From Desulfosporosinus youngiae DSM 17734 (lineage in GTDB: Bacteria > Bacillota > Desulfitobacteriia > Desulfitobacteriales > Desulfitobacteriaceae): 64,000 bases of DNA. The stretch covers positions 3,996,198 through 4,060,197 of the forward strand of contig NZ_CM001441.1 in assembly GCF_000244895.1 (NCBI RefSeq), in the 5' to 3' direction. The notes beneath the pieces were generated by a model. That model was given only the letters and a program-made list of their open reading frames with translations. It did not search any database and was not told the DNA's origin. A program made the position numbers and the translations under genes. Of the stretch, positions 1 through 64,000 are shown piece after piece. Every line of letters begins with the position of its first letter. Position 1 is the stretch's first letter.

Positions 1-430
1 TGGGGTCGTTTAGGTCGGGCATCTTCGCCACATCCGTGCAAGATTAGTTAATTCGTGCGAAGACAGTGTCTGCGAGAAGGGTAATCCGTGCGAAGACAGT
101 GTCTTCGTGTACCGCAGCATTCCGAGGCTCGCCCACTCGCCGGTGCGGGACTACCTTCAGCGGATAAGTCTTCTTTGGGGATAGCCGCTTCGGCGAAAAT
201 GTCCACCGGACATTTTCGTGCCAAACCTCCGGGTAGTACCTTGTAAGATGTGAACCCGTGGCGACCTTTCCCCGCACCGTCTTGTGGGCTTTTACCGCCT
301 CTCCATGCAATGGGTTCGCTTCTGTGGCGAAGCTGCCCTGCTTGCGGGTCTGGGGATTCTTCTGCATGTCTTTAGGGTATTTTTTCGGGGTAGCCCTCCA
401 TGCCGCTGGCGCGGCACCATCAGAGGATGA
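1..430 (-). repeat. Dispersed modular repeat, copy A (long form)
   Basis: This non-coding block matches, in reverse complement, the block at 23235-23612 almost base for base. It shares shorter cores with 3010-3254 and 42331-42617. Visible modules are a hairpin with arms GAAAATGTCC/GGACATTTTC near 197-219, two spaced copies of a CGAAGACA-type dyad (around 57-75 and 91-108), and a terminus with a GC-rich stem near 401-430. It runs off the left edge, so its full length is unknown. ORFs read across it on both strands have no convincing start sites and recur only because the DNA repeats. Bases 431-532 hold no gene. They include a TGTCATCCTGAGC-type short repeat before the hypD stop. Confidence 0.85.
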
Positions 431-532
431 AAAAATAGTATTGGGCAAGATAACTTCACTGCGTTCAGTATGACATAGAGCAGTGTCATCCTGAGCATGG
501 CGAAGGATCTGTTTTCAGGGCAGCAGACTGCA

Positions 533-2890
533 CTAAACTATGGTATGCTCAGTCCTGGCAATGATCTCCTCCTGCAAAGCCTCACTTAGGTCGCAGAAAT
601 AGTCGCTATACCCTGCCACCCGCACGATCAGGTCTCGATACTTTTCCGGTTCAGCCTGAGCAGCCCGCAAGGTTTTAGCACTAACCACGTTAAATTGAAT
701 ATGGTGCCCTCCCAATTTAAAATAGGAGCGGACCAATTGCGCTAATTTACCAAGCCCATCTTCTCCTTCGAGGACCTGAGGGGTGAATTTCAGATTTAAG
801 AGAGTCCCTCCAGTCCGGGCATGATCCAATTTGGCAGCGGATTTAATAACCGCCGTCGGGCCTCGAAGGTCCATACCCTGAACAGGAGAAATCCCTTCAG
901 AAAGCGGTTCCCAAGCCCTCCGTCCCTCTGCTGTCGCACCGATAACCGAACCAAAATAGACATGGCAGGTGGTAGGCAGCATATTGATTCTATAAACACC
1001 GCCCTTGGTATTGGGTCTGCCATTGACTTCATTATAATAGGCATTAAAAATATCTACCATAACTTCGTCAGCATAGTCATCATCATTTCCAAAGTGGGGG
1101 GTCTTGTTCATCAGAAGCTGCCGCAGGGATTCATGTGCCGAGAAATTATCGTCCAAGGCCCTAAGTAGTTGATCTAAGGTAAGATTCTTGTTGTCGTACA
1201 CATGATATTTTATGCCTGACAACATATCGGTCAGACTTCCCAGACCAACCCCCTGGACATAATTAGTGTTATAGCGGGCACCGCCGTCATTATAATCCTT
1301 GCCCTTAGCAATACAATCGTCAATCAGCAGAGAAAGAAACGGTGAAGGCATATACGTGGCATATAGCCGCTCAATAATATTGCTCCCTTTGACCTTGATA
1401 TCCATAAAGTAGTGGAGTTGCTGCTTAAAGGCTGTGAAAAGAGCATCGTATGACTCAAAACTCCGTGGATCTCCGGTTTCTAAGCCCAACTGCTGACCTG
1501 TCCTGGGATCAAACCCATTGTGCAAGACTAGTTCCAAGATCTTCGGCAGGTTAAAATACCCGGTCAAAATATAACTTTCCTTACCAAAGGCTCCCGTTTC
1601 CACACACCCGCTTGTCCCGCCCTGCCGGGCGTCCTCAATTGATTTACCTTGGCGCAGCAGTTCCTCGACGACGGTATCCGCATTGAAAACTGAGGGTTGC
1701 CCCCAGCCTTTACGGATAATCCTGGCCGCACGCTTTAAAAAACGATCCGGGTTTTTCTTGCTTAATTGGATGTTGGAGCTGGGCTGCAAGAGCCGCATTT
1801 CATCAATCACATCTAAAACTAAGTAAGTGACCTCATTAACACCATCTGAACCATCCGCTTTCAGCCCGCCGCTATTTATGTTAGCAAAATCCGTATAGGT
1901 CCCGCTTTCCTCTGCAGTTACCCCTACTTTGGGCGGTGCAGGCTGATTATTGAATTTTATCCAAAAACACTGCAGGAGCTCTTTAGCCTCTTCCTCAGTC
2001 AGGGTTCCCTCTGCCAGGCCCTTCTTATAGAAGGGATTCAGATGCTGATCCAGTCGTCCCGGATTAAAGGCGTCCCAAGTATTCAATTCCGTTATAACCC
2101 CTAAATGCACAAACCAGTACCCTTGCAGTGCTTCCCGGAAATTCCGCGGAGCATGGGCCGGAACATGTGAACAAACCTCGGCAATCCTCTCCAATTCAGC
2201 TTTACGCAGGGCATCCGTCTCCAACAGAGCCAATTCTCCGGCCTTTTCAGCGTGCCGTTCAGCAAAACGGATGATGGCTTCTGCACAGATCCGCATAGCT
2301 TTCAGTTCTTCCTGCTTGTAGTAGGCTTCCACATCATTCAAGTAATCCAGTTTTGCCAAATGCTGATCAATGTCGGCAATGAAATCCAGAAAACCCCGAC
2401 GATAGATTTTATCATCAAGTACGGTATGCCCAGGAGCTCTCTGCTCCATGAACTCTGTAAAAATGCCGGCATCATAGGCCCGTTTCCATTCCTCAGACAT
2501 CTCCGCAAACATCAGATCCCGCATAGAGTTGCCCTGCCAGCAAGGAATGATCCGCTCTTCGTAAGCCTGGCGAACTTCCGGGCTGACTTTAAAGGAGACT
2601 TTTTGACGTGAATCCAGAATGTCCAAATCCTCTAAACTATGACAGCAAAGCTCAGGGTAGGTATAAGTAGCTTTAGGCCCAGGTCCTCGTTCTCCGACAA
2701 TTAACTCGCCTTCATTAATACAAATATCCTTGTGTTCCAGTATATATTTAAAAGCTAGGGCCCGCTGAAGCGGAACGGATGTCTTCCCGGCCGAACGATA
2801 AAATTCCGTGATCAACTCTGCTCTTTCAGCAGAGATATATGCCTCAGCTTCTAGGCTTTGTTGCCTGAGCATAGCCACTCTTTCATTCAT
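533..2890 (-). CDS. hypD: trans-4-hydroxy-L-proline dehydratase (glycyl radical enzyme)
   Basis: This is a 785-residue glycyl radical enzyme of the PFL/diol-dehydratase superfamily. By family it removes water from trans-4-hydroxy-L-proline to give (S)-1-pyrroline-5-carboxylate in the cytoplasm. The thiyl-radical Cys lies in GGTSGCVETG (about Cys429), followed by the general-base Glu. The radical Gly lies in RVAGYSDYF near the C terminus (about Gly760). The N-terminal QRAPGHTV and central NNQPAPPKVG segments are those I recall for the Clostridioides HypD clade rather than PFL, choline lyase or glycerol dehydratase. The ATG is preceded by GATGAGGAGAG. A perfect TTGACA -35 (2951-2956, minus sense) lies upstream, although its -10 is poor, so the gene may have its own promoter. 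Its activase is next upstream, separated by repeat copy B. Substrate is assigned from motif similarity only. Confidence 0.9.
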   Translation of the reverse strand: MNERVAMLRQQSLEAEAYISAERAELITEFYRSAGKTSVPLQRALAFKYILEHKDICINEGELIVGERGPGPKATYTYPELCCHSLEDLDILDSRQKVSFKVSPEVRQAYEERIIPCWQGNSMRDLMFAEMSEEWKRAYDAGIFTEFMEQRAPGHTVLDDKIYRRGFLDFIADIDQHLAKLDYLNDVEAYYKQEELKAMRICAEAIIRFAERHAEKAGELALLETDALRKAELERIAEVCSHVPAHAPRNFREALQGYWFVHLGVITELNTWDAFNPGRLDQHLNPFYKKGLAEGTLTEEEAKELLQCFWIKFNNQPAPPKVGVTAEESGTYTDFANINSGGLKADGSDGVNEVTYLVLDVIDEMRLLQPSSNIQLSKKNPDRFLKRAARIIRKGWGQPSVFNADTVVEELLRQGKSIEDARQGGTSGCVETGAFGKESYILTGYFNLPKILELVLHNGFDPRTGQQLGLETGDPRSFESYDALFTAFKQQLHYFMDIKVKGSNIIERLYATYMPSPFLSLLIDDCIAKGKDYNDGGARYNTNYVQGVGLGSLTDMLSGIKYHVYDNKNLTLDQLLRALDDNFSAHESLRQLLMNKTPHFGNDDDYADEVMVDIFNAYYNEVNGRPNTKGGVYRINMLPTTCHVYFGSVIGATAEGRRAWEPLSEGISPVQGMDLRGPTAVIKSAAKLDHARTGGTLLNLKFTPQVLEGEDGLGKLAQLVRSYFKLGGHHIQFNVVSAKTLRAAQAEPEKYRDLIVRVAGYSDYFCDLSEALQEEIIARTEHTIV

Positions 2891-3009
2891 TTTAAGCTCT
2901 CCTCATCTTGTAAGCGTTCTAACTACCTTATTCCTATGTTTTCTTATACTTGTCAAGATAGGTACCTCTCCTTGTAACATTAAAGAGCTATCCTAAAAAC
3001 TTAAAGACC

Positions 3010-3254
3010 TCAAAGCCAGGCAGCTTCTCCCACAGGAGTGAACTCATCGCATGGAGAGGCGGTAAAAGCCCACAAACCGGTGCGGGGAAACGAAGCCACG
3101 GGTTCACATCAGGTATTACCCGGAGGTTTGGCGGAGTCCCGCGCCGGTGAGTGGGCGAGCCTCGGAGTGCTGAGTGAACGGATGTGGGAGAAACTGCCCG
3201 ACCCAAGGAACCTATTTTTAGCCTCTGATGGTGCTACGTAACAGCATGAGAGTC
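3010..3254 (+). repeat. Dispersed modular repeat, copy B (short form)
   Basis: This copy has the short layout: the gcatggagaggcggtaaaag core, then the gagtgggcgagcctcgga core, then a terminus reading catgagagtct. It lacks the hairpin and tandem-dyad modules of copies A and C. It fills the gap between hypE and hypD. Its terminus touches the end of hypE: the TAG stop (3254-3256) falls in the AGTCTA that also ends the terminus of copy F. It contains no believable gene. Confidence 0.85.
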
Positions 3255-4159
3255 TATCCCCCGATTTTTACCTTAAAGCCAAATTGCTCCAACTCTCCGG
3301 CAATTTCCTTCATTCGTTCATCGTCCGGAGGCTGTATATCCGGCAAGCAGTACTCAAGACCAAGCCGCCGGTACTTATCTGCCCCTGCCCGGTGGTAAGG
3401 CAAGCAATGAAGTTCAGTCACCCCTTTTAACTCCGCCGTAAATTCTCCTAATCGCTGAAGATTCTCCTCATCGTCATTGATCCCGGGAATAATCGCTAGG
3501 CGGACAATGACATGGGGATGGTTCTCGGCCAACCAACGCAGGTTGGTTAGAATAAGTTCATTAGGAACCCCAGTTACATCCTGGTGCTTCTTACTATCCA
3601 TAAGTTTCAAATCATAGAGAAAAAGATCCACGAATTCGCTGATTGTTTTCAAAGTGTCCAATTTGACAAAACCACAAGTTTCGACCGCTGTGTGGATTTC
3701 CTTTTTCCGGCACTGTTTGAGCACTTCTAAGAGAAAGTCTGGCTGCATCAAGGCTTCCCCGCCGGAAAATGTGGCTCCTCCGCCTGATTCATCATAGAAA
3801 ATCAAATCTTTCTCAATTTCTGCCATGACTTCATCCACGGACATTGACTTAGCAACAAGTTCCCTTACACCGGAGCAGCAAGTCTTGCAGCATTCCCCGC
3901 AGGCTTGGCATTGATCCCTTTGGTAAACCAGTTTCTCTTCAGAAAAAATCACTGCTCCGCTCGGGCAAACCTCAAGACACCGCCCGCAGCCGATACACTT
4001 ATCCGGTCGATACATTAATTCCTGAGCAAATTCCTGACCTTCAGGGTTGTGACACCACTGGCACTTGAGAGGACAGCCCTTGAAAAAGACGGTCGTACGA
4101 ATACCAGGTCCATCGTGAATAGAATACTTCATAATGTTAAAGATCCTGCCAGTCAGCAA
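3254..4159 (-). CDS. hypE: Glycyl-radical enzyme activase for HypD
   Basis: This 301-residue radical-SAM activating enzyme generates the glycyl radical on its partner using S-adenosylmethionine and a reduced [4Fe-4S] cluster. The SAM cluster motif CX3CX2C is visible as CPLKCQWC near residue 30, in the usual SIHDGPGIRTTVF context. It is followed by an inserted ferredoxin-like domain with two Cys-rich motifs (CIGCGRCLEVCP and CQACGECCKTCC, about residues 56-95). This layout is typical of activases for non-PFL glycyl radical enzymes. The chosen start is TTG at 4159, because AGGGTGGTGAG lies just upstream and the family usually begins with a short GRIFNI-type segment. The position beside hypD makes the pairing nearly certain. 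A dispersed repeat abuts its stop codon. Confidence 0.9.
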   Translation of the reverse strand: MLTGRIFNIMKYSIHDGPGIRTTVFFKGCPLKCQWCHNPEGQEFAQELMYRPDKCIGCGRCLEVCPSGAVIFSEEKLVYQRDQCQACGECCKTCCSGVRELVAKSMSVDEVMAEIEKDLIFYDESGGGATFSGGEALMQPDFLLEVLKQCRKKEIHTAVETCGFVKLDTLKTISEFVDLFLYDLKLMDSKKHQDVTGVPNELILTNLRWLAENHPHVIVRLAIIPGINDDEENLQRLGEFTAELKGVTELHCLPYHRAGADKYRRLGLEYCLPDIQPPDDERMKEIAGELEQFGFKVKIGG

Positions 4160-4197
4160 ATTCTCACCACCCTAATTATCCGAACTGATTGTTTAAT

Positions 4198-4263
4198 AAA
4201 GGGAAGGAACGTTCCCCCTTTATATCACCTAATCAATATACTTCCATGTTATCCGTTATACAA
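4198..4263 (-). promoter_or_regulatory. Candidate sigma-A promoter and operator for hypE
   Basis: On the minus strand TTGTAT (4258-4263) and TATATT (4235-4240) are separated by 17 bases. Just downstream, at 4198-4221, is an inverted repeat centred on GGAACGTTCC with AAAGGG/CCCTTT flanks. Its placement over the expected transcript start suggests an operator or leader hairpin. The -35 is weak. No GG-N10-GC sigma-54 element was found here, so hypE-hypD may be controlled separately from the dehydrogenase operon. Confidence 0.4.
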
Positions 4264-4375
4264 ATTGGATATCATCATTTAATTCACCACGGACCTCTTT
4301 AGTTCCTTCAATTTTATGGTCAACTATAGAGTATACAGAGTTCTTCTAAAATGTCTTTATAGCAGCATCATCAAG

Positions 4376-4407
4376 AAGGGTCTGTAACAGTTTTGTTACA
4401 GACCCTT
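4376..4407 (-). terminator. Hairpin after the P5C dehydrogenase gene
   Basis: AAGGGTCTGTAACA and TGTTACAGACCCTT form a perfect 14-bp stem with a 4-base loop, 17 bases after the dehydrogenase stop. The U-run on the minus strand is poor, so it may act as an inefficient terminator or as 3'-end protection. Confidence 0.6.
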
Positions 4408-4424
4408 TATCGCCATCAATTCAC

Positions 4425-6065
4425 TTATTTCTCTGCCATGTAAGGATAAGCGACTTCTGTACGAGGAACAAAGGTTTCTTTAATTGTACGCTGACTCATC
4501 CAGCGATATAAGTTGATTGCACTGCCGGCTTTATCATTGGTTCCTGATCCGCGGCTGCCGCCGAATGGTTGTTGACCGACAACCGCACCGGTAGGCTTGT
4601 CGTTGATATAAAAATTACCGGCTGCATGGTCCAAAGCCTTTGATAACTTGATAATGGCCGCTCTGTCTTGGGCAAATACAGAACCTGTCAATCCATAAGC
4701 AGTTGCTGTATCACACTCTCTTAATGCTTCATCCAATTTGTCATTTTCATAGACATAGATGGTTATAACCGGCCCGAAAATCTCTTCCACCATTGTCTTG
4801 AAGGTAGGTGTCTTGGCTAAGATTACCGTAGGTTCTACAAAGTATCCGACACTGTCATCACATCTTCCGCCGATGATGATCTCCGCATCACCGGATTCCC
4901 GGGTATAATCCAGATAACTTTGAATGTTTTGGTAAGATTTGTGATCAATAACAGCGTTCACGAGGTTAGAGAAATCACAAACATTACCCATTTTGATCTT
5001 GCCGATCTCTTCTTCAAGGCGTTTTTTCAGATCCCCCCAAAGACTTTTCGGAATGTAAGCGCGGGAAGCCGCCGAGCACTTTTGCCCTTGGTATTCGAAA
5101 GCACCCAAAATGATCGAACAAGTAAGTGCTTCAACATCTGCCGATTCATGAGCAAAGATAAAATCTTTGCCGCCCGTTTCACCAACGAGACGTGGATAGG
5201 TAACATACTTATCAATATTTTCGCCGACTTGCTTCCAGATGCTGTTAAATACGCTGGTCGAGCCTGTGAAGTGGAAGCCTGCCAATTTAGGATGATTTAT
5301 AACAATTTTGCCGAAATCAACACCCCGGCAAGGCACAAAGTTAATAACACCGGCAGGTAAACCGGCCTCGATAAGAATTTGCATGACATAGTAATTGGAA
5401 AGTACTGCTGTTGATGATGGTTTCCATAAAACCGTGTTGCCGGCCATAGCGGGAGCTGTGGCAAGATTACCGCCAATCGCAGTGAAATTGAACGGGGTGA
5501 TCGCTGCAACAAAACCATCCAGGGCACGATATTCTACCCGGTTCCAAACACCATTTGAGTTGTTGGGTTGTTGTTTATAGATCTCCTGCACATAGTAAGA
5601 ATTAAACCGGAGGAAATCCGCTAGTTCACAGATAACATCGATTTCTGCCTGAAAGGCATTCTTGCTTTGTCCGAGCATACAAGACGCGGACATTTTTGCC
5701 CGGTATTTTCCGGTCAATAAATCGGCTGCTTTTAAAAAGATAGTCGCCCTATGCTCCCAAGGCATGTTTTCCCATTCAGCTTTTGCTGCTTCAGCCGCTT
5801 CGATAGCCATAAGCAGCTCTTGCTCGCCGGCCACATAGTATTCGCCAAGTACCGTTTGATGGTCATGGGGGCAGATCATTTTTTCTTTATTTCCGGTACG
5901 GATTTCTTTACCGCCAATAATAATAGGAACTTCAACCGGGTTAACTAATTGTCTCTCAAGTTCTGCTTTTAAGGCAATCCTTTCCGGAGATCCCGGCAGA
6001 TAACCTTTGATCGGTTCGTTTTCCGGAAGCTTAAGTTGAAAATAGGCATTGTTCATGTTTAACAT
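4425..6065 (-). CDS. 1-pyrroline-5-carboxylate (glutamate semialdehyde) dehydrogenase
   Basis: This 546-residue aldehyde dehydrogenase of the P5C dehydrogenase subfamily oxidises glutamate-5-semialdehyde, the open form of P5C, to L-glutamate with NAD(P)+. The catalytic Cys sits in YQGQKCSAASRAY and the assisting Glu in LVGETGGKDF. An ITPFNFTAIGGN segment belongs to the nucleotide-binding fold. Length and the C-terminal PFGGSRGSGTNDKAG segment fit the free-standing enzyme rather than bifunctional PutA. It follows the FAD dehydrogenase gene by 84 bases and is probably read from the same sigma-54 promoter. It connects the HypD product, and the presumed product of the dehydrogenase complex, to glutamate. 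The symbol pruA or rocA would be a convention only. Confidence 0.9.
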   Translation of the reverse strand: MLNMNNAYFQLKLPENEPIKGYLPGSPERIALKAELERQLVNPVEVPIIIGGKEIRTGNKEKMICPHDHQTVLGEYYVAGEQELLMAIEAAEAAKAEWENMPWEHRATIFLKAADLLTGKYRAKMSASCMLGQSKNAFQAEIDVICELADFLRFNSYYVQEIYKQQPNNSNGVWNRVEYRALDGFVAAITPFNFTAIGGNLATAPAMAGNTVLWKPSSTAVLSNYYVMQILIEAGLPAGVINFVPCRGVDFGKIVINHPKLAGFHFTGSTSVFNSIWKQVGENIDKYVTYPRLVGETGGKDFIFAHESADVEALTCSIILGAFEYQGQKCSAASRAYIPKSLWGDLKKRLEEEIGKIKMGNVCDFSNLVNAVIDHKSYQNIQSYLDYTRESGDAEIIIGGRCDDSVGYFVEPTVILAKTPTFKTMVEEIFGPVITIYVYENDKLDEALRECDTATAYGLTGSVFAQDRAAIIKLSKALDHAAGNFYINDKPTGAVVGQQPFGGSRGSGTNDKAGSAINLYRWMSQRTIKETFVPRTEVAYPYMAEK

Positions 6066-6149
6066 TCCTCCTAATTATTATTGGTTTTTCAAGTTACTAT
6101 TACATTGACTATCTTAATCCGTTCGTCTGACTCAAGCTGAACTTTGATA

Positions 6150-7298
6150 TTATACCACTGCAGATTCCAGGTCCAATTCTCCCCCTAGGAAACGGGCCAG
6201 ACCAAATCGTTCAATGGGCATAAAACACTCCTGACCGAGAATCTTTTGAGTTAAAAGGACGGCCGTCTGGGGACCAACCATGAACCCATGGCCGCTGAAG
6301 CCGGCAGCCACCCACATTCCTTTAGCGCCCGGAACTTCATCCAAAATCGGATTGGCATCCGGACTCATATCATAAAGACCCGACCACTGGCGGACAACAC
6401 GGAGGTTCTTCAGAAGAGGTAAGACTGTGGTCGCTTGACGAGCAACATCCTCTAAGAACTCCCAGCTGGAATTAATATTAAAGTCCTTAGGTTCATTGGG
6501 ATCACCCACACCCATAATAAAGCTGCCATGAGGAGTCTGCTGACAGTATAAACGATAATGGAGGGAAATGACCATCGGCCCCTGGCAGGGGTCTACTGGT
6601 TCAGTTACCAATGCCTGGTGTCTCTGGGGATAGAGGGGCAGTTCAAAGCCCGCCATCTTGCAAATCGTGCCTGCTGCATAACCGCAGGCATTAATCACAG
6701 TTGAAGTGGCAATATCTCCCCTAGTGGTCTGAACACCTGTAACAGTCCCTTTTTCCAGGGTGATTCCGGTTACGGAGGTATAAGTCTCGAATTTTACCCC
6801 CAAGCGAAGGGCGGCTTTGTAATAGGCATCGACCACATGAAAGGGATTGGCATGCCCGTCCGATTGACAGAACGTGGCCCCGATCAATCCATTGAGATTC
6901 AAATGAGGCACAATTTCCCGGGCTTCTTGAGGGGTAATCATTTTCGTAGGAATTCCAAGGCTATGCTGCACAGCAACATTCTTTTTATACTGATCCCATT
7001 CCTTTTCAGTATAAGAAACCATCAAATAGCCGCCTTGCTTGAATTCGATGTCCCGATCATAGTCAAGTTCTTCATTCATACCCTCAAAGCGTTTAACGCT
7101 GTCCCGGGCCAGAATAGCGTTGGTCTCGGTTCCCCACTGTTGGCGGACACCGGCACCGCAGCGGCCTGTTGCTCCGGAAGAAAGGTACTGTTTTTCTATA
7201 ACAACTATATCTTTTACCCCTCGGACAGCCATTTCATAAGCCACAGCGCAGCCTGTAATCCCGCCGCCGATAATCACTGCATTAGCTGTTTTTTGCAA
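6150..7298 (-). CDS. FAD-dependent amine/imino-acid dehydrogenase catalytic subunit (DAO family)
   Basis: About 382 residues of the DAO/glycine oxidase fold. The N-terminal dinucleotide site VIIGGGITGCAVAYE lies near residue 10, and the C-terminal GFSGHGFMVGP loop is the flavin-binding end typical of sarcosine, HcnC and proline dehydrogenase beta subunits. It probably oxidises the C-N bond of proline, hydroxyproline or a related secondary amine, passing electrons to the partner proteins encoded just upstream. I chose the TTG at 7298 because GGGGGGTGA lies 5 bases before it. It overlaps the preceding [2Fe-2S] gene by 17 bases, implying translational coupling. The gene for P5C dehydrogenase directly downstream argues for proline-like substrates, but sarcosine or an opine cannot be excluded from sequence. 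Confidence 0.8.
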   Translation of the reverse strand: MQKTANAVIIGGGITGCAVAYEMAVRGVKDIVVIEKQYLSSGATGRCGAGVRQQWGTETNAILARDSVKRFEGMNEELDYDRDIEFKQGGYLMVSYTEKEWDQYKKNVAVQHSLGIPTKMITPQEAREIVPHLNLNGLIGATFCQSDGHANPFHVVDAYYKAALRLGVKFETYTSVTGITLEKGTVTGVQTTRGDIATSTVINACGYAAGTICKMAGFELPLYPQRHQALVTEPVDPCQGPMVISLHYRLYCQQTPHGSFIMGVGDPNEPKDFNINSSWEFLEDVARQATTVLPLLKNLRVVRQWSGLYDMSPDANPILDEVPGAKGMWVAAGFSGHGFMVGPQTAVLLTQKILGQECFMPIERFGLARFLGGELDLESAVV

Positions 7299-7569
7299 TT
7301 GATTCACCCCCCGCAAGCGTTCCTAATTTGACCGGCTTCACAATCGGCCGAAAGGTAGGCAGCAAAACCTCTCCCACCGGAATTTTGTAATATTTGGCGA
7401 GTTCCTGGGCGATCAGCATCCGGCAGGTTCGTCCCTGGCAAGGGCCCATTCCCGCACGAATAACACGTTTGATTTCATCGATGGTACGATATCCTTGCTT
7501 AATCAGTGCTTGAATTTCGTCTAAGGTGATGTCCTCACACCGGCAGACGATGGTCTCCTTAGCTTGCAT
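7282..7569 (-). CDS. BFD-like [2Fe-2S] subunit of the dehydrogenase complex
   Basis: This is a 95-residue protein of the bacterioferritin-associated-ferredoxin/NifU-middle-domain fold. Four Cys are placed as CRC near residue 10 and CQGRTC near residue 45, within a GMGPCQGRTCR context. In related dehydrogenases (HcnB C-terminal region, opine and proline dehydrogenases) this domain carries one [2Fe-2S] cluster between flavins. Here it is a separate gene. The start at 7569 is supported by GGGAGGGG upstream. It overlaps both neighbours by a few bases, as expected for a tightly coupled complex. Confidence 0.8.
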   Translation of the reverse strand: MQAKETIVCRCEDITLDEIQALIKQGYRTIDEIKRVIRAGMGPCQGRTCRMLIAQELAKYYKIPVGEVLLPTFRPIVKPVKLGTLAGGESIAKNS

Positions 7570-8062
7570 GTCTAACCCCTCCCAAACGAATGCTGCGCAC
7601 GTCCATAGCAAGTTCTTTTGGCACAACCAACCAAACCGTATAGGTCTTATTTTTTTGACCGCCGGACTGAACTTTGCTCACTTCAAACATACCGAGCTCT
7701 TCTCCGGCCCTATTCAAACCAACGACCTTTTCGCCGGCTTGAGGGACCGGATAATATTCAAAAGGAATTCTGACAATGGCTTCCGTGTCACTGTAAGAAG
7801 CATCGATAATGAAAATGGCTAACCCCGGACAGCGGCTAAGGCAAACACCGCAGCCGTTGCATTTATCAAATTCCAGTTTCGGAAGATCATTAATATCTTT
7901 CATCGCCTGAATTGCCCCTTGTTTACAAGCTTCTGTGCAGGGATTGCAGGGAATCTTCTGAAAGCACTCAATAACGGCTACAGGACCTTTCTTCAGTCTT
8001 TCCTCGGAAGGAGCAACGGTTTTTATATCCTCAGCTGTCGGAATCCCAGTTTTGCTTAGCAT
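7559..8062 (-). CDS. 4Fe-4S ferredoxin subunit of the dehydrogenase complex
   Basis: 167 residues with two iron-sulfur motifs: CNPCTEACKQGAI around residue 40 and CNGCGVCLSRCPG around residue 68. The first motif is slightly irregular. A C-terminal beta-rich tail of about 80 residues has no motif I recognise. The size fits the roughly 19-kDa ferredoxin-type subunit of the Thermococcus-type four-subunit proline dehydrogenase, as I recall it. It lies between the NAD/FAD subunit, which it overlaps by 7 bases, and the BFD-like subunit. It is an electron carrier rather than an enzyme. Confidence 0.8.
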   Translation of the reverse strand: MLSKTGIPTAEDIKTVAPSEERLKKGPVAVIECFQKIPCNPCTEACKQGAIQAMKDINDLPKLEFDKCNGCGVCLSRCPGLAIFIIDASYSDTEAIVRIPFEYYPVPQAGEKVVGLNRAGEELGMFEVSKVQSGGQKNKTYTVWLVVPKELAMDVRSIRLGGVRHAS

Positions 8063-9159
8063 GCCGCTTCCTCCTTATCCATCAGTTTCTTAATTCCCTG
8101 CACCGTCTTTTGACCGGCAGGGCCGGAACGAAGTTCGCTTAACTCAGCCAAAGCTTCAGCTTGAAGTTTCGCTGCAGCCTCATTTCCATACCCTAAACTA
8201 TAGGCAGCGCTGATACCGGCCAACCGGCCTTCAACCATGGCTGAACTGGCTTCCTCAACTCCACTTACATCCCCGGCGACATAAAGGCCTGGGCGTGTGG
8301 TTTCCAACGATTCGCTTCTAAGAGGGACATGTCCGGAAAGCTCAGGCACGTATTTCATCTGGCACTCCGCCTGAAAGCAAAGTTCAGTTAAGGGACTCAG
8401 GCCAACGGCCAGACAAATTACATCCACTTTAAGATCTTGTTCAGTCCCTGGAATTGGCTGCCACTGCTCATCAAGCCGGCAGATAATGGCCCCTTCAACA
8501 CTTTCCTGCCCATAAGCTTCCCTAATAGTATGTGAGGTTAAAATAGGTACCCCCGCGCGGCGAATCTTCGAAGCATGCACAAGATAACCGCCAATGGCCG
8601 GGGCTGCTTCAATAATGGCCGCTACCTCTACTCCCGCCTGCATCAATTGATAGGAAACAATCAGGCCGATATTCCCCGCGCCGATCATCAGGACGCGTTG
8701 GCCAGGGACAATCCCATGGACATTCATCAATGTCTGTACAGCCCCAGCCCCATAAATACCAGGCATATCATTGTTAGGAAAGGCAATCATTTTCTCAGAA
8801 GCACCAGTGGCTACAATTGTTTTTTGAGGTTTTATTTTAAGATGCTTGCCTTGCCCTTCAGCAGTTACGACTCCGTCTTCATAAATCCCCAGAGCCGTGG
8901 TGTCAGTCCAAACTTCAACCTTGGGATTATTTTGGCATCGATCAATCAGCAGATTACCGATCTGGTAACCACGGTCCCCGGCATATTGCTTTTTAGAACC
9001 AAAGAATTTATGAGTTTGCTTGACTAATTGGCCGCCCGGTTTCCCGTCCCTTTCTAAGACAAGGACACTGGCACCCAAGTCAGCCGCTGCAGCGGCAGCA
9101 CTAAGACCAGCCGGCCCGCCGCCAATGATGAGAATTTCTATCTCTTTCACCTCAGGCAC
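8056..9159 (-). CDS. FAD/NAD(P)-binding subunit (HcnB/proline dehydrogenase alpha-like)
   Basis: 367 residues of the pyridine-nucleotide disulfide-oxidoreductase fold. The first dinucleotide motif is IIGGGPAGLSAAAAA at residue 10. A second GAGNIGLIVS lies around residue 155, and a GLYVAGDVSGVEEASSA FAD segment lies in the last third. There is no redox-active CxxC. This is the second flavoprotein of HcnABC, opine oxidase and archaeal proline dehydrogenase complexes, where it accepts electrons from the DAO subunit. The BFD-like domain often found at its C terminus is encoded separately here. The start overlaps the preceding gene by 13 bases. Confidence 0.8.
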   Translation of the reverse strand: MPEVKEIEILIIGGGPAGLSAAAAAADLGASVLVLERDGKPGGQLVKQTHKFFGSKKQYAGDRGYQIGNLLIDRCQNNPKVEVWTDTTALGIYEDGVVTAEGQGKHLKIKPQKTIVATGASEKMIAFPNNDMPGIYGAGAVQTLMNVHGIVPGQRVLMIGAGNIGLIVSYQLMQAGVEVAAIIEAAPAIGGYLVHASKIRRAGVPILTSHTIREAYGQESVEGAIICRLDEQWQPIPGTEQDLKVDVICLAVGLSPLTELCFQAECQMKYVPELSGHVPLRSESLETTRPGLYVAGDVSGVEEASSAMVEGRLAGISAAYSLGYGNEAAAKLQAEALAELSELRSGPAGQKTVQGIKKLMDKEEAAC

Positions 9160-9452
9160 CCCTTTCCTTGTTGAATTTCTACGTTCATGCCGGACTTAAG
9201 CTTTTCTACACAAATTCTGACATTAGGTTCTCCGTTGACAATCATTAGACAAGAAGAACAGTTTCCGATCGCACAAAAAAGACCTCTGGGCCGGTGCATT
9301 GTTGGGCTGTGGCCCAAAACTCTAACCCCGGCGGCATGAAGTGCCGCCGCAATAGTCTCCCCCTCAAAACCTTTAAGCTCCTGCCCTTCGAAGAAAAAAG
9401 AGACTTCTTCTCCACGCTGAAACTCTAAAATCGGATGCTCAGTGATACGCAT
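9147..9452 (-). CDS. HcnA-like [2Fe-2S] ferredoxin subunit
   Basis: 101 residues of the Fer2_4 family found as HcnA and as the N-terminal segment of sarcosine oxidase alpha. The cluster Cys are in GLFCAIGNCSSCLM and the later RIC. I take ATG at 9452 as the start because AGGGGA is well spaced before it, whereas the upstream GTG at 9461 is too close. It is the first gene of the five-subunit operon, about 65 bases after the sigma-54 promoter. Confidence 0.8.
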   Translation of the reverse strand: MRITEHPILEFQRGEEVSFFFEGQELKGFEGETIAAALHAAGVRVLGHSPTMHRPRGLFCAIGNCSSCLMIVNGEPNVRICVEKLKSGMNVEIQQGKGCLR

Positions 9453-9516
9453 TAAACTCACTCCCCTAGTTATGAAAATCTTAATAGGTCAATGGAACTC
9501 TCTGAGAGTTAATACA

Positions 9517-9532
9517 TGCAATTCTTGTGCCA
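9517..9532 (-). promoter_or_regulatory. Sigma-54 (-24/-12) promoter of the dehydrogenase operon
   Basis: Minus-strand TGGCAC-AAGAA-TTGCA matches the RpoN consensus exactly at the -24 TGGCAC and -12 TTGCA blocks with correct spacing. It directs transcription into the HcnA-like gene. A sigma-54 activator gene lies 5 kb upstream and a candidate activator site lies about 100 bases upstream at 9632-9654. Confidence 0.9.
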
Positions 9533-9542
9533 CTATTTCAGG

Positions 9543-9599
9543 GTGTAAGGGGGGAGGGGGCTGCTGAACAACTTGTCAGCAGCCCCCTCCCCCTTACAC
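9543..9599 (-). terminator. Terminator after the liv operon
   Basis: A long GC-rich hairpin. GTGTAAG, two G-runs split by A, and CTGCTGA pair with TCAGCAG, two C-runs and TTACAC, with one bulged G and a short loop. It sits between livF and the sigma-54 promoter and would isolate the two units. A T-tract on the minus side is weak. Confidence 0.7.
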
Positions 9600-9631
9600 G
9601 CCAAAAAAAGAGAACTTCCTCCAAAATCTCA

Positions 9632-9654
9632 AGTGTTAAGTAATTATTAACACT
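9632..9654. promoter_or_regulatory. Candidate upstream activator site (dyad)
   Basis: AGTGTTAA-N7-TTAACACT is a perfect 8-bp dyad 100-120 bases upstream of the -24 element, the usual place for a bacterial enhancer. The half-site AGTGTT also occurs in the large dyad upstream of the sigma-54 activator gene at 14580-14621. This suggests the same protein binds both. Confidence 0.65.
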
Positions 9655-9729
9655 GCAGATTCGAAAGAAGAATTCCCTCCGGAACGAAGAATCAGCTTCT
9701 TTAGCTTGATTAAAGGTTAAACAATAAAC

Positions 9730-10437
9730 CTATTCTCCGAGATAAGACTTACGGATATTCTCATTTTGTGCTAAATCCTGAGCCTGACCGTCCAGGACAA
9801 TTTCGCCGGTCTCAAGAACATAGGCCCGGTTCGAAATTTCCAAGGCCAAGTGAGCATTTTGCTCAACCAAAAGAATCGTGGTTCCCGCAACATTAATATC
9901 TTCAATGATGTGGAAGATTTCTTCCACAAGCATTGGGGCCAAACCCATACTTGGTTCATCAAGGAGCAGCAGGTCAGGCCTGGCCATCAAGGCCCTGCCC
10001 ATAGCAAGCATTTGCTGTTCTCCGCCGGATAAGGTGCCGGCCATCTGCTTAATTCTCTCCTTTAACCTGGGAAAGTGATGATATACCCGATCGAAGTCGG
10101 TCTGATCCGGCTTCCCTTTACGACTATGAGCACCCATCAGAAGGTTCTCATAAACGGACATATCAGGAAACACACGACGACCTTCCGGTACATGAGACAA
10201 GCCCATCTCCACGATTTTATGGGGGGAGACACTTTGAATTTCCTTATCTTTAAACCTTATCTTCCCTTCTTTATTGGATGGTTTCAGAAGTCCTGAGATT
10301 GTGCGAAGGGTTGTACTCTTCCCAGCTCCATTGGCTCCGATTAAGGCGACGATCTCCCCTTTTTTCACTTCCAGAGCTATGCTGTGCAAGGCTTTAATTG
10401 AGCCGTAACTCACTTCGAGCTTTTCTAACTTTAACAT
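9730..10437 (-). CDS. livF: Branched-chain-type amino acid ABC transporter ATPase LivF
   Basis: 235 residues. Walker A GANGAGKST lies near residue 35, the signature LSGGEQQMLAMGRAL near 137, Walker B LLLLDEPSMGLAP near 158, and the switch His in LVEQNAHLAL. Length and the short C terminus are those of LivF rather than LivG. It is the last gene of the liv operon, 13 bases after livG. It powers uptake of a branched-chain or other neutral amino acid. The adjacent catabolic genes suggest proline, hydroxyproline or a derivative as cargo, which is inference. Confidence 0.9.
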   Translation of the reverse strand: MLKLEKLEVSYGSIKALHSIALEVKKGEIVALIGANGAGKSTTLRTISGLLKPSNKEGKIRFKDKEIQSVSPHKIVEMGLSHVPEGRRVFPDMSVYENLLMGAHSRKGKPDQTDFDRVYHHFPRLKERIKQMAGTLSGGEQQMLAMGRALMARPDLLLLDEPSMGLAPMLVEEIFHIIEDINVAGTTILLVEQNAHLALEISNRAYVLETGEIVLDGQAQDLAQNENIRKSYLGE

Positions 10438-10450
10438 GTTCTGGCCCTCC

Positions 10451-11233
10451 CTAGCGCCGAATTCTGCTTTTGAATTTACCGGAGCCCAGGTATGCTTCGA
10501 TAACCGCTTTATTACTGCGAACTTCTGAGGGGGTCCCTTCAGCTATCTTTTTGCCGTAATCCAGCACAGCAATTCTCTCAGAAATACCCATGACTAGCTT
10601 CATATCATGTTCTACCAGAAAAACAGTAATACCCGTATCCCGAATTCTGCGAATCATTTCCATTAAGACGACCTTTTCCTGAGGATTCATCCCGGCCGCA
10701 GGCTCATCTAACAGAAGTAATTTTGGCTTGGATACTAAGGCTCTCGCTATCTCTAAACGTCTCTGTTCTCCATAGGATAGATTCTTCGCTATTTCATCCT
10801 GTTTCGAAGCTAAATCGAGGAAACCCAAGGCTTCAAGGGATTTCTCTTCGATTTCTGCCTCTTCACGTTTCATGCTTGGCAAGCGGGTAAAGGAGTGCAC
10901 TAAGCCCGCTTTTCCCCGGCAGTGGGCCCCAATCTTTACATTATCCAAGACAGATAGCTCAGTAAATAGGCGAATGGCCTGGAAGGTCCTGGTAATACCC
11001 ATGTCAGCGATTTTGTGAGTAGGGATGCCGACTAATGGTTTGCCATCCAACGATATCCTACCCTCAGTGGGATTATAAATACTCGTGATCAGATTAAACA
11101 CTGTGCTTTTACCCGCACCATTAGGACCGATCAAGGCCAGAATTTCGCCCTGCTGTACTTCTAAGTTCACGCTGTCAACAGCAGTCAGACCGCCAAAGCG
11201 GATGGTTACGTTGTCCAAAGTTAATAAACTCAT
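10451..11233 (-). CDS. livG: Branched-chain-type amino acid ABC transporter ATPase LivG
   Basis: 260 residues with Walker [13 protein letters not shown], signature [15 protein letters not shown] and Walker [15 protein letters not shown]. The LSYGEQ signature, the NPQEK insertion and the C-terminal extension mark LivG. It starts 2 bases after livM ends, so the two are translationally linked. It forms a cytoplasmic heterodimer with LivF on the LivH/LivM membrane core. Confidence 0.9.
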
Positions 11234-11235
11234 CC

Positions 11236-12204
11236 TTATTCCCCCCGTCCGGCCTGTTTTTTCTTAGGCAGCATAAAGGCACGGCGAACGGCCCGCCTTA
11301 GGTTTACTCCGCCCAATAACCCATAGGGACGGAAGATCATGATCACGACCAACAATAACCCGTAAACGATCATCCTATAGTTTGAGAGCGGCCTTAAAAT
11401 TTCCGGAGCAGAGGTAAGAACGATCGCGCCGATAATCGTTCCGGGGATACTTCCCAAACCTCCCAGAACAACAATACTCAAAATATCGACGGACTTGAGA
11501 AACCCAAAATCAGTTGGCTGAATAAACGTAGTGGTATGAGCAAAAAGTGCTCCCCCTACCCCCGCGCAAAAAGCGCCAATGGCAAAAGCCTGAATCTTAT
11601 ATAATGTAGTATTAATTCCTACTGCTGAGGAAGCGATTTCATCTTCCCGAATCGCAAGCATGGCCCGTCCATTCCGGGAGTTTTCCAGCCAAACCATAGC
11701 GCATATGGTAAACACCGCAATAGTTATAACAATAGGGAAAGTGGTCGATCCCTCAATCCCGAGGAAACCAATAGCCCCATTCGTAATCTTCATATTTGTG
11801 AATTGGACTCGTACAATTTCTGCAAACCCCAGCGTAGCAATAGCCAGATAATCTCCTGTCAGGCGCAGAGTCGGAAATCCGATAATAATTCCAAACAAAC
11901 CCGCGACAAGACCGCCTATTAATACTCCCAGCAGAAAGGGCACGTGGTAATTCACGGTGGCAATTGCCGAAGCATAAGCTCCGATACTCATGAAAGCAGC
12001 ATGTCCTAAAGAAAGCTGACCCGTTACCCCGGTAATCAGGTTTAATCCTAAAGCCATGATCATGTTTATCCCAATAAACAAACAAATCATTAGAATATAG
12101 GTCGGTATAATTTTAGAAATTATTTGTGAGCCGTAGGCTGTCAAGCCTAGCACACAAAGGAACAGCAGTGCCTGAACAATCCAATTGCTGAGTAATTTTT
12201 TCAT
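11236..12204 (-). CDS. livM: ABC transporter permease LivM
   Basis: A membrane permease of about 322 residues with eight or more hydrophobic segments and the family motif [19 protein letters not shown] near residue 65. AAGGAGGGG precedes two possible ATGs. The second, at 12204 (MKKLLSNW), has the better spacing. The charged C terminus (RRAVRRAF) lies in the cytoplasm. It pairs with LivH. Confidence 0.9.
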
Positions 12205-12218
12205 AGCCATTCCCCTCC

Positions 12219-13106
12219 TTATACCTTCTTATTGGCTTTTCGCCCCATGATTCCCGATGGTTTGAACAGAAGCACCAATATAAGGATGGCAAAGGCGAAG
12301 GCGTCCTTGTACTGGGATAAATTCACAGTGATGCCCATTATTTCAGTTAAACCGATAACCAGTCCCCCGATCATAGCACCAGGTATACTGCCAATTCCTC
12401 CGAGGACTGCCGCCGCAAAAGCTTTTAGGCCTGCCAAAAGTCCCATGTAAGGCTGAACCGCATTAAAGTAAATACCCGCCAATACCCCGGCAGCTCCCGC
12501 TAAGCCTGACCCGATGGCAAAGGTTACAGATATAACCCGGTCAATATTAACCCCCATCAGACTTGCCGCATCCTTGTCCTGAGCACAGGCACGCATAGCC
12601 CTGCCCATCTTAGTGTATGATACAAAAAGGTGTAAGCCAAGCATCAAGAGACCGGCGACTCCAATGATTACAATCTGATAAATCGTAATCTGGAAATTTC
12701 CGATTTCAAAAATTCTATTTTCAAAAAGTACCGGAAACCCCCTGGTATTAGGGCCTTTAAGCCGAACCATTAAGGAAGAAAGGAAAATCGAAACCCCGAT
12801 GGCACTAATCAGTGCCGAAAGCCGGGATGAACGGCGAAGCGGTTTATAAGCAATCCGCTCAATGACCACTCCCAGTATCATAGTTATAACCGTAGCACCT
12901 AGTAATGCTAAATAAATATTAACATAATTAGTCAATGCCAAAACCAGGCCGGCATATGCGCCAAACATAAAGATTTCGCCATAGGCGAAGTTGATCATGC
13001 CAATAATACCGTACACCATGGTGTAGCCTAAAGCAATAAGAGCATAAATGCTACCTAAAGCAAGCCCGTTAACAAGTTGCTGCATCAGATTGTTTAAAAT
13101 CGGCAA
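12219..13106 (-). CDS. livH: ABC transporter permease LivH
   Basis: A permease of about 295 residues with LALGSIYALIALGYTMVYG at the N terminus and GLKAFAAAVLGGIGSIPGAM near residue 225, both typical of LivH. I place the start at TTG 13106 because AAGGAGGGCG lies 8 bases upstream. The longer open frame lacks a ribosome binding site. It follows the binding-protein gene after a hairpin at 13175-13209. Confidence 0.9.
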   Translation of the reverse strand: MPILNNLMQQLVNGLALGSIYALIALGYTMVYGIIGMINFAYGEIFMFGAYAGLVLALTNYVNIYLALLGATVITMILGVVIERIAYKPLRRSSRLSALISAIGVSIFLSSLMVRLKGPNTRGFPVLFENRIFEIGNFQITIYQIVIIGVAGLLMLGLHLFVSYTKMGRAMRACAQDKDAASLMGVNIDRVISVTFAIGSGLAGAAGVLAGIYFNAVQPYMGLLAGLKAFAAAVLGGIGSIPGAMIGGLVIGLTEIMGITVNLSQYKDAFAFAILILVLLFKPSGIMGRKANKKV

Positions 13107-13174
13107 ATTTGGCGCCCTCCTTAAATAAAACCGATTAATAAGGTAAAAAATGTCGGAATTTACCTTAATGATTA

Positions 13175-13209
13175 GTAGCAGCACAGGTCCTAGGACCTTG
13201 TGCTGCTAC
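13175..13209 (-). promoter_or_regulatory. Hairpin between the binding-protein gene and livH
   Basis: GTAGCAGCACA and its complement TGTGCTGCTAC flank a GGTCC/GGACC inner stem, making a near-perfect 16-17 bp hairpin. Such stems between a periplasmic binding protein and its permease commonly give partial termination or mRNA protection, so that more binding protein is made. That role is inferred here. Confidence 0.6.
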
Positions 13210-13243
13210 ATTTAATTAGTTTAAGAAACGAATCAAGTCTGGC

Positions 13244-14434
13244 TTATTTTATTTCTACTGGAACCTTCTTCAGCAAGGCAAACTTGCCGCCTTTTACTTC
13301 CAGCAAATACACCGGGCTCTTAATAGGCTCACGGTTTTCTTGGAAGGTGATAGATCCTGAAACTCCATCGTAATTATTGGTTTTGGCAAGAGTATCTTTA
13401 AATTTCTCCGGATCGGCACTATTGGCATCCTTAATTGCCTTGGCGATAAGCATCAAAGCATCATACCCTTGAGCAGAGAACAAATCCGGCTCTTCGTTGT
13501 TGTATTTTGCCTTGTATGCGTTAATGAATTTTTCGGTATTAGGGGTCGGTTGCTCAGGGGAGAAGCCTGCATAGGATATAGAGCCTTCCACAGCCTCTCC
13601 GCCGATTTTCATTAAGTCCTCTCCCTGAAGGCCATCTCCGCCAACCATGATAGCCTTGATCCCAACTTCACGAGCTTTCTTCATGATCAAAGCTCCCTCG
13701 GTATAATAGCCGGAAAAGACGATAACATCCGGATTAGCAGCCTTAATTTTGGTGATTTGTCCGCTGAAGTCGGTATCTTTATCTTGAATGAACTCTTCAA
13801 TTACAATGTTTCCGCCATTATCAGTAATCGCACTGCTAAAGATTTTTGACAATGATACACTGTAATCATTGTTTTTAGAAGTGATTAAGGCCACATTTTT
13901 CCAGCCTTTCTCCTGAATAACATACTTCATAGTTGCAGGAGCAGCTATTGTATCCAACAAAGTATCCCTGAAAACATAAGGTCCAATTTCTACAACGTCC
14001 GTTCCAGTGGCACCGGCTGACATGATGACGGTCTTTTTACTGTTGGCGATCTGTCCGGCTACACGAGTAATACCTGTCGTAGGGTCACCGATCATGGCGA
14101 CAACCTTGTCTTGGCTGATTAACTTATTAGTGATGTTAATCGCTTGATCCTTTTGTCCTGCGTTATCCTCTTCTACCAGCTTAACTTGGCGTCCAAGAAG
14201 TCCCTCTTTATTAATCTCCTCGACAGCCATGTTCAGACCCTTTAATGTGTTCAGACCATACATTGCGACATCACCCGTTTTAGCACCCAGAAAACCAATC
14301 TTGATAGGTTCTTTGCTGTCTGCCGCAGCCGGCTCTTTTTCCGCTGGCTTGCTCGCCCCACATCCGCTTACCATGATTAAAGCAGACAAGATCAGACTCA
14401 TGGCAGCTAGGGCTTTACTCTTTTTACGAAACAT
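13244..14434 (-). CDS. Amino acid ABC transporter substrate-binding lipoprotein (LivJ/LivK family)
   Basis: 396 residues. A signal peptide ends in the lipobox MVSGC (about residues 21-25), so the protein is predicted to be lipid-anchored on the outer face of the membrane. The mature part is a periplasmic-binding-protein type I fold of the Leu/Ile/Val family (GFLGAKTGDVAMYG, LVEEDNAGQKDQA, ISYAGFSPEQP). It delivers substrate to LivHM. Ligand cannot be read from sequence, and family members also bind amides, urea and aromatic compounds. It is the first gene of the liv operon. The 240-base gap to the divergent activator contains a dyad but no recognisable sigma-54 promoter for this side. Confidence 0.9.
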   Translation of the reverse strand: MFRKKSKALAAMSLILSALIMVSGCGASKPAEKEPAAADSKEPIKIGFLGAKTGDVAMYGLNTLKGLNMAVEEINKEGLLGRQVKLVEEDNAGQKDQAINITNKLISQDKVVAMIGDPTTGITRVAGQIANSKKTVIMSAGATGTDVVEIGPYVFRDTLLDTIAAPATMKYVIQEKGWKNVALITSKNNDYSVSLSKIFSSAITDNGGNIVIEEFIQDKDTDFSGQITKIKAANPDVIVFSGYYTEGALIMKKAREVGIKAIMVGGDGLQGEDLMKIGGEAVEGSISYAGFSPEQPTPNTEKFINAYKAKYNNEEPDLFSAQGYDALMLIAKAIKDANSADPEKFKDTLAKTNNYDGVSGSITFQENREPIKSPVYLLEVKGGKFALLKKVPVEIK

Positions 14435-14581
14435 TGTATTCCTCCTTATGATTTCAAATAGCCTGTTATGTATTATTTGACGGAATATTTAAAATTCCTG
14501 CATGATTATTAAAAGAATACAGTATTTTTATTCATAAATACATTCTTCAGAGATCTGTTCCGGATTTATCCAGCATTAAGT

Positions 14582-14621
14582 GTTTAAACACATTGAACAC
14601 TTTTGTTTAATGTGTTTAAAC
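14582..14621. promoter_or_regulatory. Large dyad between liv operon and sigma-54 activator gene
   Basis: GTTTAAACACATTGAAC and GTTTAATGTGTTTAAAC are inverted copies (16 of 17 matching) around a 6-base spacer. Each outer half is itself a palindrome built on GTTTAAAC. The half-site AGTGTT resembles the site at 9632-9654. It is well placed for autoregulation or for control of the liv genes by the activator. Confidence 0.65.
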
Positions 14622-14677
14622 AAAAGACTAGGCAACAGCTCATTTTTAGGTTACAGTAGTCTGAAAGGAGGGGGACC

Positions 14678-16405
14678 ATGAAGCTTACCCTATCAGAGTT
14701 AATGGATCAGAACATTATTCTAGTAAAGCCTGGCCTAACTATACATGCCGCTTTAGAATTGGCAAATTCTGCCCACTTAATAATGATTCAAGACGAGATC
14801 CCCGTAGGAGTTCTTACTATGGAACAAGCCGCTCAGCTAAATCCAACGGATCAATCCCTCAGCGAAATCAATTGGTCTCCTGTATTAAAAGCCAATTCCA
14901 CTACGGATGCCCTGACATTTTATCAGGATCAACCATATGAATTATATCCTGTTGTCATACTCAATGCCAGCGGAGACGTCCAAGGCATCATTACTCCAAC
15001 CATTTTTATGCGCCGTTTGCTTAATTCCTGGCATAGTTTAAATACTTTTTTCAACACTCTGCTGGAAACAGTTAATGAAGCTGTTACTGTTGTAGCCAAC
15101 GACGGAACCGTCAGTCACTGGAATTCTAAAGCTCAAGAAATGTATTCGATACCAAAACAGAGTATCGTCGGGAAACCTATCGCCGATTTTTTTGACCGAA
15201 GGGCCTTAGCAACCCTTCACATTTTAGATGAAGGGCCTCCGGTTCACCAGGCATACCACAGACCCCGCCCGGAAACACACGTCCAGATTAACGCCTCTCC
15301 GGTTATTTTCGAGGATAAAATAGTAGGCGCCATTTCTGCCGAACAAGACATTACCCAAGTCGTTCGGCTCAACGAAGAATTATCCCAGGCCAGTTCTCAA
15401 TTACAGGACCTTAAACAAAAAACCAACTCTTCCGATGATCCTTTCAGCCGGATCATCGGAAAAAGCCGGCCGATACTTCGCACTGTATTTTTCGCCCGAA
15501 AAGTAGCAGGCAGTGAAGCTACAATCCTTATTACGGGAGAAAGCGGCGTCGGCAAAGAACTCTTTGCCCAAGCCATCCATAAGGATAGCCCAAGGACCAG
15601 CAAGCCTTTTATTGCCATCAACTGTGGTGCGATTCCTTCAGCCTTATTCGAAAGTGAATTATTCGGATATATCGGAGGTGCCTTTACCGGTGCTGAACGT
15701 AAAGGCAAGCCCGGAAAATTAGAGCTCGCCAACAGGGGAACCCTTTTCTTGGACGAGATTGGAGAATTGCCGCTCCAACTCCAAGTGAAATTGCTGCGGG
15801 TTTTGCAGGATAAATGCTTTTATCGAGTAGGCGGCACGGAACCACTCACTGTCGATACCCGAATTATTGCCGCAACCAATCGGGACTTAGGAAAGATGAT
15901 TCAAACGGGTGAATTTCGCGAAGACCTTTACTATCGTTTAAATGTTATTGCCCTTGAGGTGCCGCCCCTCCGGGAACGAAGCGAAGATATTCCGGCTTTG
16001 GTACAGGCCTTTTTTCAGGAATTTGCCCAAAAGTATCAGAAGACAATCCCGTCTCTTGACCCTGAGATCATGCTTAATTTCTTAAACTATGACTGGCCGG
16101 GCAACATCCGGGAACTGCGCAATGTGATAGAACGGCTGGCCATTCTTTCCGAAGGGGAAACCCTTAATATTCAATACCTGCCCTCAAATCTTACACCTCT
16201 TAGTTCTCGTCTGCCCTCCGCGATTTACCCTGTCACAGCTCAGAACCTCCCAAGAGCTCTTACTCCCAGGGAAAATTCTGAGGAAATCAGGCAAATTAAA
16301 CTCTCTTTGGAAAAAACCAACGGCAATAAGACAGCGGCAGCAAAACTTCTTGGTATTTCACGAGGTACTCTCTACTACAAGCTTAATCAGTATGGTTTAG
16401 CCTAA
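14678..16405 (+). CDS. Sigma-54-dependent activator with CBS and PAS input domains
   Basis: 575 residues. Residues 1-115 look like a CBS-type pair and about 120-230 like a PAS domain. An AAA+ domain follows (about 255-490) with Walker A GESGVGKE, the sigma-54 contact loop GAFTGA and Walker B GTLFLDEIGE. The C terminus carries a Fis-type helix-turn-helix (NKTAAAKLLGISRGTLYYKL). It opens sigma-54 promoters using ATP in response to a small-molecule signal. The domain layout matches the proline-responsive PrdR type as I recall it. It is divergent from the liv operon, with AAAGGAGGGG before the ATG. Targets are probably the dehydrogenase operon at 9.5 kb and its own region. The bound effector is unknown. 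Confidence 0.88.
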   Translation: MKLTLSELMDQNIILVKPGLTIHAALELANSAHLIMIQDEIPVGVLTMEQAAQLNPTDQSLSEINWSPVLKANSTTDALTFYQDQPYELYPVVILNASGDVQGIITPTIFMRRLLNSWHSLNTFFNTLLETVNEAVTVVANDGTVSHWNSKAQEMYSIPKQSIVGKPIADFFDRRALATLHILDEGPPVHQAYHRPRPETHVQINASPVIFEDKIVGAISAEQDITQVVRLNEELSQASSQLQDLKQKTNSSDDPFSRIIGKSRPILRTVFFARKVAGSEATILITGESGVGKELFAQAIHKDSPRTSKPFIAINCGAIPSALFESELFGYIGGAFTGAERKGKPGKLELANRGTLFLDEIGELPLQLQVKLLRVLQDKCFYRVGGTEPLTVDTRIIAATNRDLGKMIQTGEFREDLYYRLNVIALEVPPLRERSEDIPALVQAFFQEFAQKYQKTIPSLDPEIMLNFLNYDWPGNIRELRNVIERLAILSEGETLNIQYLPSNLTPLSSRLPSAIYPVTAQNLPRALTPRENSEEIRQIKLSLEKTNGNKTAAAKLLGISRGTLYYKLNQYGLA

Positions 16406-16480
16406 AGCTATACTACAAAGGATGACCATCTGACAATTTACACCGTTCGACTGAGGACAGTGCTCAGCACTCTGCTTTTC

Positions 16481-18661
16481 CTATTTCTTCAACTTGGCTA
16501 AAGCATCTGCCAGGGCAGTATTAATGGGTCCGGTATCCTTTTGGTTCTGCAGATACTTATGCACATCTCTCTTATTAAGATTTCCCTTCTCAGCTTCTTT
16601 TCGTTTCCTGAAGGCTGACATTTTTTCACGATATCCGCAGACACAGGCGAACAGCTTATTTTCCCCATCCCCCTTAATCTCCAGCTTTTTATGGCATTCC
16701 GGACACCTTGCATTAGAAATTTGAGACAGCCCTTTCCGATAACCACATTCCCGATCCTGACAAACTAACATTTCGCCCTTTTTTCCCTTAACCTGCAAAA
16801 GATAGTTTCCGCATTCAGGGCACTTATTTCTGGTCAGGTTATCATGCTTAAAAGTCTGCTCACTGCCAAGCACAGTGGATACAAGCTGGGTCGCATATCC
16901 TCTGATTCCCCTTAAAAAGGATTGGCTGTCAGCCCGGCCTTTGCTTATCTCCGTCAGCTGTTGTTCCCATTTAGCGGTCAGGACCGGCGACTTCAGTTCA
17001 GGAGGAACTAAACCCACCAGTTGAATCCCCTTGGAGGTGGGAATGATCTCTTTGCCCTGGCGGTTCATATAAAAGGAATTAAACAGTTTTTCAATGATTT
17101 CCGCCCGGGTCGCAGGAGTTCCTAAGCCATGGCTTTGCTCCATCGCTTCCCGTAATTTCTCATCCCCGATTAATTTTCCCGGATGTTCCATAGCGGAGAG
17201 CAAGGTTGCTTCAGTATGTCTGGCAGGAGGTTTAGTTTTGCCTGGTACTAACTTAACCCTTAAGTCATTGAGCAGCTCTCCTTTGCGGATTTCCGGAAGA
17301 GTTTGCTCTGAATCCCCGTCGCCATTCTCTGCTTGATCATCTAAGTGGCCCTGCCCTTCGTAAACCTTCCGCCAGCCTTTAAGCTTTACGATTTTACCCT
17401 TAGCCGTAACAATTTCCCCTTTAAGACTCACCTTAATTGAGGTTTGTTCATATTCAAAGGCTGGTGAGAGAACGGCAAGAAAACGCCTGACAATTAAATC
17501 GTATACTTTCAATTCCTCAGAGCTGAGCCTGGACAGTGAAGGGGGCTGTTCCGTCGGGATAATAGCATGGTGATCCGAAACTTTGGAGCTATCCGCAAAC
17601 CGTTTCGTGATGTTTAATTTATTGCGCAAAATGCCGCGGGCCAGATCTACATAAGGTCCAAGGGCAATGCTCTTCAGGCGTTCCGGTAAGGTAGGTACGA
17701 TGTCCTCACTGATATAACGGGAATCCGTGCGGGGATAGGTTACTAATTTGTGATTTTCATAGAGCTGCTGCATCACTGAGGATGTAGTTTTGGCAGAGAA
17801 TCCGTATTTGCGATTGGCATCCCGCTGCAGTTCAGTCAGGTCATAAGCCAGTGGAGGAAGTTCCTTTTTAGCTTCTTTTTTCACCTCGATCACTTCCCCG
17901 GTTTGTCCTGTCAATTTAGCTGCCAGGGCCTCCGCTTTCTGCTTATCGAAGATACGGGTTTGACCACTATGATCTTGCCAGCGCAGGGTAACCCCTTTGG
18001 CCAGTACATTGATCGACCAATAATCCTTCGGGACAAATTGTTTGATTTCGTTCTCCCGTTCCACGACCATTGCCAAGGTAGGAGTTTGCACTCTCCCCGC
18101 GGATAATTGAGCATTATACTTACAGGTCAAAGCTCTGGTTACATTTAACCCCACCAGCCAATCCGCTTCCGCGCGGCATTCCGCAGCAGCATATAATGTT
18201 TCATAGTCTTTACCCGGCTTTAAATGATTGAAACCTTCTTTAATAGCCCGTTCAGTCAGGGAGGAAATCCACAGACGCTTGACCGGCTTCCTCCAGCCGG
18301 CTTTTTTAATAATCCAACGGGCCACTAACTCCCCTTCCCGACCGGCATCTGTCGCAATAATTAAGTCCGCCATTTCCGGATTCTTCATCAGATTTTTAAC
18401 CACACCAAATTGCTTAGCGGTTTCTTTCATGACCACTAATTCCATTTTAGGCGGCAGCATGGGCAAATCTTCGATCTTCCAAGTCTTATATTTCTCGTCA
18501 TATAATTCCGGGTCAGCTAAGGTTACTAAGTGCCCTAAAGCCCAAACCACCACGTATTTAGGGCCTATGAAGCACCCATTTCCCTTCTGATTGCAATGCA
18601 GAATTCTCGCAATTTCCCGACCCACAGATGGCTTTTCGGTTAACACTAACGTCTTTCCCAT
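16481..18661 (-). CDS. topB: DNA topoisomerase III
   Basis: 726 residues, type IA topoisomerase. The N-terminal Toprim domain carries IIATDAGREGELVARW. The active-site Tyr lies in VTYPRTDSRYI (about residue 305). The C terminus has two zinc-ribbon-like Cys clusters (CPECGNYLL with CQDRECGYRK, and CPECHKKLE with CVCGYREK). It relaxes negative supercoils and decatenates single-stranded DNA. It converges with the activator gene. A short inverted repeat with an AGTGCT/AGCACT core near 16457-16470 may be a shared terminator. Confidence 0.93.
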   Translation of the reverse strand: MGKTLVLTEKPSVGREIARILHCNQKGNGCFIGPKYVVVWALGHLVTLADPELYDEKYKTWKIEDLPMLPPKMELVVMKETAKQFGVVKNLMKNPEMADLIIATDAGREGELVARWIIKKAGWRKPVKRLWISSLTERAIKEGFNHLKPGKDYETLYAAAECRAEADWLVGLNVTRALTCKYNAQLSAGRVQTPTLAMVVERENEIKQFVPKDYWSINVLAKGVTLRWQDHSGQTRIFDKQKAEALAAKLTGQTGEVIEVKKEAKKELPPLAYDLTELQRDANRKYGFSAKTTSSVMQQLYENHKLVTYPRTDSRYISEDIVPTLPERLKSIALGPYVDLARGILRNKLNITKRFADSSKVSDHHAIIPTEQPPSLSRLSSEELKVYDLIVRRFLAVLSPAFEYEQTSIKVSLKGEIVTAKGKIVKLKGWRKVYEGQGHLDDQAENGDGDSEQTLPEIRKGELLNDLRVKLVPGKTKPPARHTEATLLSAMEHPGKLIGDEKLREAMEQSHGLGTPATRAEIIEKLFNSFYMNRQGKEIIPTSKGIQLVGLVPPELKSPVLTAKWEQQLTEISKGRADSQSFLRGIRGYATQLVSTVLGSEQTFKHDNLTRNKCPECGNYLLQVKGKKGEMLVCQDRECGYRKGLSQISNARCPECHKKLEIKGDGENKLFACVCGYREKMSAFRKRKEAEKGNLNKRDVHKYLQNQKDTGPINTALADALAKLKK

Positions 18662-18697
18662 ATCATTCTCCTATCTATAAATAGTATTCGTAATAGC

Positions 18698-19636
18698 TTA
18701 GTAACCCTCTTTGGGGACCCTCTTGTGATAATTCACAATGACCAGCCCCAGTGCAACCAGGGCTAAAGACATAAACATATTGACGGTTAAATGTTCTCCC
18801 GGAATTAATAAAGCCGATAAAATCGCTCCCGATACCGGAGTCATAAACTTATAGACACTAATTTCTCCAGCCTTATTGTATTTCAAAATAGCATACCACA
18901 GAGAAAATGCGGCAGCGGATAAAAAAGCGGAATAAATAAGAAGCAGAGCCGCTTTATTGGAAAATACTAAAACATGAGGTTTCAAACCCGGTAATCCCGC
19001 CGCCACCAGGAGCAGGGAGCCTAACAGCATCTGCCAAGCTGTCAGTACAAAGGGGTGAACCGCTTTGGAAATCCGTTTGGCTAAAATCGTCCCGAAAGCA
19101 CTGACAAGACCGGACAAGATCATAAACCCTTCGCCTTGCCAGGAGAAATCGAGGGTAAAATCTTCACCTGAATTTAATAAGATAATCCCCGCCAAACCTG
19201 CGATCAAGCCCACTAACTTGCGAAAGTCCAATCGATCGTCTCTATAAACGAAGTGCGCTAAAATCACCACAAAAAACGTGCTTGCCGAAGATAAAATTGC
19301 GGCTTTCATCCCAGAGGTATGTGCTAAGCCATTATAGAAAAAGAAATATTGCAAACTAATTTGCAGTAAGCCCAGCAAAAAGAGCTGAGGCAGAATAGCC
19401 CTCTCTACTTTCGGGGATTGCCGGAGTCCCGCTGTCGTCAGCAGGAAAATAAGTATTGAGGCTAAAAAAAAACGCATTCCAGCGAATACTATGATCGCAG
19501 ACCGGTCATCCGATGCTATTCCGATTTCTGAATAACTCAGTTTTAAGACCGGAAAGGCGCTTCCCCAAAGAACAGCACAGAACAAAGCAATAATGATAAC
19601 CCAGTATTTGTTGGTTAAGTAGTGTTTCGAGTTCAT
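18698..19636 (-). CDS. EamA/DMT-family transporter
   Basis: An integral membrane protein of about 312 residues with ten hydrophobic segments and two EamA repeats. It opens with the typical ALFCAVLWGSAFPVLKLSYSEIG. GGAAGGAACG precedes the ATG at 19636, so the longer upstream frame is probably not translated. Family members export amino acids or metabolites. The substrate is not predictable here. Confidence 0.85.
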   Translation of the reverse strand: MNSKHYLTNKYWVIIIALFCAVLWGSAFPVLKLSYSEIGIASDDRSAIIVFAGMRFFLASILIFLLTTAGLRQSPKVERAILPQLFLLGLLQISLQYFFFYNGLAHTSGMKAAILSSASTFFVVILAHFVYRDDRLDFRKLVGLIAGLAGIILLNSGEDFTLDFSWQGEGFMILSGLVSAFGTILAKRISKAVHPFVLTAWQMLLGSLLLVAAGLPGLKPHVLVFSNKAALLLIYSAFLSAAAFSLWYAILKYNKAGEISVYKFMTPVSGAILSALLIPGEHLTVNMFMSLALVALGLVIVNYHKRVPKEGY

Positions 19637-19743
19637 TTTTCGTTCCTTCCCAGTTTGTTTTCTTACATTCCCCATACCGTAAATAATAGTCCTAATAGAG
19701 ATAATGGTCAAACATTGATCCTCAAGGACATTTAAACATCAGA

Positions 19744-19773
19744 AAGGGAGAACCTGAATAAAGGTTCTCCCTT
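19744..19773 (-). terminator. Terminator after the YbaK-family gene
   Basis: AAGGGAGAACCT and AGGTTCTCCCTT form a perfect 12-bp stem with a 6-base loop, followed by TTCTG on the minus strand. It begins 18 bases after the stop codon. Confidence 0.75.
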
Positions 19774-19790
19774 CAGACCAATTGCCGATG

Positions 19791-20249
19791 TCAGGACTGG
19801 ATAACGTCCACCCATTGTCCATTGGTCACTTCCTCTAATTCTTCCACGTTTAACTCTATGGCCGTATTGACTGCACCGGCCGCCGGAAAGACACGGGCAT
19901 ATGCTTTTAACGAATAATCCAGATAGATAGGTATCGATTGCTTTAATCCAAAGGGACATACCCCGCCTACCGGATGCCCGGTTGCCTCGGATACCTCTTC
20001 AGCTTCCGGCATCTTAGCCTTAGTATTAAAGATTTCCTTGAATTTCCTATTATCAAGCCGCTTATCGCCAGCCATCAGGATCATGATAAAGCTGTCTTTA
20101 ACCTTAAAGAGTAATGATTTGGCAATCTCCCCGGGGGTCACTCCCAAAGAATCTGCCGCCTTAGCAACCGTGCTGGTATCCTCAAAAGTTAAAATCTTAA
20201 CATCTTTACCCTGTTGTTTAAAAAATTCTTCGACATGTTTTACGGACAT
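19791..20249 (-). CDS. YbaK/EbsC-family aminoacyl-tRNA deacylase
   Basis: 152 residues of the YbaK/ProX fold, which hydrolyses mischarged tRNAs such as Cys-tRNA(Pro). Conserved features include the Lys-containing GEIAKSLLFKVKD segment and the GHPVGGVCPFGLKQSIPIYLD segment. Length is normal for the free-standing enzyme. It follows the aspartate kinase gene by 18 bases and ends at a strong hairpin, so the two are probably co-transcribed. Confidence 0.85.
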   Translation of the reverse strand: MSVKHVEEFFKQQGKDVKILTFEDTSTVAKAADSLGVTPGEIAKSLLFKVKDSFIMILMAGDKRLDNRKFKEIFNTKAKMPEAEEVSEATGHPVGGVCPFGLKQSIPIYLDYSLKAYARVFPAAGAVNTAIELNVEELEEVTNGQWVDVIQS

Positions 20250-20267
20250 TATCAGGCCTCCCGCTAA

Positions 20268-21662
20268 TCAATGGTTAGTATCGGCAAAACAAAGATCTTC
20301 ATTTAAACACACAATTGCCTTGGCATACATATCCCGGTCAATAACAAATTGCATGTTCACCTGCCGCAGGGATTGAGAGATGCATTTAATATTGATATCG
20401 TTTTTGGCCAAAGCATTAGCCGCTCTAGCCAGAATGCTGGGCATAGCAATATTGGATCCTATCACACAAACGATCGCCGCCTCCTGAACCGTAACCGTAC
20501 GATACTCCGCTTCAAGATCTGACACCAAAAGATCACTGAGATCGCTTTGCCAGATCACGAGGGATATACTATTAGCATTTGTGGTTTTCATGATATAGCT
20601 AATGTTATACTTTTTGAACTTTTTCATAATATCTAAGTCAAACCCTGTTTCCCCTACCATAGAGGTATCGTGGATTTCTAAGATCACGATTTTATCGGAA
20701 CCCGCGATAATCTCAATCTTTGCTTGAGGACCGATATAATCATTGGAAATAACCGTTCCAGGGTGATTAGGTTCAAAGGTATTTTTGATGCGCAGGTTTA
20801 TTCCGGCTAACTCTAATGGTTTAGAAGCATTTGGATGAATGGCTTCCATTCCGATGTCAGCAAGTTGATCCGCCACATCATAATTTGTCCTACCTACGGG
20901 GATTGCTTTATCCACCCCCACGATCTTAGGATCGGCCGAAGATAAATGATATTCTTTATGAATAATTGCTTCATCTGCCTGAAGCTGAGTTGCGATTTTG
21001 GAAAAGGTAATTTCTGAATATCCTCTTTCATATTGGCGCATGATTCCTTCGATTCCTTTTGTATAACCAGTAGCTACGATGATTGCTTCATGCGGATTTA
21101 CGTTTTTAAACGACTTCTCAATCCGCTCGCTGATTGATAGTTGTTTGGAATCACGGAAACCTGTAAGATCGACCAGTTCCGAATTGATCCCATTATTACG
21201 GAGAATATTCACCGTGTTAAATGCAGAATGAGCTTCCCCTATGGATGCTAATAACTCTCTCGCAGCGGAAAAGATACTCTCTCTTCCCACATACCCTGAA
21301 GCAATAATATCTTCCATACTTTTAAGATAAGCTTTTGTCTGCTCTATCCGTTCTACTAAAAAATCTTTGCAGACCTTTGAATCCAAGCCTAAATCAATCA
21401 TGGTTTCGTTTATCTCTAGTGTCTTAATTAACAATTCGTCCATAGCGGATTCGTAATCTTCACCTTTAATAAATTGCTGATAAATACCCGGCGCTTTCGT
21501 CTTTTTATCTTCGAGCAGCATATTGGTAACCCCAGCATAAGCTGAGACAACAAATACTCTTCCATAACGGAACCCTTCTGAAGCAGGATAGCCAATAATA
21601 TCCTTGAGTACATTTTGAAATTGGAGCATAGATGTTCCGCCGATTTTTTCCACAGTTAGCAT
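20268..21662 (-). CDS. Aspartate kinase
   Basis: 464 residues. The N-terminal amino-acid kinase domain opens with VEKIGGTSM, a variant of the usual KFGGTS, and carries a QADEAIIHKEYHLSSADPKIV segment around residues 230-250. Two ACT domains follow (about 310-460, including DLDIMKKFKKYNISYIMKT), implying feedback control. It phosphorylates L-aspartate, the first step to Lys, Thr and Met. The divergent first motif and an insertion near residue 80 resemble the ectoine-cluster or atypical clostridial class rather than LysC. No other aspartate-pathway gene is nearby. I saw no lysine riboswitch in the 180 bases upstream. Confidence 0.8.
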   Translation of the reverse strand: MLTVEKIGGTSMLQFQNVLKDIIGYPASEGFRYGRVFVVSAYAGVTNMLLEDKKTKAPGIYQQFIKGEDYESAMDELLIKTLEINETMIDLGLDSKVCKDFLVERIEQTKAYLKSMEDIIASGYVGRESIFSAARELLASIGEAHSAFNTVNILRNNGINSELVDLTGFRDSKQLSISERIEKSFKNVNPHEAIIVATGYTKGIEGIMRQYERGYSEITFSKIATQLQADEAIIHKEYHLSSADPKIVGVDKAIPVGRTNYDVADQLADIGMEAIHPNASKPLELAGINLRIKNTFEPNHPGTVISNDYIGPQAKIEIIAGSDKIVILEIHDTSMVGETGFDLDIMKKFKKYNISYIMKTTNANSISLVIWQSDLSDLLVSDLEAEYRTVTVQEAAIVCVIGSNIAMPSILARAANALAKNDINIKCISQSLRQVNMQFVIDRDMYAKAIVCLNEDLCFADTNH

Positions 21663-21960
21663 AGTATAATTCGAACCTCTCTTCTGTTTTCTTATTCTGT
21701 CTTCACATAATTCGTCAAAATTCAGTGTATCCCTTTAAACGCTCAGATTTCGGACACTTCTCCATGAATTCTATCACCAATCGAGCTTCGAAGGTGAAAA
21801 TTGTCTATCCACCCATTTTAAAATTTTTCTAAACCAAAAGCAAGTGATCAAGATCAGACATAAGCATGCTTATTTTGAATTATTTATACTAATTTGGTCA
21901 TTACTATATAAGTCTCAATGTGCATTCTGCCGTTTAAAGTATGGAACAGAGAGGTATTAT

Positions 21961-23118
21961 ATGGGTACACTGCTCTTAAAGAACTGTTTAACAATCGACC
22001 CTGAAACTGGGGAGAAACTGCTTAACGATATTCTTATAGATAATAATCGCTTCAGCCGCATCTCCCCTGCTATCGAAAATCCTCCTGCAGATTGTCAGGT
22101 ATGCGAAATCGGCGAGCGATATGTACTGCCGGGAATCATCGATTGCCATACTCATTTAGGAATTATTGAGGAGGCTACCGGCAAGATCGGGGTTGATAAT
22201 AATGAAACATCTGACTCCGTCACCCCCCATTTAAGAGGTTTAGATGCCATAAACCCACAAGATATTGCGTTTGTTGATGCTATCAGAGCCGGCGTCACTA
22301 CTGTGATGACCGGCCCCGGCAGTAATAATGCAGTGGGTGGATTAAACCTGGTTATTAAAACTCATGGAACGATTATTGATCAAATGATCGTTAGAAGTCC
22401 GGCCGGTCTGAAAATCTCACTCGGTGAAAACCCGATGAGTACCTATGGGGCCCACGGTAAATGCCCCGTAACAAGAATGGGCATTACCGGCCTCATCAGA
22501 GATTTATTGATGAGAACCCAGGATTATCTGGAATTAAAGCAATCAGGTAAACTGCAAAACAGAGATATCCGCTTAGAATCGGTCATTCCTGTGTTAACCG
22601 GAGATATTTCCTTACGCGCACACGCTCACAGAGCAGATGATATTATTACGGCCGTCAGAATCGCCGAAGAGTTCAAGATCAAAAAGCTTGTTATTGAACA
22701 CGGTACGGAAGCCCACTTAGTTGCCGGCTACCTGGCTGAGAGGAATATCCCCGTCGCATTTGGACCTATGCTGACTCCGCGAATCAAAATGGAACTAAAA
22801 GGCAGAAATTACAACTCAGTCTTGAAATTGACCGAAGCAGGCGTAAAAGTTTCTTTGATCTCGGATCACCCGTATAATTCTATTGATCAACTCAGAACTG
22901 TGGCCGGTCTGGCCATCTCGGAAGGTCTTCCTCAGCTGGAAGCGCTGAAATGCCTTACAATACATCCATCCGAGGTATTAGAGTGCCATAACCGGCTCGG
23001 GAAACTTAAAGAAGGGTTTGATGCTGATTTAATCGTTTTTACGGGCAACCCCTTTAACACTATGTCCAAAGTAATGATGACCATTATTAACGGAGAAATC
23101 GTCTATCAAAGGGACTAA
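21961..23118 (+). CDS. Amidohydrolase-superfamily enzyme, imidazolonepropionase-like
   Basis: About 385 residues. The first metal site is DCHTHLG near residue 60. Further His ligands lie in LRAHAHRADD and IEHGTEAH, and the catalytic Asp in LISDHPYNS, the full set for a mononuclear or binuclear amidohydrolase. The C-terminal FDADLIVFTGNPF closes the beta-sandwich. AGAGAGGT precedes ATG 21961, so the upstream 39 codons of open frame are discarded. The reaction is hydrolysis of a cyclic amide or similar bond. Substrate is unknown. It is monocistronic with a strong terminator. Confidence 0.82.
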   Translation: MGTLLLKNCLTIDPETGEKLLNDILIDNNRFSRISPAIENPPADCQVCEIGERYVLPGIIDCHTHLGIIEEATGKIGVDNNETSDSVTPHLRGLDAINPQDIAFVDAIRAGVTTVMTGPGSNNAVGGLNLVIKTHGTIIDQMIVRSPAGLKISLGENPMSTYGAHGKCPVTRMGITGLIRDLLMRTQDYLELKQSGKLQNRDIRLESVIPVLTGDISLRAHAHRADDIITAVRIAEEFKIKKLVIEHGTEAHLVAGYLAERNIPVAFGPMLTPRIKMELKGRNYNSVLKLTEAGVKVSLISDHPYNSIDQLRTVAGLAISEGLPQLEALKCLTIHPSEVLECHNRLGKLKEGFDADLIVFTGNPFNTMSKVMMTIINGEIVYQRD

Positions 23119-23154
23119 GGCTAAAGCTGAATCTAACTCAAACTCAAACTATTT

Positions 23155-23203
23155 AGGGGTTATAACAAACGTCATTCCTGCGTTTGTTATAACCCCTTTT
23201 TTT
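23155..23203 (+). terminator. Rho-independent terminator of the amidohydrolase gene
   Basis: AGGGGTTATAACAAACG pairs perfectly with CGTTTGTTATAACCCCT over 17 bp around a 9-base loop, followed by a run of T. Confidence 0.92.
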
Positions 23204-23234
23204 GCTACTCTAAAAAATACCTCCCAAAACCGCC

Positions 23235-23612
23235 CTGAAGAATCCCTAGACCCGCAAGCAGGGCAGATTCGTCCACAGAAGCGAACCCATTGCATGGAGA
23301 GGCGATAAAAGCCCACAAGACGGTGCGGGGAGAGGTCGCCACGGGTTCACATCAGGTACTACCGGTCGGTTTGGCACGAAAATGTCCGGTGGACAGTTTC
23401 GCCGAAGCGGCTATCTCCAAAGAAGACTTATCCGCTGAAGGTAGTCCCGCACCGGCGAGTGGGCGAGCCTCGGAGTGCTGAGGTACACGAAGACACTGTC
23501 TTCGCACGGATTACCCTTCTCGCAGACACTGTCTTCGCACGAATTAACTAATCTTGCACGGATGTGGACGAATCTGCCCGACCTAAACGACCTATTTTCA
23601 TACTCTGCTAAT
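23235..23612 (+). repeat. Dispersed modular repeat, copy C (long form)
   Basis: Nearly identical to copy A in opposite orientation. It includes the gaaaatgtcc hairpin (one arm has a mismatch here), the tandem CGAAGACAC-type dyads near 23488-23545, and the gagtgggcgagcctcgga core. It fills the space between the amidohydrolase terminator and the next gene. The 63-codon ORF at 23290 is repeat-derived. Confidence 0.85.
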
Positions 23613-23629
23613 GCCTATTCCTAATTACA

Positions 23630-24226
23630 TCACATCGTACTGATCTCACCAAAATAGCGGCTGGAATTAGCCAACATAAACAACGGATTCCGCAAGTAAT
23701 CAATAGGGTATAAGTCGTCTCTTGCAGAAATCAAGGCCATGATTTTCCCAACCTTAGTGATTGGATCAATGTCTACAATGACAAAAGCATCTTTTTTCAC
23801 GGATAAAGGATAAATAATATTATTCTTATTAAACACATCAAGATAAGCATTCAAGGTAAGAACTCTAAAGTCCCGGTTACGCCACCGGATATCGTATAGT
23901 TTAAAGGCTTGATGAGCAACCAATGTCAAAAAAGTGTCCTCGGTCAAATATAGTTCGATTCCCATCATGTAGCCTTCACTATCCAGATCATTCCAATATT
24001 CACAATGGAATACTTTATCAACGGCCTCTCGATAAGTCTTCGTCGCCAAACGCATTTGACTCAAACTTTGCCCCATGCTAAGCCATTTGATTCTTGGAAT
24101 GCTCAAACTGTTTACATCATAGTAAAGACCAATATCACTTTTGTCGAGAGTATACTCATTCGTTGTTTCATTAGGCATTAGGTAGATATAGCCCATTTGC
24201 ACGCTATTATCGCAGGTAATAAGCAA
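23630..24226 (-). CDS. Uncharacterised protein (198 aa)
   Basis: I do not recognise this family. The frame is open for 198 codons and starts at TTG 24226, 7 bases after AGGGGGG. It is acidic and mixed alpha/beta, without signal peptide, membrane segment or Cys clusters. The first 65 residues (MGYIYLMP, LYYDVN) have the short beta-strand pattern seen in some small DUF2283-like folds. This is only an impression. It is divergent from the SNF2 gene and ends beside repeat copy C. No function is proposed. Confidence 0.6.
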   Translation of the reverse strand: MLITCDNSVQMGYIYLMPNETTNEYTLDKSDIGLYYDVNSLSIPRIKWLSMGQSLSQMRLATKTYREAVDKVFHCEYWNDLDSEGYMMGIELYLTEDTFLTLVAHQAFKLYDIRWRNRDFRVLTLNAYLDVFNKNNIIYPLSVKKDAFVIVDIDPITKVGKIMALISARDDLYPIDYLRNPLFMLANSSRYFGEISTM

Positions 24227-24347
24227 GGAACATCCCCCCTAAGCTTGATAATTATAGTCTTTTTTATATTATATTGATTCTGCGTAGCTGTACATTTTTC
24301 CTCCATCTAAAATAAGACATTATTTTACATTTATCTACAACAAAATT

Positions 24348-24370
24348 CTCATTATTGCGGGAATAATGAG
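24348..24370. other. Small hairpin upstream of the SNF2 gene
   Basis: CTCATTATT and AATAATGAG form a perfect 9-bp dyad with a 5-base spacer, about 100 bases before the SNF2 start in the 240-base divergent gap. It could be an operator. No promoter is clear. Confidence 0.4.
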
Positions 24371-24466
24371 GCTCTATTAGACGAGCGGCCGTGAACTATG
24401 ATATTCTTAATAGATATTAATTTATTTTCTATACGATTATTTTTGTGCCACAAAGGAGACACTTGC

Positions 24467-27400
24467 ATGCCACTCTTTACTATTTCCGAGCAAAAAATTC
24501 TGGATCTGGCAGACAATGACCGTGTCTATAAAAAGGGCCTGGCCTATTACCTGGCCGGCAGAGTGATTAATTTCAGCTTCTCGCCTGATAAAGGACTTGT
24601 TAACGCTTCTGTCATAGGCGGCTTACGTTACCTTGTCCAAATTGCTTTTAGACAAGATAGCTCTCTTCGCTCTTATCGCTGCACATGTCCTGCCTTTACC
24701 GAATATCCGGGCGCATGCAAACATGTCATTGCCGTCCTAAAAACGGCTCAGGAAAAATTACCAACAGCCTGGCCGCTTCCTTCAGTTCAGAACCAGGTTG
24801 TTGACGAATTTTTGGCCGCCTTTGTAAGCCATCCTCAGGAGACTCTTCCGGAAAAGCTGACTTTGAACGCTGAACTCACTACATCGACCAGCCACCGCCT
24901 CTCTGCCCGCTTACAACTCAAGCTGGGTGTTCAGAAGCTCTATGTGGTTAAAGATATCGGTCAATTACTCAAGTCAGTCAAAACAGGCCAATCCCTGGAA
25001 TTCGGTAAACAATTTACCTTTGAACCAACGAGACAGGCTTTCAAAGAAGAAGACCGGGCTATTATCACCATGCTCTTGGAAATGTTCGAACAGCATGCAG
25101 CTTTATCGGAAATGCAGGGACCCTATTATTCTACGGCAGTGTTAAATCAGAAGTCCTTGCCTTTGACGGGCTATTACCTGACAAGGTTCTTAGACGCTCT
25201 GGGGAACAAAACCTTTCTTTGGGGAATAGGATCTCTTCCCCCGGAGCCCACGCAGATTATCCGTCAGGGTTTGCCCATGGAATTCTCCCTGCAATCTCAA
25301 GGGCAGGATATGGCCTTAGCACTGGAAACTGACGAGCTGCCCCTTCTACTTACCCCGGATGGCAGCTATTATGTCTATCAACATAAAATTTATCAGGCCT
25401 CCGCCGCACAGAAAGACCTGCTCCCTCTAATCATTGAGGCACTTCGTCAAGGGCCGGGCCCCAATATTGTTATTCCCTCGGCCCGGAAAGAGTCGTTTGC
25501 TTCAGAAGCATTGCCTCTGATTGGAAAGCTGGGTCAGGTTTCCGTTGACCCGTTCCTGGAAGCCAAATTCAGCCATGAACCTTTACAGGCCAAACTATAT
25601 TTTGATCGCACCCCTGAGATGGGCATCACGGCACGCTTAGAGTTCCACTATGGTGATATGGTCATTAACCCCTTTGCTTCAAACCGGGAGACTGAGGATT
25701 CAGGTGACAGAGATGCTATCCTCATCCGCTCGGCAGAACAAGAACGAACCATTCTGCGCATTTTTGAACAGGCTGATTTTATGGTCTCTAAAGGGAAAAT
25801 CTATCTTGAAGATGATGAGAAGATTTTTGAATTTACGGACAACTGGCTTCCCCAGCTCCGGGACCTTGCCGAACTCTATTATTCCGATCAATTCAAACTC
25901 AAGATCCGAACAGCAACGACATTTTCAGGTCATGTCCGCTTAGACGAAAGTCTGGACATCTTGGAGATATCCTTTCAATATAACGACATTCCGCCGGACG
26001 AATTAGCCAATATTTTTGAATCTCTTCATCTCAAAAAAAAATACCATCGCCTCAAGGATGGTTCATTTCTCGCTTTGAACCAGCCCCAGTTGACAATGGT
26101 TGCGGAACTCCTTGATAACTTAGCCCTTGATGCAGATGATCTTAACAATAACGTGCTCAATTTACCCAAGTACCGGGCAATGTATATCGACAGTTTTTTG
26201 CATCAGGCTGACCTGCCCGGCATTCAGCGCAATGGAGCCTTCAATCAGTTAGTTCAATGTATTCTCGAACCTCAGGACGGGGAGTTCGAGATCCCCGAGC
26301 AGCTTGAGAATGTCTTGAGAGATTACCAAAAGGTCGGTTTTAAATGGCTCAAAAGCCTGGCTTCCTTTGGGCTGGGCGGTATACTGGCGGATGATATGGG
26401 GCTGGGAAAGACGCTGCAAGTTCTTTCATTTATTTTATCCGAAAAACCAAATGCCAAATGCCCTGCACTGGTTATCGCCCCCACCTCTTTAATCTATAAC
26501 TGGCAGGAAGAAGCCAAGCGATTTACACCCGCCTTGCGGGTTCTCGTTGTAGAAGGCACGCCCCAGGAAAGACAAGCACTCTTAACTGACTTAAATGCCC
26601 AGTGGGACCTGGTGGTGACTTCCTATCCCATACTAAGGCGGGACATTGACGAGTTTAATAAACTTGAGTTTTCCTACTGTTTCTTAGACGAAGCTCAACA
26701 TACTAAGAATCCCCACACCCTCAACGCAAAATCAGCACAACAGATTCAAGCCAAAGGATATTTTGCTCTGACAGGAACACCTATCGAAAACTCGCTTTCC
26801 GAACTCTGGTCCCTCTTCAATTTTGTCATGCCGGGATATCTGCTCTCTTATCAGACATTTCGCAAGAACTATGAAATTCCGATTATCAAAGGGGAAAACC
26901 CGAAAGCTATTTCAGAATTAAGCAGACATGTTAATCCCTTTATTTTACGGCGTCTTAAAAAAGACGTGCTGAAAGAACTCCCGGACAAGATCGAAACCCA
27001 GCTTAATGCTCCTTTGACGGAAGAACAAAAAAAACTATATATAGCCTATTTACAAGAAGCCAAAGGAAAAATTGCTCAGGAAATAGCCCTGGTGGGTTTT
27101 AACAAAAGTCACTTGAAAATTCTTGCAGCTCTGACCAGACTCAGGCAAATCTGCTGCCATCCCGCCATGTTCATAGAAAATTACACCGGAGAGAGCGGTA
27201 AAATGCTGCTCTTGCAGGAAATCCTCTTAGATGCCTTGGAAAGCGGCCATCGAATCCTGATTTTTTCTCAGTTTACAACCATGCTGGAGATCATCCGGAA
27301 TTTTTTACTCTCCGAAAAAATTGAGCATTTCTATCTTTCGGGTTCAACTAAAGCCGCAGAACGCTTGAACATGGCCAATTCCTTTAACTTAGGCCAAGGC

Positions 27401-27709
27401 AAAGTCTTCCTTATTTCATTAAAGGCCGGCGGCACCGGATTAAATCTGACCGGTGCCGATATGGTCATTCATTATGATCCCTGGTGGAACCCGGCTGTCG
27501 AAGACCAAGCCACGGACCGGGCTCACCGCATCGGGCAAAATAATTCTGTCCAAGTAATCAAGCTTATTACTCAAGGAACGATCGAAGAAAAAATCAACGC
27601 CTTACAAGCTAAGAAAAAGACGCTGGTTGATTCGGTCATTCAGCCAGGAGAAACTCTGTTATCCAAACTAACTGAACAAGAACTCAGAGAGCTCTTTGAT
27701 CTGACCTGA
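24467..27709 (+). CDS. SNF2-family ATPase with SWIM zinc finger
   Basis: About 1080 residues. A SWIM zinc finger is visible as CTCPAFTEYPGACKHV around residues 70-90. A long SNF2-associated region follows. The helicase core has Walker A DDMGLGKT (about 642), motif II DEAQ (about 741), and motifs V/VI GGTGLNL and QATDRAHRIGQ (about 990-1025). It is a DNA translocase and probably not a true helicase. Bacterial members have been linked to transcription recycling (RapA-like) or defence, but nothing nearby supports either. AAAGGAG lies before ATG 24467, so the upstream 23 codons are unlikely to be used. Confidence 0.9.
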   Translation: MPLFTISEQKILDLADNDRVYKKGLAYYLAGRVINFSFSPDKGLVNASVIGGLRYLVQIAFRQDSSLRSYRCTCPAFTEYPGACKHVIAVLKTAQEKLPTAWPLPSVQNQVVDEFLAAFVSHPQETLPEKLTLNAELTTSTSHRLSARLQLKLGVQKLYVVKDIGQLLKSVKTGQSLEFGKQFTFEPTRQAFKEEDRAIITMLLEMFEQHAALSEMQGPYYSTAVLNQKSLPLTGYYLTRFLDALGNKTFLWGIGSLPPEPTQIIRQGLPMEFSLQSQGQDMALALETDELPLLLTPDGSYYVYQHKIYQASAAQKDLLPLIIEALRQGPGPNIVIPSARKESFASEALPLIGKLGQVSVDPFLEAKFSHEPLQAKLYFDRTPEMGITARLEFHYGDMVINPFASNRETEDSGDRDAILIRSAEQERTILRIFEQADFMVSKGKIYLEDDEKIFEFTDNWLPQLRDLAELYYSDQFKLKIRTATTFSGHVRLDESLDILEISFQYNDIPPDELANIFESLHLKKKYHRLKDGSFLALNQPQLTMVAELLDNLALDADDLNNNVLNLPKYRAMYIDSFLHQADLPGIQRNGAFNQLVQCILEPQDGEFEIPEQLENVLRDYQKVGFKWLKSLASFGLGGILADDMGLGKTLQVLSFILSEKPNAKCPALVIAPTSLIYNWQEEAKRFTPALRVLVVEGTPQERQALLTDLNAQWDLVVTSYPILRRDIDEFNKLEFSYCFLDEAQHTKNPHTLNAKSAQQIQAKGYFALTGTPIENSLSELWSLFNFVMPGYLLSYQTFRKNYEIPIIKGENPKAISELSRHVNPFILRRLKKDVLKELPDKIETQLNAPLTEEQKKLYIAYLQEAKGKIAQEIALVGFNKSHLKILAALTRLRQICCHPAMFIENYTGESGKMLLLQEILLDALESGHRILIFSQFTTMLEIIRNFLLSEKIEHFYLSGSTKAAERLNMANSFNLGQGKVFLISLKAGGTGLNLTGADMVIHYDPWWNPAVEDQATDRAHRIGQNNSVQVIKLITQGTIEEKINALQAKKKTLVDSVIQPGETLLSKLTEQELRELFDLT

Positions 27710-27743
27710 CATACTCCCGCCGTTTAAGCAGTACGGGCATTGG

Positions 27744-28829
27744 CTAAGTTGAAAAAATCGTATAGAAAACCGTTCCCTGAATATCTGTTTTAAACTTAAA
27801 GACAGCTCCATGTCTCTGGGCTATTCCTGCTGAGATAGCCAGGCCAAGTCCTGTTCCGCTATCCTTTGTTGTGAAAAATGGCGTACCTACCTTTTCTTGT
27901 ATTTCTTTAGGAATTCCTTTTCCCTGGTCCTTAATCGCCAACACAACTTTATCATTCTCCTGAAAGGTACTAATTGTAACACTGCCTTGCTCCGGGGTGG
28001 CATCCAAACCATTACGTACAAGATTTAAAATAAGCTGCTTTATTTCGTTTTCGTTAATCATAATTTCAGGCAATTTATTCAGATCAGCAACAACTTCTTT
28101 ATTATGGTTATAGGCATCAGCTTGAAGCATCGGTAATACTTTATTAATCACTTCGTTTAAGTTCTGAGCTACAATATTATCCGAGTTTGCTTTAGCTAAG
28201 GATAAAAAATCCGTAATAATGGTATTGGCACGATCAATCTCGGAAATCATTAAATCCATATATTCCTTATCTTGGGCATATTTTGGTTTTGTTATGAAAA
28301 TCTGTAAGAATCCTTTAACCGAAGTCAGAGGATTCCTTATCTCATGGCTAATTCCGGCAGCTAGCTGACCAATAAGGTTAAGTCGTTCTAAACGGTCCAA
28401 CTCTTGTTGTTGGCGTTTAGACTCAGAAATATCTCTAAAAAACACAGTCAGACCTTCCATATAGGGGTATGCATGAAATTCATGGTCCCGATCAGGATCT
28501 GCCAGCCCTCCCGCTTCCCAATGAACCGATTCATTCTGGGACATAGCTTGGTGCATTTTTTCGAACGATAATGGATTTAAATCCTTTGGAAACACTTCCC
28601 AGATCGATTTTCCTAAAATTTCGGTATCTTTATCTTTGATAACTTTTTTAATCTTATAATTTACAAATGTAAACTGCCAATTTCGATCTAATGCATAAAA
28701 GCCATCAGAAATTCCTTCCATTATCTTAATAATCTGGATCTTTGATGATTTTAATTCTGCGTTTGCCTGTTTCAAGCAATCAGTGTAATAAGTAATCTGG
28801 GATAATACAGATTCTAATTCGGGAAGCTT
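27744..28829 (-). pseudogene. C-terminal part of an IS-split sensor histidine kinase (PAS-HisKA-HATPase)
   Basis: This fragment encodes a PAS domain (ISDGFYALDRNWQFTFVN), then a HisKA domain with the phospho-acceptor His in GISHEIRNPLTSVKGF, then a HATPase with N box ILNLVRNGLDAT and G box TGLGLAISAG. The HisKA motif resembles KinB/sporulation-type kinases. The reading frame continues upstream through 28829 to the IS boundary. After excision of the 1668-bp IS and one AATT copy it joins the N-terminal fragment in frame (ATA GTA ATT AAG CTT), giving one protein of about 592 residues. A TTG at 28775 could give a soluble fragment, but it has no good ribosome binding site. Confidence 0.88.
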
Positions 28830-28833
28830 AATT

Positions 28834-30501
28834 AGGGCTTGCTAACCGAATCCTTTTTATTCGTTCGATTACGCAAATACACCAATATCTGTAATTTGAA
28901 AATACCTCTTCAAAATTTGGACAAAAAGAACCCTGAGCTTATGCTCCAAGTTCATGACAAAGAATTGCATGCTAATCATGCACTCTGCTGTTTCTTTCAA
29001 TTTAGCATAAACACGATCAAGGCCATATTTCCTTTTACCCTCGCCAAACTTGCCTTCTACAGCATTACGCATCTTGGCATCCATCCGTTCAATGGCCTTC
29101 TCTACTTTTTTCAGGGCATCTCCTGAGGGCCTGCCTAGTTTGGGACCGCTGAGCCGGATGTTGTGGTTTTTGCAATACGCCAGATTTTTGCGGTTACGGT
29201 ATATCTTGTCGGCCAGCACCGCCTCAGGATAGCATCCATTACGGGCTCTGTAACGCTCTACGCTATCTATCAATGTTTCTGCTTCATTAAACGCGTCCCA
29301 AGACAATTTTTCGATGCGGCAGAATCCCTTCTCGATGCTTATGGCTACCTTAGCCCCGAATTCTACTTTGGCACTGGCTTTGCCGCGTACAATCGGTCGG
29401 ACATGATCCTGATAGAGGTTGACGATTCGATCCGGTATCTGATGTTGTTTTGTCTTATACATTGTTTCCTGCTGCTCAATTACGGTTCGAATGGTTTCCA
29501 ATAACTTGACTTGTCGGTTGCTTAAGGCTTCAAAGCCTGAGGGAATTTCTTTCAGCATTTGGTCAACGTGGCGAAGGTTTCTTTTACAATATTGCAATTG
29601 CTGCTTGATGCCTTTTCTAAGTTGCTTCTTTCTCGGACTCCGCTGTTTAGACACACTCAGATAAGCTTTTCTCGCTTTTTCACGGTAAGTTCTCGGCCGT
29701 TTGGTTGCTTTACCCTTCGCTTTATGAAGCGTATCAATGATCTCATCCAGTTTCTCGCGGGATTCGTTAAGCAGTCCGAGGTCTGTCGGATATTTTATAT
29801 CGGCCGGTGTGCAGGTGGCATCAAGGATCAACGTACCTTGATTCGGTTTGGATTCTTCTGAATCAGAGTCAGCAGGGGTTTTCTTCTCTTCCTTATCCGC
29901 ATCCGGAAGATTAGGTCCTTGTTGATCATCATCGTTCTTCTCGGCTTCCTTTTCTAGATGTTTTTGCCGCCCGCTCAGCTAAAGCAATGCGCTCGTTGAT
30001 TTTAGCCATGCGGTCTTTCTTAAAGCGCTTGCGAAATTTCACCAGGGCGACTGGAGTCAAAGGACGAGTCAATTGAAACTCCTTGAGGCCTATGAACCAT
30101 TGGAGATAAGGATTCTCCGTAATCTGCTGAACCGTTTCACGGTCAGTATAACCGCAGCGAGCTTGGATGATTAACGTACCGAGTGCCATGCGGACCGGTT
30201 TGGCCACATTGCCACGGTCACTCGGAAACATATGGGCGTATTCTTTTTCATACTCATCCCAAGGAATTATATTAGCTAATTGAACCCAACGATTTTCGGG
30301 ATCCAGTTTCCCCGAAAAAGGCAGGATGAAATCATCTATGGTTAGCTGGGGACTCGGTTTACGGTACATTTTCAACCTCCAAGTGCACGGTTTTTTTAAT
30401 CTAAATTCATATTTCCTTGCACTAAAGATTCGACGTAAATGCCCAAAAACCCTTGTTAAATCAGGTTTTTCCCTGGCGTTTAGCACTCGTTAGCAAGCCC
30501 T
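28834..30501 (-). mobile_element. IS5-like insertion sequence with intact ends and 4-bp target duplication
   Basis: The element is 1668 bp. Both ends begin AGGGCTTGCTAAC (13-bp perfect terminal inverted repeat) and are bracketed by AATT at 28830-28833 and 30502-30505. It carries one transposase gene of the DUF772/DDE type. It sits inside the sensor kinase gene. A clean target duplication means insertion was recent enough not to have decayed. Confidence 0.93.
28869..30369 (-). pseudogene. IS5/IS1182-like transposase, frameshifted
   Basis: The N-terminal part starts at ATG 30369 after GGAGGTTGAAA and contains the DUF772-type segment (MYRKPSPQLTIDDF, then ALGTLIIQARCGYTDRETVQQI). The C-terminal DDE part starts with LILDATCTPADI (first Asp). 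It continues through a second catalytic region containing VLADKIYRNRKN and ends with the C-terminal Glu-containing EGKFGEGKRKYGL. The two lie in different frames. The shift falls at an A5 run (29960-29964). Deleting one A would fuse them into about 500 residues. The required shift is +1, unlike the common -1 programmed slip, so it is more likely a mutation. Confidence 0.8.
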
Positions 30502-31194
30502 AATTACTATTTGTTCTTTCTTAATATCATTATCCATGATCATCATACTAAACATTTCCAGATAGGATCGGATCTGCTTCATTTGTTTCCTAACGAAGAC
30601 CAAAAATAGTGCGGGCAAACCTAATATTAGGATCATGATCCCGCCCACTTCACGTGCCGAGTTGACAATAATATCAGCATTTTTAGCACAGGCCCAAGCA
30701 TACCCTACAATTTTCTGATGATTATAAACAGGAAGACTTACTGTAATAAAGCTGTAATTACTCCATGTAATATTCTGGAATTCTCTTTTCAGCCCTAAGT
30801 TAGCGCGAATTTGATCTGCAATATCATTTATTGACAGATTTTCTATTGTCACTATTGAATCTGATCCAAGATCGTAATAGCCATTATAGAAGCCGTCATA
30901 TTTATTACTCTCCACTGAGCTTAGGAGTTCCCTTATGTTCGTCTTTTTTTGATCGACATTTAACTTACCTTGATCTATTGATTCAATTTGGTCAACCTGG
31001 GATTGAATTTCTGATTGTATATCTGAAGCAATTAGTAACAACTGTCCATAGGTTTTTACGCTTTCTTTATTCCAATAATTTTGCCCATAGAGAAGCCAAA
31101 AGGCAATAAGAAAAAGAGAAACGCTTATGGTCATTTTATATAGTGTCATTTGAATAATAGACTGTTTGCTTTTAAAATCTTTTAGATTAAACAT
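30490..31194 (-). pseudogene. N-terminal part of the IS-split sensor kinase (membrane sensor)
   Basis: The fragment starts at ATG 31194 after GGAGG. One membrane segment lies near residues 23-40 (ISVSLFLIAFWLLYG). A predicted extracytoplasmic domain of about 135 residues follows, then a second membrane segment (GGIMILILGLPALFLVFV) and a linker. Native sequence ends at codon ATT (30502). The last residues RAC and the stop come from the IS end. In the intact gene this would be the sensor of the PAS/HisKA kinase. It is encoded 90 bases after agrD, suggesting a receptor for the peptide, though it is not a classical AgrC-type polytopic sensor. Confidence 0.88.
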
Positions 31195-31234
31195 TATATC
31201 CTCCAACTGCTACAATCAAAAATCCATGAAATTT

Positions 31235-31262
31235 AAAAGCTGGGTTGTTGTTCCCAGCTTTT
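31235..31262 (-). terminator. Hairpin between agrD and the kinase gene
   Basis: AAAAGCTGGG and CCCAGCTTTT flank an 8-base loop. The T-rich distal arm on the minus strand suggests partial termination, which would favour the peptide and processing genes over the kinase. Confidence 0.6.
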
Positions 31263-31284
31263 AATGTTTTTTTGAAACTTCAGG

Positions 31285-31407
31285 TTATTTTCTTAATGCT
31301 TTCGGAGTATTTGGTTGGTATCCGATCCATCCGCATGCAAAAACAGAGGTCGCGCTAGCCAGAACCATTAACAGTGAAGCAATTGCCAAATAGATACTCT
31401 TTTTCAT
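31285..31407 (-). CDS. agrD: Cyclic lactone autoinducer peptide precursor (AgrD-like), 40 aa
   Basis: A short gene. The 40-residue product begins MKKSIYLAIASLLMVLASAT, a positively charged and hydrophobic leader. It continues with SVFACGWIGYQPNTPKALRK, matching the AxACxWxxYQPxxPxxLxK pattern I recall for clostridial autoinducer precursors. Cys25 would form the thiolactone. It overlaps the agrB stop by ATGA, so the two are translationally coupled. After processing by AgrB it would be released as a cyclic quorum-sensing signal. The exact ring size cannot be read from sequence. Confidence 0.9.
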   Translation of the reverse strand: MKKSIYLAIASLLMVLASATSVFACGWIGYQPNTPKALRK

Positions 31408-31994
31408 ATGCTCTTCTTCACCTCTTTTCTATTAAAAATTGGTAGCAAGGTTATACTTTGATAAAGTAAACCTAGAACCGCACTGACAATTATTAACGGA
31501 TCATTCGTTAACCTAATCAGCAAAAGCGAGATTATTATAAAACCCAGAGATGAAATTTTAAGCACAATTTGAAGTTTTTTAGAGTTAATTGGCTTGGCGG
31601 GGCTATCAACGGGTGCCAAGATAAGGACTAATAAAAAAGCTATACCAGTGACGGTTAAAAGACTAGTTTGATTTAATAATTCATATATAAATAGTAATTT
31701 CGCGGATATCCCGATAGTACAATAGGCAATCGTCCCGAAAAGCAAGCATTTTAAAGGGGTATTAAAGTGGGCACCTCCAGATAACCTCCGCAATGTACCC
31801 CCAAATAGTACCGCGATAACCGTTGGCTTTAAAACATTTAAAAAATAGGCTAAACAAACTACCATGATTGTACCAATAATCGACAACAACGTTGTATATA
31901 TAGCATAAGATATAATTTCTTTTTCATCCCCAATGAAATCCAGTTCCTCAGTTAACCCTTTAGCAAGCTTTTCACTAATAACAGCGAACTTCAT
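31404..31994 (-). CDS. agrB: AgrB-type autoinducer-processing membrane protease
   Basis: 196 residues starting at ATG 31994 after AGAGGGG. The catalytic His and Cys are in RRLSGGAHFNTPLKC, the family hallmark. Several membrane segments follow, ending RKEVKKSI. AgrB cleaves the C-terminal tail of AgrD and forms the thiolactone. The start overlaps the preceding gene and the stop overlaps agrD, each by ATGA. The longer upstream open frame (to 32147) overlaps the membrane-protein gene and lacks a ribosome site. Confidence 0.93.
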   Translation of the reverse strand: MKFAVISEKLAKGLTEELDFIGDEKEIISYAIYTTLLSIIGTIMVVCLAYFLNVLKPTVIAVLFGGTLRRLSGGAHFNTPLKCLLFGTIAYCTIGISAKLLFIYELLNQTSLLTVTGIAFLLVLILAPVDSPAKPINSKKLQIVLKISSLGFIIISLLLIRLTNDPLIIVSAVLGLLYQSITLLPIFNRKEVKKSI

Positions 31995-32443
31995 CCCGGA
32001 TCCCCTCTTTTTATGCATTTCCTTACTATAAAAGCTAATATAAATAAGCCAACAATTTGAGGTAACAATATCAGAATTCTCGTGATTGAATCTGTTAAAA
32101 AGGTTTCCATGGAGACTCCAAAAAAAGACATTAGAAATGAGATGCATACAGTCTCTAATATTATTAAGGCTAAGAAACTGATTAGGCTAGCAATTAGGGA
32201 TAAACTGAAATCTCCACCAGATTTAGTTAATAATGAAAATAACAAGAGAATTATTAGAATAGTATGTACTCCAAAAGGTATAGGAAATAGTCTCACCACA
32301 TAGGCACTAAACGCTAAACCAATACCAATTAGGATAATTCTACTCCATTTGATAGGTAACTTGGCAATTACAAAAGCTAACGTAGTAACGGCTATTTGTT
32401 CAGGTATTCCTTGCAACAGAAAAATAACAAATGGAATATTGAT
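31991..32443 (-). CDS. agr-associated polytopic membrane protein (about 150 aa)
   Basis: About 141-150 residues with four or five hydrophobic helices and a basic C terminus (VRKCIKRGDPG). It overlaps agrB by ATGA and is the first gene of the agr unit. I recognise no catalytic motif. It resembles the membrane part of an AgrC-like receptor lacking its kinase domain, but this is only an impression. The start is unusual. The only standard start in frame is TTG 32416, with no ribosome site nearby. GAAAGGGTGA lies about 7 bases before ATC at 32443, giving M-N-I-P. That would be a rare non-ATG start or a mutated ATG. Confidence 0.7.
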   Translation of the reverse strand: MNIPFVIFLLQGIPEQIAVTTLAFVIAKLPIKWSRIILIGIGLAFSAYVVRLFPIPFGVHTILIILLLFSLLTKSGGDFSLSLIASLISFLALIILETVCISFLMSFFGVSMETFLTDSITRILILLPQIVGLFILAFIVRKCIKRGDPG

Positions 32444-32628
32444 AGATGATTCACCCTTTCAAATAGTAAAATTTTTTGCCTTCTTTTAGTTTATTTGACT
32501 TGTATTATCGCACATCTTTGGTGTCGAATTCGCGTAAATCCTGTCTTGTTGTAAAGATCTCGATCGATCATTAGAAAATTTTCAATCTTACAAATCACTC
32601 TAACTGCCGAAATTAGGAGTAGATAAAA

Positions 32629-32664
32629 AAGAGAAGCCGACGGTCAAGGCCAAGGGCTTCTCTT
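32629..32664 (-). terminator. Terminator after citrate synthase
   Basis: AAGAGAAGCC and GGCTTCTCTT form a perfect 10-bp stem, followed on the minus strand by a T-run (from AAAAAA at 32625-32630). It is about 75 bases after the citrate synthase stop. Confidence 0.85.
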
Positions 32665-32740
32665 CTTGTTTGCAGTTTATATCCAAGCTGTATTCCCGCT
32701 TCTAGTTTAACCTTTGTTTCCATGTTCTGCTTACCAAAAT

Positions 32741-34111
32741 CTAGGATCTCTCATTCATCCTGACATATTTTCTTCTCGGTGCTACGTTTTTGTAAGCCGG
32801 TCTAATGATTTTTCCGGTATTGGCAATTTCCTCAATACGATGAGCACTCCACCCTACGATTCTGGATATTGCAAAAATCGGTGTAAACATTTCCATAGGA
32901 ATATTAAGCATTTTGTAGACAAAACCCGAGTAGAAATCCACATTAGCACTTACAGTCTTATACATTGTATTCCCTCTCGAAATAACTTCAGGTGCAATCT
33001 TCTCAACTTTAGTGTATAGTTTAAATTCATCTTCCAGTCCCTTTTCCTGAGCCAGCAGGGAAACGTAATGCTTGAGAATAACCGCTCTGGGATCAGATAT
33101 AGAATAAACTGCATGTCCGATTCCATAGATTAAGCCCGAGCGGTCAAATGCGTCTTTGGCGAGGATTTGGGTGAGATATTGCTCTATCGCTTCCTCATCT
33201 TCCCAATCTTTTATTTTACTCTTGATATCCTCAAACATTTGAACAACCTTTATATTCGCTCCGCCATGCCTCGGACCTTTAAGAGATCCGATTGCCGCGG
33301 CTATGGCAGAATAAGTATCTGTTCCGGTTGAGGTCACCACATGGGTGACAAAGGATGAATTATTTCCTCCGCCATGCTCAGCGTGAAGTACAAGGGCAAG
33401 ATCCAAGAGTCTTGCTTCAAGTTTTGTGTAATTGCTGTCCGGTCTCAACATAGCGAGAATATTCTCAGCAATACTTAGATCCGCCCGAGGGCTGTGAATA
33501 TAAAGACTCTGATTTCCATGATAATGACTGAAGGCTTGATAGCCATAGACAGCCAGGGACGGGAAGCAGGCGATCAGTCTGAGGCATTGTTTTAAAACAT
33601 TTTGCATTGAAGTATCATCTGGATTGTCGTCAAAAGAGTACAGCGCCAAAACGCTTCTGGCCAGCGTATTCATGATATCTTTGCTCGGAGCCTTTAAAAT
33701 CACGTCCCGGGCAAAATCTTCCGGTAACCTTTGATAAAGTGAGAGGAGAGCCTCAAATTCCTTTTGAGCCTTCTGATCCGGAAGATTTCCAAAGAGCAGC
33801 AGATATGCCGTCTCTTCAAATCCAAATCGTTCATCCTGGACAAAACCTTTTACGATATCCCGAATATCAATCCCCCGATAAATCAACCGTCCCGGGACCG
33901 ATACCTTCTCACCTTCATCCATAATGTAAGAATGGACCTCGCCTATTTCTGTCAGCCCAACAAGTACCCCTTTTCCGTCTAAATCACGCAAGCCGCGTTT
34001 GACTTCATATTTCCGGTATAATTCAGGCTTAATAAAACCACTTTCTTCAGCCATCCTGCTCAACATACTTAACATCGTCTCTTCAGATTTATCAAGATTA
34101 AAATAATTCAT
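32741..34111 (-). CDS. Citrate synthase
   Basis: 456 residues. Catalytic His are in HAEHGGGNNSSF and GIGHAVYSISDPRA, and the catalytic Asp in VSANVDFYSG, the standard si-citrate synthase set. The protein is longer than the approximately 370-residue short bacterial form, with an N-terminal extension of about 60 residues before the VGLTEIGEVHSY segment. AAAGGAAGAG precedes the ATG. It condenses oxaloacetate and acetyl-CoA, feeding glutamate synthesis. It is monocistronic with its own terminator. Confidence 0.92.
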   Translation of the reverse strand: MNYFNLDKSEETMLSMLSRMAEESGFIKPELYRKYEVKRGLRDLDGKGVLVGLTEIGEVHSYIMDEGEKVSVPGRLIYRGIDIRDIVKGFVQDERFGFEETAYLLLFGNLPDQKAQKEFEALLSLYQRLPEDFARDVILKAPSKDIMNTLARSVLALYSFDDNPDDTSMQNVLKQCLRLIACFPSLAVYGYQAFSHYHGNQSLYIHSPRADLSIAENILAMLRPDSNYTKLEARLLDLALVLHAEHGGGNNSSFVTHVVTSTGTDTYSAIAAAIGSLKGPRHGGANIKVVQMFEDIKSKIKDWEDEEAIEQYLTQILAKDAFDRSGLIYGIGHAVYSISDPRAVILKHYVSLLAQEKGLEDEFKLYTKVEKIAPEVISRGNTMYKTVSANVDFYSGFVYKMLNIPMEMFTPIFAISRIVGWSAHRIEEIANTGKIIRPAYKNVAPRRKYVRMNERS

Positions 34112-34268
34112 ATACTCTTCCTTTCTAAAGCTAGTTTCTGACTTAGCCGTGCCTAATTACAATGTGTCATTGTTTTTCCCACAATACCTATGCTTTAATC
34201 CTAATGAATCTTTTAGCTTATAAAATAATATACATATCAAAACTATATTATTGTATTAGGGGGCAAAC

Positions 34269-34847
34269 ATGTCTTGGAACATTAAAAAATGGAATTGGTC
34301 AGGAACCCTGGTCACAATGTCAACCGCGATCTTTGCGTTGGTATCCCTTATTTCTGTATACATCTCGATCACTACCTGGCAAATACAGCGCGAAGCAGCA
34401 CGCCCATACTTTACGTTTTTGGAATCTCCATCTATCCGGCTTACCGGGAGTTTAAGTTATGAATTCGAATTCAAATTCAAAAACGTAGGAACCCATCCGG
34501 CTACAAATCTGTTCAGCAGAACCTTGGTTTTTGAGCAGCAATTACTGCAAACGCCAATTCTGATCGATGACTACACTGTAGTTAATGATATTCCCAGGGA
34601 TACTACAACCAGTTTGCTCCTTAATCTTAATGACCCGGACTTAGTAGAAAAAACTAATATCAATCCGCATTTTGTTATCATTTGCTTAAGATATGCTGAT
34701 CCAATCGTCCATAAATCCTATACCCAAACAATTTATCTTAAATGGGCCGGAGTCATAGCAGGAAGCAAACAACCCTTAATCCACGTCGAAATGAGTGAGA
34801 AAGAAGCCATTTTAAACTACTTAGAAACTCATCATTTACTTGAATAA
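34269..34847 (+). CDS. Uncharacterised membrane-anchored protein (192 aa)
   Basis: I recognise no family. One N-terminal membrane helix (about residues 11-33, ending VYISITTW) is followed by QIQREAARPYFTF and a predicted soluble beta-rich domain of about 150 residues. This layout recurs in small proteins that display a beta-sandwich on one side of the membrane. GGGGGC precedes the ATG. It converges on the riboswitch at 34963-35108, whose terminator lies about 35 bases beyond its stop. Confidence 0.65.
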   Translation: MSWNIKKWNWSGTLVTMSTAIFALVSLISVYISITTWQIQREAARPYFTFLESPSIRLTGSLSYEFEFKFKNVGTHPATNLFSRTLVFEQQLLQTPILIDDYTVVNDIPRDTTTSLLLNLNDPDLVEKTNINPHFVIICLRYADPIVHKSYTQTIYLKWAGVIAGSKQPLIHVEMSEKEAILNYLETHHLLE

Positions 34848-34880
34848 CATTGAAAATCACCTTCCGGCCAAATAATAAAA

Positions 34881-34902
34881 AACCCGTCCAAAGGTCCGGG
34901 TT
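34881..34902 (-). terminator. Terminator of the riboswitch leader
   Basis: AACCCG/CGGGTT arms with an inner partly paired loop, followed on the minus strand by TTTTATTATT. It lies about 60 bases after the aptamer, as expected for an expression platform. Confidence 0.75.
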
Positions 34903-34962
34903 CCAGCCATAGAGGTAAGCCTGGGAACTGCAAAGCAAAGCAGGCTGCGCATGCATGCTCTT

Positions 34963-35108
34963 TTCGTTCCTCTCTTGCAACGCTTACGAAGTTAGCTGAC
35001 GGATTCGGGTTGAAGAGTAACCCTACCCTCACTAAATTATCGACAATTATGTGAAGGATTCACCCCGGAAAATGGTTTCCCCGCTTCTAGATTAGAATTA
35101 AGCGATAG
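34963..35108 (-). ncRNA. Cyclic-di-AMP (ydaO/yuaA-type) riboswitch aptamer
   Basis: On the minus strand the conserved blocks occur in order: ATCGCTTAAT near the 5' end, GAAGCGGGGAAACCA, CGGGGTGAATCC, GGGTAGGGTTACTC, ACCCGAATCCGTCAGCTAAC, TTCGTAAGCG, and AGAGAGGAACG at the 3' end. These are the blocks I recall for ydaO aptamers, which turn transcription off on binding c-di-AMP. A promoter lies directly upstream and a terminator downstream. No minus-strand gene follows: the next 600 bases encode a gene on the opposite strand. Confidence 0.9.
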
Positions 35109-35149
35109 AGAACATTATTTAGTTTATGGAACTACTAACAATAACTAGA

Positions 35150-35179
35150 ATTGTATCATAGTTTAATTCGAATGGTCAA
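35150..35179 (-). promoter_or_regulatory. Sigma-A promoter of the riboswitch
   Basis: Minus-strand TTGACC (35174-35179), an 18-base spacer and TACAAT (35150-35155), about 40 bases before the aptamer. The RNA therefore need not depend on read-through from the upstream gene. Confidence 0.65.
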
Positions 35180-35237
35180 TTTAGTTTTGGTATTTGTATT
35201 ATATTTTCTCTATGATTGGTTGTGTCCGGCAGCCATT

Positions 35238-36209
35238 TTACCCTATTCCAAAAGAAGCTCGTAAAAGATCCGTATGTAAGGCTCCGGCATGAAACGTTCG
35301 CCCACTGTTCAAGTTGCATAACCATACCTCGGCAGGGCTAAAAATCAGGGGGTCTATATCATAAAAATTCCCATAGTCCTTGTAGATATCCTTAAAAAGC
35401 CGCCCATATTCCTTAGAAGAGCAGGACGGAACCTGCTTTACAAGCGCATCTAAGATTTGATCATCATCTCTGAGATTATAAAGTACTGTTGATCCATAAA
35501 GAATCCCATCGTTCGAGCGTCCTAAGGCGCTGAGCTGGTCACAGGCTGCAGGAGGGAGCGGACAAATTCCCCAGCCGGAAACGACTCTTTCCAGATCATA
35601 CCCCAGTTCTTTAAGTTTAGATAACCCTGTTTCCAAAGCCCGTGCGGCTATCTGAATGGAACCCACCTGAGAAGCAGTAGGCGCTGCCAAAATATAAAGA
35701 TTCTCAGGATTACATCCAAATTCCCCCAATAGATGCCGAACTACCTCTTCTGACGGTAGTTCCGCGCTTTCTAAACATAGAATAGCCGTCTCAGAATAAT
35801 CCTCATAGCTTGAGTTTTCATACAGGCCACCTTTATGAATAATGGCACGTCCCGGACCGGATCCCATAGCAAGCAACCCGCCATTTTTGATAGGCCAGCC
35901 TGCATATTGTGACGCCATACAAGCCCGTATTGGATGATCCGTAACAACTTCTACCGCCGGCCAGCGTAACCCATCAAAATTTGACCATTGAAGGTTTACT
36001 TGAGCCAGTCCGCCCAGGCATACTGCTGCAAATAAAACTCCGGCCTCCCAGCTCCCTTGAACCCGGACACCGCAGTCAATAACTGTTGCCTCATTGTATT
36101 TGAGAACGTTGACTCTCAGAAGCTCGCTCCTTAAGATCAATTCCTTAACTAAGGGAAAGGCCTGACGGTTTGGGCTCAGTATGGATTGTTCGGTAAACGG
36201 AAAAACCAT
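35238..36209 (-). CDS. mch: Methenyltetrahydromethanopterin cyclohydrolase homologue
   Basis: 323 residues matching Mch along its length. Blocks seen include TVIDCGV, LFAAVCLGGLAQV, VTDHPIRACMASQYAGW, MGSGPGRA (usual MGSGPARA), VGSIQIAARALETG, GRSNDGILYGSTV and FYDIDPLIFSPAEV. Mch interconverts methenyl- and formyl-tetrahydromethanopterin in methanogens and methylotrophs. Firmicutes of this type normally use tetrahydrofolate and FolD, so the role here is uncertain and may be on a different pterin. AAGGAAGAAGC precedes the ATG. No other H4MPT gene occurs in the window. The neighbours are signalling genes. Confidence 0.88.
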   Translation of the reverse strand: MVFPFTEQSILSPNRQAFPLVKELILRSELLRVNVLKYNEATVIDCGVRVQGSWEAGVLFAAVCLGGLAQVNLQWSNFDGLRWPAVEVVTDHPIRACMASQYAGWPIKNGGLLAMGSGPGRAIIHKGGLYENSSYEDYSETAILCLESAELPSEEVVRHLLGEFGCNPENLYILAAPTASQVGSIQIAARALETGLSKLKELGYDLERVVSGWGICPLPPAACDQLSALGRSNDGILYGSTVLYNLRDDDQILDALVKQVPSCSSKEYGRLFKDIYKDYGNFYDIDPLIFSPAEVWLCNLNSGRTFHAGALHTDLLRASFGIG

Positions 36210-36283
36210 GTTGCTTCTTCCTTTTCCATGTACTTTTAACTATATGCTTCAGCATACCCCTTTTTCGTCAATATCATTAAGTT

Positions 36284-37384
36284 CTAAGGGCCCGCCAAAT
36301 AATAGTTACCGGAAGAAGCTTCTATAATAAAGTAGGTCAGCTCGCACATTAAATCTATATATGTTTCTCTATCGACATATTTCCCATTACAATCAATCAA
36401 TAGCCGCACGAGAGGGCGTGTCGGAAAACTGGTCGGTACAGCTGCAACCATGCCAATTTCCCCAGTATTAAGGGTTACTAAGGTATCTTTAGGATAAAGA
36501 TTTAAGGATTTTCGGAATGCCCGGACAACAACCGGATTAAATTCCTTTTCCATGGTTAAAATCATTTCGAGAGCATGATAAGGTGGAAGTGCTTTACGGT
36601 ATGGCCTGTCTGCGGTTAGAGCATCATAAACATCAGCCACAGCAATGATTTGGGCTTCCAGGCAAATTCCGGATCCGCTAAGTCCATCGGGATAGCCACT
36701 CCCGCTCCAACGTTCGTGATGTTGACGTACTGTAGTTAAGATACGGGGCAAAACCTTCGTATTTCGAAGCATTGCTTCACCTTCAAGGGGATGCTGCCGG
36801 ATAATGCTTACTTCATGTTTGCTCAATGGCCCCGGCTTATTCAAAATCTCATAAGGTACTTTAATCTTGCCAATGTCATGAAGGATAGCACCCAGCGTGA
36901 GATACTTTAAACGCTGCCCCTTATAACCTAATTCCCTTGCCGATAATGTCGAGAGAATAGCAACATTAACAGAGTGAACAAACGTACAATAATCATGTTC
37001 TTTAAAACTCGCTAAATTGACTCGCAGAGAATTGGTATCTATGTAAATACATTTATCGTTAATCTCCTTAATAATCCACTCGATAATTACCATAGTCTGA
37101 GAAATCTGCTCGGGAGTGATCAACTCAGCATCATGATAAATACTCCAGATTGAACCTATAATATCCCAATACAGGTCTTTGGAAAAGGGCTTAATATTAG
37201 CAAACGGCTTTTTCTCAGATTTTAATGTGTATACCTCGCTTCTTGTCAGACGTTCTCTGATCCATTCTGTCACGAGTTGCCCCCTTGTCAATAACAGAAG
37301 CCCCCTGGCATCGAACAAGTCCATTGGGGCTTGATTTCCTGCCATCAAAAAACCTTGCGGCAACTTTTCTAGAACCAAATTCAT
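36284..37384 (-). CDS. HD-GYP domain cyclic-di-GMP phosphodiesterase
   Basis: 366 residues. The HD-GYP domain spans about 140-300 with HDIGK, HPLEGEAML, HHERWSGSGYPDG and DVYDALTADRPYR. All metal-binding His/Asp and the GYP loop are present, so it should be active in hydrolysing c-di-GMP. The N-terminal 120 residues have no recognised domain. The start at ATG 37384 follows GGAGG. It is 60 bases after the response-regulator gene, suggesting the two act together. Confidence 0.88.
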   Translation of the reverse strand: MNLVLEKLPQGFLMAGNQAPMDLFDARGLLLLTRGQLVTEWIRERLTRSEVYTLKSEKKPFANIKPFSKDLYWDIIGSIWSIYHDAELITPEQISQTMVIIEWIIKEINDKCIYIDTNSLRVNLASFKEHDYCTFVHSVNVAILSTLSARELGYKGQRLKYLTLGAILHDIGKIKVPYEILNKPGPLSKHEVSIIRQHPLEGEAMLRNTKVLPRILTTVRQHHERWSGSGYPDGLSGSGICLEAQIIAVADVYDALTADRPYRKALPPYHALEMILTMEKEFNPVVVRAFRKSLNLYPKDTLVTLNTGEIGMVAAVPTSFPTRPLVRLLIDCNGKYVDRETYIDLMCELTYFIIEASSGNYYLAGP

Positions 37385-37445
37385 CAAATACCTCCAGATT
37401 ACACGCTCATACTAATTTTTCTTCATTTGCTCAGCCCAGCCGGAA

Positions 37446-37850
37446 TTAATTTAAACTCCTTCCGGCGTCCCTCTGTTCCAATCTCGCCCCTGCTAACGTT
37501 TGCTCAACTGTTTTGAGCAAAACGTCTACGTCCAAAGGCTTACTTAAAAAACTCTGAACACCCAAACAGCGGGCAACGTCCTCCAGATCAGATTCTGCAC
37601 TTATCATGATTACCGGGATATTTTTAGCGTAATAGTCCTCACTAAGCCGGGATAATACTTGCAGCCCTGTCATTGCCGGCATCCTATTATCTAATAGAAT
37701 GAGAGATGGGCGGTTTAAGGATATTGCAAGGTCCAAACATTCAGACCCGTTTGCCGCCATTTTAACGTTATAGCCTGATTCCTCCAAAACTTTATGAATA
37801 AGAAGTCTAACCCCATATTGGTCGTCAACAACTAGTATATATCCCGACAA
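37446..37850 (-). CDS. Single-domain response regulator
   Basis: About 134 residues consisting only of a receiver domain: acidic pocket VVDDQ, phospho-acceptor Asp in LILLDNRMP (about residue 54), Ser in MISAES, and Lys in FLSKPLD. No output domain. GGGAGGAAGAAAA lies before TTG 37850. It probably controls the HD-GYP protein encoded next. Confidence 0.85.
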   Translation of the reverse strand: MSGYILVVDDQYGVRLLIHKVLEESGYNVKMAANGSECLDLAISLNRPSLILLDNRMPAMTGLQVLSRLSEDYYAKNIPVIMISAESDLEDVARCLGVQSFLSKPLDVDVLLKTVEQTLAGARLEQRDAGRSLN

Positions 37851-37939
37851 TTTTCTTCCTCCCAACTGAACATTCTATTAATACCTCCGACTAATTTTTT
37901 ATAGATATTGGTAAAATGCCTAAATGTATTCTATAACTA

Positions 37940-37960
37940 TATGTTGTGTTTTTCAACATA
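37940..37960. promoter_or_regulatory. Dyad between the regulator gene and the XRE gene
   Basis: TATGTTG-N7-CAACATA is a perfect 7-bp dyad. A second, looser repeat (TTAGTTAC and GTGACTAA) spans 37962-38000. Both lie in the divergent gap and may be binding sites for the XRE-type repressor. Confidence 0.5.
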
Positions 37961-38026
37961 ATTAGTTACACACAGTCGGTAAGATGTTTAATGTGACTAA
38001 CATAAAATTGAGGGTGAGGTGATAGC

Positions 38027-38365
38027 GTGTCTAAAACTATACAGGAGGTCGCTGGGAAAAACATACGGTTATTCCGCCAGGCTAAAGGCCTTACACAAGA
38101 GAAACTTGCTGAACTAGTTAATGTGAGCAGTTCCTATATAGGTTATCTGGAACGAGGCCTTAGGTCTCCTTCCCTGGACCTATTGGCAAGAATAGGCACC
38201 GCCCTGGAAGTGGAACCTACAGCTTTGCTTTTTTCTACCTCCGATGATTTTGACCCAACCCTAAAAAAGCTTAATGCTCTTTTGGCCGGGAAAAATTCAA
38301 AATCAATTAATTTTGTCTATGAAGTGGCCAGGGCCTATTTTGTATCTACCAGTGAATCTGTTTAA
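38027..38365 (+). CDS. XRE-family transcriptional regulator
   Basis: 112 residues. The helix-turn-helix is GLTQEKLAELVNVSSSYIGYLERG (residues about 20-44), followed by SPSLDLLARIGTALEVEPTALL. The C-terminal 40 residues have no recognised domain. GTG at 38027 follows GGGTGAGGTGATA. It is short and monocistronic, so probably a local repressor. Its targets are unknown. Confidence 0.85.
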   Translation: MSKTIQEVAGKNIRLFRQAKGLTQEKLAELVNVSSSYIGYLERGLRSPSLDLLARIGTALEVEPTALLFSTSDDFDPTLKKLNALLAGKNSKSINFVYEVARAYFVSTSESV

Positions 38366-38482
38366 CTGCTTATCTCCATCCCCTTCAGCTTAGTTCCGGC
38401 AAGTATTCGAATAGTGACTGTGAGGCGCATAAAGAAAACTTGGCTGGCGCCAAGCCGCAGGCGCGGCGGCAGCCTTAGTTGC

Positions 38483-38530
38483 ACTTATGCTTAGACGAAG
38501 ACACTGTCTTCGCACGGGTTAAACCTTCTT
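38483..38530 (+). repeat. Dispersed repeat fragment D
   Basis: The segment contains one CGAAGACACTGTCTTCGCACGG module of the long repeat form. It lies just outside the IS110 element. The 370 bases from 38366 to 38735 hold no gene. They include a GGCGCC-centred hairpin near 38440-38456 and this fragment. Confidence 0.6.
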
Positions 38531-38734
38531 GCAGTATATAACGCAAGTTTATACTTTCTGCCCTGAAAATTCAAAAAGTTGGACTAAGTGCACGTTTTAC
38601 GAAAATGACAATACTAAAATAAACCCTGGGTTATCATTACAAAAAAATAATTAGTGTAAGCACAATGGTTAAGACGTTAGAAACCAAGTTTACCCGGGCT
38701 ATTTTTCGATCTGTGTAAATCGTTTTGAATACAT

Positions 38735-39954
38735 TTATGCTATTTGTTCTTGAACACTTACTACTAAACCCAGTGACTCCAATTTTTTGATCGAATTTTT
38801 AATCAAACTATCTTTTTTACGTTCATCAAAATAATTGTAGCCTAGATCCACATATTCTTGTTTTCGCGTTAACAAGATATGTACAAGAGACAAGATTGTA
38901 TGTCCTACAGCTATCGAAGCCTTATTTTTTCCACGTCGGGCTGCTATCCGATGATATTGTGCCGATAAGTAGTTATTTTTTTTACGAGCAGCCGCTTTTG
39001 CTGCCTCGGTAAGGGCGCTTCGAAGCTTCTTATTTCCTTTACGCGTCTTTGTGGACTTTTTTTTCCTGCGCTTTCATCATGACCTGGAGTCATCCCTGCC
39101 CACGAACATAAGTGTCCGGGTGTAGGAAATCGTGACATATCTGTACCAACTTCAGCAATAATTTGTTCAGCAGTTCTTTTTCCAACTCCGGGTATAGAAT
39201 CCAATAACTTCAGTTCTTCCGCAAAAGGGGTCATACGTTTCTCAATTTCTTCGTCCAATTTACTAATTAGTTCATTGAGGTAATCGATATGAGCTAATTG
39301 CTTCTCAAGCATGAATAATTGATGGGCTCCAAGTAATCCTTCTAGCGCAAGTTTCAAATCTTCCTTTTTATCCTTTAGTTTCTTTAGAGCAAAATCCGCT
39401 AAAACAGAAGTGTCTTCCTCTCCTTTAATCATAGCTTCCAACATGTTTCGCCCAGATACACCCAACACATTTGAAGCCACAGAGGATAGTTTTATGTTCC
39501 CCCCCTCTAATACTTTCTGTAGGCGATTCACTTCTCGCGTTCTTTCTTCAACGATGCTTCGCCGATATCGAACGACCTCTTTTAATTCTCTTTGATCCCG
39601 GTTCGGAATAAAACTTCCTTGGACCAAACCATGACGCAGTAAACGTGCAATCCACTCGGCATCTTTAACATCCGTCTTTCGTCCCGGCACAGTTTTAATA
39701 TGCTGGGCATTAACTACCATCGGTTGTAGATCCTCTGTCTCTAAGAGGTTATAGATCGGTTTCCAGTAATCACCTGTACTCTCCATCGCGACATGGGAGC
39801 ATCGGTTGTCTTTTACCCAATCAACTAGTTCGATTAGGTTTCGAGTCATTGTTGAAAATGTATGAATCTCCTTTCCTTTGGGGGTAATGATGCAGGCTGT
39901 AATACTTTTTTTATGCACATCCAGTCCGCAACATCGTTCATGCAATACTTCCAT
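38735..39954 (-). pseudogene. IS110 recombinase, frameshifted near the C terminus
   Basis: The N-terminal DEDD domain begins CGLDVHKKSITACI and includes AMESTGDYWKP, KTDVKDAEWIARLL and a coiled segment. The C-terminal Tnp_20 domain has LDSIPGVGKRTAEQIIAEVG and CSWAGMTPGHDESAGKK, with the conserved Ser. The frame breaks at an A8 run (39057-39064). With nine A it would continue as KKKSTKTRKGNKKLRSAL and on to a stop at 38735-38737, giving about 406 residues, the normal length. An A AAA AAG-type slip of -1 would also restore it, so a programmed shift is possible though not usual for IS110. Confidence 0.85.
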
Positions 39955-40150
39955 AACAACAACTTCTCCTTAGACTGGTTTTATTTAAGGCTGGTGCAAC
40001 AACCAATATGGGTTATTCTGCCCTGCGTGCTTCCCGAAGGAGCAACAATCCGTGATACACCAGGTCGATGTGGTCCGTCTGATAGACGGGCTCGCGGCAC
40101 CAAGAAAGTTCGACCTACCTTCGCCAGCCTAAGGAGTATTATTGACAAAA
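39955..40150 (-). ncRNA. Candidate bridge-RNA region of the IS110 element
   Basis: The non-coding left end upstream of the recombinase start. On the minus strand it contains short stems such as CCGTCTATCAGACGG and GC-rich paired blocks. In IS110-group elements this position encodes the bridge RNA whose loops pair with target and donor DNA. No covariance check was possible. Guide loops are not assigned. Confidence 0.45.
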
Positions 40151-40194
40151 TTTTCATTCATCAGTGGTGTCGCATAGCGGCATGAAAGTCTGAT
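40150..40194 (+). repeat. Dispersed repeat terminus E
   Basis: It reads ttttcattc...gtggtgtcgcatagcggcatgaaagtct, matching the outer terminus of copy F (gctggtgccgcatcagcggcatgagagtct in reverse complement) with a few differences. The rest of that copy would lie beyond the IS110 element. Confidence 0.6.
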
Positions 40195-40201
40195 AGTACG
40201 G

Positions 40202-40233
40202 AAAAAACCCCCCGGTTTACTAGTACCGGGGGG
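40202..40233 (-). terminator. Terminator of the aguAB operon
   Basis: CCCCCCGGT and ACCGGGGGG form a perfect 9-bp GC stem, followed on the minus strand by TTTTTT. It is about 27 bases after the aguB stop. Confidence 0.92.
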
Positions 40234-40259
40234 AAATCAATCTTATTCAGTTAATTACT

Positions 40260-41147
40260 TTAAAAAGTCTCCCTAATCGTGATCTCACCATCATACGAGG
40301 CTATGATTCTGTATAAATCAGGGCGGCGATCCCGGAAAATTCCCCACTCAATTCGCTGCGTCTCAAGTTGATCCAGGTCAAATTCGGCGACTAGTACGCT
40401 TTCTTCCGTGCGCCCGGCTTCAGCAACTTTCTTCCCCTGCGGACCTGCAATGAAGGAAGATCCATAGAAAGTGATAATGGATTCATCATCCTCCTCAACT
40501 CCGATCCGATTCGAAGCGATCACCGGAATCAGGTTCGCTGCGGCATGCCCCAGCATACAGGTCTGCCAATGTTCTTTAGAATCCATAGACCCATCCTGGG
40601 GTTCTGATCCGATTGCCGTCGGATAAAAAAGCAGCTCCGCCCCCATCAGGGCCATACAGCGGGCGGCTTCCGGATACCACTGATCCCAGCAAACCCCAAC
40701 ACCGATTTTTCCAAAGCGAGTGTTCCAGACCTTAAAACCTGTATCTCCCGGGTTAAAATAGAACTTCTCTTCATAACCCGGACCATCCGGGATATGACTT
40801 TTGCGATACTTACCAAGCACTTCTCCGCCGGCATCTATAACGGCCAGGGAATTATAGCGTGCATAGTTCTTTTTTTCATAGAAGCTGATCGGCAATACTA
40901 CCTGAAGTTCTTTAGCAACTTGTTTAAAATGGTTGACTGCTTTATTCTGTTCTAATTCTGTTGCATAGACATAATACTGAGATTTTTCCTTTTGACAGAA
41001 ATACGGGGTTTCAAACAACTCTTGCAATAAGATAATCTGAGCACCTTGGGCGGCAGCCTTCCTTACCAGGCTGTCTGCTTTGGCGATGTTTTCATCAATA
41101 CTGTTCGAACAACTCATCTGAGTAGCTGCTACGTTCACCTTTCTCAA
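40260..41147 (-). CDS. aguB: N-carbamoylputrescine amidase
   Basis: 295 residues of the nitrilase superfamily. The Glu-Lys-Cys triad is in LLQELFETPYF, YRKSHIPDGPGYEEK and GVCWDQWYPEAAR, the last two typical of AguB. It hydrolyses N-carbamoylputrescine to putrescine, CO2 and ammonia. TTG at 41147 follows GGGAGGAATTAGC and sits 1 base after the aguA stop. The longer frame into aguA is not used. Confidence 0.92.
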   Translation of the reverse strand: MRKVNVAATQMSCSNSIDENIAKADSLVRKAAAQGAQIILLQELFETPYFCQKEKSQYYVYATELEQNKAVNHFKQVAKELQVVLPISFYEKKNYARYNSLAVIDAGGEVLGKYRKSHIPDGPGYEEKFYFNPGDTGFKVWNTRFGKIGVGVCWDQWYPEAARCMALMGAELLFYPTAIGSEPQDGSMDSKEHWQTCMLGHAAANLIPVIASNRIGVEEDDESIITFYGSSFIAGPQGKKVAEAGRTEESVLVAEFDLDQLETQRIEWGIFRDRRPDLYRIIASYDGEITIRETF

Positions 41148-41148
41148 G

Positions 41149-42186
41149 CTAATTCCTCCCTTCCGGCATCTGTTGAGTCGTACAATGAACATTTCCACCC
41201 TCGCGGATGATCCCCATGCCATTGACTGTGCGAATCCGCCGTTTAGGAAAGGTATTGCTCAACACTTGGACCGCTAACCGGTCGGACTCCTTCGCTTCCC
41301 CTCCGAAAACGGGTAAAATAATTCCTCCATTAACAAAGTAGAAGTTTAAATAACTCAAGGTCAGACGATCATTTGTCAGCGGATCTCTTAACTTTGGGGG
41401 CTGATGGATAGGGATAATTTCCAATGGTCTTCCCAAGGCATCCGTCTCTCCCTCTAGTATTTTTAAATTCTCTTGAGTAATTTTATAATTTTCATCCCCG
41501 GACTCCTCACAAACCTGCAGGAGAATTTTCCCCGGAGCGGCAAAACAGGCAATATTATCGACATGACCATCGGTCTCATCCCCATCAAGCCCGTTTTTCA
41601 GCCAAACGACTTTCCGGATATTGAGAAACTTTTTTAACTCCCCTTCAATCTGTTCTTTGCTTAATTCAGGGTTGCGATTGGGGTTTAAGAGGCATTCCTC
41701 CGTCGTCAGCAGCGTGCCTTCTCCATCCACATGGAAGGAACCCCCTTCCATAACGATTGGGGCATCAAATCGTTTTAATCCAACATGGTCCAAGATTTTT
41801 GCGGCCACCTGATCGTCTAAATCCCAAGGAGCGTATTTACCGCCCCAGGCGTTAAACTTCCAATTAACCCCTGCCAGGTCTTCATTCTCATGGATAAGAA
41901 AGGTGGGGCCATTATCCCTCAGCCACGCATCATTATGCTCAATCGGAAGGAATCCAATCCTCTCGTTATGAAATAAATGAGAAAGCGCTTCCAACTCTTC
42001 AGGATTCACTACGACCGTTACAGGCTCAAATTCAGCGATAGCTTTAATAATTTCCGCATACCCCTGACAGACTGCGGCATAGTCTTCCGGATAACACATA
42101 GAAGCTTTTATGGGCCATGAAATAAAGGTCCGCCTATGCCTATTCCACTCCGGCGGCATTTTATAGTTTAGATTTTTTGGATACAT
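41149..42186 (-). CDS. aguA: Agmatine deiminase
   Basis: 345 residues of the peptidyl-arginine-deiminase fold. Motifs are MPPEWNRHRRTFISWP at the N terminus, RDNGPTF, MEGGSFHVDGEG, LDGDETDGHVDN and the catalytic Cys in REGGNVHCTTQQMPEG. It converts agmatine to N-carbamoylputrescine. ATG at 42186 follows GAGGGATTCCA. It is the first gene of a two-gene polyamine operon. An arginine decarboxylase is not in the window. Confidence 0.93.
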   Translation of the reverse strand: MYPKNLNYKMPPEWNRHRRTFISWPIKASMCYPEDYAAVCQGYAEIIKAIAEFEPVTVVVNPEELEALSHLFHNERIGFLPIEHNDAWLRDNGPTFLIHENEDLAGVNWKFNAWGGKYAPWDLDDQVAAKILDHVGLKRFDAPIVMEGGSFHVDGEGTLLTTEECLLNPNRNPELSKEQIEGELKKFLNIRKVVWLKNGLDGDETDGHVDNIACFAAPGKILLQVCEESGDENYKITQENLKILEGETDALGRPLEIIPIHQPPKLRDPLTNDRLTLSYLNFYFVNGGIILPVFGGEAKESDRLAVQVLSNTFPKRRIRTVNGMGIIREGGNVHCTTQQMPEGRN

Positions 42187-42330
42187 TGGAATCCCTCTAT
42201 TCTTAATTTGTAAACTCACCAAGATTTTTGCCTATGAAGAAAATTTCAAACGCTTAAGCTAAGGCTAAGACACCACCTTAGTTGCAGTTATGCTTCGAAA
42301 GTACAGGCAACAGAAGTTATGCTTTTTGAA

Positions 42331-42617
42331 TAGACTCTCATGCCGCTGATGCGGCACCAGCAGAGAATGAAAGCGAAAGTGCTCCCGGGTCGGGCAGCTT
42401 CGCCACATCCGCTCACCGCAGCATTCCGAGGCTCGCCCACTCGCCGGTACGGGACTCCGCCAAACCTCAGGGTAATACCTGATGTGAACCCGTGGCTCCG
42501 TCTCCCCGCACCGTCTTGTGGGCTTTTACCGCCTCTCCATGCAATGGGTTCGCTTCTGTGGACGAAGCTGCCCTGCTTACGGGTCTGGGGATTTTTCTGC
42601 ATGTCTTTCGGGTCTTT
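42331..42617 (-). repeat. Dispersed modular repeat, copy F (short form)
   Basis: The short layout as in copy B, in reverse orientation. It starts with agactctcatgccgctgatgcgg and ends in the cagacccg/gcatgtctttcgg segment shared with copy A. It lies upstream of aguA in a gene-free stretch of almost 1 kb. Confidence 0.85.
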
Positions 42618-43104
42618 AATTTCAGGCTAGTGCAAAGAAATAAGCTGCTTTCGCAGCAAGTTGGATAAAAGTCATCTTCAGCATTATACAATAAAGCGTT
42701 CTGGTTTTCATTATAATAAATAGCAGTACTCCAGCCAAAATTTGTAAATCAAGCATCCCGTTTCATACATTTAATATAAAACCTCCAATAATAAGTGATA
42801 CATATCGATAAAATCCGATTTGACTACCTCATACTCTTACACAACGTTTAGTTATTTTAAATGGTTCGATATAAGAGGTCAAATTCGTCAGCGCTGACGA
42901 ATTTGACCTGCCGTGGTCATCGCTGGAAGCAATCTCCATGGCATTTTTGATTTCCACCTTTTTATTAGCTTTAACTACAGCATACGTAGACAGGCTTCGG
43001 ATGGTGAAATGGGTCTTCTTTATTGACTCACCACGTGACCTCTGGAAAAAAAGGTTCCAGGAACCTGCCCGGAGCAGGGACCATCAGGAGATGTTCCGCG
43101 ATTG
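42618..43104. other. Gene-free stretch with a decayed reading frame
   Basis: No gene is supported. On the minus strand from about 43085 to 42838 an open frame of about 80 codons without a usable start reads through KKTHFTIRSLSTYAVVKANK and KVEIKNAMEIASSDDHGR. It looks like a gene remnant of unknown origin. It contains a perfect palindrome at 42876-42909 and an AGGTTCC-A-GGAACCT dyad near 43050-43065. Confidence 0.4.
42876..42909. repeat. Perfect 34-bp palindrome with no loop
   Basis: AGGTCAAATTCGTCAGC is followed immediately by its exact reverse complement. Terminators normally have a loop, so this may be a protein-binding or recombination site, or the joint of a mobile-element end. Confidence 0.8.
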
Positions 43105-43166
43105 AAGGGGCTGTCTCAAACTAAAATGATGTCTACAGATGTCATTTTAGTTTGAGACAGCCCCTT
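43105..43166 (-). terminator. Long hairpin after the Rpn-family gene
   Basis: A 25-bp perfect stem with the GGGGCTGTCTCAAAC motif in both arms, a 12-base loop, and TTCAAT on the minus strand. It probably terminates the Rpn gene. The motif is also common at IS ends, so a mobile-element origin (MITE-like) is possible. Confidence 0.7.
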
Positions 43167-43179
43167 TTGACGCTTACGC

Positions 43180-44070
43180 TCATCTTAAATTCTTTATCTC
43201 CTCTTCTGACATGCCTGTAATGTCCGAGATTGACTTAACATCCATACCCTTTTCAAGAAGTTTTTTTGTTACTTTCTCTTTTTCCTCTTCTCTACCTTCT
43301 TTTTTACTCTGCCTTATTGCCTCTCTTAACCTCAGTTCAGCTTCTCTGACCGCAGCCATTTCATCTAGGACTGCCTTGCGCCTATCAAAATATTCTTCGC
43401 GTATCTTTGGATCATCGCTTGACTTTTCCCATTCTTCCATCGCTTGATTTAACACTGGGTCTTGCATTGCAATCTCCTCCAATGTCTTCAAAATTTCCTC
43501 GTTCTCTGAGCCTTCTAATAAAAATAACCAGCGCGCCAGCAAATCCTCCCATGGACTAACCAGCCCTTCTCTCCATTTTACGAGAAGTTTTGGTAGTTCT
43601 ATAAAGTGTATCTCAAGCGCTTCGGTTAATTCAAACCCCTCGTCTTTCTCGAAGAGTCGAAATACGCTATGGTAATTTCTAGTCTGATAGATGTAGTTAA
43701 AATCCAGTATGTTGATCGTAATTGTATTCGCCAATTCCTGGTAAGACATCCCCTCTCGCATTTGGAGGGTGTACATTTTTGCCCAGTAATACAATGTGCG
43801 CCTTTCCATGTCATGTCTATTGGCTAGCTGAATTTCAATATTGACATTAATACCTTCGTTGGTCACTGCACGAATATCCATCACAGATTTCTTATCATAG
43901 TTATATTCTTTGTTCAGTTCAGGATTCAACAAGGTAACTGTTGTTATCTGATTCTCCGGCGGGAGTTTAAGTGCAGCATTTAAGAATGCCATAAGAATTG
44001 GTTCATTACCTTGCTTGCCAAAAATCAGCTTGAAAGCATAGTCTATCTTTAGATCGATTAACTGTCTCAC
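43180..44070 (-). CDS. Rpn-family PD-(D/E)XK nuclease/putative transposase
   Basis: 296 residues. The N-terminal LKIDYAFKLIFGKQGNEPILMAFLNAAL and the catalytic core SVMDIRAVTNEGINVNIEIQL (Asp, then Glu-x-Gln) match Rpn/PDDEXK transposase-like proteins. The C-terminal 80 residues form a charged helix rich in Glu and Lys, as usual in the family, ending in a short helix-turn-helix-like segment (GMDVKSISDITGMSEEEI). Members promote RecA-independent recombination or act as nucleases. It is monocistronic. Confidence 0.88.
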   Translation of the reverse strand: MRQLIDLKIDYAFKLIFGKQGNEPILMAFLNAALKLPPENQITTVTLLNPELNKEYNYDKKSVMDIRAVTNEGINVNIEIQLANRHDMERRTLYYWAKMYTLQMREGMSYQELANTITINILDFNYIYQTRNYHSVFRLFEKDEGFELTEALEIHFIELPKLLVKWREGLVSPWEDLLARWLFLLEGSENEEILKTLEEIAMQDPVLNQAMEEWEKSSDDPKIREEYFDRRKAVLDEMAAVREAELRLREAIRQSKKEGREEEKEKVTKKLLEKGMDVKSISDITGMSEEEIKNLR

Positions 44071-44446
44071 AACTTAACCGCTCCACTCTTCGCGTTTAAA
44101 ATTATTATACCAGTTTAGAAGAATCGAGTCACTCTTTCACTTAACTGTCTTTAAAAATATTGGCCATGTTTTAAATGTTTGCGCATTCCGATAAGTCTTT
44201 GGTGATTATCATTACTATACTTCCACGTCCTATAAATGAGCGTTACGCTAAGAAGACCCGCTTGTTCACGATTCTAGCGACCTAAGCGTGTTAATCTTGT
44301 CCGACTGTATTGTCAAAAATTATAAGAAAAAAGAGGTTATAAGAGTCAAACATATTAAAAAGGGCATAACGCACTTTCGTCCGCTATGCCCTTATATGCT
44401 ATACAAATCTAATAACTCCTATAGCTTTCTTTTGAAACGTTCCTAC
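44071..44446. terminator. Gene-free stretch holding the terminator of the small-peptide gene
   Basis: Within this stretch 44360-44393 has AAGGGCATA/TATGCCCTT arms with an inner CG pair. It is followed on the minus strand by TTTTTAA, a terminator 54 bases after the small-peptide stop. The rest shows no gene. The 72-codon plus-strand ORF at 44288 is not believable. Confidence 0.6.
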
Positions 44447-44581
44447 TCACCTCTGCAGGGAATTCTCCGTGTTAATCTTTTGAGCTTCAGATTTATGATT
44501 AACTGAGAGAGTCATATAGCATAAGCTATAACCTAAAACAGAGAAACAGATAGCCGTTAACAAAAAATCTAGTCCTTCCAT
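44447..44581 (-). CDS. Small hydrophobic peptide (44 aa), possible type I toxin
   Basis: ATG 44581 follows a strong GGGAGGGG. The product starts MEGLDFLLTAICFSVLGYSL, one membrane helix, and ends in a polar tail (NHKSEAQKINTENSLQR). It has a promoter with TATAAT at 44744-44749, a leader of about 150 bases with stable hairpins, and its own terminator. This architecture fits type I toxin genes, but I recognise no toxin family. No clear antisense RNA promoter was seen. A small membrane regulator is equally possible. Confidence 0.55.
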   Translation of the reverse strand: MEGLDFLLTAICFSVLGYSLCYMTLSVNHKSEAQKINTENSLQR

Positions 44582-44599
44582 TCAAACCCCTCCCTTTCA

Positions 44600-44745
44600 A
44601 TTAACCACAAAAATGAGGACGACAGCATGTCCGCCGAGCGGCAATACCCACGTCTGGGCTTACCGCTCGGATCCAACGACTGTCATGGACCAGGCCTTGA
44701 TACCAAGACTATGTTGGAACAACTCCCCTTTTTAGGAAGCTCTAT
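44600..44745 (-). promoter_or_regulatory. Structured leader of the small-peptide gene
   Basis: The leader folds into a stem of CCGAGCGG with CCGCTCGG, and inside it CCCA with TGGG (44634-44671). Flanking GACAG and CTGTC could close an outer stem. TATAAT sits at the upstream end. It does not match any riboswitch class I can recall with confidence. Manganese (yybP) and NiCo types were considered. Confidence 0.5.
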
Positions 44746-44841
44746 TATAGTTTATACTAATTGTCTTGATTTTCTCTAAACAATTTATAAACAAATTATA
44801 AACTATTTCGCCAAATCAACCGTTTTTGCTAAAATAAAATA

Positions 44842-45147
44842 TTAATCATCCTCCGTCGGCATTAATCTCACATAGTTTCCGTCGGCATTAAGATATTGGA
44901 TGTCGAAACAGCCATAGTATTCACCATACATATCTAACGGATCATAGCCGCCTTTTTTTGTACAATCATCTGAATAGCCAATAAAATAAACTTCTTCATC
45001 CCTGTCCCGCATGCGGAATTTGTACTGTGGTCCGGATTCAAACCTTTTAATGAGCTGCTCAAATTCCTCTGTGCCCTTTTTGGCCTCGGAACTGAAATAC
45101 TCAACAAAGGTTTTTTTCTCGATGCAATCCTCAGTAATCTTAAACAT
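44842..45147 (-). CDS. Uncharacterised acidic protein (101 aa)
   Basis: The frame starts at ATG 45147 after GGGAGGAGAG. The product is acidic and soluble, with RMRDRDEEVYFIGYSDD and YGEYYGCFDIQYLNADG segments suggesting a small beta-sheet fold. No family is recognised. It stands alone in an AT-rich stretch. The 300 bases to the next gene hold nothing else I can support. Confidence 0.6.
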   Translation of the reverse strand: MFKITEDCIEKKTFVEYFSSEAKKGTEEFEQLIKRFESGPQYKFRMRDRDEEVYFIGYSDDCTKKGGYDPLDMYGEYYGCFDIQYLNADGNYVRLMPTEDD

Positions 45148-45463
45148 AAGCTCTCTCCTCCCTAACTTTCACTGCCATTCATTATCCGCAATAATTCAAG
45201 TTATTACTGCAAAAAGACTGTTTAAGAACTTATATAAGGTTAGTACAACACATAACTCGTCAAGGCGACCCTTCGACCAATTATTTATATCATATCAGAC
45301 TCCTTGTTCTCTTCCAACTATCTTCGACAATAAACCGGAACTATTTAGAAGAGCTATAGAGCAGGATGCATCAGAACTGAATCTTAGAACTCGTCTATTA
45401 TAAGTGGTTCTTAATATTAATTTCATAAAATAAGCCTTTATTTTGTGATATAATCGACATGAA

Positions 45464-47746
45464 TTGATAAAGGAAAGGGTGGACATTCTGAAAAAGCTCA
45501 TTTTATCTGTTATTACTACGCTTGCATTTACGTTTTGCATGCCTTACATAACCCAAGCAAGCCCCTTGGCTTATTCAACAGAGCGTATCGCTGGACAAGA
45601 CAGAGTTGAAACAGCTCTTAAAATATCTCAAAAAGGATGGACCTCAGCTCAAGCGGTTATTTTATGCGAATATAACGATTATCCGGATTCCATCGCGGCA
45701 ACCCCTTTCGCTGTAAGCTTAAATGCTCCTATTCTGCTGACCAAAGGAGACTCCATTGACCCGCGGGTTGTTCAGGAATTGCAGCGCTTATCCCCGCAAA
45801 ACGTTATTCTTCTGGGCGGGAATGCATGTTTGCAACCTGCCATTGGAAAGGAACTCACGGATAAATTGTCGATAAACTGGGAACGCATCGGGGGATTTGA
45901 CCGGTATGAGACATCCGTACTCCTTGCCAAAAAGCTATCCAGCGATTCCTTGATTCTGGCCAACGGCGATAATTTCCCGGATGCTCTATCTGCAGCAACC
46001 TTTGCCGGCATAAAGCAGATCCCCATCGTTCTTACCTCAACTAAGCTTCCGGATTCTGTGATTCAATACTATCAGGAAACTGCCCCTCAGCACTTAATCG
46101 TAATCGGGGGGGAAGCTGTCATTCCTTCCGAAGAATTAACAAAACGCAGCTTCACCGTTGAAACTCGCCTGGCAGGCTATGACCGTTACGGAACGAATGC
46201 CGAAGTTGTCTCTCACATGAAAGAAACTTACCAATCAAATGACCTTTTCTTAGCTTCCGGTATCACATTTCCGGACGCTGTAGCGGGTACTGTTCTTGCT
46301 TCTAAATTCAAGGCTCCCCTTTTACTTGCGGAAGTAAACGATATCCCGCCCTCAGTCTATGCCATTATGCGCCAGCATATGAAAGTAGAACCTCCGGCTC
46401 CGGTCCAAACCCCAAGTAATAATACCAATCCCCGGCTTAATCAAGGAAAAATCACGGCTTCAGGGGGCTTAAACCTCAGAGAAACCCCCTCCTCCACGGG
46501 AAACGTGCTTACCACCATTCCGGAAGGAACCATGATTGATCTTAGCGATAAGCAGGACCAATGGTACAAAACAACTTATCAAGCCAAAACCGGCTGGGTA
46601 TCTGCCAATTATCTCAGTGTGACATCCATAAAGGGGATCACCAAGGCTTCAGGTGGGCTAAACCTTCGGGAAACCCCTTCCTCCACAGGAAATGTGCTTG
46701 TCACGATCCCAAAGGATACCTCTGTTGAGCTTCTCGAACAGCAAGGCCAATGGTACAAGACAACCTATAAATCGAAAACAGGCTGGATCTCCGCTGACTA
46801 TGTAACTATCGCGGCGAACAACGAACCTTCTTCGTCAGACAACAGCAATTCTGCGCCCACCATTGATCTATCCGTTAATGGTCAGGTTTATATTTTAGGC
46901 GGAACCGGGATTATCAGTGCTGCCGCCCAAACTATTATTGAAGGAAAAACCTCTTCAAAATACCCGGACAATCTGAAGGACTTTCCCCCGCTCCCTTCAG
47001 AAATAAAGAAACCGGAACCTCCTCCTCCTTCAAGAGGAGAGGATGAAGAGCCTCCTCCTGCCGAAGACCCCAAAGATGATCCTCCTGTAACAACCTATGA
47101 TCCTTCTACAGAAGTTCTTATCAATCCCTTTGAAAAAGTTCCCGCTAATGCCTTGTCAGGTAAGACCATAATGATTGACCCTGGTCATGGCGGACCGGAT
47201 ACGGGAGCTATCGGCCCTACGAAAACTTACGAAAAAGATAACAACTTAGCCATAGCCTTTGCTTTGGACGAAACTTTAAGAAATGCGGGAGCAACCGTTA
47301 TCTTTACTCGAACTAAGGATGTCTCACTCTGTGCAAACAACCACACAGAAGCCGAAGACCTCCAAACCCGGGTAAACTTAGCCAATGAATCAAAGGCAGA
47401 TCTATTCATAAGTATCCATAATGATGCGAGTCTTAATAGGGATGTTCAAGGCACTTCAACCTATTATTCTGCGGATAATCCTCAAAAAAATGAGAGCCTG
47501 CATCTTGCCAATAGCATTCAATCTGCTGTCATCGACACGATCAAAACAAACAACCGCGGACCCAAAGAAGGCAGATTATATGTTTTACGCTATACAACCA
47601 TGCCCTCTGTCTTGGTTGAAACCGCCTTTATATCCAATCCCTACGAAGAAGCAAGGCTGCAGAACCCGACCTTCCGCAAAAATGTTGCCAATGCCATTCT
47701 GATTGGAATTTACAACTATTATAAAAACCCCTTGCCAGAGGCATAA
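45464..47746 (+). CDS. Secreted N-acetylmuramoyl-L-alanine amidase with CWB2 and SH3 domains
   Basis: A signal peptide of about 25 residues is followed by three CWB2 repeats (RIAGQDRVETA, RIGGFDRYETS, RLAGYDRYGTN; about residues 40-310). Two SH3b domains follow (each with ASGGLNLRETPSSTGNVL; about 325-460), then a Pro/Glu-rich linker, then Amidase_3 (about 570-755). Zinc and catalytic residues are in MIDPGHGGPDTGAIG, KADLFISIHNDA and VLVETAFISN. It cleaves peptide stems from peptidoglycan. The start is uncertain. TTG 45464 opens the frame, but AAAGGAAAGGGTGG fits best with CTG 45488, which gives MKKLILSVITT. A TATAAT lies at 45448-45453. Confidence 0.9.
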   Translation: MIKERVDILKKLILSVITTLAFTFCMPYITQASPLAYSTERIAGQDRVETALKISQKGWTSAQAVILCEYNDYPDSIAATPFAVSLNAPILLTKGDSIDPRVVQELQRLSPQNVILLGGNACLQPAIGKELTDKLSINWERIGGFDRYETSVLLAKKLSSDSLILANGDNFPDALSAATFAGIKQIPIVLTSTKLPDSVIQYYQETAPQHLIVIGGEAVIPSEELTKRSFTVETRLAGYDRYGTNAEVVSHMKETYQSNDLFLASGITFPDAVAGTVLASKFKAPLLLAEVNDIPPSVYAIMRQHMKVEPPAPVQTPSNNTNPRLNQGKITASGGLNLRETPSSTGNVLTTIPEGTMIDLSDKQDQWYKTTYQAKTGWVSANYLSVTSIKGITKASGGLNLRETPSSTGNVLVTIPKDTSVELLEQQGQWYKTTYKSKTGWISADYVTIAANNEPSSSDNSNSAPTIDLSVNGQVYILGGTGIISAAAQTIIEGKTSSKYPDNLKDFPPLPSEIKKPEPPPPSRGEDEEPPPAEDPKDDPPVTTYDPSTEVLINPFEKVPANALSGKTIMIDPGHGGPDTGAIGPTKTYEKDNNLAIAFALDETLRNAGATVIFTRTKDVSLCANNHTEAEDLQTRVNLANESKADLFISIHNDASLNRDVQGTSTYYSADNPQKNESLHLANSIQSAVIDTIKTNNRGPKEGRLYVLRYTTMPSVLVETAFISNPYEEARLQNPTFRKNVANAILIGIYNYYKNPLPEA

Positions 47747-47874
47747 CAGATTTTAAATCTCTGCCACACCTATTATGTATAAACAGTCTCTCTCTATCCC
47801 CATCATCCATTGCGCCTTTCGAATTGCAGATCAATGGTTTCTCCACGTCCCCACTTATGCTTCTAAAACAACAA

Positions 47875-47926
47875 AACACAAGCGTCCTCTCCACTTTTTG
47901 ATATGTGAAAGGAGGACGCTTGTGTT
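47875..47926 (-). terminator. Terminator of the ilvBN operon
   Basis: ACACAAGCGTCCTC and GAGGACGCTTGTGT form a 14-bp stem with a long loop, about 50 bases after the ilvN stop. The minus-strand tail is TTGTTG. It could serve the plus-strand amidase gene too. Confidence 0.7.
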
Positions 47927-47978
47927 TGTTGCAGCCACTTAGAATTTTGGTAGTTGAGTTTTCAGGACAGCCTTATCT

Positions 47979-48476
47979 TTACTGATCTTTCGCCGGAATT
48001 GGTCCCCGTGAAAGCGCGATCTTACCCGTACGTGCGATTTCAATAATTCCGTGATCCTCTTCGAGGACTTGGCATAAGGCATCGATCTTTGTTTCATCCC
48101 CGGACAATTCGATAACCATCGTCTCCCGGTTAACATCAACAATACTCGCTCGAAAAATCTCGACAATATTAATAATATCTGAACGTGTCGCCATACTTGC
48201 TTTAACCTTAATTAAGGCTAACTCACGCTGAATCGACTCTACTGCCGTCAGATCACTTATTTTAATAACATCCACTAATTTAGACAGCTGATTGACAACT
48301 TGTTCCTGCTCTATCTCATCCCCCTCGACCACAATCGTGATTCTGGTGGTGTCCGGTTCCTCCGTGTACCCGGCAGCGATACTTTCAATATTAAAGGCCC
48401 GACGGCTAATAAGTCCGGAAATATGGGTCAATACCCCCGGTTTATTTTCTACTAATACTGCGAGTGTATGCTTCAT
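47979..48476 (-). CDS. ilvN: Acetolactate synthase small (regulatory) subunit
   Basis: 165 residues with an N-terminal ACT domain (LAVLVENKPGVLTHISGLISRRAFNIESI) and the C-terminal IlvH domain (SDIINIVEIFRASIVDV, ELSGDETKIDAL). It gives valine feedback control to IlvB. The start at 48476 overlaps the ilvB stop by ATGA and follows AGAAGG. Confidence 0.93.
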   Translation of the reverse strand: MKHTLAVLVENKPGVLTHISGLISRRAFNIESIAAGYTEEPDTTRITIVVEGDEIEQEQVVNQLSKLVDVIKISDLTAVESIQRELALIKVKASMATRSDIINIVEIFRASIVDVNRETMVIELSGDETKIDALCQVLEEDHGIIEIARTGKIALSRGPIPAKDQ

Positions 48477-50173
48477 CCTTCTAATCCTCCTAGCATCATC
48501 TGATCTAAACATGCACCTGCCGGAACCATAGGGAAGACGTCCAATACTTCCGGAATCTGAATATCCACGACCACTGGACCCGGAATAGCCAAGGCCTGTT
48601 CAATAATCTTTCCTAGTTCCTCCGGCTTGGTCACCCTTAGACCAGCCACCCCCATAGCCTCAGCTAATTTCACAAAGTCGGTCGGGGACCCTTTAAGATT
48701 GGTCTGGGAATAGCGCCCTCCATAAAACATCCTCTGCCACTGAGCAACCATACCTAAACATTGATTATTCAGGATAAGAACTTTGACCGGAAAATGATAT
48801 TCCGCGGCCGTAGCAAACTCCTGGCAATTCATCATAACTCCCCCATCGCCAACAAAGAGGATAACCGGCTTATCCGGCAATCCGCATTGCGCGCCTAAGG
48901 CTGCAGGCAGGCCATAGCCCATTGTGCCAAGCCCGCCTGAGGTGAGCAGGGAACGGGGATTTTTAAAACCGTAGAATTGGGCAACCCACATCTGATGCTG
49001 CCCGACATCTGTAACAATTACAGCATCCCCTTGAGTCAATTGGCTAACCTTTTCGACGACCGCCTGGGGCATAACAAGGTCAGTGCCCCGCACATAGGTC
49101 AAAGGCTTCTCCCGATACCAGTTCTGTACTTTCTCCAGCCAGGATCGAACCTGTTCCTTAAGCTCGCCGGAAACCGCCTTAACTTGTTGGGTTAAGGCCG
49201 GCATTGACCATTTTATATCTCCGATCACACGTATGTGGGCTAAAACGTTTTTATTGATTTCCGCCGGATCGATGTCGAAATGAACAATTTTAGCCTTTGC
49301 CGCAAATTCGCTCAGAAGTCCGGTCACTCTATCATCAAAGCGGACTCCTATTCCAAGGAGCAAATCACATTCCGTCGTAGCCATATTAGCTGCATAAGTC
49401 CCATGCATTCCAACCATGCCTAAGAACTGAGGATGATCATAAGAAAGACACCCTAAACCCATTAACGACGAAATAACCGGAAAGCCGGTCTGTTCAATCA
49501 GGTCTTTTAACTCCTCAGCAGAATCTGACAGATTGACCCCGCCTCCTACAAAAATCAGCGGCTTTTGAGCAGATTTCATTTCCGCAAAAACCCTTTCGAT
49601 CACCTCAGTATCCCCTGCGTAAACAGGACGATAACCGCGCAGCTTAACTTCCTGCGGATATTGATAATCAAAGGAAGCGGCAAAGACATCTTTCGCAATA
49701 TCAACAACAACGGGCCCTGGTCTGCCTGTTCGGGCGATATAAAAGGCTTCTTTAAGTGCAGCCGGTAAATCCTCGGCCTTCTTAACTAAATAATTATGTT
49801 TCGTAATAGGAGTCGTAATCCCCCGGATATCGGCCTCCTGAAAGGAATCCCTTCCGATCAGAGGAACAGCAACTTGTCCTGTAATCGCCACTAAAGGAAT
49901 AGAATCCATGTAGGCTGTGGCAATTCCTGTCACCAGATTGGTTGCCCCCGGGCCAGAGGTGGCAATAACAACTCCGACTTTTCCCGTTGCCCTGGCATAA
50001 CCATCGGCGGCATGAACCGCTCCTTGTTCATGCTTAGTGAGGATATGTCTAAAGTCCGCTTGATATAAAGCATCATAAAGTGTTAACACTGCCCCGCCGG
50101 GATAACCAAACACTACATCGACCTTTTCGTTTTTCAGGGATTCAATAATCGCCTCTGCTCCGGTAATAATCAA
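48473..50173 (-). CDS. ilvB: Acetolactate synthase large subunit
   Basis: 566 residues, a thiamine-diphosphate enzyme. The catalytic Glu is in FGYPGGAVLTLYDAL...HEQGAVHAADGYARATG, and the ThDP site is VGDGGVMMNCQEFATA with the NNQCLGMV loop. It condenses pyruvate to acetolactate, or with 2-oxobutyrate, for valine, leucine and isoleucine synthesis. No T-box or leucine leader is visible in the 47 bases before the start, up to the next gene. Confidence 0.95.
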   Translation of the reverse strand: MIITGAEAIIESLKNEKVDVVFGYPGGAVLTLYDALYQADFRHILTKHEQGAVHAADGYARATGKVGVVIATSGPGATNLVTGIATAYMDSIPLVAITGQVAVPLIGRDSFQEADIRGITTPITKHNYLVKKAEDLPAALKEAFYIARTGRPGPVVVDIAKDVFAASFDYQYPQEVKLRGYRPVYAGDTEVIERVFAEMKSAQKPLIFVGGGVNLSDSAEELKDLIEQTGFPVISSLMGLGCLSYDHPQFLGMVGMHGTYAANMATTECDLLLGIGVRFDDRVTGLLSEFAAKAKIVHFDIDPAEINKNVLAHIRVIGDIKWSMPALTQQVKAVSGELKEQVRSWLEKVQNWYREKPLTYVRGTDLVMPQAVVEKVSQLTQGDAVIVTDVGQHQMWVAQFYGFKNPRSLLTSGGLGTMGYGLPAALGAQCGLPDKPVILFVGDGGVMMNCQEFATAAEYHFPVKVLILNNQCLGMVAQWQRMFYGGRYSQTNLKGSPTDFVKLAEAMGVAGLRVTKPEELGKIIEQALAIPGPVVVDIQIPEVLDVFPMVPAGACLDQMMLGGLEG

Positions 50174-50220
50174 GTCAGTAACCCTCTCTTTCTCCCAATG
50201 AATATGTTAGAGATATAACT

Positions 50221-50775
50221 TTAAGTAATCTTAACCTTTTGTATGGCTTGACTATAATATTCTTTCATCAGCAACCGCTGGGTATTGATAAGCGAGACAT
50301 ATATCCCATTTTTTACATCCTCTTTAGAAGGTTCACTGAATTTGGAAGTAAAATATAAACATGCATAGGCAGTAAACCCGTCTTTCCGCAAGTCATTCTC
50401 GGGTATTGTCTCAAGGTAACTAGTGTAACCATCCAACTCATGACTGAAAGCTGCCACAAGCCGCTGGGCTTCATCTTGGCCGAAGTCATTATCTTGGTAA
50501 GCTAATTGTAACGCTTGGATAAAGGTCTTAACAAAGTCATCTAATTTAAACTTTAATTGCCCTTTATTCTGGCTGTCTTTTAATAAAGCGTAGAAAATCA
50601 GGAGTCTTAAAGAAGATAGGTTTTTAACAAACTCCTCAAATTCACTTTGAGCTAATCTTGAGTTTGGATCGTGTTTAAGATAATGCTCATAAGTAAACTG
50701 GGGTACCTGTAAAACCTCATTGGCAATCATTCTTATAAAAGACCCTAACGTGATCCTTTTTCTAAGGAAACCCAT
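50221..50775 (-). CDS. Uncharacterised protein (about 184 aa)
   Basis: No family recognised. ATG 50775 (MGFLRKRITLG) follows AAGGAG. The protein is mostly helical and soluble, with no Cys clusters or membrane helix. Helical segments include FEEFVKNLSSLRLLIFYALL and DDFVKTFIQALQLAYQD. It lies 47 bases upstream of ilvB on the same strand and might be co-transcribed, but nothing links it to branched-chain synthesis. Confidence 0.6.
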   Translation of the reverse strand: MGFLRKRITLGSFIRMIANEVLQVPQFTYEHYLKHDPNSRLAQSEFEEFVKNLSSLRLLIFYALLKDSQNKGQLKFKLDDFVKTFIQALQLAYQDNDFGQDEAQRLVAAFSHELDGYTSYLETIPENDLRKDGFTAYACLYFTSKFSEPSKEDVKNGIYVSLINTQRLLMKEYYSQAIQKVKIT

Positions 50776-50889
50776 ACATACACTCCTTAACGCAATTTTG
50801 ATATTACTCACAATTATAGCATAAAAAGGACCTCCGGGAGAAAGTCGTTAAAGTCATTACTCCATGAATCGGCAGTTTTTCTATAGCTG

Positions 50890-52053
50890 TCAATTTTTCT
50901 CAACAAAGCGGGCAATCAAGGTACCCATAATCAAAGCCCATACCGGTGCACTAACATTAAAGATGGTAATGTTAGACACAGCGATGACAAAGGTAAATGC
51001 CGCGCTCAATTTCATAGTTGGCTTTGAGAAGCCCACAGACAAGCTATTTCCAAACACACCCAGCAAGGCAAAACCAACAAGCATTGCTACAAACTCCGAT
51101 GGCAGGGCTTGAATCCAGGGAACCAGCTTCCAGGCGAATAAGCCAAACAAAAGAATGATGATCCCTGAGACGACTGCTCCCATATAGCGTTTCTCCTTGG
51201 GGCCCGCTTCATTATCTGAACAAATCGCAGTCATCATTCCTGCAATATTTGCTGATTGCCCTCCGAAAAAGCTGGTTATTATTGAAAAAATACCACTGAA
51301 GATTATAACCTGGTTCACAGGCGGGGGATAGTCATTCTGTTCCAGGGCCCCAATCCCAACCGCCGCATCATTGCTCAAGATAAGTAAGGCAAGAGGAATT
51401 GAAACGGAGAATAAACTTAAGGGATCAAATACAGGGAGCTGAGGAGCCGGAAGAACAAACTCTGATACCAAGCCAACATTATTTAAAGGCTGCGTCAAAA
51501 TCAAGAGCACAAATCCTGTCCCGATGGCCGCAACCATTGGAGGAATTCGCTGATTCCATTTGCTGAAAATAAAGTAGGTGAGAAGAGACACTCCGCTAAC
51601 CAGAGGGAAATGGTGGAGTGATGTGACAAAACTAACCATATACTTTGTAATCATTCCTGCTAACATCACAGAAATGATTTGTTTAGGCACATATTCCAGG
51701 AGCTTGGAAAACACTCCCAGGTATCCAATCAGCAACATCAACAGCCCGGCAAAAATATAAGAACCGATTAACTGATGATACGTAAACTGAGTCGTGACCG
51801 TCGCCAGAAAAGCAACACCTGTAATCGAATGGGCACCCACGATAGGCATGCGATAATACAGCGGAATCACAATACTATAGATTCCGCCAAATACATAGAC
51901 CGAGAACATCCAAAGGATGGTCTGAGTCATTGTAAAGTTACCCTTGGCCGCAGCTTCCAGGATAATGACAGGCGGGCCAGTGATCGCTAAAAGTCCTGAT
52001 GCAATTCCGGCAGCCACAGTTTTATTATTAAGGTCCCCTATTCTGCTACTCAT
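50890..52053 (-). CDS. BenE-family membrane transporter (benzoate/H+ symporter type)
   Basis: 387 residues with about 11-12 membrane segments. Family features are ASGLLAITGPPVIILEAA near the N terminus and FFGGQSANIAGMMTAICSD in the second half. Known members import benzoate, but the range is broader. No aromatic degradation gene is near. The start overlaps the Nudix gene by 8 bases. Confidence 0.85.
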   Translation of the reverse strand: MSSRIGDLNNKTVAAGIASGLLAITGPPVIILEAAAKGNFTMTQTILWMFSVYVFGGIYSIVIPLYYRMPIVGAHSITGVAFLATVTTQFTYHQLIGSYIFAGLLMLLIGYLGVFSKLLEYVPKQIISVMLAGMITKYMVSFVTSLHHFPLVSGVSLLTYFIFSKWNQRIPPMVAAIGTGFVLLILTQPLNNVGLVSEFVLPAPQLPVFDPLSLFSVSIPLALLILSNDAAVGIGALEQNDYPPPVNQVIIFSGIFSIITSFFGGQSANIAGMMTAICSDNEAGPKEKRYMGAVVSGIIILLFGLFAWKLVPWIQALPSEFVAMLVGFALLGVFGNSLSVGFSKPTMKLSAAFTFVIAVSNITIFNVSAPVWALIMGTLIARFVEKN

Positions 52054-52540
52054 GCGCCGAATCTCCTAATATTTTACTTTCTAAGCTTTGAGATTCCAAG
52101 CTTAATAATTGCCTTAGTTTTTCTGCCAGCGGAATATCCGCGGGGGCAAAGTCATATAGGTTCAATTCGGACCGTTTAACCCATACAATTTTGCTGTGGA
52201 CTTTTAAAGTTAAGTCACCCGCAATCCACTTGCACCAAAAGGCCATTAGTTTGATGGTCCCGCTTTGATATGTATAAATGCTCTCAGCAAAGAAATTCAA
52301 CACCTCGATGTCAACCTCTAATTCTTCTTTGATCTCGCGTTTCAAGCATTCCTGCGGAGTCTCGCCGGGTTCCGTCTTGCCGCCCGGAAACTCCCATTTG
52401 CCTGCTAATTTATCACCGGCCGACCGTTGGGCAATCAAGACACAATTGTCCTTTAGGATAACTGCTGCTGTTACTTCTTTAATTTTTCCCTCACCCTTTC
52501 TGAGGAGATAGCTTGTGTCTTTAATATAGTTCATCATCAA
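52046..52540 (-). CDS. Nudix hydrolase, MutT/8-oxo-dGTPase-like
   Basis: Up to 164 residues. The Nudix box is GGKTEPGETPQECLKREIKEEL (G-x5-E-x7-REVxEE pattern), preceded by KLAGKWEFPGG as in MutT. It hydrolyses nucleoside diphosphate-linked substrates, possibly oxidised dGTP. The annotated ATG 52540 has a poor ribosome site. AAAGGGTGAGGG inside the frame suggests translation may start about 15-20 codons later. It ends overlapping the BenE gene. Confidence 0.85.
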   Translation of the reverse strand: MMMNYIKDTSYLLRKGEGKIKEVTAAVILKDNCVLIAQRSAGDKLAGKWEFPGGKTEPGETPQECLKREIKEELEVDIEVLNFFAESIYTYQSGTIKLMAFWCKWIAGDLTLKVHSKIVWVKRSELNLYDFAPADIPLAEKLRQLLSLESQSLESKILGDSAHE

Positions 52541-52584
52541 ATATACTATTTTTAGGACAATCTGCCAAGAATCTTTCGCATGTG

Positions 52585-55170
52585 TTAAATCACCTTCATC
52601 AAGAGCACTTCATTGCCCTTAGCATTATAAATGACTTTATCACAAACCATTTTCATTAATAAGATGCCTCGTCCGCCCTCGGCATCCAGCATCTCCTCAA
52701 ATTCTTCTTCATACCTCTCTGTTTTCCGGCGGACATTAACATCCTTTGTGTCAAAACCCTGGCAATCGTCCTTAACCCTTATGATTAGTCTGCCGCCAAT
52801 CCGCCTGGCTTTCACAAAAACTTGCCCGCAGGCAAGAAAACCATTGTTGATCGCTTCATTGACAGCAACCTCCATCATGGGCGCCTGGCCCGGAGCATTC
52901 CGTTCCAGAAACTCACTTATAGTTACCTGAGCGCGTTCGAGATCCGCATCGCTTTTTATCTTCAGTAGGCTTGTTCCTTTGCTTTCATGGAGAATCTCGA
53001 CACAAATAACCGAAAAATCATCATTTCTTTCCGGACATTTGGCCATTTCCTCAAGCCAGTTCTTATATTCCGCGAAACTACCCTGTTTACGTAGCCCATG
53101 TAATTCCAAGAGATCAGAAGCACCATCACTCATCAAACAATATATGTCTCCCGGATTCAATGATATTATCTTGGTTTCGATTTCCGGATGATCAATAATA
53201 CCAAGATAACAGCCATAGATAGGGACTAACGAACATCCCTGCGGATTGGCAGCGAGAAATAGGGTTATGCCGGCACAGATTAGTTTAAGCACCCCGGCTC
53301 GAAAATCAAATTCGAAGTACAGTAAAGCTACAAAAGAATCCTCATATAAATACTGCATTATTTTCTGGTTAATCGTTTGCAGGACCTCTTCCTCAATCCT
53401 CTCTCCGGTAAGCAGAACGTTATCCAGCAGCATTTTAAAGGTTGCGGTTTGCAAAGCTGTAGCCACACCATGTCCACTTACATCTATGATATAACCACAT
53501 AATTTTTCCTGTTCCCCGAACCACTTGTAATTTAAAAAATCTCCGCTGATCGTGCTTCTGGGCTCGAAAATCGTACGGACCCGAACCTTATTGTTGACCA
53601 AAGGGCGGGGCAGGGAATCACGCTGCACCCTCGCGGCTAACATAACTTCGATCTGAGTCTGATGTTCCCGCTCCCTAAGCTTGTCTTCTGCCTTCTTCCG
53701 GTCGGTTATATCAACGATGGTCATCGCTCTCCTTGAGCTAGGGTTGGCTTCATCCCGTATGGGATAGCTTTGCATCCAAAGCCACCTGGTTTCCCCATCG
53801 GGTCGGGTAATCCTGAACTCCTCGCTTAAATCCTCGTTCTTTGTGCGCGAGCCGTGATAGAACGAAGCTTGCATCCTCTCCCTGTCAGCCGGATGAATCA
53901 ACTCAAGAAGTGAACTTTGATTATCCAGCAGGCTCTGACAAGACATCCCACTTATTCTTTCATAGGCCGGACTGACATAGACAATCCTCTCTCCGTCAGT
54001 AATCAGGAAAACCTCATTGATCGTTTCGGCAAGCTGTCTGAATTTCTCTTCGCTTGCCCGCAGCTTGAGGTTTAATTGTTTGCTTTCAGTAATATCCATC
54101 ATGACCGCCAGTGTGGCCTTTTCCCTCTCATAGGGAATCTCTGTACCCTTTAAAAGTACATTAATGATTTCACCGGACTTTTTAATAAGCTCTATTTCAT
54201 AGGAGACACAATGTTCCCCTCTTATGCTATCCAATAAAGCCGAATTAACAGACCCAAATAAGGTTTCTGTCTTAAAACCCTTCATATGGTGGCGGACACA
54301 TTCTTCGTTATACCCCAGGACTTCTATACCAGCATTGTTCACAAATTCAATGATCCCTTGCTTAAAAATAACGACAATCTGGGGTGCATTATTGACAATT
54401 GCAGAGTATCTTTCTTTGCTCTCTCTGAGTTGACTTTCAAGCTGTTTTCTCTCCGTAATATCTCTGGCAATGCCTATAAGCCCGGCCACGTTCCCCTGCT
54501 CATTTAAGAAAGTTGTTTTCACTGTTTCAGTGGAGATGACATTACCACCTGTTAAAGCAAATTTCCCTTCATATTTTAAGGTCAATAATTCTTCCTGATC
54601 ATTCTGCTGATAGAATTGAACGGATTCGATATCCTCCATACCTTCTAAATCTATTTTGCCGATTGCTTCATCCTCGCTTACCCCTAAAACCTTTTCTGCA
54701 TACGCTTTATTACACCCCAGCAACACGCTCTTGGTATTCTTATAAAATATAAAATCAGGTATAGTATCAATGATCGTTTTGAGAAATCTCTTTTGGTTGG
54801 CAAGATCAATTTCAAGTTGTTTTCTCTCCGTGATATTTCTCGCTATTCCTATAGTTCCTATGACTTCACCCCTTGCCTCCTCAAAAAACGGCGCAACAAA
54901 GGTTTCCAGCCACTGGCCTCCCACCTCATGGTGAAGAGGAAGAAGGGGCTGCCAGTTTTTAGATTTTATTAACTCTTCTTCACTTCGTTTGTGTTCTAAG
55001 GCAACATAATGAGGAAAGAAATCGAAATCGGTCTTTCCGACGATCTCTGTATTCTTTATTCTATAGAAATCTTCAAAGGCTGAATTGACAAGCACATATT
55101 TACCCTGCTTATCTTTTAGCCAAGCCAGAAATGGCATACTATTGAGGATTGATTGGGCATTTTTAAGCAT
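52585..55170 (-). CDS. Multi-PAS PP2C (SpoIIE/RsbU-type) phosphatase fused to HATPase
   Basis: 861 residues: four PAS domains (about 1-490), then a SpoIIE-type PP2C phosphatase (about 520-720, ISGDFLNYKWF, DVSGHGVATALQT, LMSDGASDLLEL), then an RsbW-like HATPase (about 730-861, MEVAVNEAINNGF, GRGILLMKMVCD). It combines the serine phosphatase and kinase-type halves of a partner switch in one protein. The PAS domains would sense small molecules or redox. It is in the same direction as the STAS gene (132 bases upstream) and the chemoreceptor. It likely acts on that STAS protein. Confidence 0.88.
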   Translation of the reverse strand: MLKNAQSILNSMPFLAWLKDKQGKYVLVNSAFEDFYRIKNTEIVGKTDFDFFPHYVALEHKRSEEELIKSKNWQPLLPLHHEVGGQWLETFVAPFFEEARGEVIGTIGIARNITERKQLEIDLANQKRFLKTIIDTIPDFIFYKNTKSVLLGCNKAYAEKVLGVSEDEAIGKIDLEGMEDIESVQFYQQNDQEELLTLKYEGKFALTGGNVISTETVKTTFLNEQGNVAGLIGIARDITERKQLESQLRESKERYSAIVNNAPQIVVIFKQGIIEFVNNAGIEVLGYNEECVRHHMKGFKTETLFGSVNSALLDSIRGEHCVSYEIELIKKSGEIINVLLKGTEIPYEREKATLAVMMDITESKQLNLKLRASEEKFRQLAETINEVFLITDGERIVYVSPAYERISGMSCQSLLDNQSSLLELIHPADRERMQASFYHGSRTKNEDLSEEFRITRPDGETRWLWMQSYPIRDEANPSSRRAMTIVDITDRKKAEDKLREREHQTQIEVMLAARVQRDSLPRPLVNNKVRVRTIFEPRSTISGDFLNYKWFGEQEKLCGYIIDVSGHGVATALQTATFKMLLDNVLLTGERIEEEVLQTINQKIMQYLYEDSFVALLYFEFDFRAGVLKLICAGITLFLAANPQGCSLVPIYGCYLGIIDHPEIETKIISLNPGDIYCLMSDGASDLLELHGLRKQGSFAEYKNWLEEMAKCPERNDDFSVICVEILHESKGTSLLKIKSDADLERAQVTISEFLERNAPGQAPMMEVAVNEAINNGFLACGQVFVKARRIGGRLIIRVKDDCQGFDTKDVNVRRKTERYEEEFEEMLDAEGGRGILLMKMVCDKVIYNAKGNEVLLMKVI

Positions 55171-55301
55171 AAAGGACCTCCTTTGCCTATACTCTTGAAC
55201 AAAATTCAGCTCCAGGCCAACAGATTATTAATCGTTTTGCCTAGAGCCTTCAGTAATATCATTTTCCTCAATACTTTTTAAAGTTTTGCGTTCAATACGT
55301 T

Positions 55302-55607
55302 TTAATCTTCAATGCTAAACACCCTGTCAAGCCGGGTTCGTTTAATTAGTTCAAATGGTAGACCTTGAGCGCCCCTCAGCACAAGCCTGCCGTTTTTCTC
55401 CTTCGTGCGTTTATTAATCGTCACTAACGTGCCCAATCCCGAACTATCGATGTAGGATAACCCTGAGAGATCAATCCGGATATTCGTAACCCCACGGTCG
55501 ATTATTTCTAACACATCGTCTCTTAGTAACGAGGCATCGCGAACGTATAATTTATCTGCTAAGAATACCGTGGCCTGATTTCCATTGACTTTAATTGAAT
55601 GTTTCAT
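55302..55607 (-). CDS. STAS-domain anti-sigma factor antagonist
   Basis: 101 residues of the SpoIIAA/RsbV fold, with the phosphorylatable Ser in LSYIDSSGLGTLV (about residues 53-58). ATG 55607 follows GAGGAGTGAG. It begins 4 bases after the chemoreceptor stop, so the two are co-translated. Its phosphorylation state would be set by the phosphatase/HATPase protein downstream. No sigma factor is encoded nearby, so the output may not be a sigma factor. Confidence 0.88.
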   Translation of the reverse strand: MKHSIKVNGNQATVFLADKLYVRDASLLRDDVLEIIDRGVTNIRIDLSGLSYIDSSGLGTLVTINKRTKEKNGRLVLRGAQGLPFELIKRTRLDRVFSIED

Positions 55608-55611
55608 CGTC

Positions 55612-57306
55612 TCACTCCTCGACCTTAAACTTAGTAATAAGATTATGCAGGCCCTGCGACATTGCACTGGTTTGCTCAGTACTTGCGGCTACCATCTCAA
55701 CATTTGCCGTCGTTTCCTCGATAGCTGTGGAAACCTCTTGGGCATCCCGGCTTGTATTCTCAATAACTTCGGCAACCCCCTCGATGAGTTGAACAATTTT
55801 GTCGGAGGAAGCAACCTCGTCGTTTGTGACCTTAGCAATCCCATTGATATCGCTTACCGTTTCCGTGACGGCTGAGAGAATGTTCTCCAGTGATTTCCCC
55901 GCTTTACCGACCTCTTGCACCCCTATCTCGACCTCAGCTAAACTTTGCTCCATAGCTATAACCGCACTGGTTGTGTTTTCGGTAATCTTAGAAATCAGCT
56001 GGGAAATATTGCTCGCTTCAACATTGGATTGTTCCGCCAGTTTTCTGACTTCTTCAGCAACAACCGCGAATCCCCTGCCCGATTCGCCGGCCCGGGCGGC
56101 TTCGATAGCCGCATTGAGTGCCAATAAATTTGTTTGACTTGCAATACCGGTGATGGTTTCGTTGATCATACCGATTTTTTGAGAGTATTCATTCAGGAGC
56201 TGGATTACTTTTTCCGCTTCTCTCGTCTTATCGTAAATAGTATTCATGCTTTGCATCGCAATGTTTACGGTGGCTTTTCCCTCCTTGGCCGCGTTAATAG
56301 AGCTTTCCGATTGAACGCTGGCTGAAGCGGCCTTATCTTTGGCAATTTGAATAAGTGCCGAAAGTTCGACTAGGACCTGTGAGGTTTCCATGCTTGAATT
56401 TGAGGCAACATCCATGGACTCGGCAACCGTCTGGGTTTTGGCGGCGATAATCGTTGTTGCCCCCGATACCTCACTGGAAGAGGCTGCCATTTCCTGAGAT
56501 GCTGCCGCCAGGTCAATCGAACTATTCCTCACCGACCGGACAATCTCCAATTGCCCGGCGATCATGGCATTAAACGACTCACAAAGCTCTCCAATTTCAT
56601 CCTTGGTTTTGACAATCGCCCTTACCATCAGATTTCCTTCGCTGGCCTGAGCCATCAACCCTTGTAACTCTCTGACCGGGGCCGAAATTCTACGAGCTGC
56701 AAACAAACCGATTAGGATTCCTAAAACCGCCATCAGAATTCCGGATATTACCGACACCCTTTTAGCTAATAACGTAGCATTATAGGTATCCTCCATAGCT
56801 TTCTGGACCGTATTCATGCGGTGGATTTTGGCTTCATCAACCTTTGCCAGTAATTGACTGCCTAGTGGTGCCAGTTCCTCAATCGCTACTTTCATTGCCT
56901 CGTCCCGGTTGCCAGCCTTCAATAAAGGAATAAATTTATTATTCGCCAGTTCAGCATATTTCTGATCCAGTGCTTTAGTCTCCTCAGCTAATTTGCGTGA
57001 CTGTGCATTCATAGCCTCATTGATAAGGACATCTTCAAGCTTTATATTTAATTCTGCCAAGCGCTTAAATTCATCAAGATATTGTTCCTTGCCATAGAGT
57101 AAATAAGCCCTGAGATTAGAGGCCTCGGCAGCAGCGTTATAGGCAATATCATTGTTTGTCTGCATTCTCGGAATCTTACCCTTGAGATCGATAACCGCCA
57201 CTTCCGCATTAGTACACTTATAAATCGTGTAACCAAACCCAGCTGACGCCACAAAGATTACTAACAAAAAATAAGCCACCATTTTTTTTGCTAATGTCAT
57301 TTTCAT
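55612..57306 (-). CDS. Methyl-accepting chemotaxis protein
   Basis: 564 residues. One membrane helix at the N terminus ([17 protein letters not shown]), a four-helix-bundle periplasmic sensor of about 150 residues, a second helix ([21 protein letters not shown]), HAMP, and a long signalling coiled coil with the tip [37 protein letters not shown]. Methylation helices flank it. It would signal to CheA/CheW, but its gene position beside STAS and PP2C genes suggests a link to partner switching. Confidence 0.93.
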
Positions 57307-57552
57307 TCATTTCCTGGTTTCTACGCAGGTAGAAATCAGCTTCCCTCCCTCTTAAATCTAGTTGAGCTTTCCGCATGTGCCGACCAACAAATTTGAGGAA
57401 TAAATTACAATAAAACCGACCGTATATTATGTAATTACTATGCTTTTTATTAGACGAATTATTTCAAACTCCTTTAATGAGTCAACTTATTTGGTATACA
57501 ATATTCTGATGTTACCATGTCTGACTTCTCAACAAACTGCCTCACTGAAGCC

Positions 57553-57587
57553 AAATTTGGCGCCTATTTATGGTTAGGCGCCAATTT
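57553..57587 (-). terminator. Hairpin after the ABC permease gene
   Basis: AAATTTGGCGCCTA pairs with TAGGCGCCAATTT with one base off. It lies 9 bases after the permease stop. The T-tract is short. Confidence 0.75.
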
Positions 57588-57595
57588 CTGCGTTT

Positions 57596-58402
57596 TTATA
57601 TTGCCAGATCCTGTTTCTCAAATACCTTTTTTGTCAATAACCAGAGAACCGCTGAAACAACACTAAGACCTATAATGGTCGGCATCGTGCCTCTCGTTCC
57701 TTCTAGTACCTCTTGCGGCTGAAAGCATTGAAAGAGGGAGAGGTTTTTTAACCAGGATAATTTATCGCTGAGTCCTCCGACGATATCCAGACCGTAAAAA
57801 GCCAGCGTTAAACCTGCGGCATAGGTTAAAGCCTGTTCTTCCTCAACAAACCAGGCTGAGAAGAAGAGACTATAGACTTCAATCACAGAGAAAAAGGCAA
57901 TTCCCAGAACACCCAAGCATAAATAATTCCAGCGATTGATTTCAATTCCGGAGCAGAACGTGCCGATAAAGAGCCCGGCGATCGTAACAGCGACTAGAAT
58001 AGCGTTTGTACTAAGCAAAACTCCCATTTGAGTTGAAAGAATCTCACTGCGGGATACAGGTGTAGAGAGAAGTAAGGCCAAAGACCCATCCTCCACCATT
58101 TTCGCAAGTAAGGCATTGGCGGTTTGTATTCCGTATAAGGCCATAAGCATAACCCAAATCCTGGCATAAAACTGGCCCGATATAAAGGCTTCAAATGTAT
58201 CCGTCCGTGCATTTTCCGAAATTCCAAAAACAGTCTTTACAGTAGAAGGCATAGACTCTGCAACCTCTATCACCGCCGGATTTTTCGCAATAATAGGATA
58301 AACCCATGTCAAAAGTCCTTCGTAAAGAACGATTCCGGTTGAAATGGCTGCTACTTTCTTGCGATATTGTTTATACATTGCCCGAAACAATGCCCTATTC
58401 AT
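57596..58402 (-). CDS. ABC-2 type exporter permease
   Basis: 268 residues with about six membrane segments, ABC-2 fold (MVEDGSLALLLSTPVSRSEIL motif). It pairs with the ATPase encoded 50 bases upstream. Substrate unknown. The order methyltransferase, ATPase, permease on one strand hints at modification and export or self-protection. Confidence 0.83.
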   Translation of the reverse strand: MNRALFRAMYKQYRKKVAAISTGIVLYEGLLTWVYPIIAKNPAVIEVAESMPSTVKTVFGISENARTDTFEAFISGQFYARIWVMLMALYGIQTANALLAKMVEDGSLALLLSTPVSRSEILSTQMGVLLSTNAILVAVTIAGLFIGTFCSGIEINRWNYLCLGVLGIAFFSVIEVYSLFFSAWFVEEEQALTYAAGLTLAFYGLDIVGGLSDKLSWLKNLSLFQCFQPQEVLEGTRGTMPTIIGLSVVSAVLWLLTKKVFEKQDLAI

Positions 58403-58452
58403 AGTTAACCCACCTTAAATTTGTCATTGATCTCTCAGCCCGGTAACGGGGA

Positions 58453-59331
58453 CTATCGGTAATAATCCATAAAGGCCTCTTCCAACTCCATAAAATGTTC
58501 CCTAAAGCGTTTAACACGCACTTGCCCGAGAATTAACCACAAAGTATCCAATTCACCTGCTACACGGACCATAAAGCAATTCTTCTTAATAGGGATCAGA
58601 TCGAATGGGCTCTCATTTAGAAGGGCCACATCCTCGTCACTTTCGACTTCAATTTCAAACGTTTGATACTCGGCTTCTCTTAGCTGGGAAATACTTTGAA
58701 CGGTTAAAAGTTTTCCTTCTCGAATCATTCCAACCTGCTCACAGGATCGCTCGATCTCAGAAAATTGATGGGAAGACATAAACAAAGTCTTCCCCTTCTT
58801 CTTTTCCTCAAGGATTAATTCAAGAAATACGTTTTGCATTAAAGGATCCAGCCCGGAGGTCGGTTCATCAAGGATGAGTACATCTGCATCCAGCATCAAT
58901 GCCGCGATAATTCCCAACTTCTGCTTCATTCCTTTGGACATCTTACGAATTAGTATTTTTAAGTCCAATTCAAAAACCCCTGACAAATAACCCCGCTTTT
59001 TCTTTATCTGAAGACCGTCGCCATGCATGCCTGCGATAAGATCTAAAAAATCCTCTCCTGTCAGGTTCTCAATAAAATGAAGTTCACCAGGAAGGTAACT
59101 GACAATCTTCTTTACTTCCGTCTTTTCCCGCCAGCAATCAAGCCCATTGATGGTTACTCGTCCGGAATCGGGCTTTAAAAAACCCATTAAAAGTCGGATG
59201 GTCGTCGTCTTGCCTGCTCCATTGGGCCCGAGAAATCCGAAGGCTGTCCCAGGTTCCACCTGAAAACTTATATCCCATATTCCCCGTCCCTCTTGACGAT
59301 ATACTTTGGTTAATCCCTCAACCTCAATCAT
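58453..59331 (-). CDS. ABC exporter ATP-binding protein
   Basis: About 292 residues. Walker A FLGPNGAGKTTTIRLL near residue 35, signature MSKGMKQKLGIIAAL, Walker B DVLILDEPTSGLDP, and switch His in MSSHQF. The C-terminal 80 residues are an added domain. ATG 59331 follows GGGAGGAA very closely. An upstream TTG (59352) is an alternative start. It drives the adjacent permease. Confidence 0.88.
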   Translation of the reverse strand: MIEVEGLTKVYRQEGRGIWDISFQVEPGTAFGFLGPNGAGKTTTIRLLMGFLKPDSGRVTINGLDCWREKTEVKKIVSYLPGELHFIENLTGEDFLDLIAGMHGDGLQIKKKRGYLSGVFELDLKILIRKMSKGMKQKLGIIAALMLDADVLILDEPTSGLDPLMQNVFLELILEEKKKGKTLFMSSHQFSEIERSCEQVGMIREGKLLTVQSISQLREAEYQTFEIEVESDEDVALLNESPFDLIPIKKNCFMVRVAGELDTLWLILGQVRVKRFREHFMELEEAFMDYYR

Positions 59332-59379
59332 TTCCTCCCTACTTCCTGCCAAGACCTTTTAGAATGCTTAACGCTCAAT

Positions 59380-60390
59380 TTAAGCCAAGGGCTTTTTAGC
59401 AAAAAAATAATGCGAGACCTTAAAAGGGAGCGGAATCGTCTCAATCTCGGTGAAACCCGTTTGATCCAAGAGATCCAGCATTTCTTTTTCCAGAGGTAAT
59501 CCAGCAAAACCCTCGTGGCAGGACAGGAAAAAGCTCATTAAGTTTTGTGGAATATGAGTATTGAAAAGTTGAAAGGAAGCATTTACTCCGCGCAGAGCCG
59601 TTAAAATCCCAATTTGGCCTCCCGGTGCTAATAGACCCTTAATAAGGTTCAAAAGCTCTACGCGCTTTTCATGGCTGAAATAGTAGATATTGTTATTGAG
59701 CAGACAACAATCGTAGGATCCCAAAGTGTCAGTAAACTCAAAGACATCTGTGGCAACGATTCGAATTCGCTCTTGATAAGATTCAGATTGGGCCGCAGCC
59801 CTATGGGCTACAGAGGGATTGATCTCCAGTCCAACCCCCTTCAGATTTGGGAATTCTTCGACGAGTCTCCGTAAAAACACTGCTTCGCCGCAGCCTGCAT
59901 CTAAAACCTTCAGCCAATGATCTTTTTCACATTTTCCCCTCAGCAATGGCCAGACAAAAGGTTCAGAAGCTTTAGAGGCCCTGGAAATAAGCTCATTTTC
60001 CATTTCACGATCTAACTGATCCCGCGGGATTTTCCGTCTTATCAAATCGGGCACTTTGGCAAAGCATGGCCCCCAGTGAAGGACGAACTCTTTGTACATC
60101 GCTTCTAAGCCATAGTCACGGTAATCACAAATGGCCTTCCCTATTTTACTCAGCTGATAATTTCCATTTTTAAAAACCAGCAGGTCTTGAATTCTTGCTT
60201 GTTCAAGCCAATGGTCCAGTAAAAGTGAGTCCCAATTCGAATTTTCCGCAAGGATCTGTTCCTTAGATGCTCCTTTAAGAAGGCGTTCCCATAGTCTAAG
60301 TTCAAAACCCGTATGCACAATCCACATAAATCCTAAGCTTTCCATAAGGGTAACTGTCTTTCCAAAAAGCGCCAGCATACCTATTTCCAC
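59380..60390 (-). CDS. SAM-dependent methyltransferase (class I)
   Basis: 336 residues. GTG 60390 follows AGGAGG with 9-base spacing. The N-terminal half (about 150 residues) resembles the dimerisation/winged-helix region of O-methyltransferases. The SAM site is LKVLDAGCGEAVFLRRL, followed by KGVGLEINPSVA. Substrate unknown. It is the first gene of a set with the ABC exporter, 48 bases apart, suggesting a shared function in making or resisting a compound. Confidence 0.8.
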   Translation of the reverse strand: MEIGMLALFGKTVTLMESLGFMWIVHTGFELRLWERLLKGASKEQILAENSNWDSLLLDHWLEQARIQDLLVFKNGNYQLSKIGKAICDYRDYGLEAMYKEFVLHWGPCFAKVPDLIRRKIPRDQLDREMENELISRASKASEPFVWPLLRGKCEKDHWLKVLDAGCGEAVFLRRLVEEFPNLKGVGLEINPSVAHRAAAQSESYQERIRIVATDVFEFTDTLGSYDCCLLNNNIYYFSHEKRVELLNLIKGLLAPGGQIGILTALRGVNASFQLFNTHIPQNLMSFFLSCHEGFAGLPLEKEMLDLLDQTGFTEIETIPLPFKVSHYFFAKKPLA

Positions 60391-60643
60391 TGGAGGTTTC
60401 CTCCTATATAATAATATCATGGCTGCACCAATTGTCCTTTTCCACACTTCTATTGTATGTGCAGAGGTGAACTAGTTGTGCCTGTCTCCCTAGTCCTCTG
60501 GTATACACGTCATGAGTTAATATATTTTGAATGATCTCGGATTCAGCATCCATTTGAACATTACATCGCTAAAACAAAACGCAGCCCGTCCTAAGGATAG
60601 ACTGACTACACCTTGTAATAAAAATTATATGGAGGGATTCATA

Positions 60644-60970
60644 ATGCCCCAAATTAAAATTCGCGGAATCGGGACAAACACTATCCTTAAATTAAGCAGT
60701 CAACTTATTGACGAACTGGCACTGCTGACAAACTCCCCAAAGGATGACTTCACCCTTGAAGTCATTAACTCTACCTTTATTCAAAATGGGGAGATAGTTT
60801 CAGGCTATCCTTTTGTGGAGGTTGCCTGGTTCGACCGGGGGCAAGAGGCTCAAGATCAAGTTGCTAAAACCATCAGCCGCTTGATTAATCAAGCGGGCTG
60901 CCCGAGCGTCGATATTATGTTTACAATTTTAGAGAAACCTCGCTACTACGAGAATGGAGAGCATTACTGA
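60644..60970 (+). CDS. DUF1904 family protein
   Basis: 108 residues with the pattern IRGIGTNTILKLSSQLIDELALL and GYPFVEVAWFDRGQEAQDQVAKTI, as I recall for DUF1904. The fold is tautomerase-like, but function is not established. ATG 60644 follows GGAGGG. The longer upstream frame is not supported. Monocistronic, diverging from the methyltransferase gene. Confidence 0.8.
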   Translation: MPQIKIRGIGTNTILKLSSQLIDELALLTNSPKDDFTLEVINSTFIQNGEIVSGYPFVEVAWFDRGQEAQDQVAKTISRLINQAGCPSVDIMFTILEKPRYYENGEHY

Positions 60971-61035
60971 GAATAGTTTGATGAATACGGCCAGCGGGGA
61001 GCTCTGGCAGTAGGAATGATAAAGTGAACAAAAGC

Positions 61036-61058
61036 GGCCTGCAAGTAAATTGCAGGCC
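61036..61058 (-). terminator. Terminator of sdpRI
   Basis: GGCCTGCAA and TTGCAGGCC form a perfect 9-bp stem with a 5-base loop. The minus-strand tail is GCTTTTG. It may also end the plus-strand DUF1904 gene. Confidence 0.8.
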
Positions 61059-61080
61059 ATTCTTACAAGGAGTGATGTCA

Positions 61081-61752
61081 TTAAGAGTCCTTCATTATTT
61101 TACGGTATACTAGGAAGGAATACCCCATGGAACCCAGCGATAATAGCACACTGACACCAACGATCAGAGGCATAGTCCAACCTGCCGGCAAAAAACCCAC
61201 CGGCAAGAGAATCAGTCCGCCCACAACCCATAATGGCCCCATAACACGATGAGTTTTGTACCACACCTCTTCGCTGGCCAAGGTCCAGGGCGTTCGGATA
61301 CCAAAGGTGTAATTATACTTAATCTTACCCATATAGTTACCGAGAATGATTAACAGTAAGCCGATCCCCGGCATTGCAATACGCGGAACAGCCATCGGAT
61401 GCCCGTATACAGCAGCAATGGTTCCGGCATAGATAGCGCCCATAAAGACGATGATTGTGAAAACAACTAAGGAATAAACCTTTCCCATTGACTGGTAATT
61501 TCTCTTCTTAGGATCGATCTTGGGAATAACCGTCAGCATTATTAGTAGGCCTAACATGACTGCAGGCAGAAAAAAGGCTCCACCCAGCCGCCCCATATAA
61601 CCATCAATCTCTCCTGCCGCATTCCAATGAGAAGGAACTTGTTCGGGTAACTGAGGGTATAAGATAAGTCCAGCAATTAATGACACAAGCACCACTATCC
61701 CTGACAAAATAATAAACAATCGGCCATCTCTAGCCTTTTTCATTTCGGTCAT
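61081..61752 (-). CDS. sdpI: SdpI-family membrane protein
   Basis: 223 residues with about six membrane helices and the DUF1648 motif LPEQVPSHWNAAGEIDGYMG near the N terminus. It also has a second SdpI motif (KYNYTFGIRTPWTLASEEVWYKTHR). In Bacillus, SdpI is both the immunity protein to a cannibalism toxin and the sensor that sequesters SdpR. No sdpC toxin is seen here. AAAAGGAG at the sdpR stop serves as its ribosome site. Confidence 0.85.
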   Translation of the reverse strand: MTEMKKARDGRLFIILSGIVVLVSLIAGLILYPQLPEQVPSHWNAAGEIDGYMGRLGGAFFLPAVMLGLLIMLTVIPKIDPKKRNYQSMGKVYSLVVFTIIVFMGAIYAGTIAAVYGHPMAVPRIAMPGIGLLLIILGNYMGKIKYNYTFGIRTPWTLASEEVWYKTHRVMGPLWVVGGLILLPVGFLPAGWTMPLIVGVSVLLSLGSMGYSFLVYRKIMKDS

Positions 61753-61757
61753 ACCAT

Positions 61758-62063
61758 TCAGCTCCTTTTGATGTTATTTCGATCCTCATCTTCACCCGGC
61801 GTCTTACGGATAAATTCCATGATTACGCCTAATAGTTCTTCAAACACTGAAGTATTTAACGAGTAGATGATACTTTGCCCTTGTCGCCGGTCACTAACCA
61901 AATCGGCTTGCTTAAGAAGGGTTAAGTGATGAGAAATACTTGGCTTTGACATATTAAACTTCTCAGCGATTTCCCCGGCACTCATGTCCCCTTCTTTTAA
62001 ATACCTGAGGATCTGACGACGAGTGTTATCTGACAACGCTTTGAATGTGTCCTGATGGGACAT
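61758..62063 (-). CDS. sdpR: ArsR-type autorepressor SdpR
   Basis: 101 residues. Winged helix with ALSDNTRRQILRYLKEGDMSAGEIAEKFNMSKPSISHHLTLLKQADL, the SdpR/ArsR recognition region. No metal-binding Cys pair, consistent with control by protein sequestration rather than metal. ATG 62063 follows GGGGGTGA. It lies 5 bases from sdpI. Confidence 0.88.
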   Translation of the reverse strand: MSHQDTFKALSDNTRRQILRYLKEGDMSAGEIAEKFNMSKPSISHHLTLLKQADLVSDRRQGQSIIYSLNTSVFEELLGVIMEFIRKTPGEDEDRNNIKRS

Positions 62064-62134
62064 TAAAATCACCCCCATTTGGCCCCCTCCAGACATTAAA
62101 ACAACAGTTAGTTTAGATACTTGGATATTTATAT

Positions 62135-62154
62135 ATTTAGATAAACTTCTAAAT
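62135..62154. promoter_or_regulatory. Candidate SdpR operator
   Basis: ATTTAGA-N6-TCTAAAT is a perfect dyad about 70-90 bases upstream of sdpR, inside an AT-rich promoter region. This fits autorepression. The 300 bases between sdpR and xdhC hold no gene. Confidence 0.6.
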
Positions 62155-62368
62155 GTCTATGTGTTTATTTTACAACAATTGCTCCAATGATTCAAGTCTA
62201 TCTCTCTGATTCCATATTTTACGTATTATTGGGGGGTAAACTAATTCTAAGCTGAAAGGCTAAGATGCCCTGAACTTACTATTCTCCTTATCCAAACATA
62301 ACCTATTTTAAATAGACAACTTTACAAGAAACAAATTGGTAAGTATTCTAAAAAGCGAGGTGTAGATT

Positions 62369-63154
62369 TTGAATAACAAGGTAATCCAGAGATTGGCCCA
62401 GGCCATTGAGCAGCGTAAAGATATTGCGCTCGTCATGATTACTCAAACGGAAGGTTCCAGTCCCCGTGGGGTTGGCAGCATGATGCTGGTTGACCGTGAC
62501 GGGCACTTAGTAGAAGGCACAATCGGCGGAGGGATTGCAGAATCCAAAGCGGCACTTGAAGCAGCCGAATGCCTTAAAGAAGGAGTTTCCAAGACCATAC
62601 GCTATGAGTTTGAAGTTGAATCAAATGACCCCCAGAAACTTGCGATGGTTTGTGGGGGTAAAATTGAATTATTTATTCGTGTTTTTAAACAGCCTGATCA
62701 TTTATTGATCGCTGGTGCTGGTCATATCGCCCGAGCCCTTTATCAATTCGCAAGGGTTTTAGGCTATTTCATCACGATTATTGACGACAGGCCCGGGATG
62801 CTCACGAAAGAATGGTTCCCGGATGCTAATGAGTTGATATCCGGAGATATTGTCACTGAACTCAAGAACTACAAAACAACCGAACAGTCCTCAATTGTAA
62901 TCTGTACCTATCAACATACGCTGGACGAAGCAGCCCTGGCAGCGGCAATCCTGAAGCCGCACCGTTACATTGGAATGGTTGGCAGCCGTAAAAAGGTTGC
63001 TTTGTGTTTCCAACATCTCGAGGCACAAGGGGTTGCGCGAGAGACCATAAACGAAATTCATTCTCCCATTGGTCTCAATCTCGGGGGAGAAACCCCTGAA
63101 GAAATCGCCTTAGCTATCCTAGCCGAGATCCAGGCTGTCAAATACGGTCGATAG
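62369..63154 (+). CDS. xdhC: XdhC/CoxF-family molybdenum-cofactor maturation protein
   Basis: 261 residues. N-terminal XdhC domain (ALVMITQTEGSSPRGVGSMMLV, GTIGGGIAESKA) and C-terminal NAD-binding region (LLIAGAGHIARALY, YIGMVGSRKK). It handles sulfuration and insertion of the molybdenum cofactor into xanthine-dehydrogenase-type enzymes, none of which is in the window. TTG 62369 follows CGAGGTG. Confidence 0.88.
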   Translation: MNNKVIQRLAQAIEQRKDIALVMITQTEGSSPRGVGSMMLVDRDGHLVEGTIGGGIAESKAALEAAECLKEGVSKTIRYEFEVESNDPQKLAMVCGGKIELFIRVFKQPDHLLIAGAGHIARALYQFARVLGYFITIIDDRPGMLTKEWFPDANELISGDIVTELKNYKTTEQSSIVICTYQHTLDEAALAAAILKPHRYIGMVGSRKKVALCFQHLEAQGVARETINEIHSPIGLNLGGETPEEIALAILAEIQAVKYGR

Positions 63155-63173
63155 TGATCATTGGCTGCAAATA

Positions 63174-63500
63174 CTAATGCCGGGGAGCCCATAACATGAC
63201 AGAGACACCTACCATACAGATGACGGCACCTATCCAATCATAGGTGTCGGGAACTTTTTTATCGATACCCCATCCCCATAAAACGGCCAAAATAATGAAA
63301 ACCCCTCCATAGGCGGCATATACACGGCCAAAACTCGGAAACTTCTGTAAAGTAGGTATGATACCGTAAAGAACAAGGATGAGTCCCCCAATTATTCCGT
63401 ACCAAACAGGCCGGGCTTCTCTAAGCCAAAGCCACACCAGATACCCTCCTCCGATTTCGGCTAAACCTGCCAGTATGAATAGGAAAATAGCCTGCACCAT
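63174..63500 (-). CDS. ynfA: YnfA family (UPF0060) membrane protein
   Basis: 108 residues with four membrane helices and the family motifs [20 protein letters not shown] and [21 protein letters not shown]. It is structurally like small multidrug resistance proteins. Function in this group is unsettled. It converges with xdhC. Confidence 0.9.
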
Positions 63501-63675
63501 AAAATCATTCCCCCCATATTCATATCAACTATTGATAGGATGACATGAATATTATAACGTTCTTTGGAATTAATAACACACTATATTTAAATACAACTTC
63601 CCATTTGAGCACATTTTATTTATAATAAAAAAATCAATCTGACATTATTTTTAAACTAAATTTAAAGGAGTATTT

Positions 63676-64000
63676 ATGCAGCAAGCTCCGGTCTTGGAAC
63701 TAACAAACTTAAGAAAAACAATTAAAGGTAAGGCCATCGTCAAAGGGGTAGACTTGACATTATATCCTTCCCAAATTTTTGGTTTTCTTGGTCCTAATGG
63801 TGCGGGAAAAACAACAACCATACGCATGATTGTCGGATTAATAAAACCTACGGAAGGATCTGTGAGGATCTGCGGCTATTCAGTAACTAAGGAGTTTGTT
63901 AAAGCTCTGTCTAATGTCGGCTGCATAATTGAAAGCCCTGATATGTACAAATACTTAACGGGCATGGAAAATTTATTGCAATTTGCCGCCATGAATAAAA
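63676..64000 (+). CDS. ABC transporter ATP-binding protein, partial (bacitracin-type)
   Basis: Cut by the right edge after about 108 codons. AAGGAG precedes ATG 63676. Walker A FGFLGPNGAGKTTTIRMI is present. The segment up to ENLLQFAAMNK is typical of BcrA/NatA-type exporter ATPases. A matching permease is expected beyond the window. Confidence 0.88.
   Translation, partial: MQQAPVLELTNLRKTIKGKAIVKGVDLTLYPSQIFGFLGPNGAGKTTTIRMIVGLIKPTEGSVRICGYSVTKEFVKALSNVGCIIESPDMYKYLTGMENLLQFAAMNK

Follow-up and report, generated by a model that had tools for sequence, protein, structure and literature searches.

An agr-type locus of Desulfosporosinus youngiae with an apparently split AgrC receptor and a kinase gene interrupted by an IS5-type element

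The staphylococcal agrBDCA system consists of a membrane peptidase with a His/Cys pair (AgrB), a peptide precursor (AgrD), a receptor (AgrC) in which the sensor helices and a GHKL kinase belong to the same protein, and a LytTR regulator (AgrA). Many clostridial agrBD loci have no recognisable agrC and how the peptide is sensed there is an open question; no AgrC homologue is found in Clostridium perfringens (PMC7492741) and, for agr1 of Clostridioides difficile, neither the sensing pathway nor the route by which AgrD1 promotes sporulation is known (PMC11210211). In C. perfringens the agr operon also includes two upstream hypothetical genes, and an agrB mutant was complemented by agrBD together with these genes and not by agrBD alone (PMC2706048). 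Further terms of comparison are the sporulation kinases KinB and KinD, which are orphan kinases of the HisKA/HATPase type.

The locus described here, from the sulfate-reducing soil bacterium Desulfosporosinus youngiae DSM 17734, shares with agrBDCA the AgrB His/Cys peptidase, the AgrD precursor, and a multi-helix AgrC-like sensor domain; in contrast, its sensor and transmitter are separate proteins, the transmitter is of the PAS-HisKA and not of the GHKL type, agrB is preceded by the gene of the leading membrane protein (Lead), and AgrA is missing. AgrB and AgrD each belong to their respective family, and the locus as a whole would work like agrBDCA; it nevertheless falls outside that system as defined, since a one-piece AgrC (sensor helices plus GHKL kinase) and a LytTR regulator were both searched for in the locus and are absent. 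The likeness to the C. perfringens and C. difficile agr1 loci lies in the presence of agrBD without a full agrC and, for C. perfringens, in the existence of upstream genes in the operon, but the locus of D. youngiae includes the gene of a kinase of its own, and its upstream membrane protein can be identified as one half of AgrC. With KinB and KinD the kinase has in common the orphan HisKA/HATPase organisation and the H-box HEIRNPLTSVKGFLQ, whereas it is coupled to agrBD and remains below the cut-off of the KinD equivalog model (168.9 bits against NF053867, cut-off 775). A further agr type, with a GHKL kinase, is present besides this one in some Desulfosporosinus (loci L226 and L227), in the order LytTR regulator, Lead, 286-aa kinase, agrB, and agrD, that is, a plain split AgrC; here too a stand-alone sensor half of the Lead family lies beside agrB, but the transmitter is the ordinary GHKL half of AgrC and the LytTR regulator is present.

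The features found in the window, i.e., the whole stretch of 64,000 nucleotides analysed, are collected in Table 1. The agr-type locus on the minus strand, proposed in the initial annotation, is real by the curated cut-offs that both of its proteins pass: AgrB matches PF04647 with 123.5 bits (cut-off 23) and AgrD matches TIGR04223, the AgrD model of NCBI, with 33.9 bits (cut-off 19). AgrB contains LSGGAHFNTPLKC, and the His and Cys that had been indicated as the catalytic pair are present, 7 residues apart and invariant in 35 of 35 aligned AgrBs, while a few other positions differ from the family consensus. The 40-residue peptide, previously regarded as overlooked, is the product of a genuine agrD gene which is short yet within reach of annotation, since NCBI's own model detects it. 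The pattern C-x4-[YH]-[QE]-P-x2-P-x2-L is common to 51 distinct relatives, in which the Cys, the Leu, and both prolines never change and YQP hardly does; the four residues following the Cys vary, a pattern that, judged from this alignment, would be expected of a signal with specificity residues. A chance origin of the agrD reading frame was ruled out by the 51 distinct relatives, mostly found at the same place behind agrB.

Table 1. Position of the features of the agr locus and of related genes in the window.
Feature	Position	Strand	Description
Lead	31991..32443	-	150 aa, five membrane helices; stop overlaps agrB start (ATGA)
agrB	31404..31994	-	Membrane peptidase processing AgrD; PF04647 match
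agrD	31285..31407	-	40-aa precursor, ACGWIGYQPNTPKALRK; predicted ring from Cys of ACGWIGYQP
Hairpin	31233..31264		AAAAGCTGGG...CCCAGCTTTT; between agrD and kinase; terminator-like (terminator scan)
Kinase, N-terminal half	30501..31194	-	TM1, extracellular Cache/PAS-like domain, TM2
Target-site duplication, copy 1	30501..30506		TAATTA
IS5-type element	28835..30500	-	1666 bp, ends GGGCTTGCTAAC, terminal inverted repeats; NF033578 matches
IS transposase	30369-29929 and 29831-28869	-	Split over two frames
Target-site duplication, copy 2	28829..28834		TAATTA
Kinase, C-terminal half	27744..28834	-	PAS_4, HisKA (HEIRNPLTSVKGFLQ), HATPase_c (Pfam)
Stand-alone receiver, Spo0F-like	37446..37865	-	DDQYGVR; outside the agr operon

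The leading gene, agrB, and agrD, all on the minus strand, are coupled in this order by ATGA overlaps, and the neighbours of the locus are genes for a citrate synthase and a SNF2-type helicase. Terminator and promoter scans did not reveal a clear promoter for the operon and the Rfam search gave nothing above threshold. The genome encodes a single AgrB, and the AgrBD part of the locus is ordinary. The hairpin that separates agrD from the kinase (9–29 bp) folds at the equivalent place in 19 of the 21 loci examined, with a core of the AGCTGGG/CCCAGCT type in nearly all of them and matching but variable outer arms; it probably reduces read-through, setting a lower level of the kinase.

Lead had been described as an extra membrane protein at the head of the operon; the protein is there, and the end given for it, 32443, coincides with an ATC codon that is aligned to the ATG of its relatives and is, to judge from this comparison, probably the start codon, but it is more than a nameless addition to the operon. 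It is named by no Pfam or NCBIfam model, its five-helix AF2 model (pLDDT 95.6) found no match below E 2 in a fold search against the PDB and hence no similar solved structure, a viral library returned weak matches only, and no relative was found in plasmid and phage collections. However, a profile of 56 Lead relatives matches the first 140 residues of SPOB_a/GHKL kinases of 450–476 aa (best E 2.5e-18), which adjoin agrB and a LytTR-type regulator. In the reverse search, a 452-position profile built from fused AgrC-like kinases matches residues 3–143 of Lead at profile positions 4–145 (E 8e-24); in eight split loci the adjacent kinase genes, coding for 282–300 aa, match positions 172–451, and the sensor genes of loci of this sort match positions 1–153. 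On this profile evidence Lead shares homology with the five helices that make up the N-terminal half of AgrC-like receptors; in particular, it corresponds to helices 1–5, because the fused proteins add two more membrane helices ahead of the kinase. The staphylococcal AgrC model gave a single weak match across the phylum. With the sensor half of AgrC encoded on its own as Lead, reception of the peptide does not have to fall to the kinase.

As for the beginning of the gene, ATA, ATT, or ATC appears to take the place of the ATG of other genera in about eight loci (the window at 32443 and L068, L069, L073, L077, L079, L100, and L105); just upstream there is an in-frame stop and no ATG, GTG, or TTG lies between, the N-terminus being nevertheless conserved. 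Lead is often duplicated in tandem before agrB in two, once three, diverged copies (loci L066-L090 and L153), which perhaps have different peptide specificities or form a heterodimeric receptor.

In genome samples of the phylum and of the class of Romboutsia, the Lead family, stand-alone or fused, is present in 149 of 398 and in 41 of 391 genomes, respectively. Among 143 distinct stand-alone copies, 134 have agrB within 1.6 kb, 4 lie at sequence ends, and 5 are without it, a linkage that is inflated because some of the surveyed loci had been collected through agrB; among the loci collected through Lead alone, agrB is adjacent in 43 of 45 and the other two are at contig ends. Such constant proximity, together with the translational coupling to agrB in the window, would also suit a partner of AgrB in the making or export of the peptide, whose likeness to AgrC would reflect a shared peptide-binding surface and not a receptor function, and the need for two upstream genes in the complementation of the C. 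perfringens agrB mutant might be read in the same sense if these belong to the Lead family, although that result could stem from a missing promoter. This role is distinctly unlikely for Lead: where the sensor is fused to the kinase, in eight agrB loci, a separate Lead copy is always missing from the same agr cluster, as expected of a sensor and not of an AgrB helper, which would still be needed there. One of these loci (L154) has two separate Lead copies in a second, neighbouring cluster.

The order Lead, agrB, agrD, and kinase is conserved across Desulfosporosinus and the neighbouring families. Apart from the own genome, 35 of 59 relatives have homologues of the N-terminal half of the kinase (36 of 60 genomes in all), and the close ones adjoin agrB or sit at a contig end, so that the assignment of the kinase to the agr locus is borne out; for loci of this type, relatives with agrBD beside a GHKL receptor and with the kinase in another context were looked for and not encountered. 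The kinase had been described as a downstream PAS/HisKA protein, and PAS_4, HisKA, and HATPase_c are in fact recognised, but the gene is not intact: its halves are separated by an IS5-type element. The element has terminal inverted repeats and a target-site duplication, and five copies, 99–100% identical, are found in the genome (the one in the window and L002-L005), every one of them between 6-bp duplications that read TAATTA at four of the sites and TATTTA at the fifth; if the empty site is restored, the two halves are rejoined in frame as a single frame of 596 codons. All the relatives with a complete kinase gene have one uninterrupted frame of about 600 codons. Two further explanations of the arrangement were discarded, namely the existence of separate sensor and kinase-half genes, excluded by the element, the target duplication, and the intact relatives, and an assembly error, rejected on account of the five copies each with its own flanking duplication. 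The transposase in two frames, seen in the copy of the window, may be due to programmed frameshifting or indicate mobilisation in trans. Another ORF of the window (38944-39954) resembles an IS110-type transposase by sequence.

Since the only kinase of the agr-linked family in the genome is the one cut by the element, the strain is, on sequence grounds, very likely without a functional copy of its dedicated agr reader, and it probably sends an agr signal that it cannot read, representing a natural signal producer with a broken reader. A more general loss, in which an ordinary agr-like locus decays after the insertion and the whole operon is functionless in this strain, is considered improbable: besides the broken kinase, it could invoke the non-standard start codon of Lead and the off-consensus positions of AgrB, but no stop interrupts the frames of Lead, agrB, and agrD, whose invariant residues are retained, the unusual start codon is common to intact relatives, and the near identity of the IS copies marks the insertion as recent.

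The N-terminal half of the kinase comprises about 130 extracellular residues between TM1 and TM2, and its AF2 model (pLDDT 77) finds its nearest solved folds in the sensor domains of WalK/YycG. Because this extracellular domain is Cache/PAS-like, direct binding of the peptide by the kinase is the main rival explanation, with Lead as an accessory or a relic; the succession of TM1, extracellular domain, and TM2 is usual for a ligand-sensing kinase, and the tight linkage to agrBD agrees with it. Nevertheless this explanation appears unlikely, since Cache domains bind mostly small metabolites, Lead is kept everywhere, often duplicated and even in GGDEF-HD-GYP loci devoid of the kinase, and its homology is to the sensor half of AgrC.

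The reading preferred here, with moderate confidence, is therefore that of an agr operon in which AgrC is split and its output half replaced by another, the output being lost or uncoupled in this strain; the receptor apparently consists of two proteins, one a membrane sensor that stands alone and the other the kinase. According to this proposal, AgrB would cut AgrD after the conserved C-x4-YQP core, closing a thiolactone ring on the Cys, and the signal would be secreted; Lead, i.e., helices 1–5 of AgrC as a separate protein, would bind the peptide and act on the kinase whose gene follows agrD, at the membrane part of that protein; this two-helix Cache/PAS/HisKA kinase would stand in for the GHKL transmitter found in classical AgrC and would in turn probably phosphorylate a distant regulator, with Spo0F or Spo0A as the best guess. 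In the strain examined, where a recent insertion of the element divides the kinase between the second membrane helix and the PAS domain, the signal would still be made without being transduced; at most, a soluble and uncontrolled PAS-HisKA fragment might be produced, for which the nearest usual in-frame start is a TTG at 28775.

That the kinase feeds the sporulation phosphorelay, a proposal compatible with the split receptor, is tentative, and its chances are put somewhat below even. The kinase is an orphan with no response regulator alongside, and the nearest solved kinases to its HisKA region are ZraS (131 bits), a Thermotoga kinase (125 bits), and the sporulation kinase KinB (118 bits), so that KinB is among the first three. 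A Spo0F-like gene is also present in the window; the best solved match of its product is Spo0F of Bacillus subtilis (79 bits, against 58.9 for the natural protein other than Spo0F that ranks next), and this receiver is a possible phosphorelay partner of the kinase. Moreover, Desulfotomaculum acetoxidans, another member of the group, has a verified Spo0F/Spo0B relay, and clostridial sporulation is driven by orphan kinases (PMC11210211). On the other hand, HisKA domains of this kind also serve ZraS/AtoS-like systems, and the sequence does not single out a sporulation target, because HisKA is as near to ZraS and the Thermotoga kinase as to KinB and the KinD cut-off is missed; Spo0A, which occurs also in relatives without the kinase, discriminates nothing, being found in 60 of the 60 genomes checked. 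A sporulation output of the kinase is thus plausible on circumstantial support. The Spo0F-like receiver is adjoined by an HD-domain (HD-GYP-like) gene at 36284-37387, on the same strand as the agr operon, and in D. metallidurans (L075) the same kind of receiver and an HD-GYP-like gene lie directly upstream of the agr operon.

Three kinds of output are found beside Lead, agrB, and agrD, namely PAS-HisKA kinases, GGDEF-HD-GYP proteins, and GHKL kinases, either fused or split, which suggests that sensor, peptidase, and peptide are a unit with an exchangeable output. More broadly, there is about an even chance that the widespread and unnamed stand-alone AgrC sensors form with AgrB and AgrD a portable module, acting in trans on outputs of the GHKL, PAS-HisKA, or diguanylate cyclase-HD-GYP type. 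If this is true, cyclic-peptide quorum sensing would have a direct connection with kinases of the sporulation type and with c-di-GMP; a receptor half annotated as hypothetical beside agrB would be a direct and testable answer for a large part of the loci without agrC, and the linked kinases and GGDEF-HD-GYP proteins would name their outputs. A split, output-swapped AgrC receptor appears to be undescribed, a provisional statement in that the literature searched, which mentions neither a split AgrC nor agr loci with PAS-HisKA or GGDEF-HD-GYP partners, leaves most subscription papers outside.

The GGDEF-HD-GYP proteins, of 538–564 aa, are encoded directly behind agrD in Formimonas, Romboutsia, and others, sometimes together with the kinase, and this adjacency suggests that signalling by cyclic peptides may be linked directly to c-di-GMP; agrD is followed by such a gene in loci L144, L145, L146, L151, L152, L153, L155, L163, and L164. 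In several Clostridia Lead is preceded by a further membrane protein of 180–200 aa with a motif like AKIKGYK (L095:1099-1683, L207:1907-2476, L210:898-1443, L217:782-1378, and L220:460-1011), so that agrB there follows a pair of genes, this one and Lead, an arrangement also seen in C. perfringens.

Follow-up and report, generated by a model that had tools for sequence, protein, structure and literature searches.

What does a riboswitch control when no gene follows it? The question arises at a locus of Desulfosporosinus youngiae DSM 17734 within a 64,000-nucleotide stretch of DNA, here called the window, for which an original prediction described an orphan c-di-AMP riboswitch on the minus strand with a sigma-A promoter and a terminator but no gene. 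All three elements are confirmed. A search of the window with cmscan (Rfam 15) returns a single family, RF00379 (c-di-AMP), whose match spans the entire model (positions 1-134 of 134) with 96.7 bits (E = 1.2e-21) against a gathering cut-off of 38 bits. The covariance model thus accepts the aptamer, which is far above chance and lies where it had been placed. The leader promoter agrees with the consensus at 10 of 12 positions and scores 14.1 with a simple sigma-A matrix (95% shuffle value, 10.6). The terminator, AACCCGGACCTTTGGACGGGTTTTTT, was missed by a simple scanner; its stem has an internal mismatch. In the platform, ATGGCTGG is complementary to the aptamer core TCAGCTAA, giving an alternative pairing. 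A gene for diadenylate cyclase, the c-di-AMP synthase, is present in the same genome, and we predict that the leader binds c-di-AMP and that the ligand affects its termination. Coordinates are collected in Table 1.

Table 1. Features of the riboswitch locus, in window positions
Feature	Position	Strand	Remarks
Methenyltetrahydromethanopterin cyclohydrolase (MCH), upstream neighbor	35238..36209	-	TIGR03120
Sigma-A type extended -10 promoter of leader	35150..35179	-	TTGACC-18-TACAAT, TG before -10
c-di-AMP (ydaO/yuaA) riboswitch aptamer, RF00379	34965..35114	-	96.7 bits; helices kept in orthologues
Expression platform	34903..34964	-	Includes ATGGCTGG directly before terminator
Intrinsic terminator	34877..34902	-	AACCCGGACC-TTTG-GACGGGTTTTTT; hairpin -11.7 kcal/mol, then six T
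ORF192, 192-aa protein, opposing gene between riboswitch and CitS	34269..34847	+	Hydrophobic N-terminal stretch (by eye)
Citrate synthase (CitS, gene citS)	32741..34111	-	PF00285; NF010635

The gene adjoining the leader does lie on the opposite strand, as originally reported. It is ORF192, which has no Pfam or NCBIfam match and whose stop codon is located 30 nt beyond the leader terminator, so that the gene is convergent with the riboswitch. The layout is therefore not that of an ordinary cis-acting leader, with a same-strand gene directly downstream, but that of an antisense riboswitch, with a convergent gene directly past the terminator. The description "no gene" holds for this adjacent position and fails beyond it: the next gene on the riboswitch strand is that of citrate synthase, which starts 765 nt beyond the terminator and about 850 nt beyond the aptamer. 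Open frames on the riboswitch strand between the terminator and CitS are not common to the eight species that have this arrangement (see below) and do not indicate a hidden small gene. Two frames that overlap the leader (34753-34980 and 34832-35032) were also rejected as genes, having no match to a Pfam family. ORF192 has a paralogue of 43% identity near the start of the chromosome record (L114:5325-5948), and the two represent a family that is widespread in the bacterial family. The window also contains an IS110-type transposase near the locus (38944-39954) and a second transposase with a DDE domain (28869-30486), apparently split over two frames.

Comparison with relatives, which had been suggested as a way to find the missing gene, identifies citrate synthase as the partner. 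Ten other Desulfosporosinus genomes have an RF00379 match about 100-130 nt before their citS orthologue and oriented like that gene. In a tree of 101 unique aptamers collected from the genus, the window aptamer groups with the citS-adjacent aptamers, separately from its own genome's NlpC/P60 and glutamate-aminomutase copies (SH-aLRT 95); the supported set has 23 rows, comprising all 18 citS-type aptamers and five divergent ones. The platform motifs GCTTTGCTTTGC and TTRGCTG, the latter beside the terminator, are common to the displaced and the citS-adjacent leaders. Because of the aptamer grouping, the shared platform motifs, and the citS-adjacent orthologues in ten genomes, we identify the window riboswitch as a citS leader. 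It is better called displaced than orphan, and we propose citrate synthase as both its ancestral and its present target. The association was found in this genus: among genomes of other genera of the bacterial family that have CitS, none has the riboswitch next to it, and more distant CitS loci gave only one RF00379-like match, which points away from CitS (L283).

The same orthology bears on whether the leader is a free small RNA that binds c-di-AMP, as a sponge or trans regulator, with the terminated leader as its product. Such an RNA would have its own promoter and terminator and no adjacent gene, as this one does. Its relatives, however, are ordinary citS leaders, a kinship for which a free RNA offers no explanation; conservation is poor in the platform that links aptamer to terminator (identity 0.56), and no trans target is visible. 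We regard a free small RNA as extremely unlikely.

The displaced order, in which MCH and the riboswitch on one strand are followed by the opposed ORF192 and then by CitS on the riboswitch strand, occurs in eight species: the window species, UBA8487, D. lacus, D. nitroreducens, SRJS8, HMP52, G007, and D. hippei. In the CitS tree, a branch with support 100/99 sets these eight apart together with three further genomes (G011, G024, and G029); ORF192 has an orthologue at the equivalent place across the clade. Of the 101 unique aptamers collected, the eight displaced ones alone lack a neighboring gene on their own strand. Six others that seemed gene-less (L032, L221, L226, L233, L238, and L239) were set aside, since they precede NlpC/P60 genes whose starts had been missed by ORF calling, one of them decayed. 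In L239 (G013:C28:123250-126100), a c-di-AMP aptamer is followed by a frame-broken NlpC/P60 gene. Elsewhere in the genus, no ORF192 orthologue has a riboswitch opposite it. In G029, a sister species, ORF192 borders CitS and there is no riboswitch. Beyond the clade, G015 carries ORF192 next to a fragment of MCH, with no riboswitch or CitS there, so that more than one gene order may be the ancestral one.

Across the eight species, the leader is much better conserved than its surroundings. Mean pairwise identity reaches 0.85 for the aptamer, 0.72 for the promoter, and 0.70 for the terminator, compared with 0.35 in the flank before the promoter, 0.27 from the terminator to ORF192, and 0.39 from ORF192 to CitS. 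In the 18 orthologous leaders, 98.9% of cells in the aptamer helices are paired. Most of these pairs are invariant; double changes are seen at two pairs of helix 6, and the covariation score is 0.083 (0.067 when shuffled). A terminator is found at the equivalent place in all eight displaced leaders, with energies from -8.4 to -13.4 kcal/mol. The promoter is likewise kept in all eight species and exceeds the 95% shuffle value in seven; in the eighth leader (L094) it lies so near the MCH stop codon that the scan cut it off, and it is visible in the alignment.

These values weigh against the earlier suggestion that the element is a remnant left after loss of the gene it controlled. The partner is now identified, is still the next gene on the same strand, and is preceded by an element under constraint. 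A related possibility is that leader function was lost once ORF192 came between, leaving the riboswitch to decay. The aptamer is indeed gone from two of the 10 clade members that have the locus (G011 and G024), and displaced aptamers score 82-102 bits, below the 102-110 bits of adjacent copies, which suggests some relaxation. Against decay, promoter, aptamer helices, and terminator have been kept in eight species while the flanks drifted to identities of 0.27-0.39, and the promoter was spared in both losses. We consider such a remnant highly unlikely.

The two losses are informative in their own right. In both G011 (TTGACG-18-TACAAT) and G024 (TTGACT-18-TAAAAT), the promoter persists and can be aligned with those of the other species. 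G011 has also kept the terminator, whereas G024 retains the hairpin and has lost the T-run (U-tract). Because both aptamer losses spare the promoter, transcription toward ORF192 and CitS appears to be the most strictly kept part of the arrangement, on the strength of two cases only, which may be recent. The loss in G011 is clean, with promoter and terminator hairpin now adjoining (L101:6560-6700), and amounts to a natural riboswitch deletion. In G024, a long palindrome, GGGTGAAACTC...GAGTTTCACCC, lies between the aptamer-less promoter and ORF192 with no T-run after it (L102:560-605).

Can a transcript from this promoter reach citS? On the way there along the riboswitch strand, no second strong intrinsic terminator is seen in any of the eight species. 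A search of 30 Desulfosporosinus genomes found no Rho gene; the cut-off is 509 bits, whereas top scores are 54-63 bits in most of the genomes and below that range in a few, and the highest match in the window genome is a FliI-type flagellar ATPase. In Bacillus subtilis, Rho suppresses mostly antisense transcription (PMC9931155). Without Rho, an untranslated antisense RNA of such length would escape this factor, which takes away an obvious obstacle. The gap between ORF192 and CitS contains no sigma-A-like promoter above the 95% shuffle level. The missing citS promoter is weak evidence, because G029 needs one in the absence of the riboswitch and yet the scan finds none there either. Together, the absence of a second terminator, of Rho, and of a clear citS promoter lends indirect support to a predicted single transcript across ORF192 into citS. 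A point against this prediction is the distance of about 770 nt, untranslated and transcribed in the opposing direction as well, that the polymerase would have to cover.

We also looked at how the terminator might be controlled. The aptamer core TCAGCTAA pairs with the TTRGCTG motif beside the terminator over 7 or 8 nt in all eight displaced leaders, compared with about 20% of shuffles that reach 7 nt. The citS-adjacent leaders already have this pairing, from which the displaced ones inherited it, and by itself it leaves the terminator intact in most minimum-energy folds. A classical antiterminator, in which aptamer GGTAGGGTT would pair with the 5' terminator arm, was rejected, since the complementarity is barely above that of shuffles (four leaders).

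Perhaps the strongest competitor for these observations is that citS gained a promoter of its own and that the leader now acts solely on ORF192, through antisense RNA or colliding polymerases, like the B12 riboswitch on pocR in Listeria. ORF192 is the first thing that read-through would meet, it is always convergent, and G029 must express CitS without the leader. Antisense-acting riboswitches are also known: a 2023 survey counts 27 ydaO-yuaA cases (PMC9943018). On the other hand, no citS-proximal promoter rises above shuffles, the leader is orthologous to citS leaders, and ORF192 orthologues elsewhere in the genus face no riboswitch. We judge an action on ORF192 alone to be rather unlikely. 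The original prediction had proposed an antisense regulator whose read-through opposes this gene; the anatomy fits and is common to eight species, and the antisense effect itself we infer.

The reading that we prefer, with a probability of roughly 60%, is that the riboswitch controls citS through read-through of about 770 nt that is also antisense to ORF192, forming a noncontiguous operon (excludon). The dedicated sigma-A promoter would transcribe the leader. With c-di-AMP bound, termination at 34877 would be favored and only a short leader RNA made, by analogy with characterized members of the class; in B. thuringiensis, ligand binding to a c-di-AMP riboswitch increases termination (PMC6488665). 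When c-di-AMP is low, polymerase would pass the terminator, transcribe antisense over the whole of ORF192, and continue into citS. A single signal would thus raise citrate synthase and lower ORF192. The aptamer, the promoter, the terminator, the kinship with citS leaders, and the conserved gene order are established by the sequence comparisons, whereas the ligand response, the read-through to citS, and the antisense effect on ORF192 are all predicted steps. A further and more tentative proposal, to which we would give slightly less than even odds, is that this one terminator decision moves the two genes oppositely, with citS read in sense and ORF192 in antisense, that the arrangement arose when a gene intervened, and that it has been selected in eight Rho-less species.

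Each part of this model has a known counterpart. The kdpFABC riboswitch of Bacillus thuringiensis (PMC6488665) is alike in aptamer fold and sequence, has its own promoter, and has a terminator a few dozen nucleotides past the aptamer. The window leader differs in that the next same-strand gene lies about 850 nt past the aptamer, behind an opposing gene, and in that its proposed target is citrate synthase. In the B12 riboswitch/aspocR system of Listeria and the S-box/ubiG-mccBA system of Clostridium acetobutylicum, reviewed in PMC7154746 and PMC9943018, the riboswitch also adjoins the 3' end of a gene convergent with it, to which read-through would be antisense; unlike these, the window has a same-strand gene, the target in relatives, beyond the opposed one. 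The menE-menC-MW1733-ytkD-MW1731 operon of Staphylococcus aureus (PMC7154746) is a single unit with an opposing gene midway and reciprocal regulation expected, as proposed for the window unit. The latter would be headed by a riboswitch leader rather than by protein genes, with c-di-AMP-dependent termination as the modeled gate. We propose that the locus joins two known architectures, riboswitch-controlled antisense RNA and the noncontiguous operon. It may be among the 27 ydaO-yuaA cases counted in the survey (PMC9943018), as a plain antisense case.

The other c-di-AMP riboswitches of the genus give the physiological setting. The window genome (5.66 Mb, single contig) has four c-di-AMP aptamers. 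Of the remaining three, each directly before a gene, one is followed by glutamate 2,3-aminomutase and two by NlpC/P60 wall hydrolases. In the first of these (L116; G000:C1:486000-492500), the enzyme is encoded at 2061-3473 on the minus strand (TIGR04368, 694 bits), and this family is found downstream of 12 aptamers in the genus. Glutamate 2,3-aminomutase is an osmolyte (beta-glutamate) enzyme. Across the genus, genes found after other c-di-AMP aptamers encode a KUP potassium transporter and a family-20 glycosyltransferase (trehalose-phosphate synthase type), as well as wall hydrolases and glutamate 2,3-aminomutase. As a supplier of 2-oxoglutarate, glutamate, and further precursors of osmolytes, citrate synthase fits this osmotic gene set. 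In the library searched, we found no paper that joins the terms "c-di-AMP riboswitch" and "citrate synthase". The enzyme and c-di-AMP are already known to interact, by a route other than this one, since in Listeria mutations in citZ, which encodes citrate synthase, suppress c-di-AMP loss (PMC8549634).

The apparent orphan is in effect a natural experiment, a termination switch against which a gene has come to lie. Riboswitches described as orphan or antisense are thus worth checking for a displaced sense target before they are labeled antisense regulators. In these bacteria, citrate synthase would join the glutamate 2,3-aminomutase of the same genome as a likely direct member of the c-di-AMP regulon, and the messenger would thereby be linked at the RNA level to the supply of glutamate-type osmolytes.
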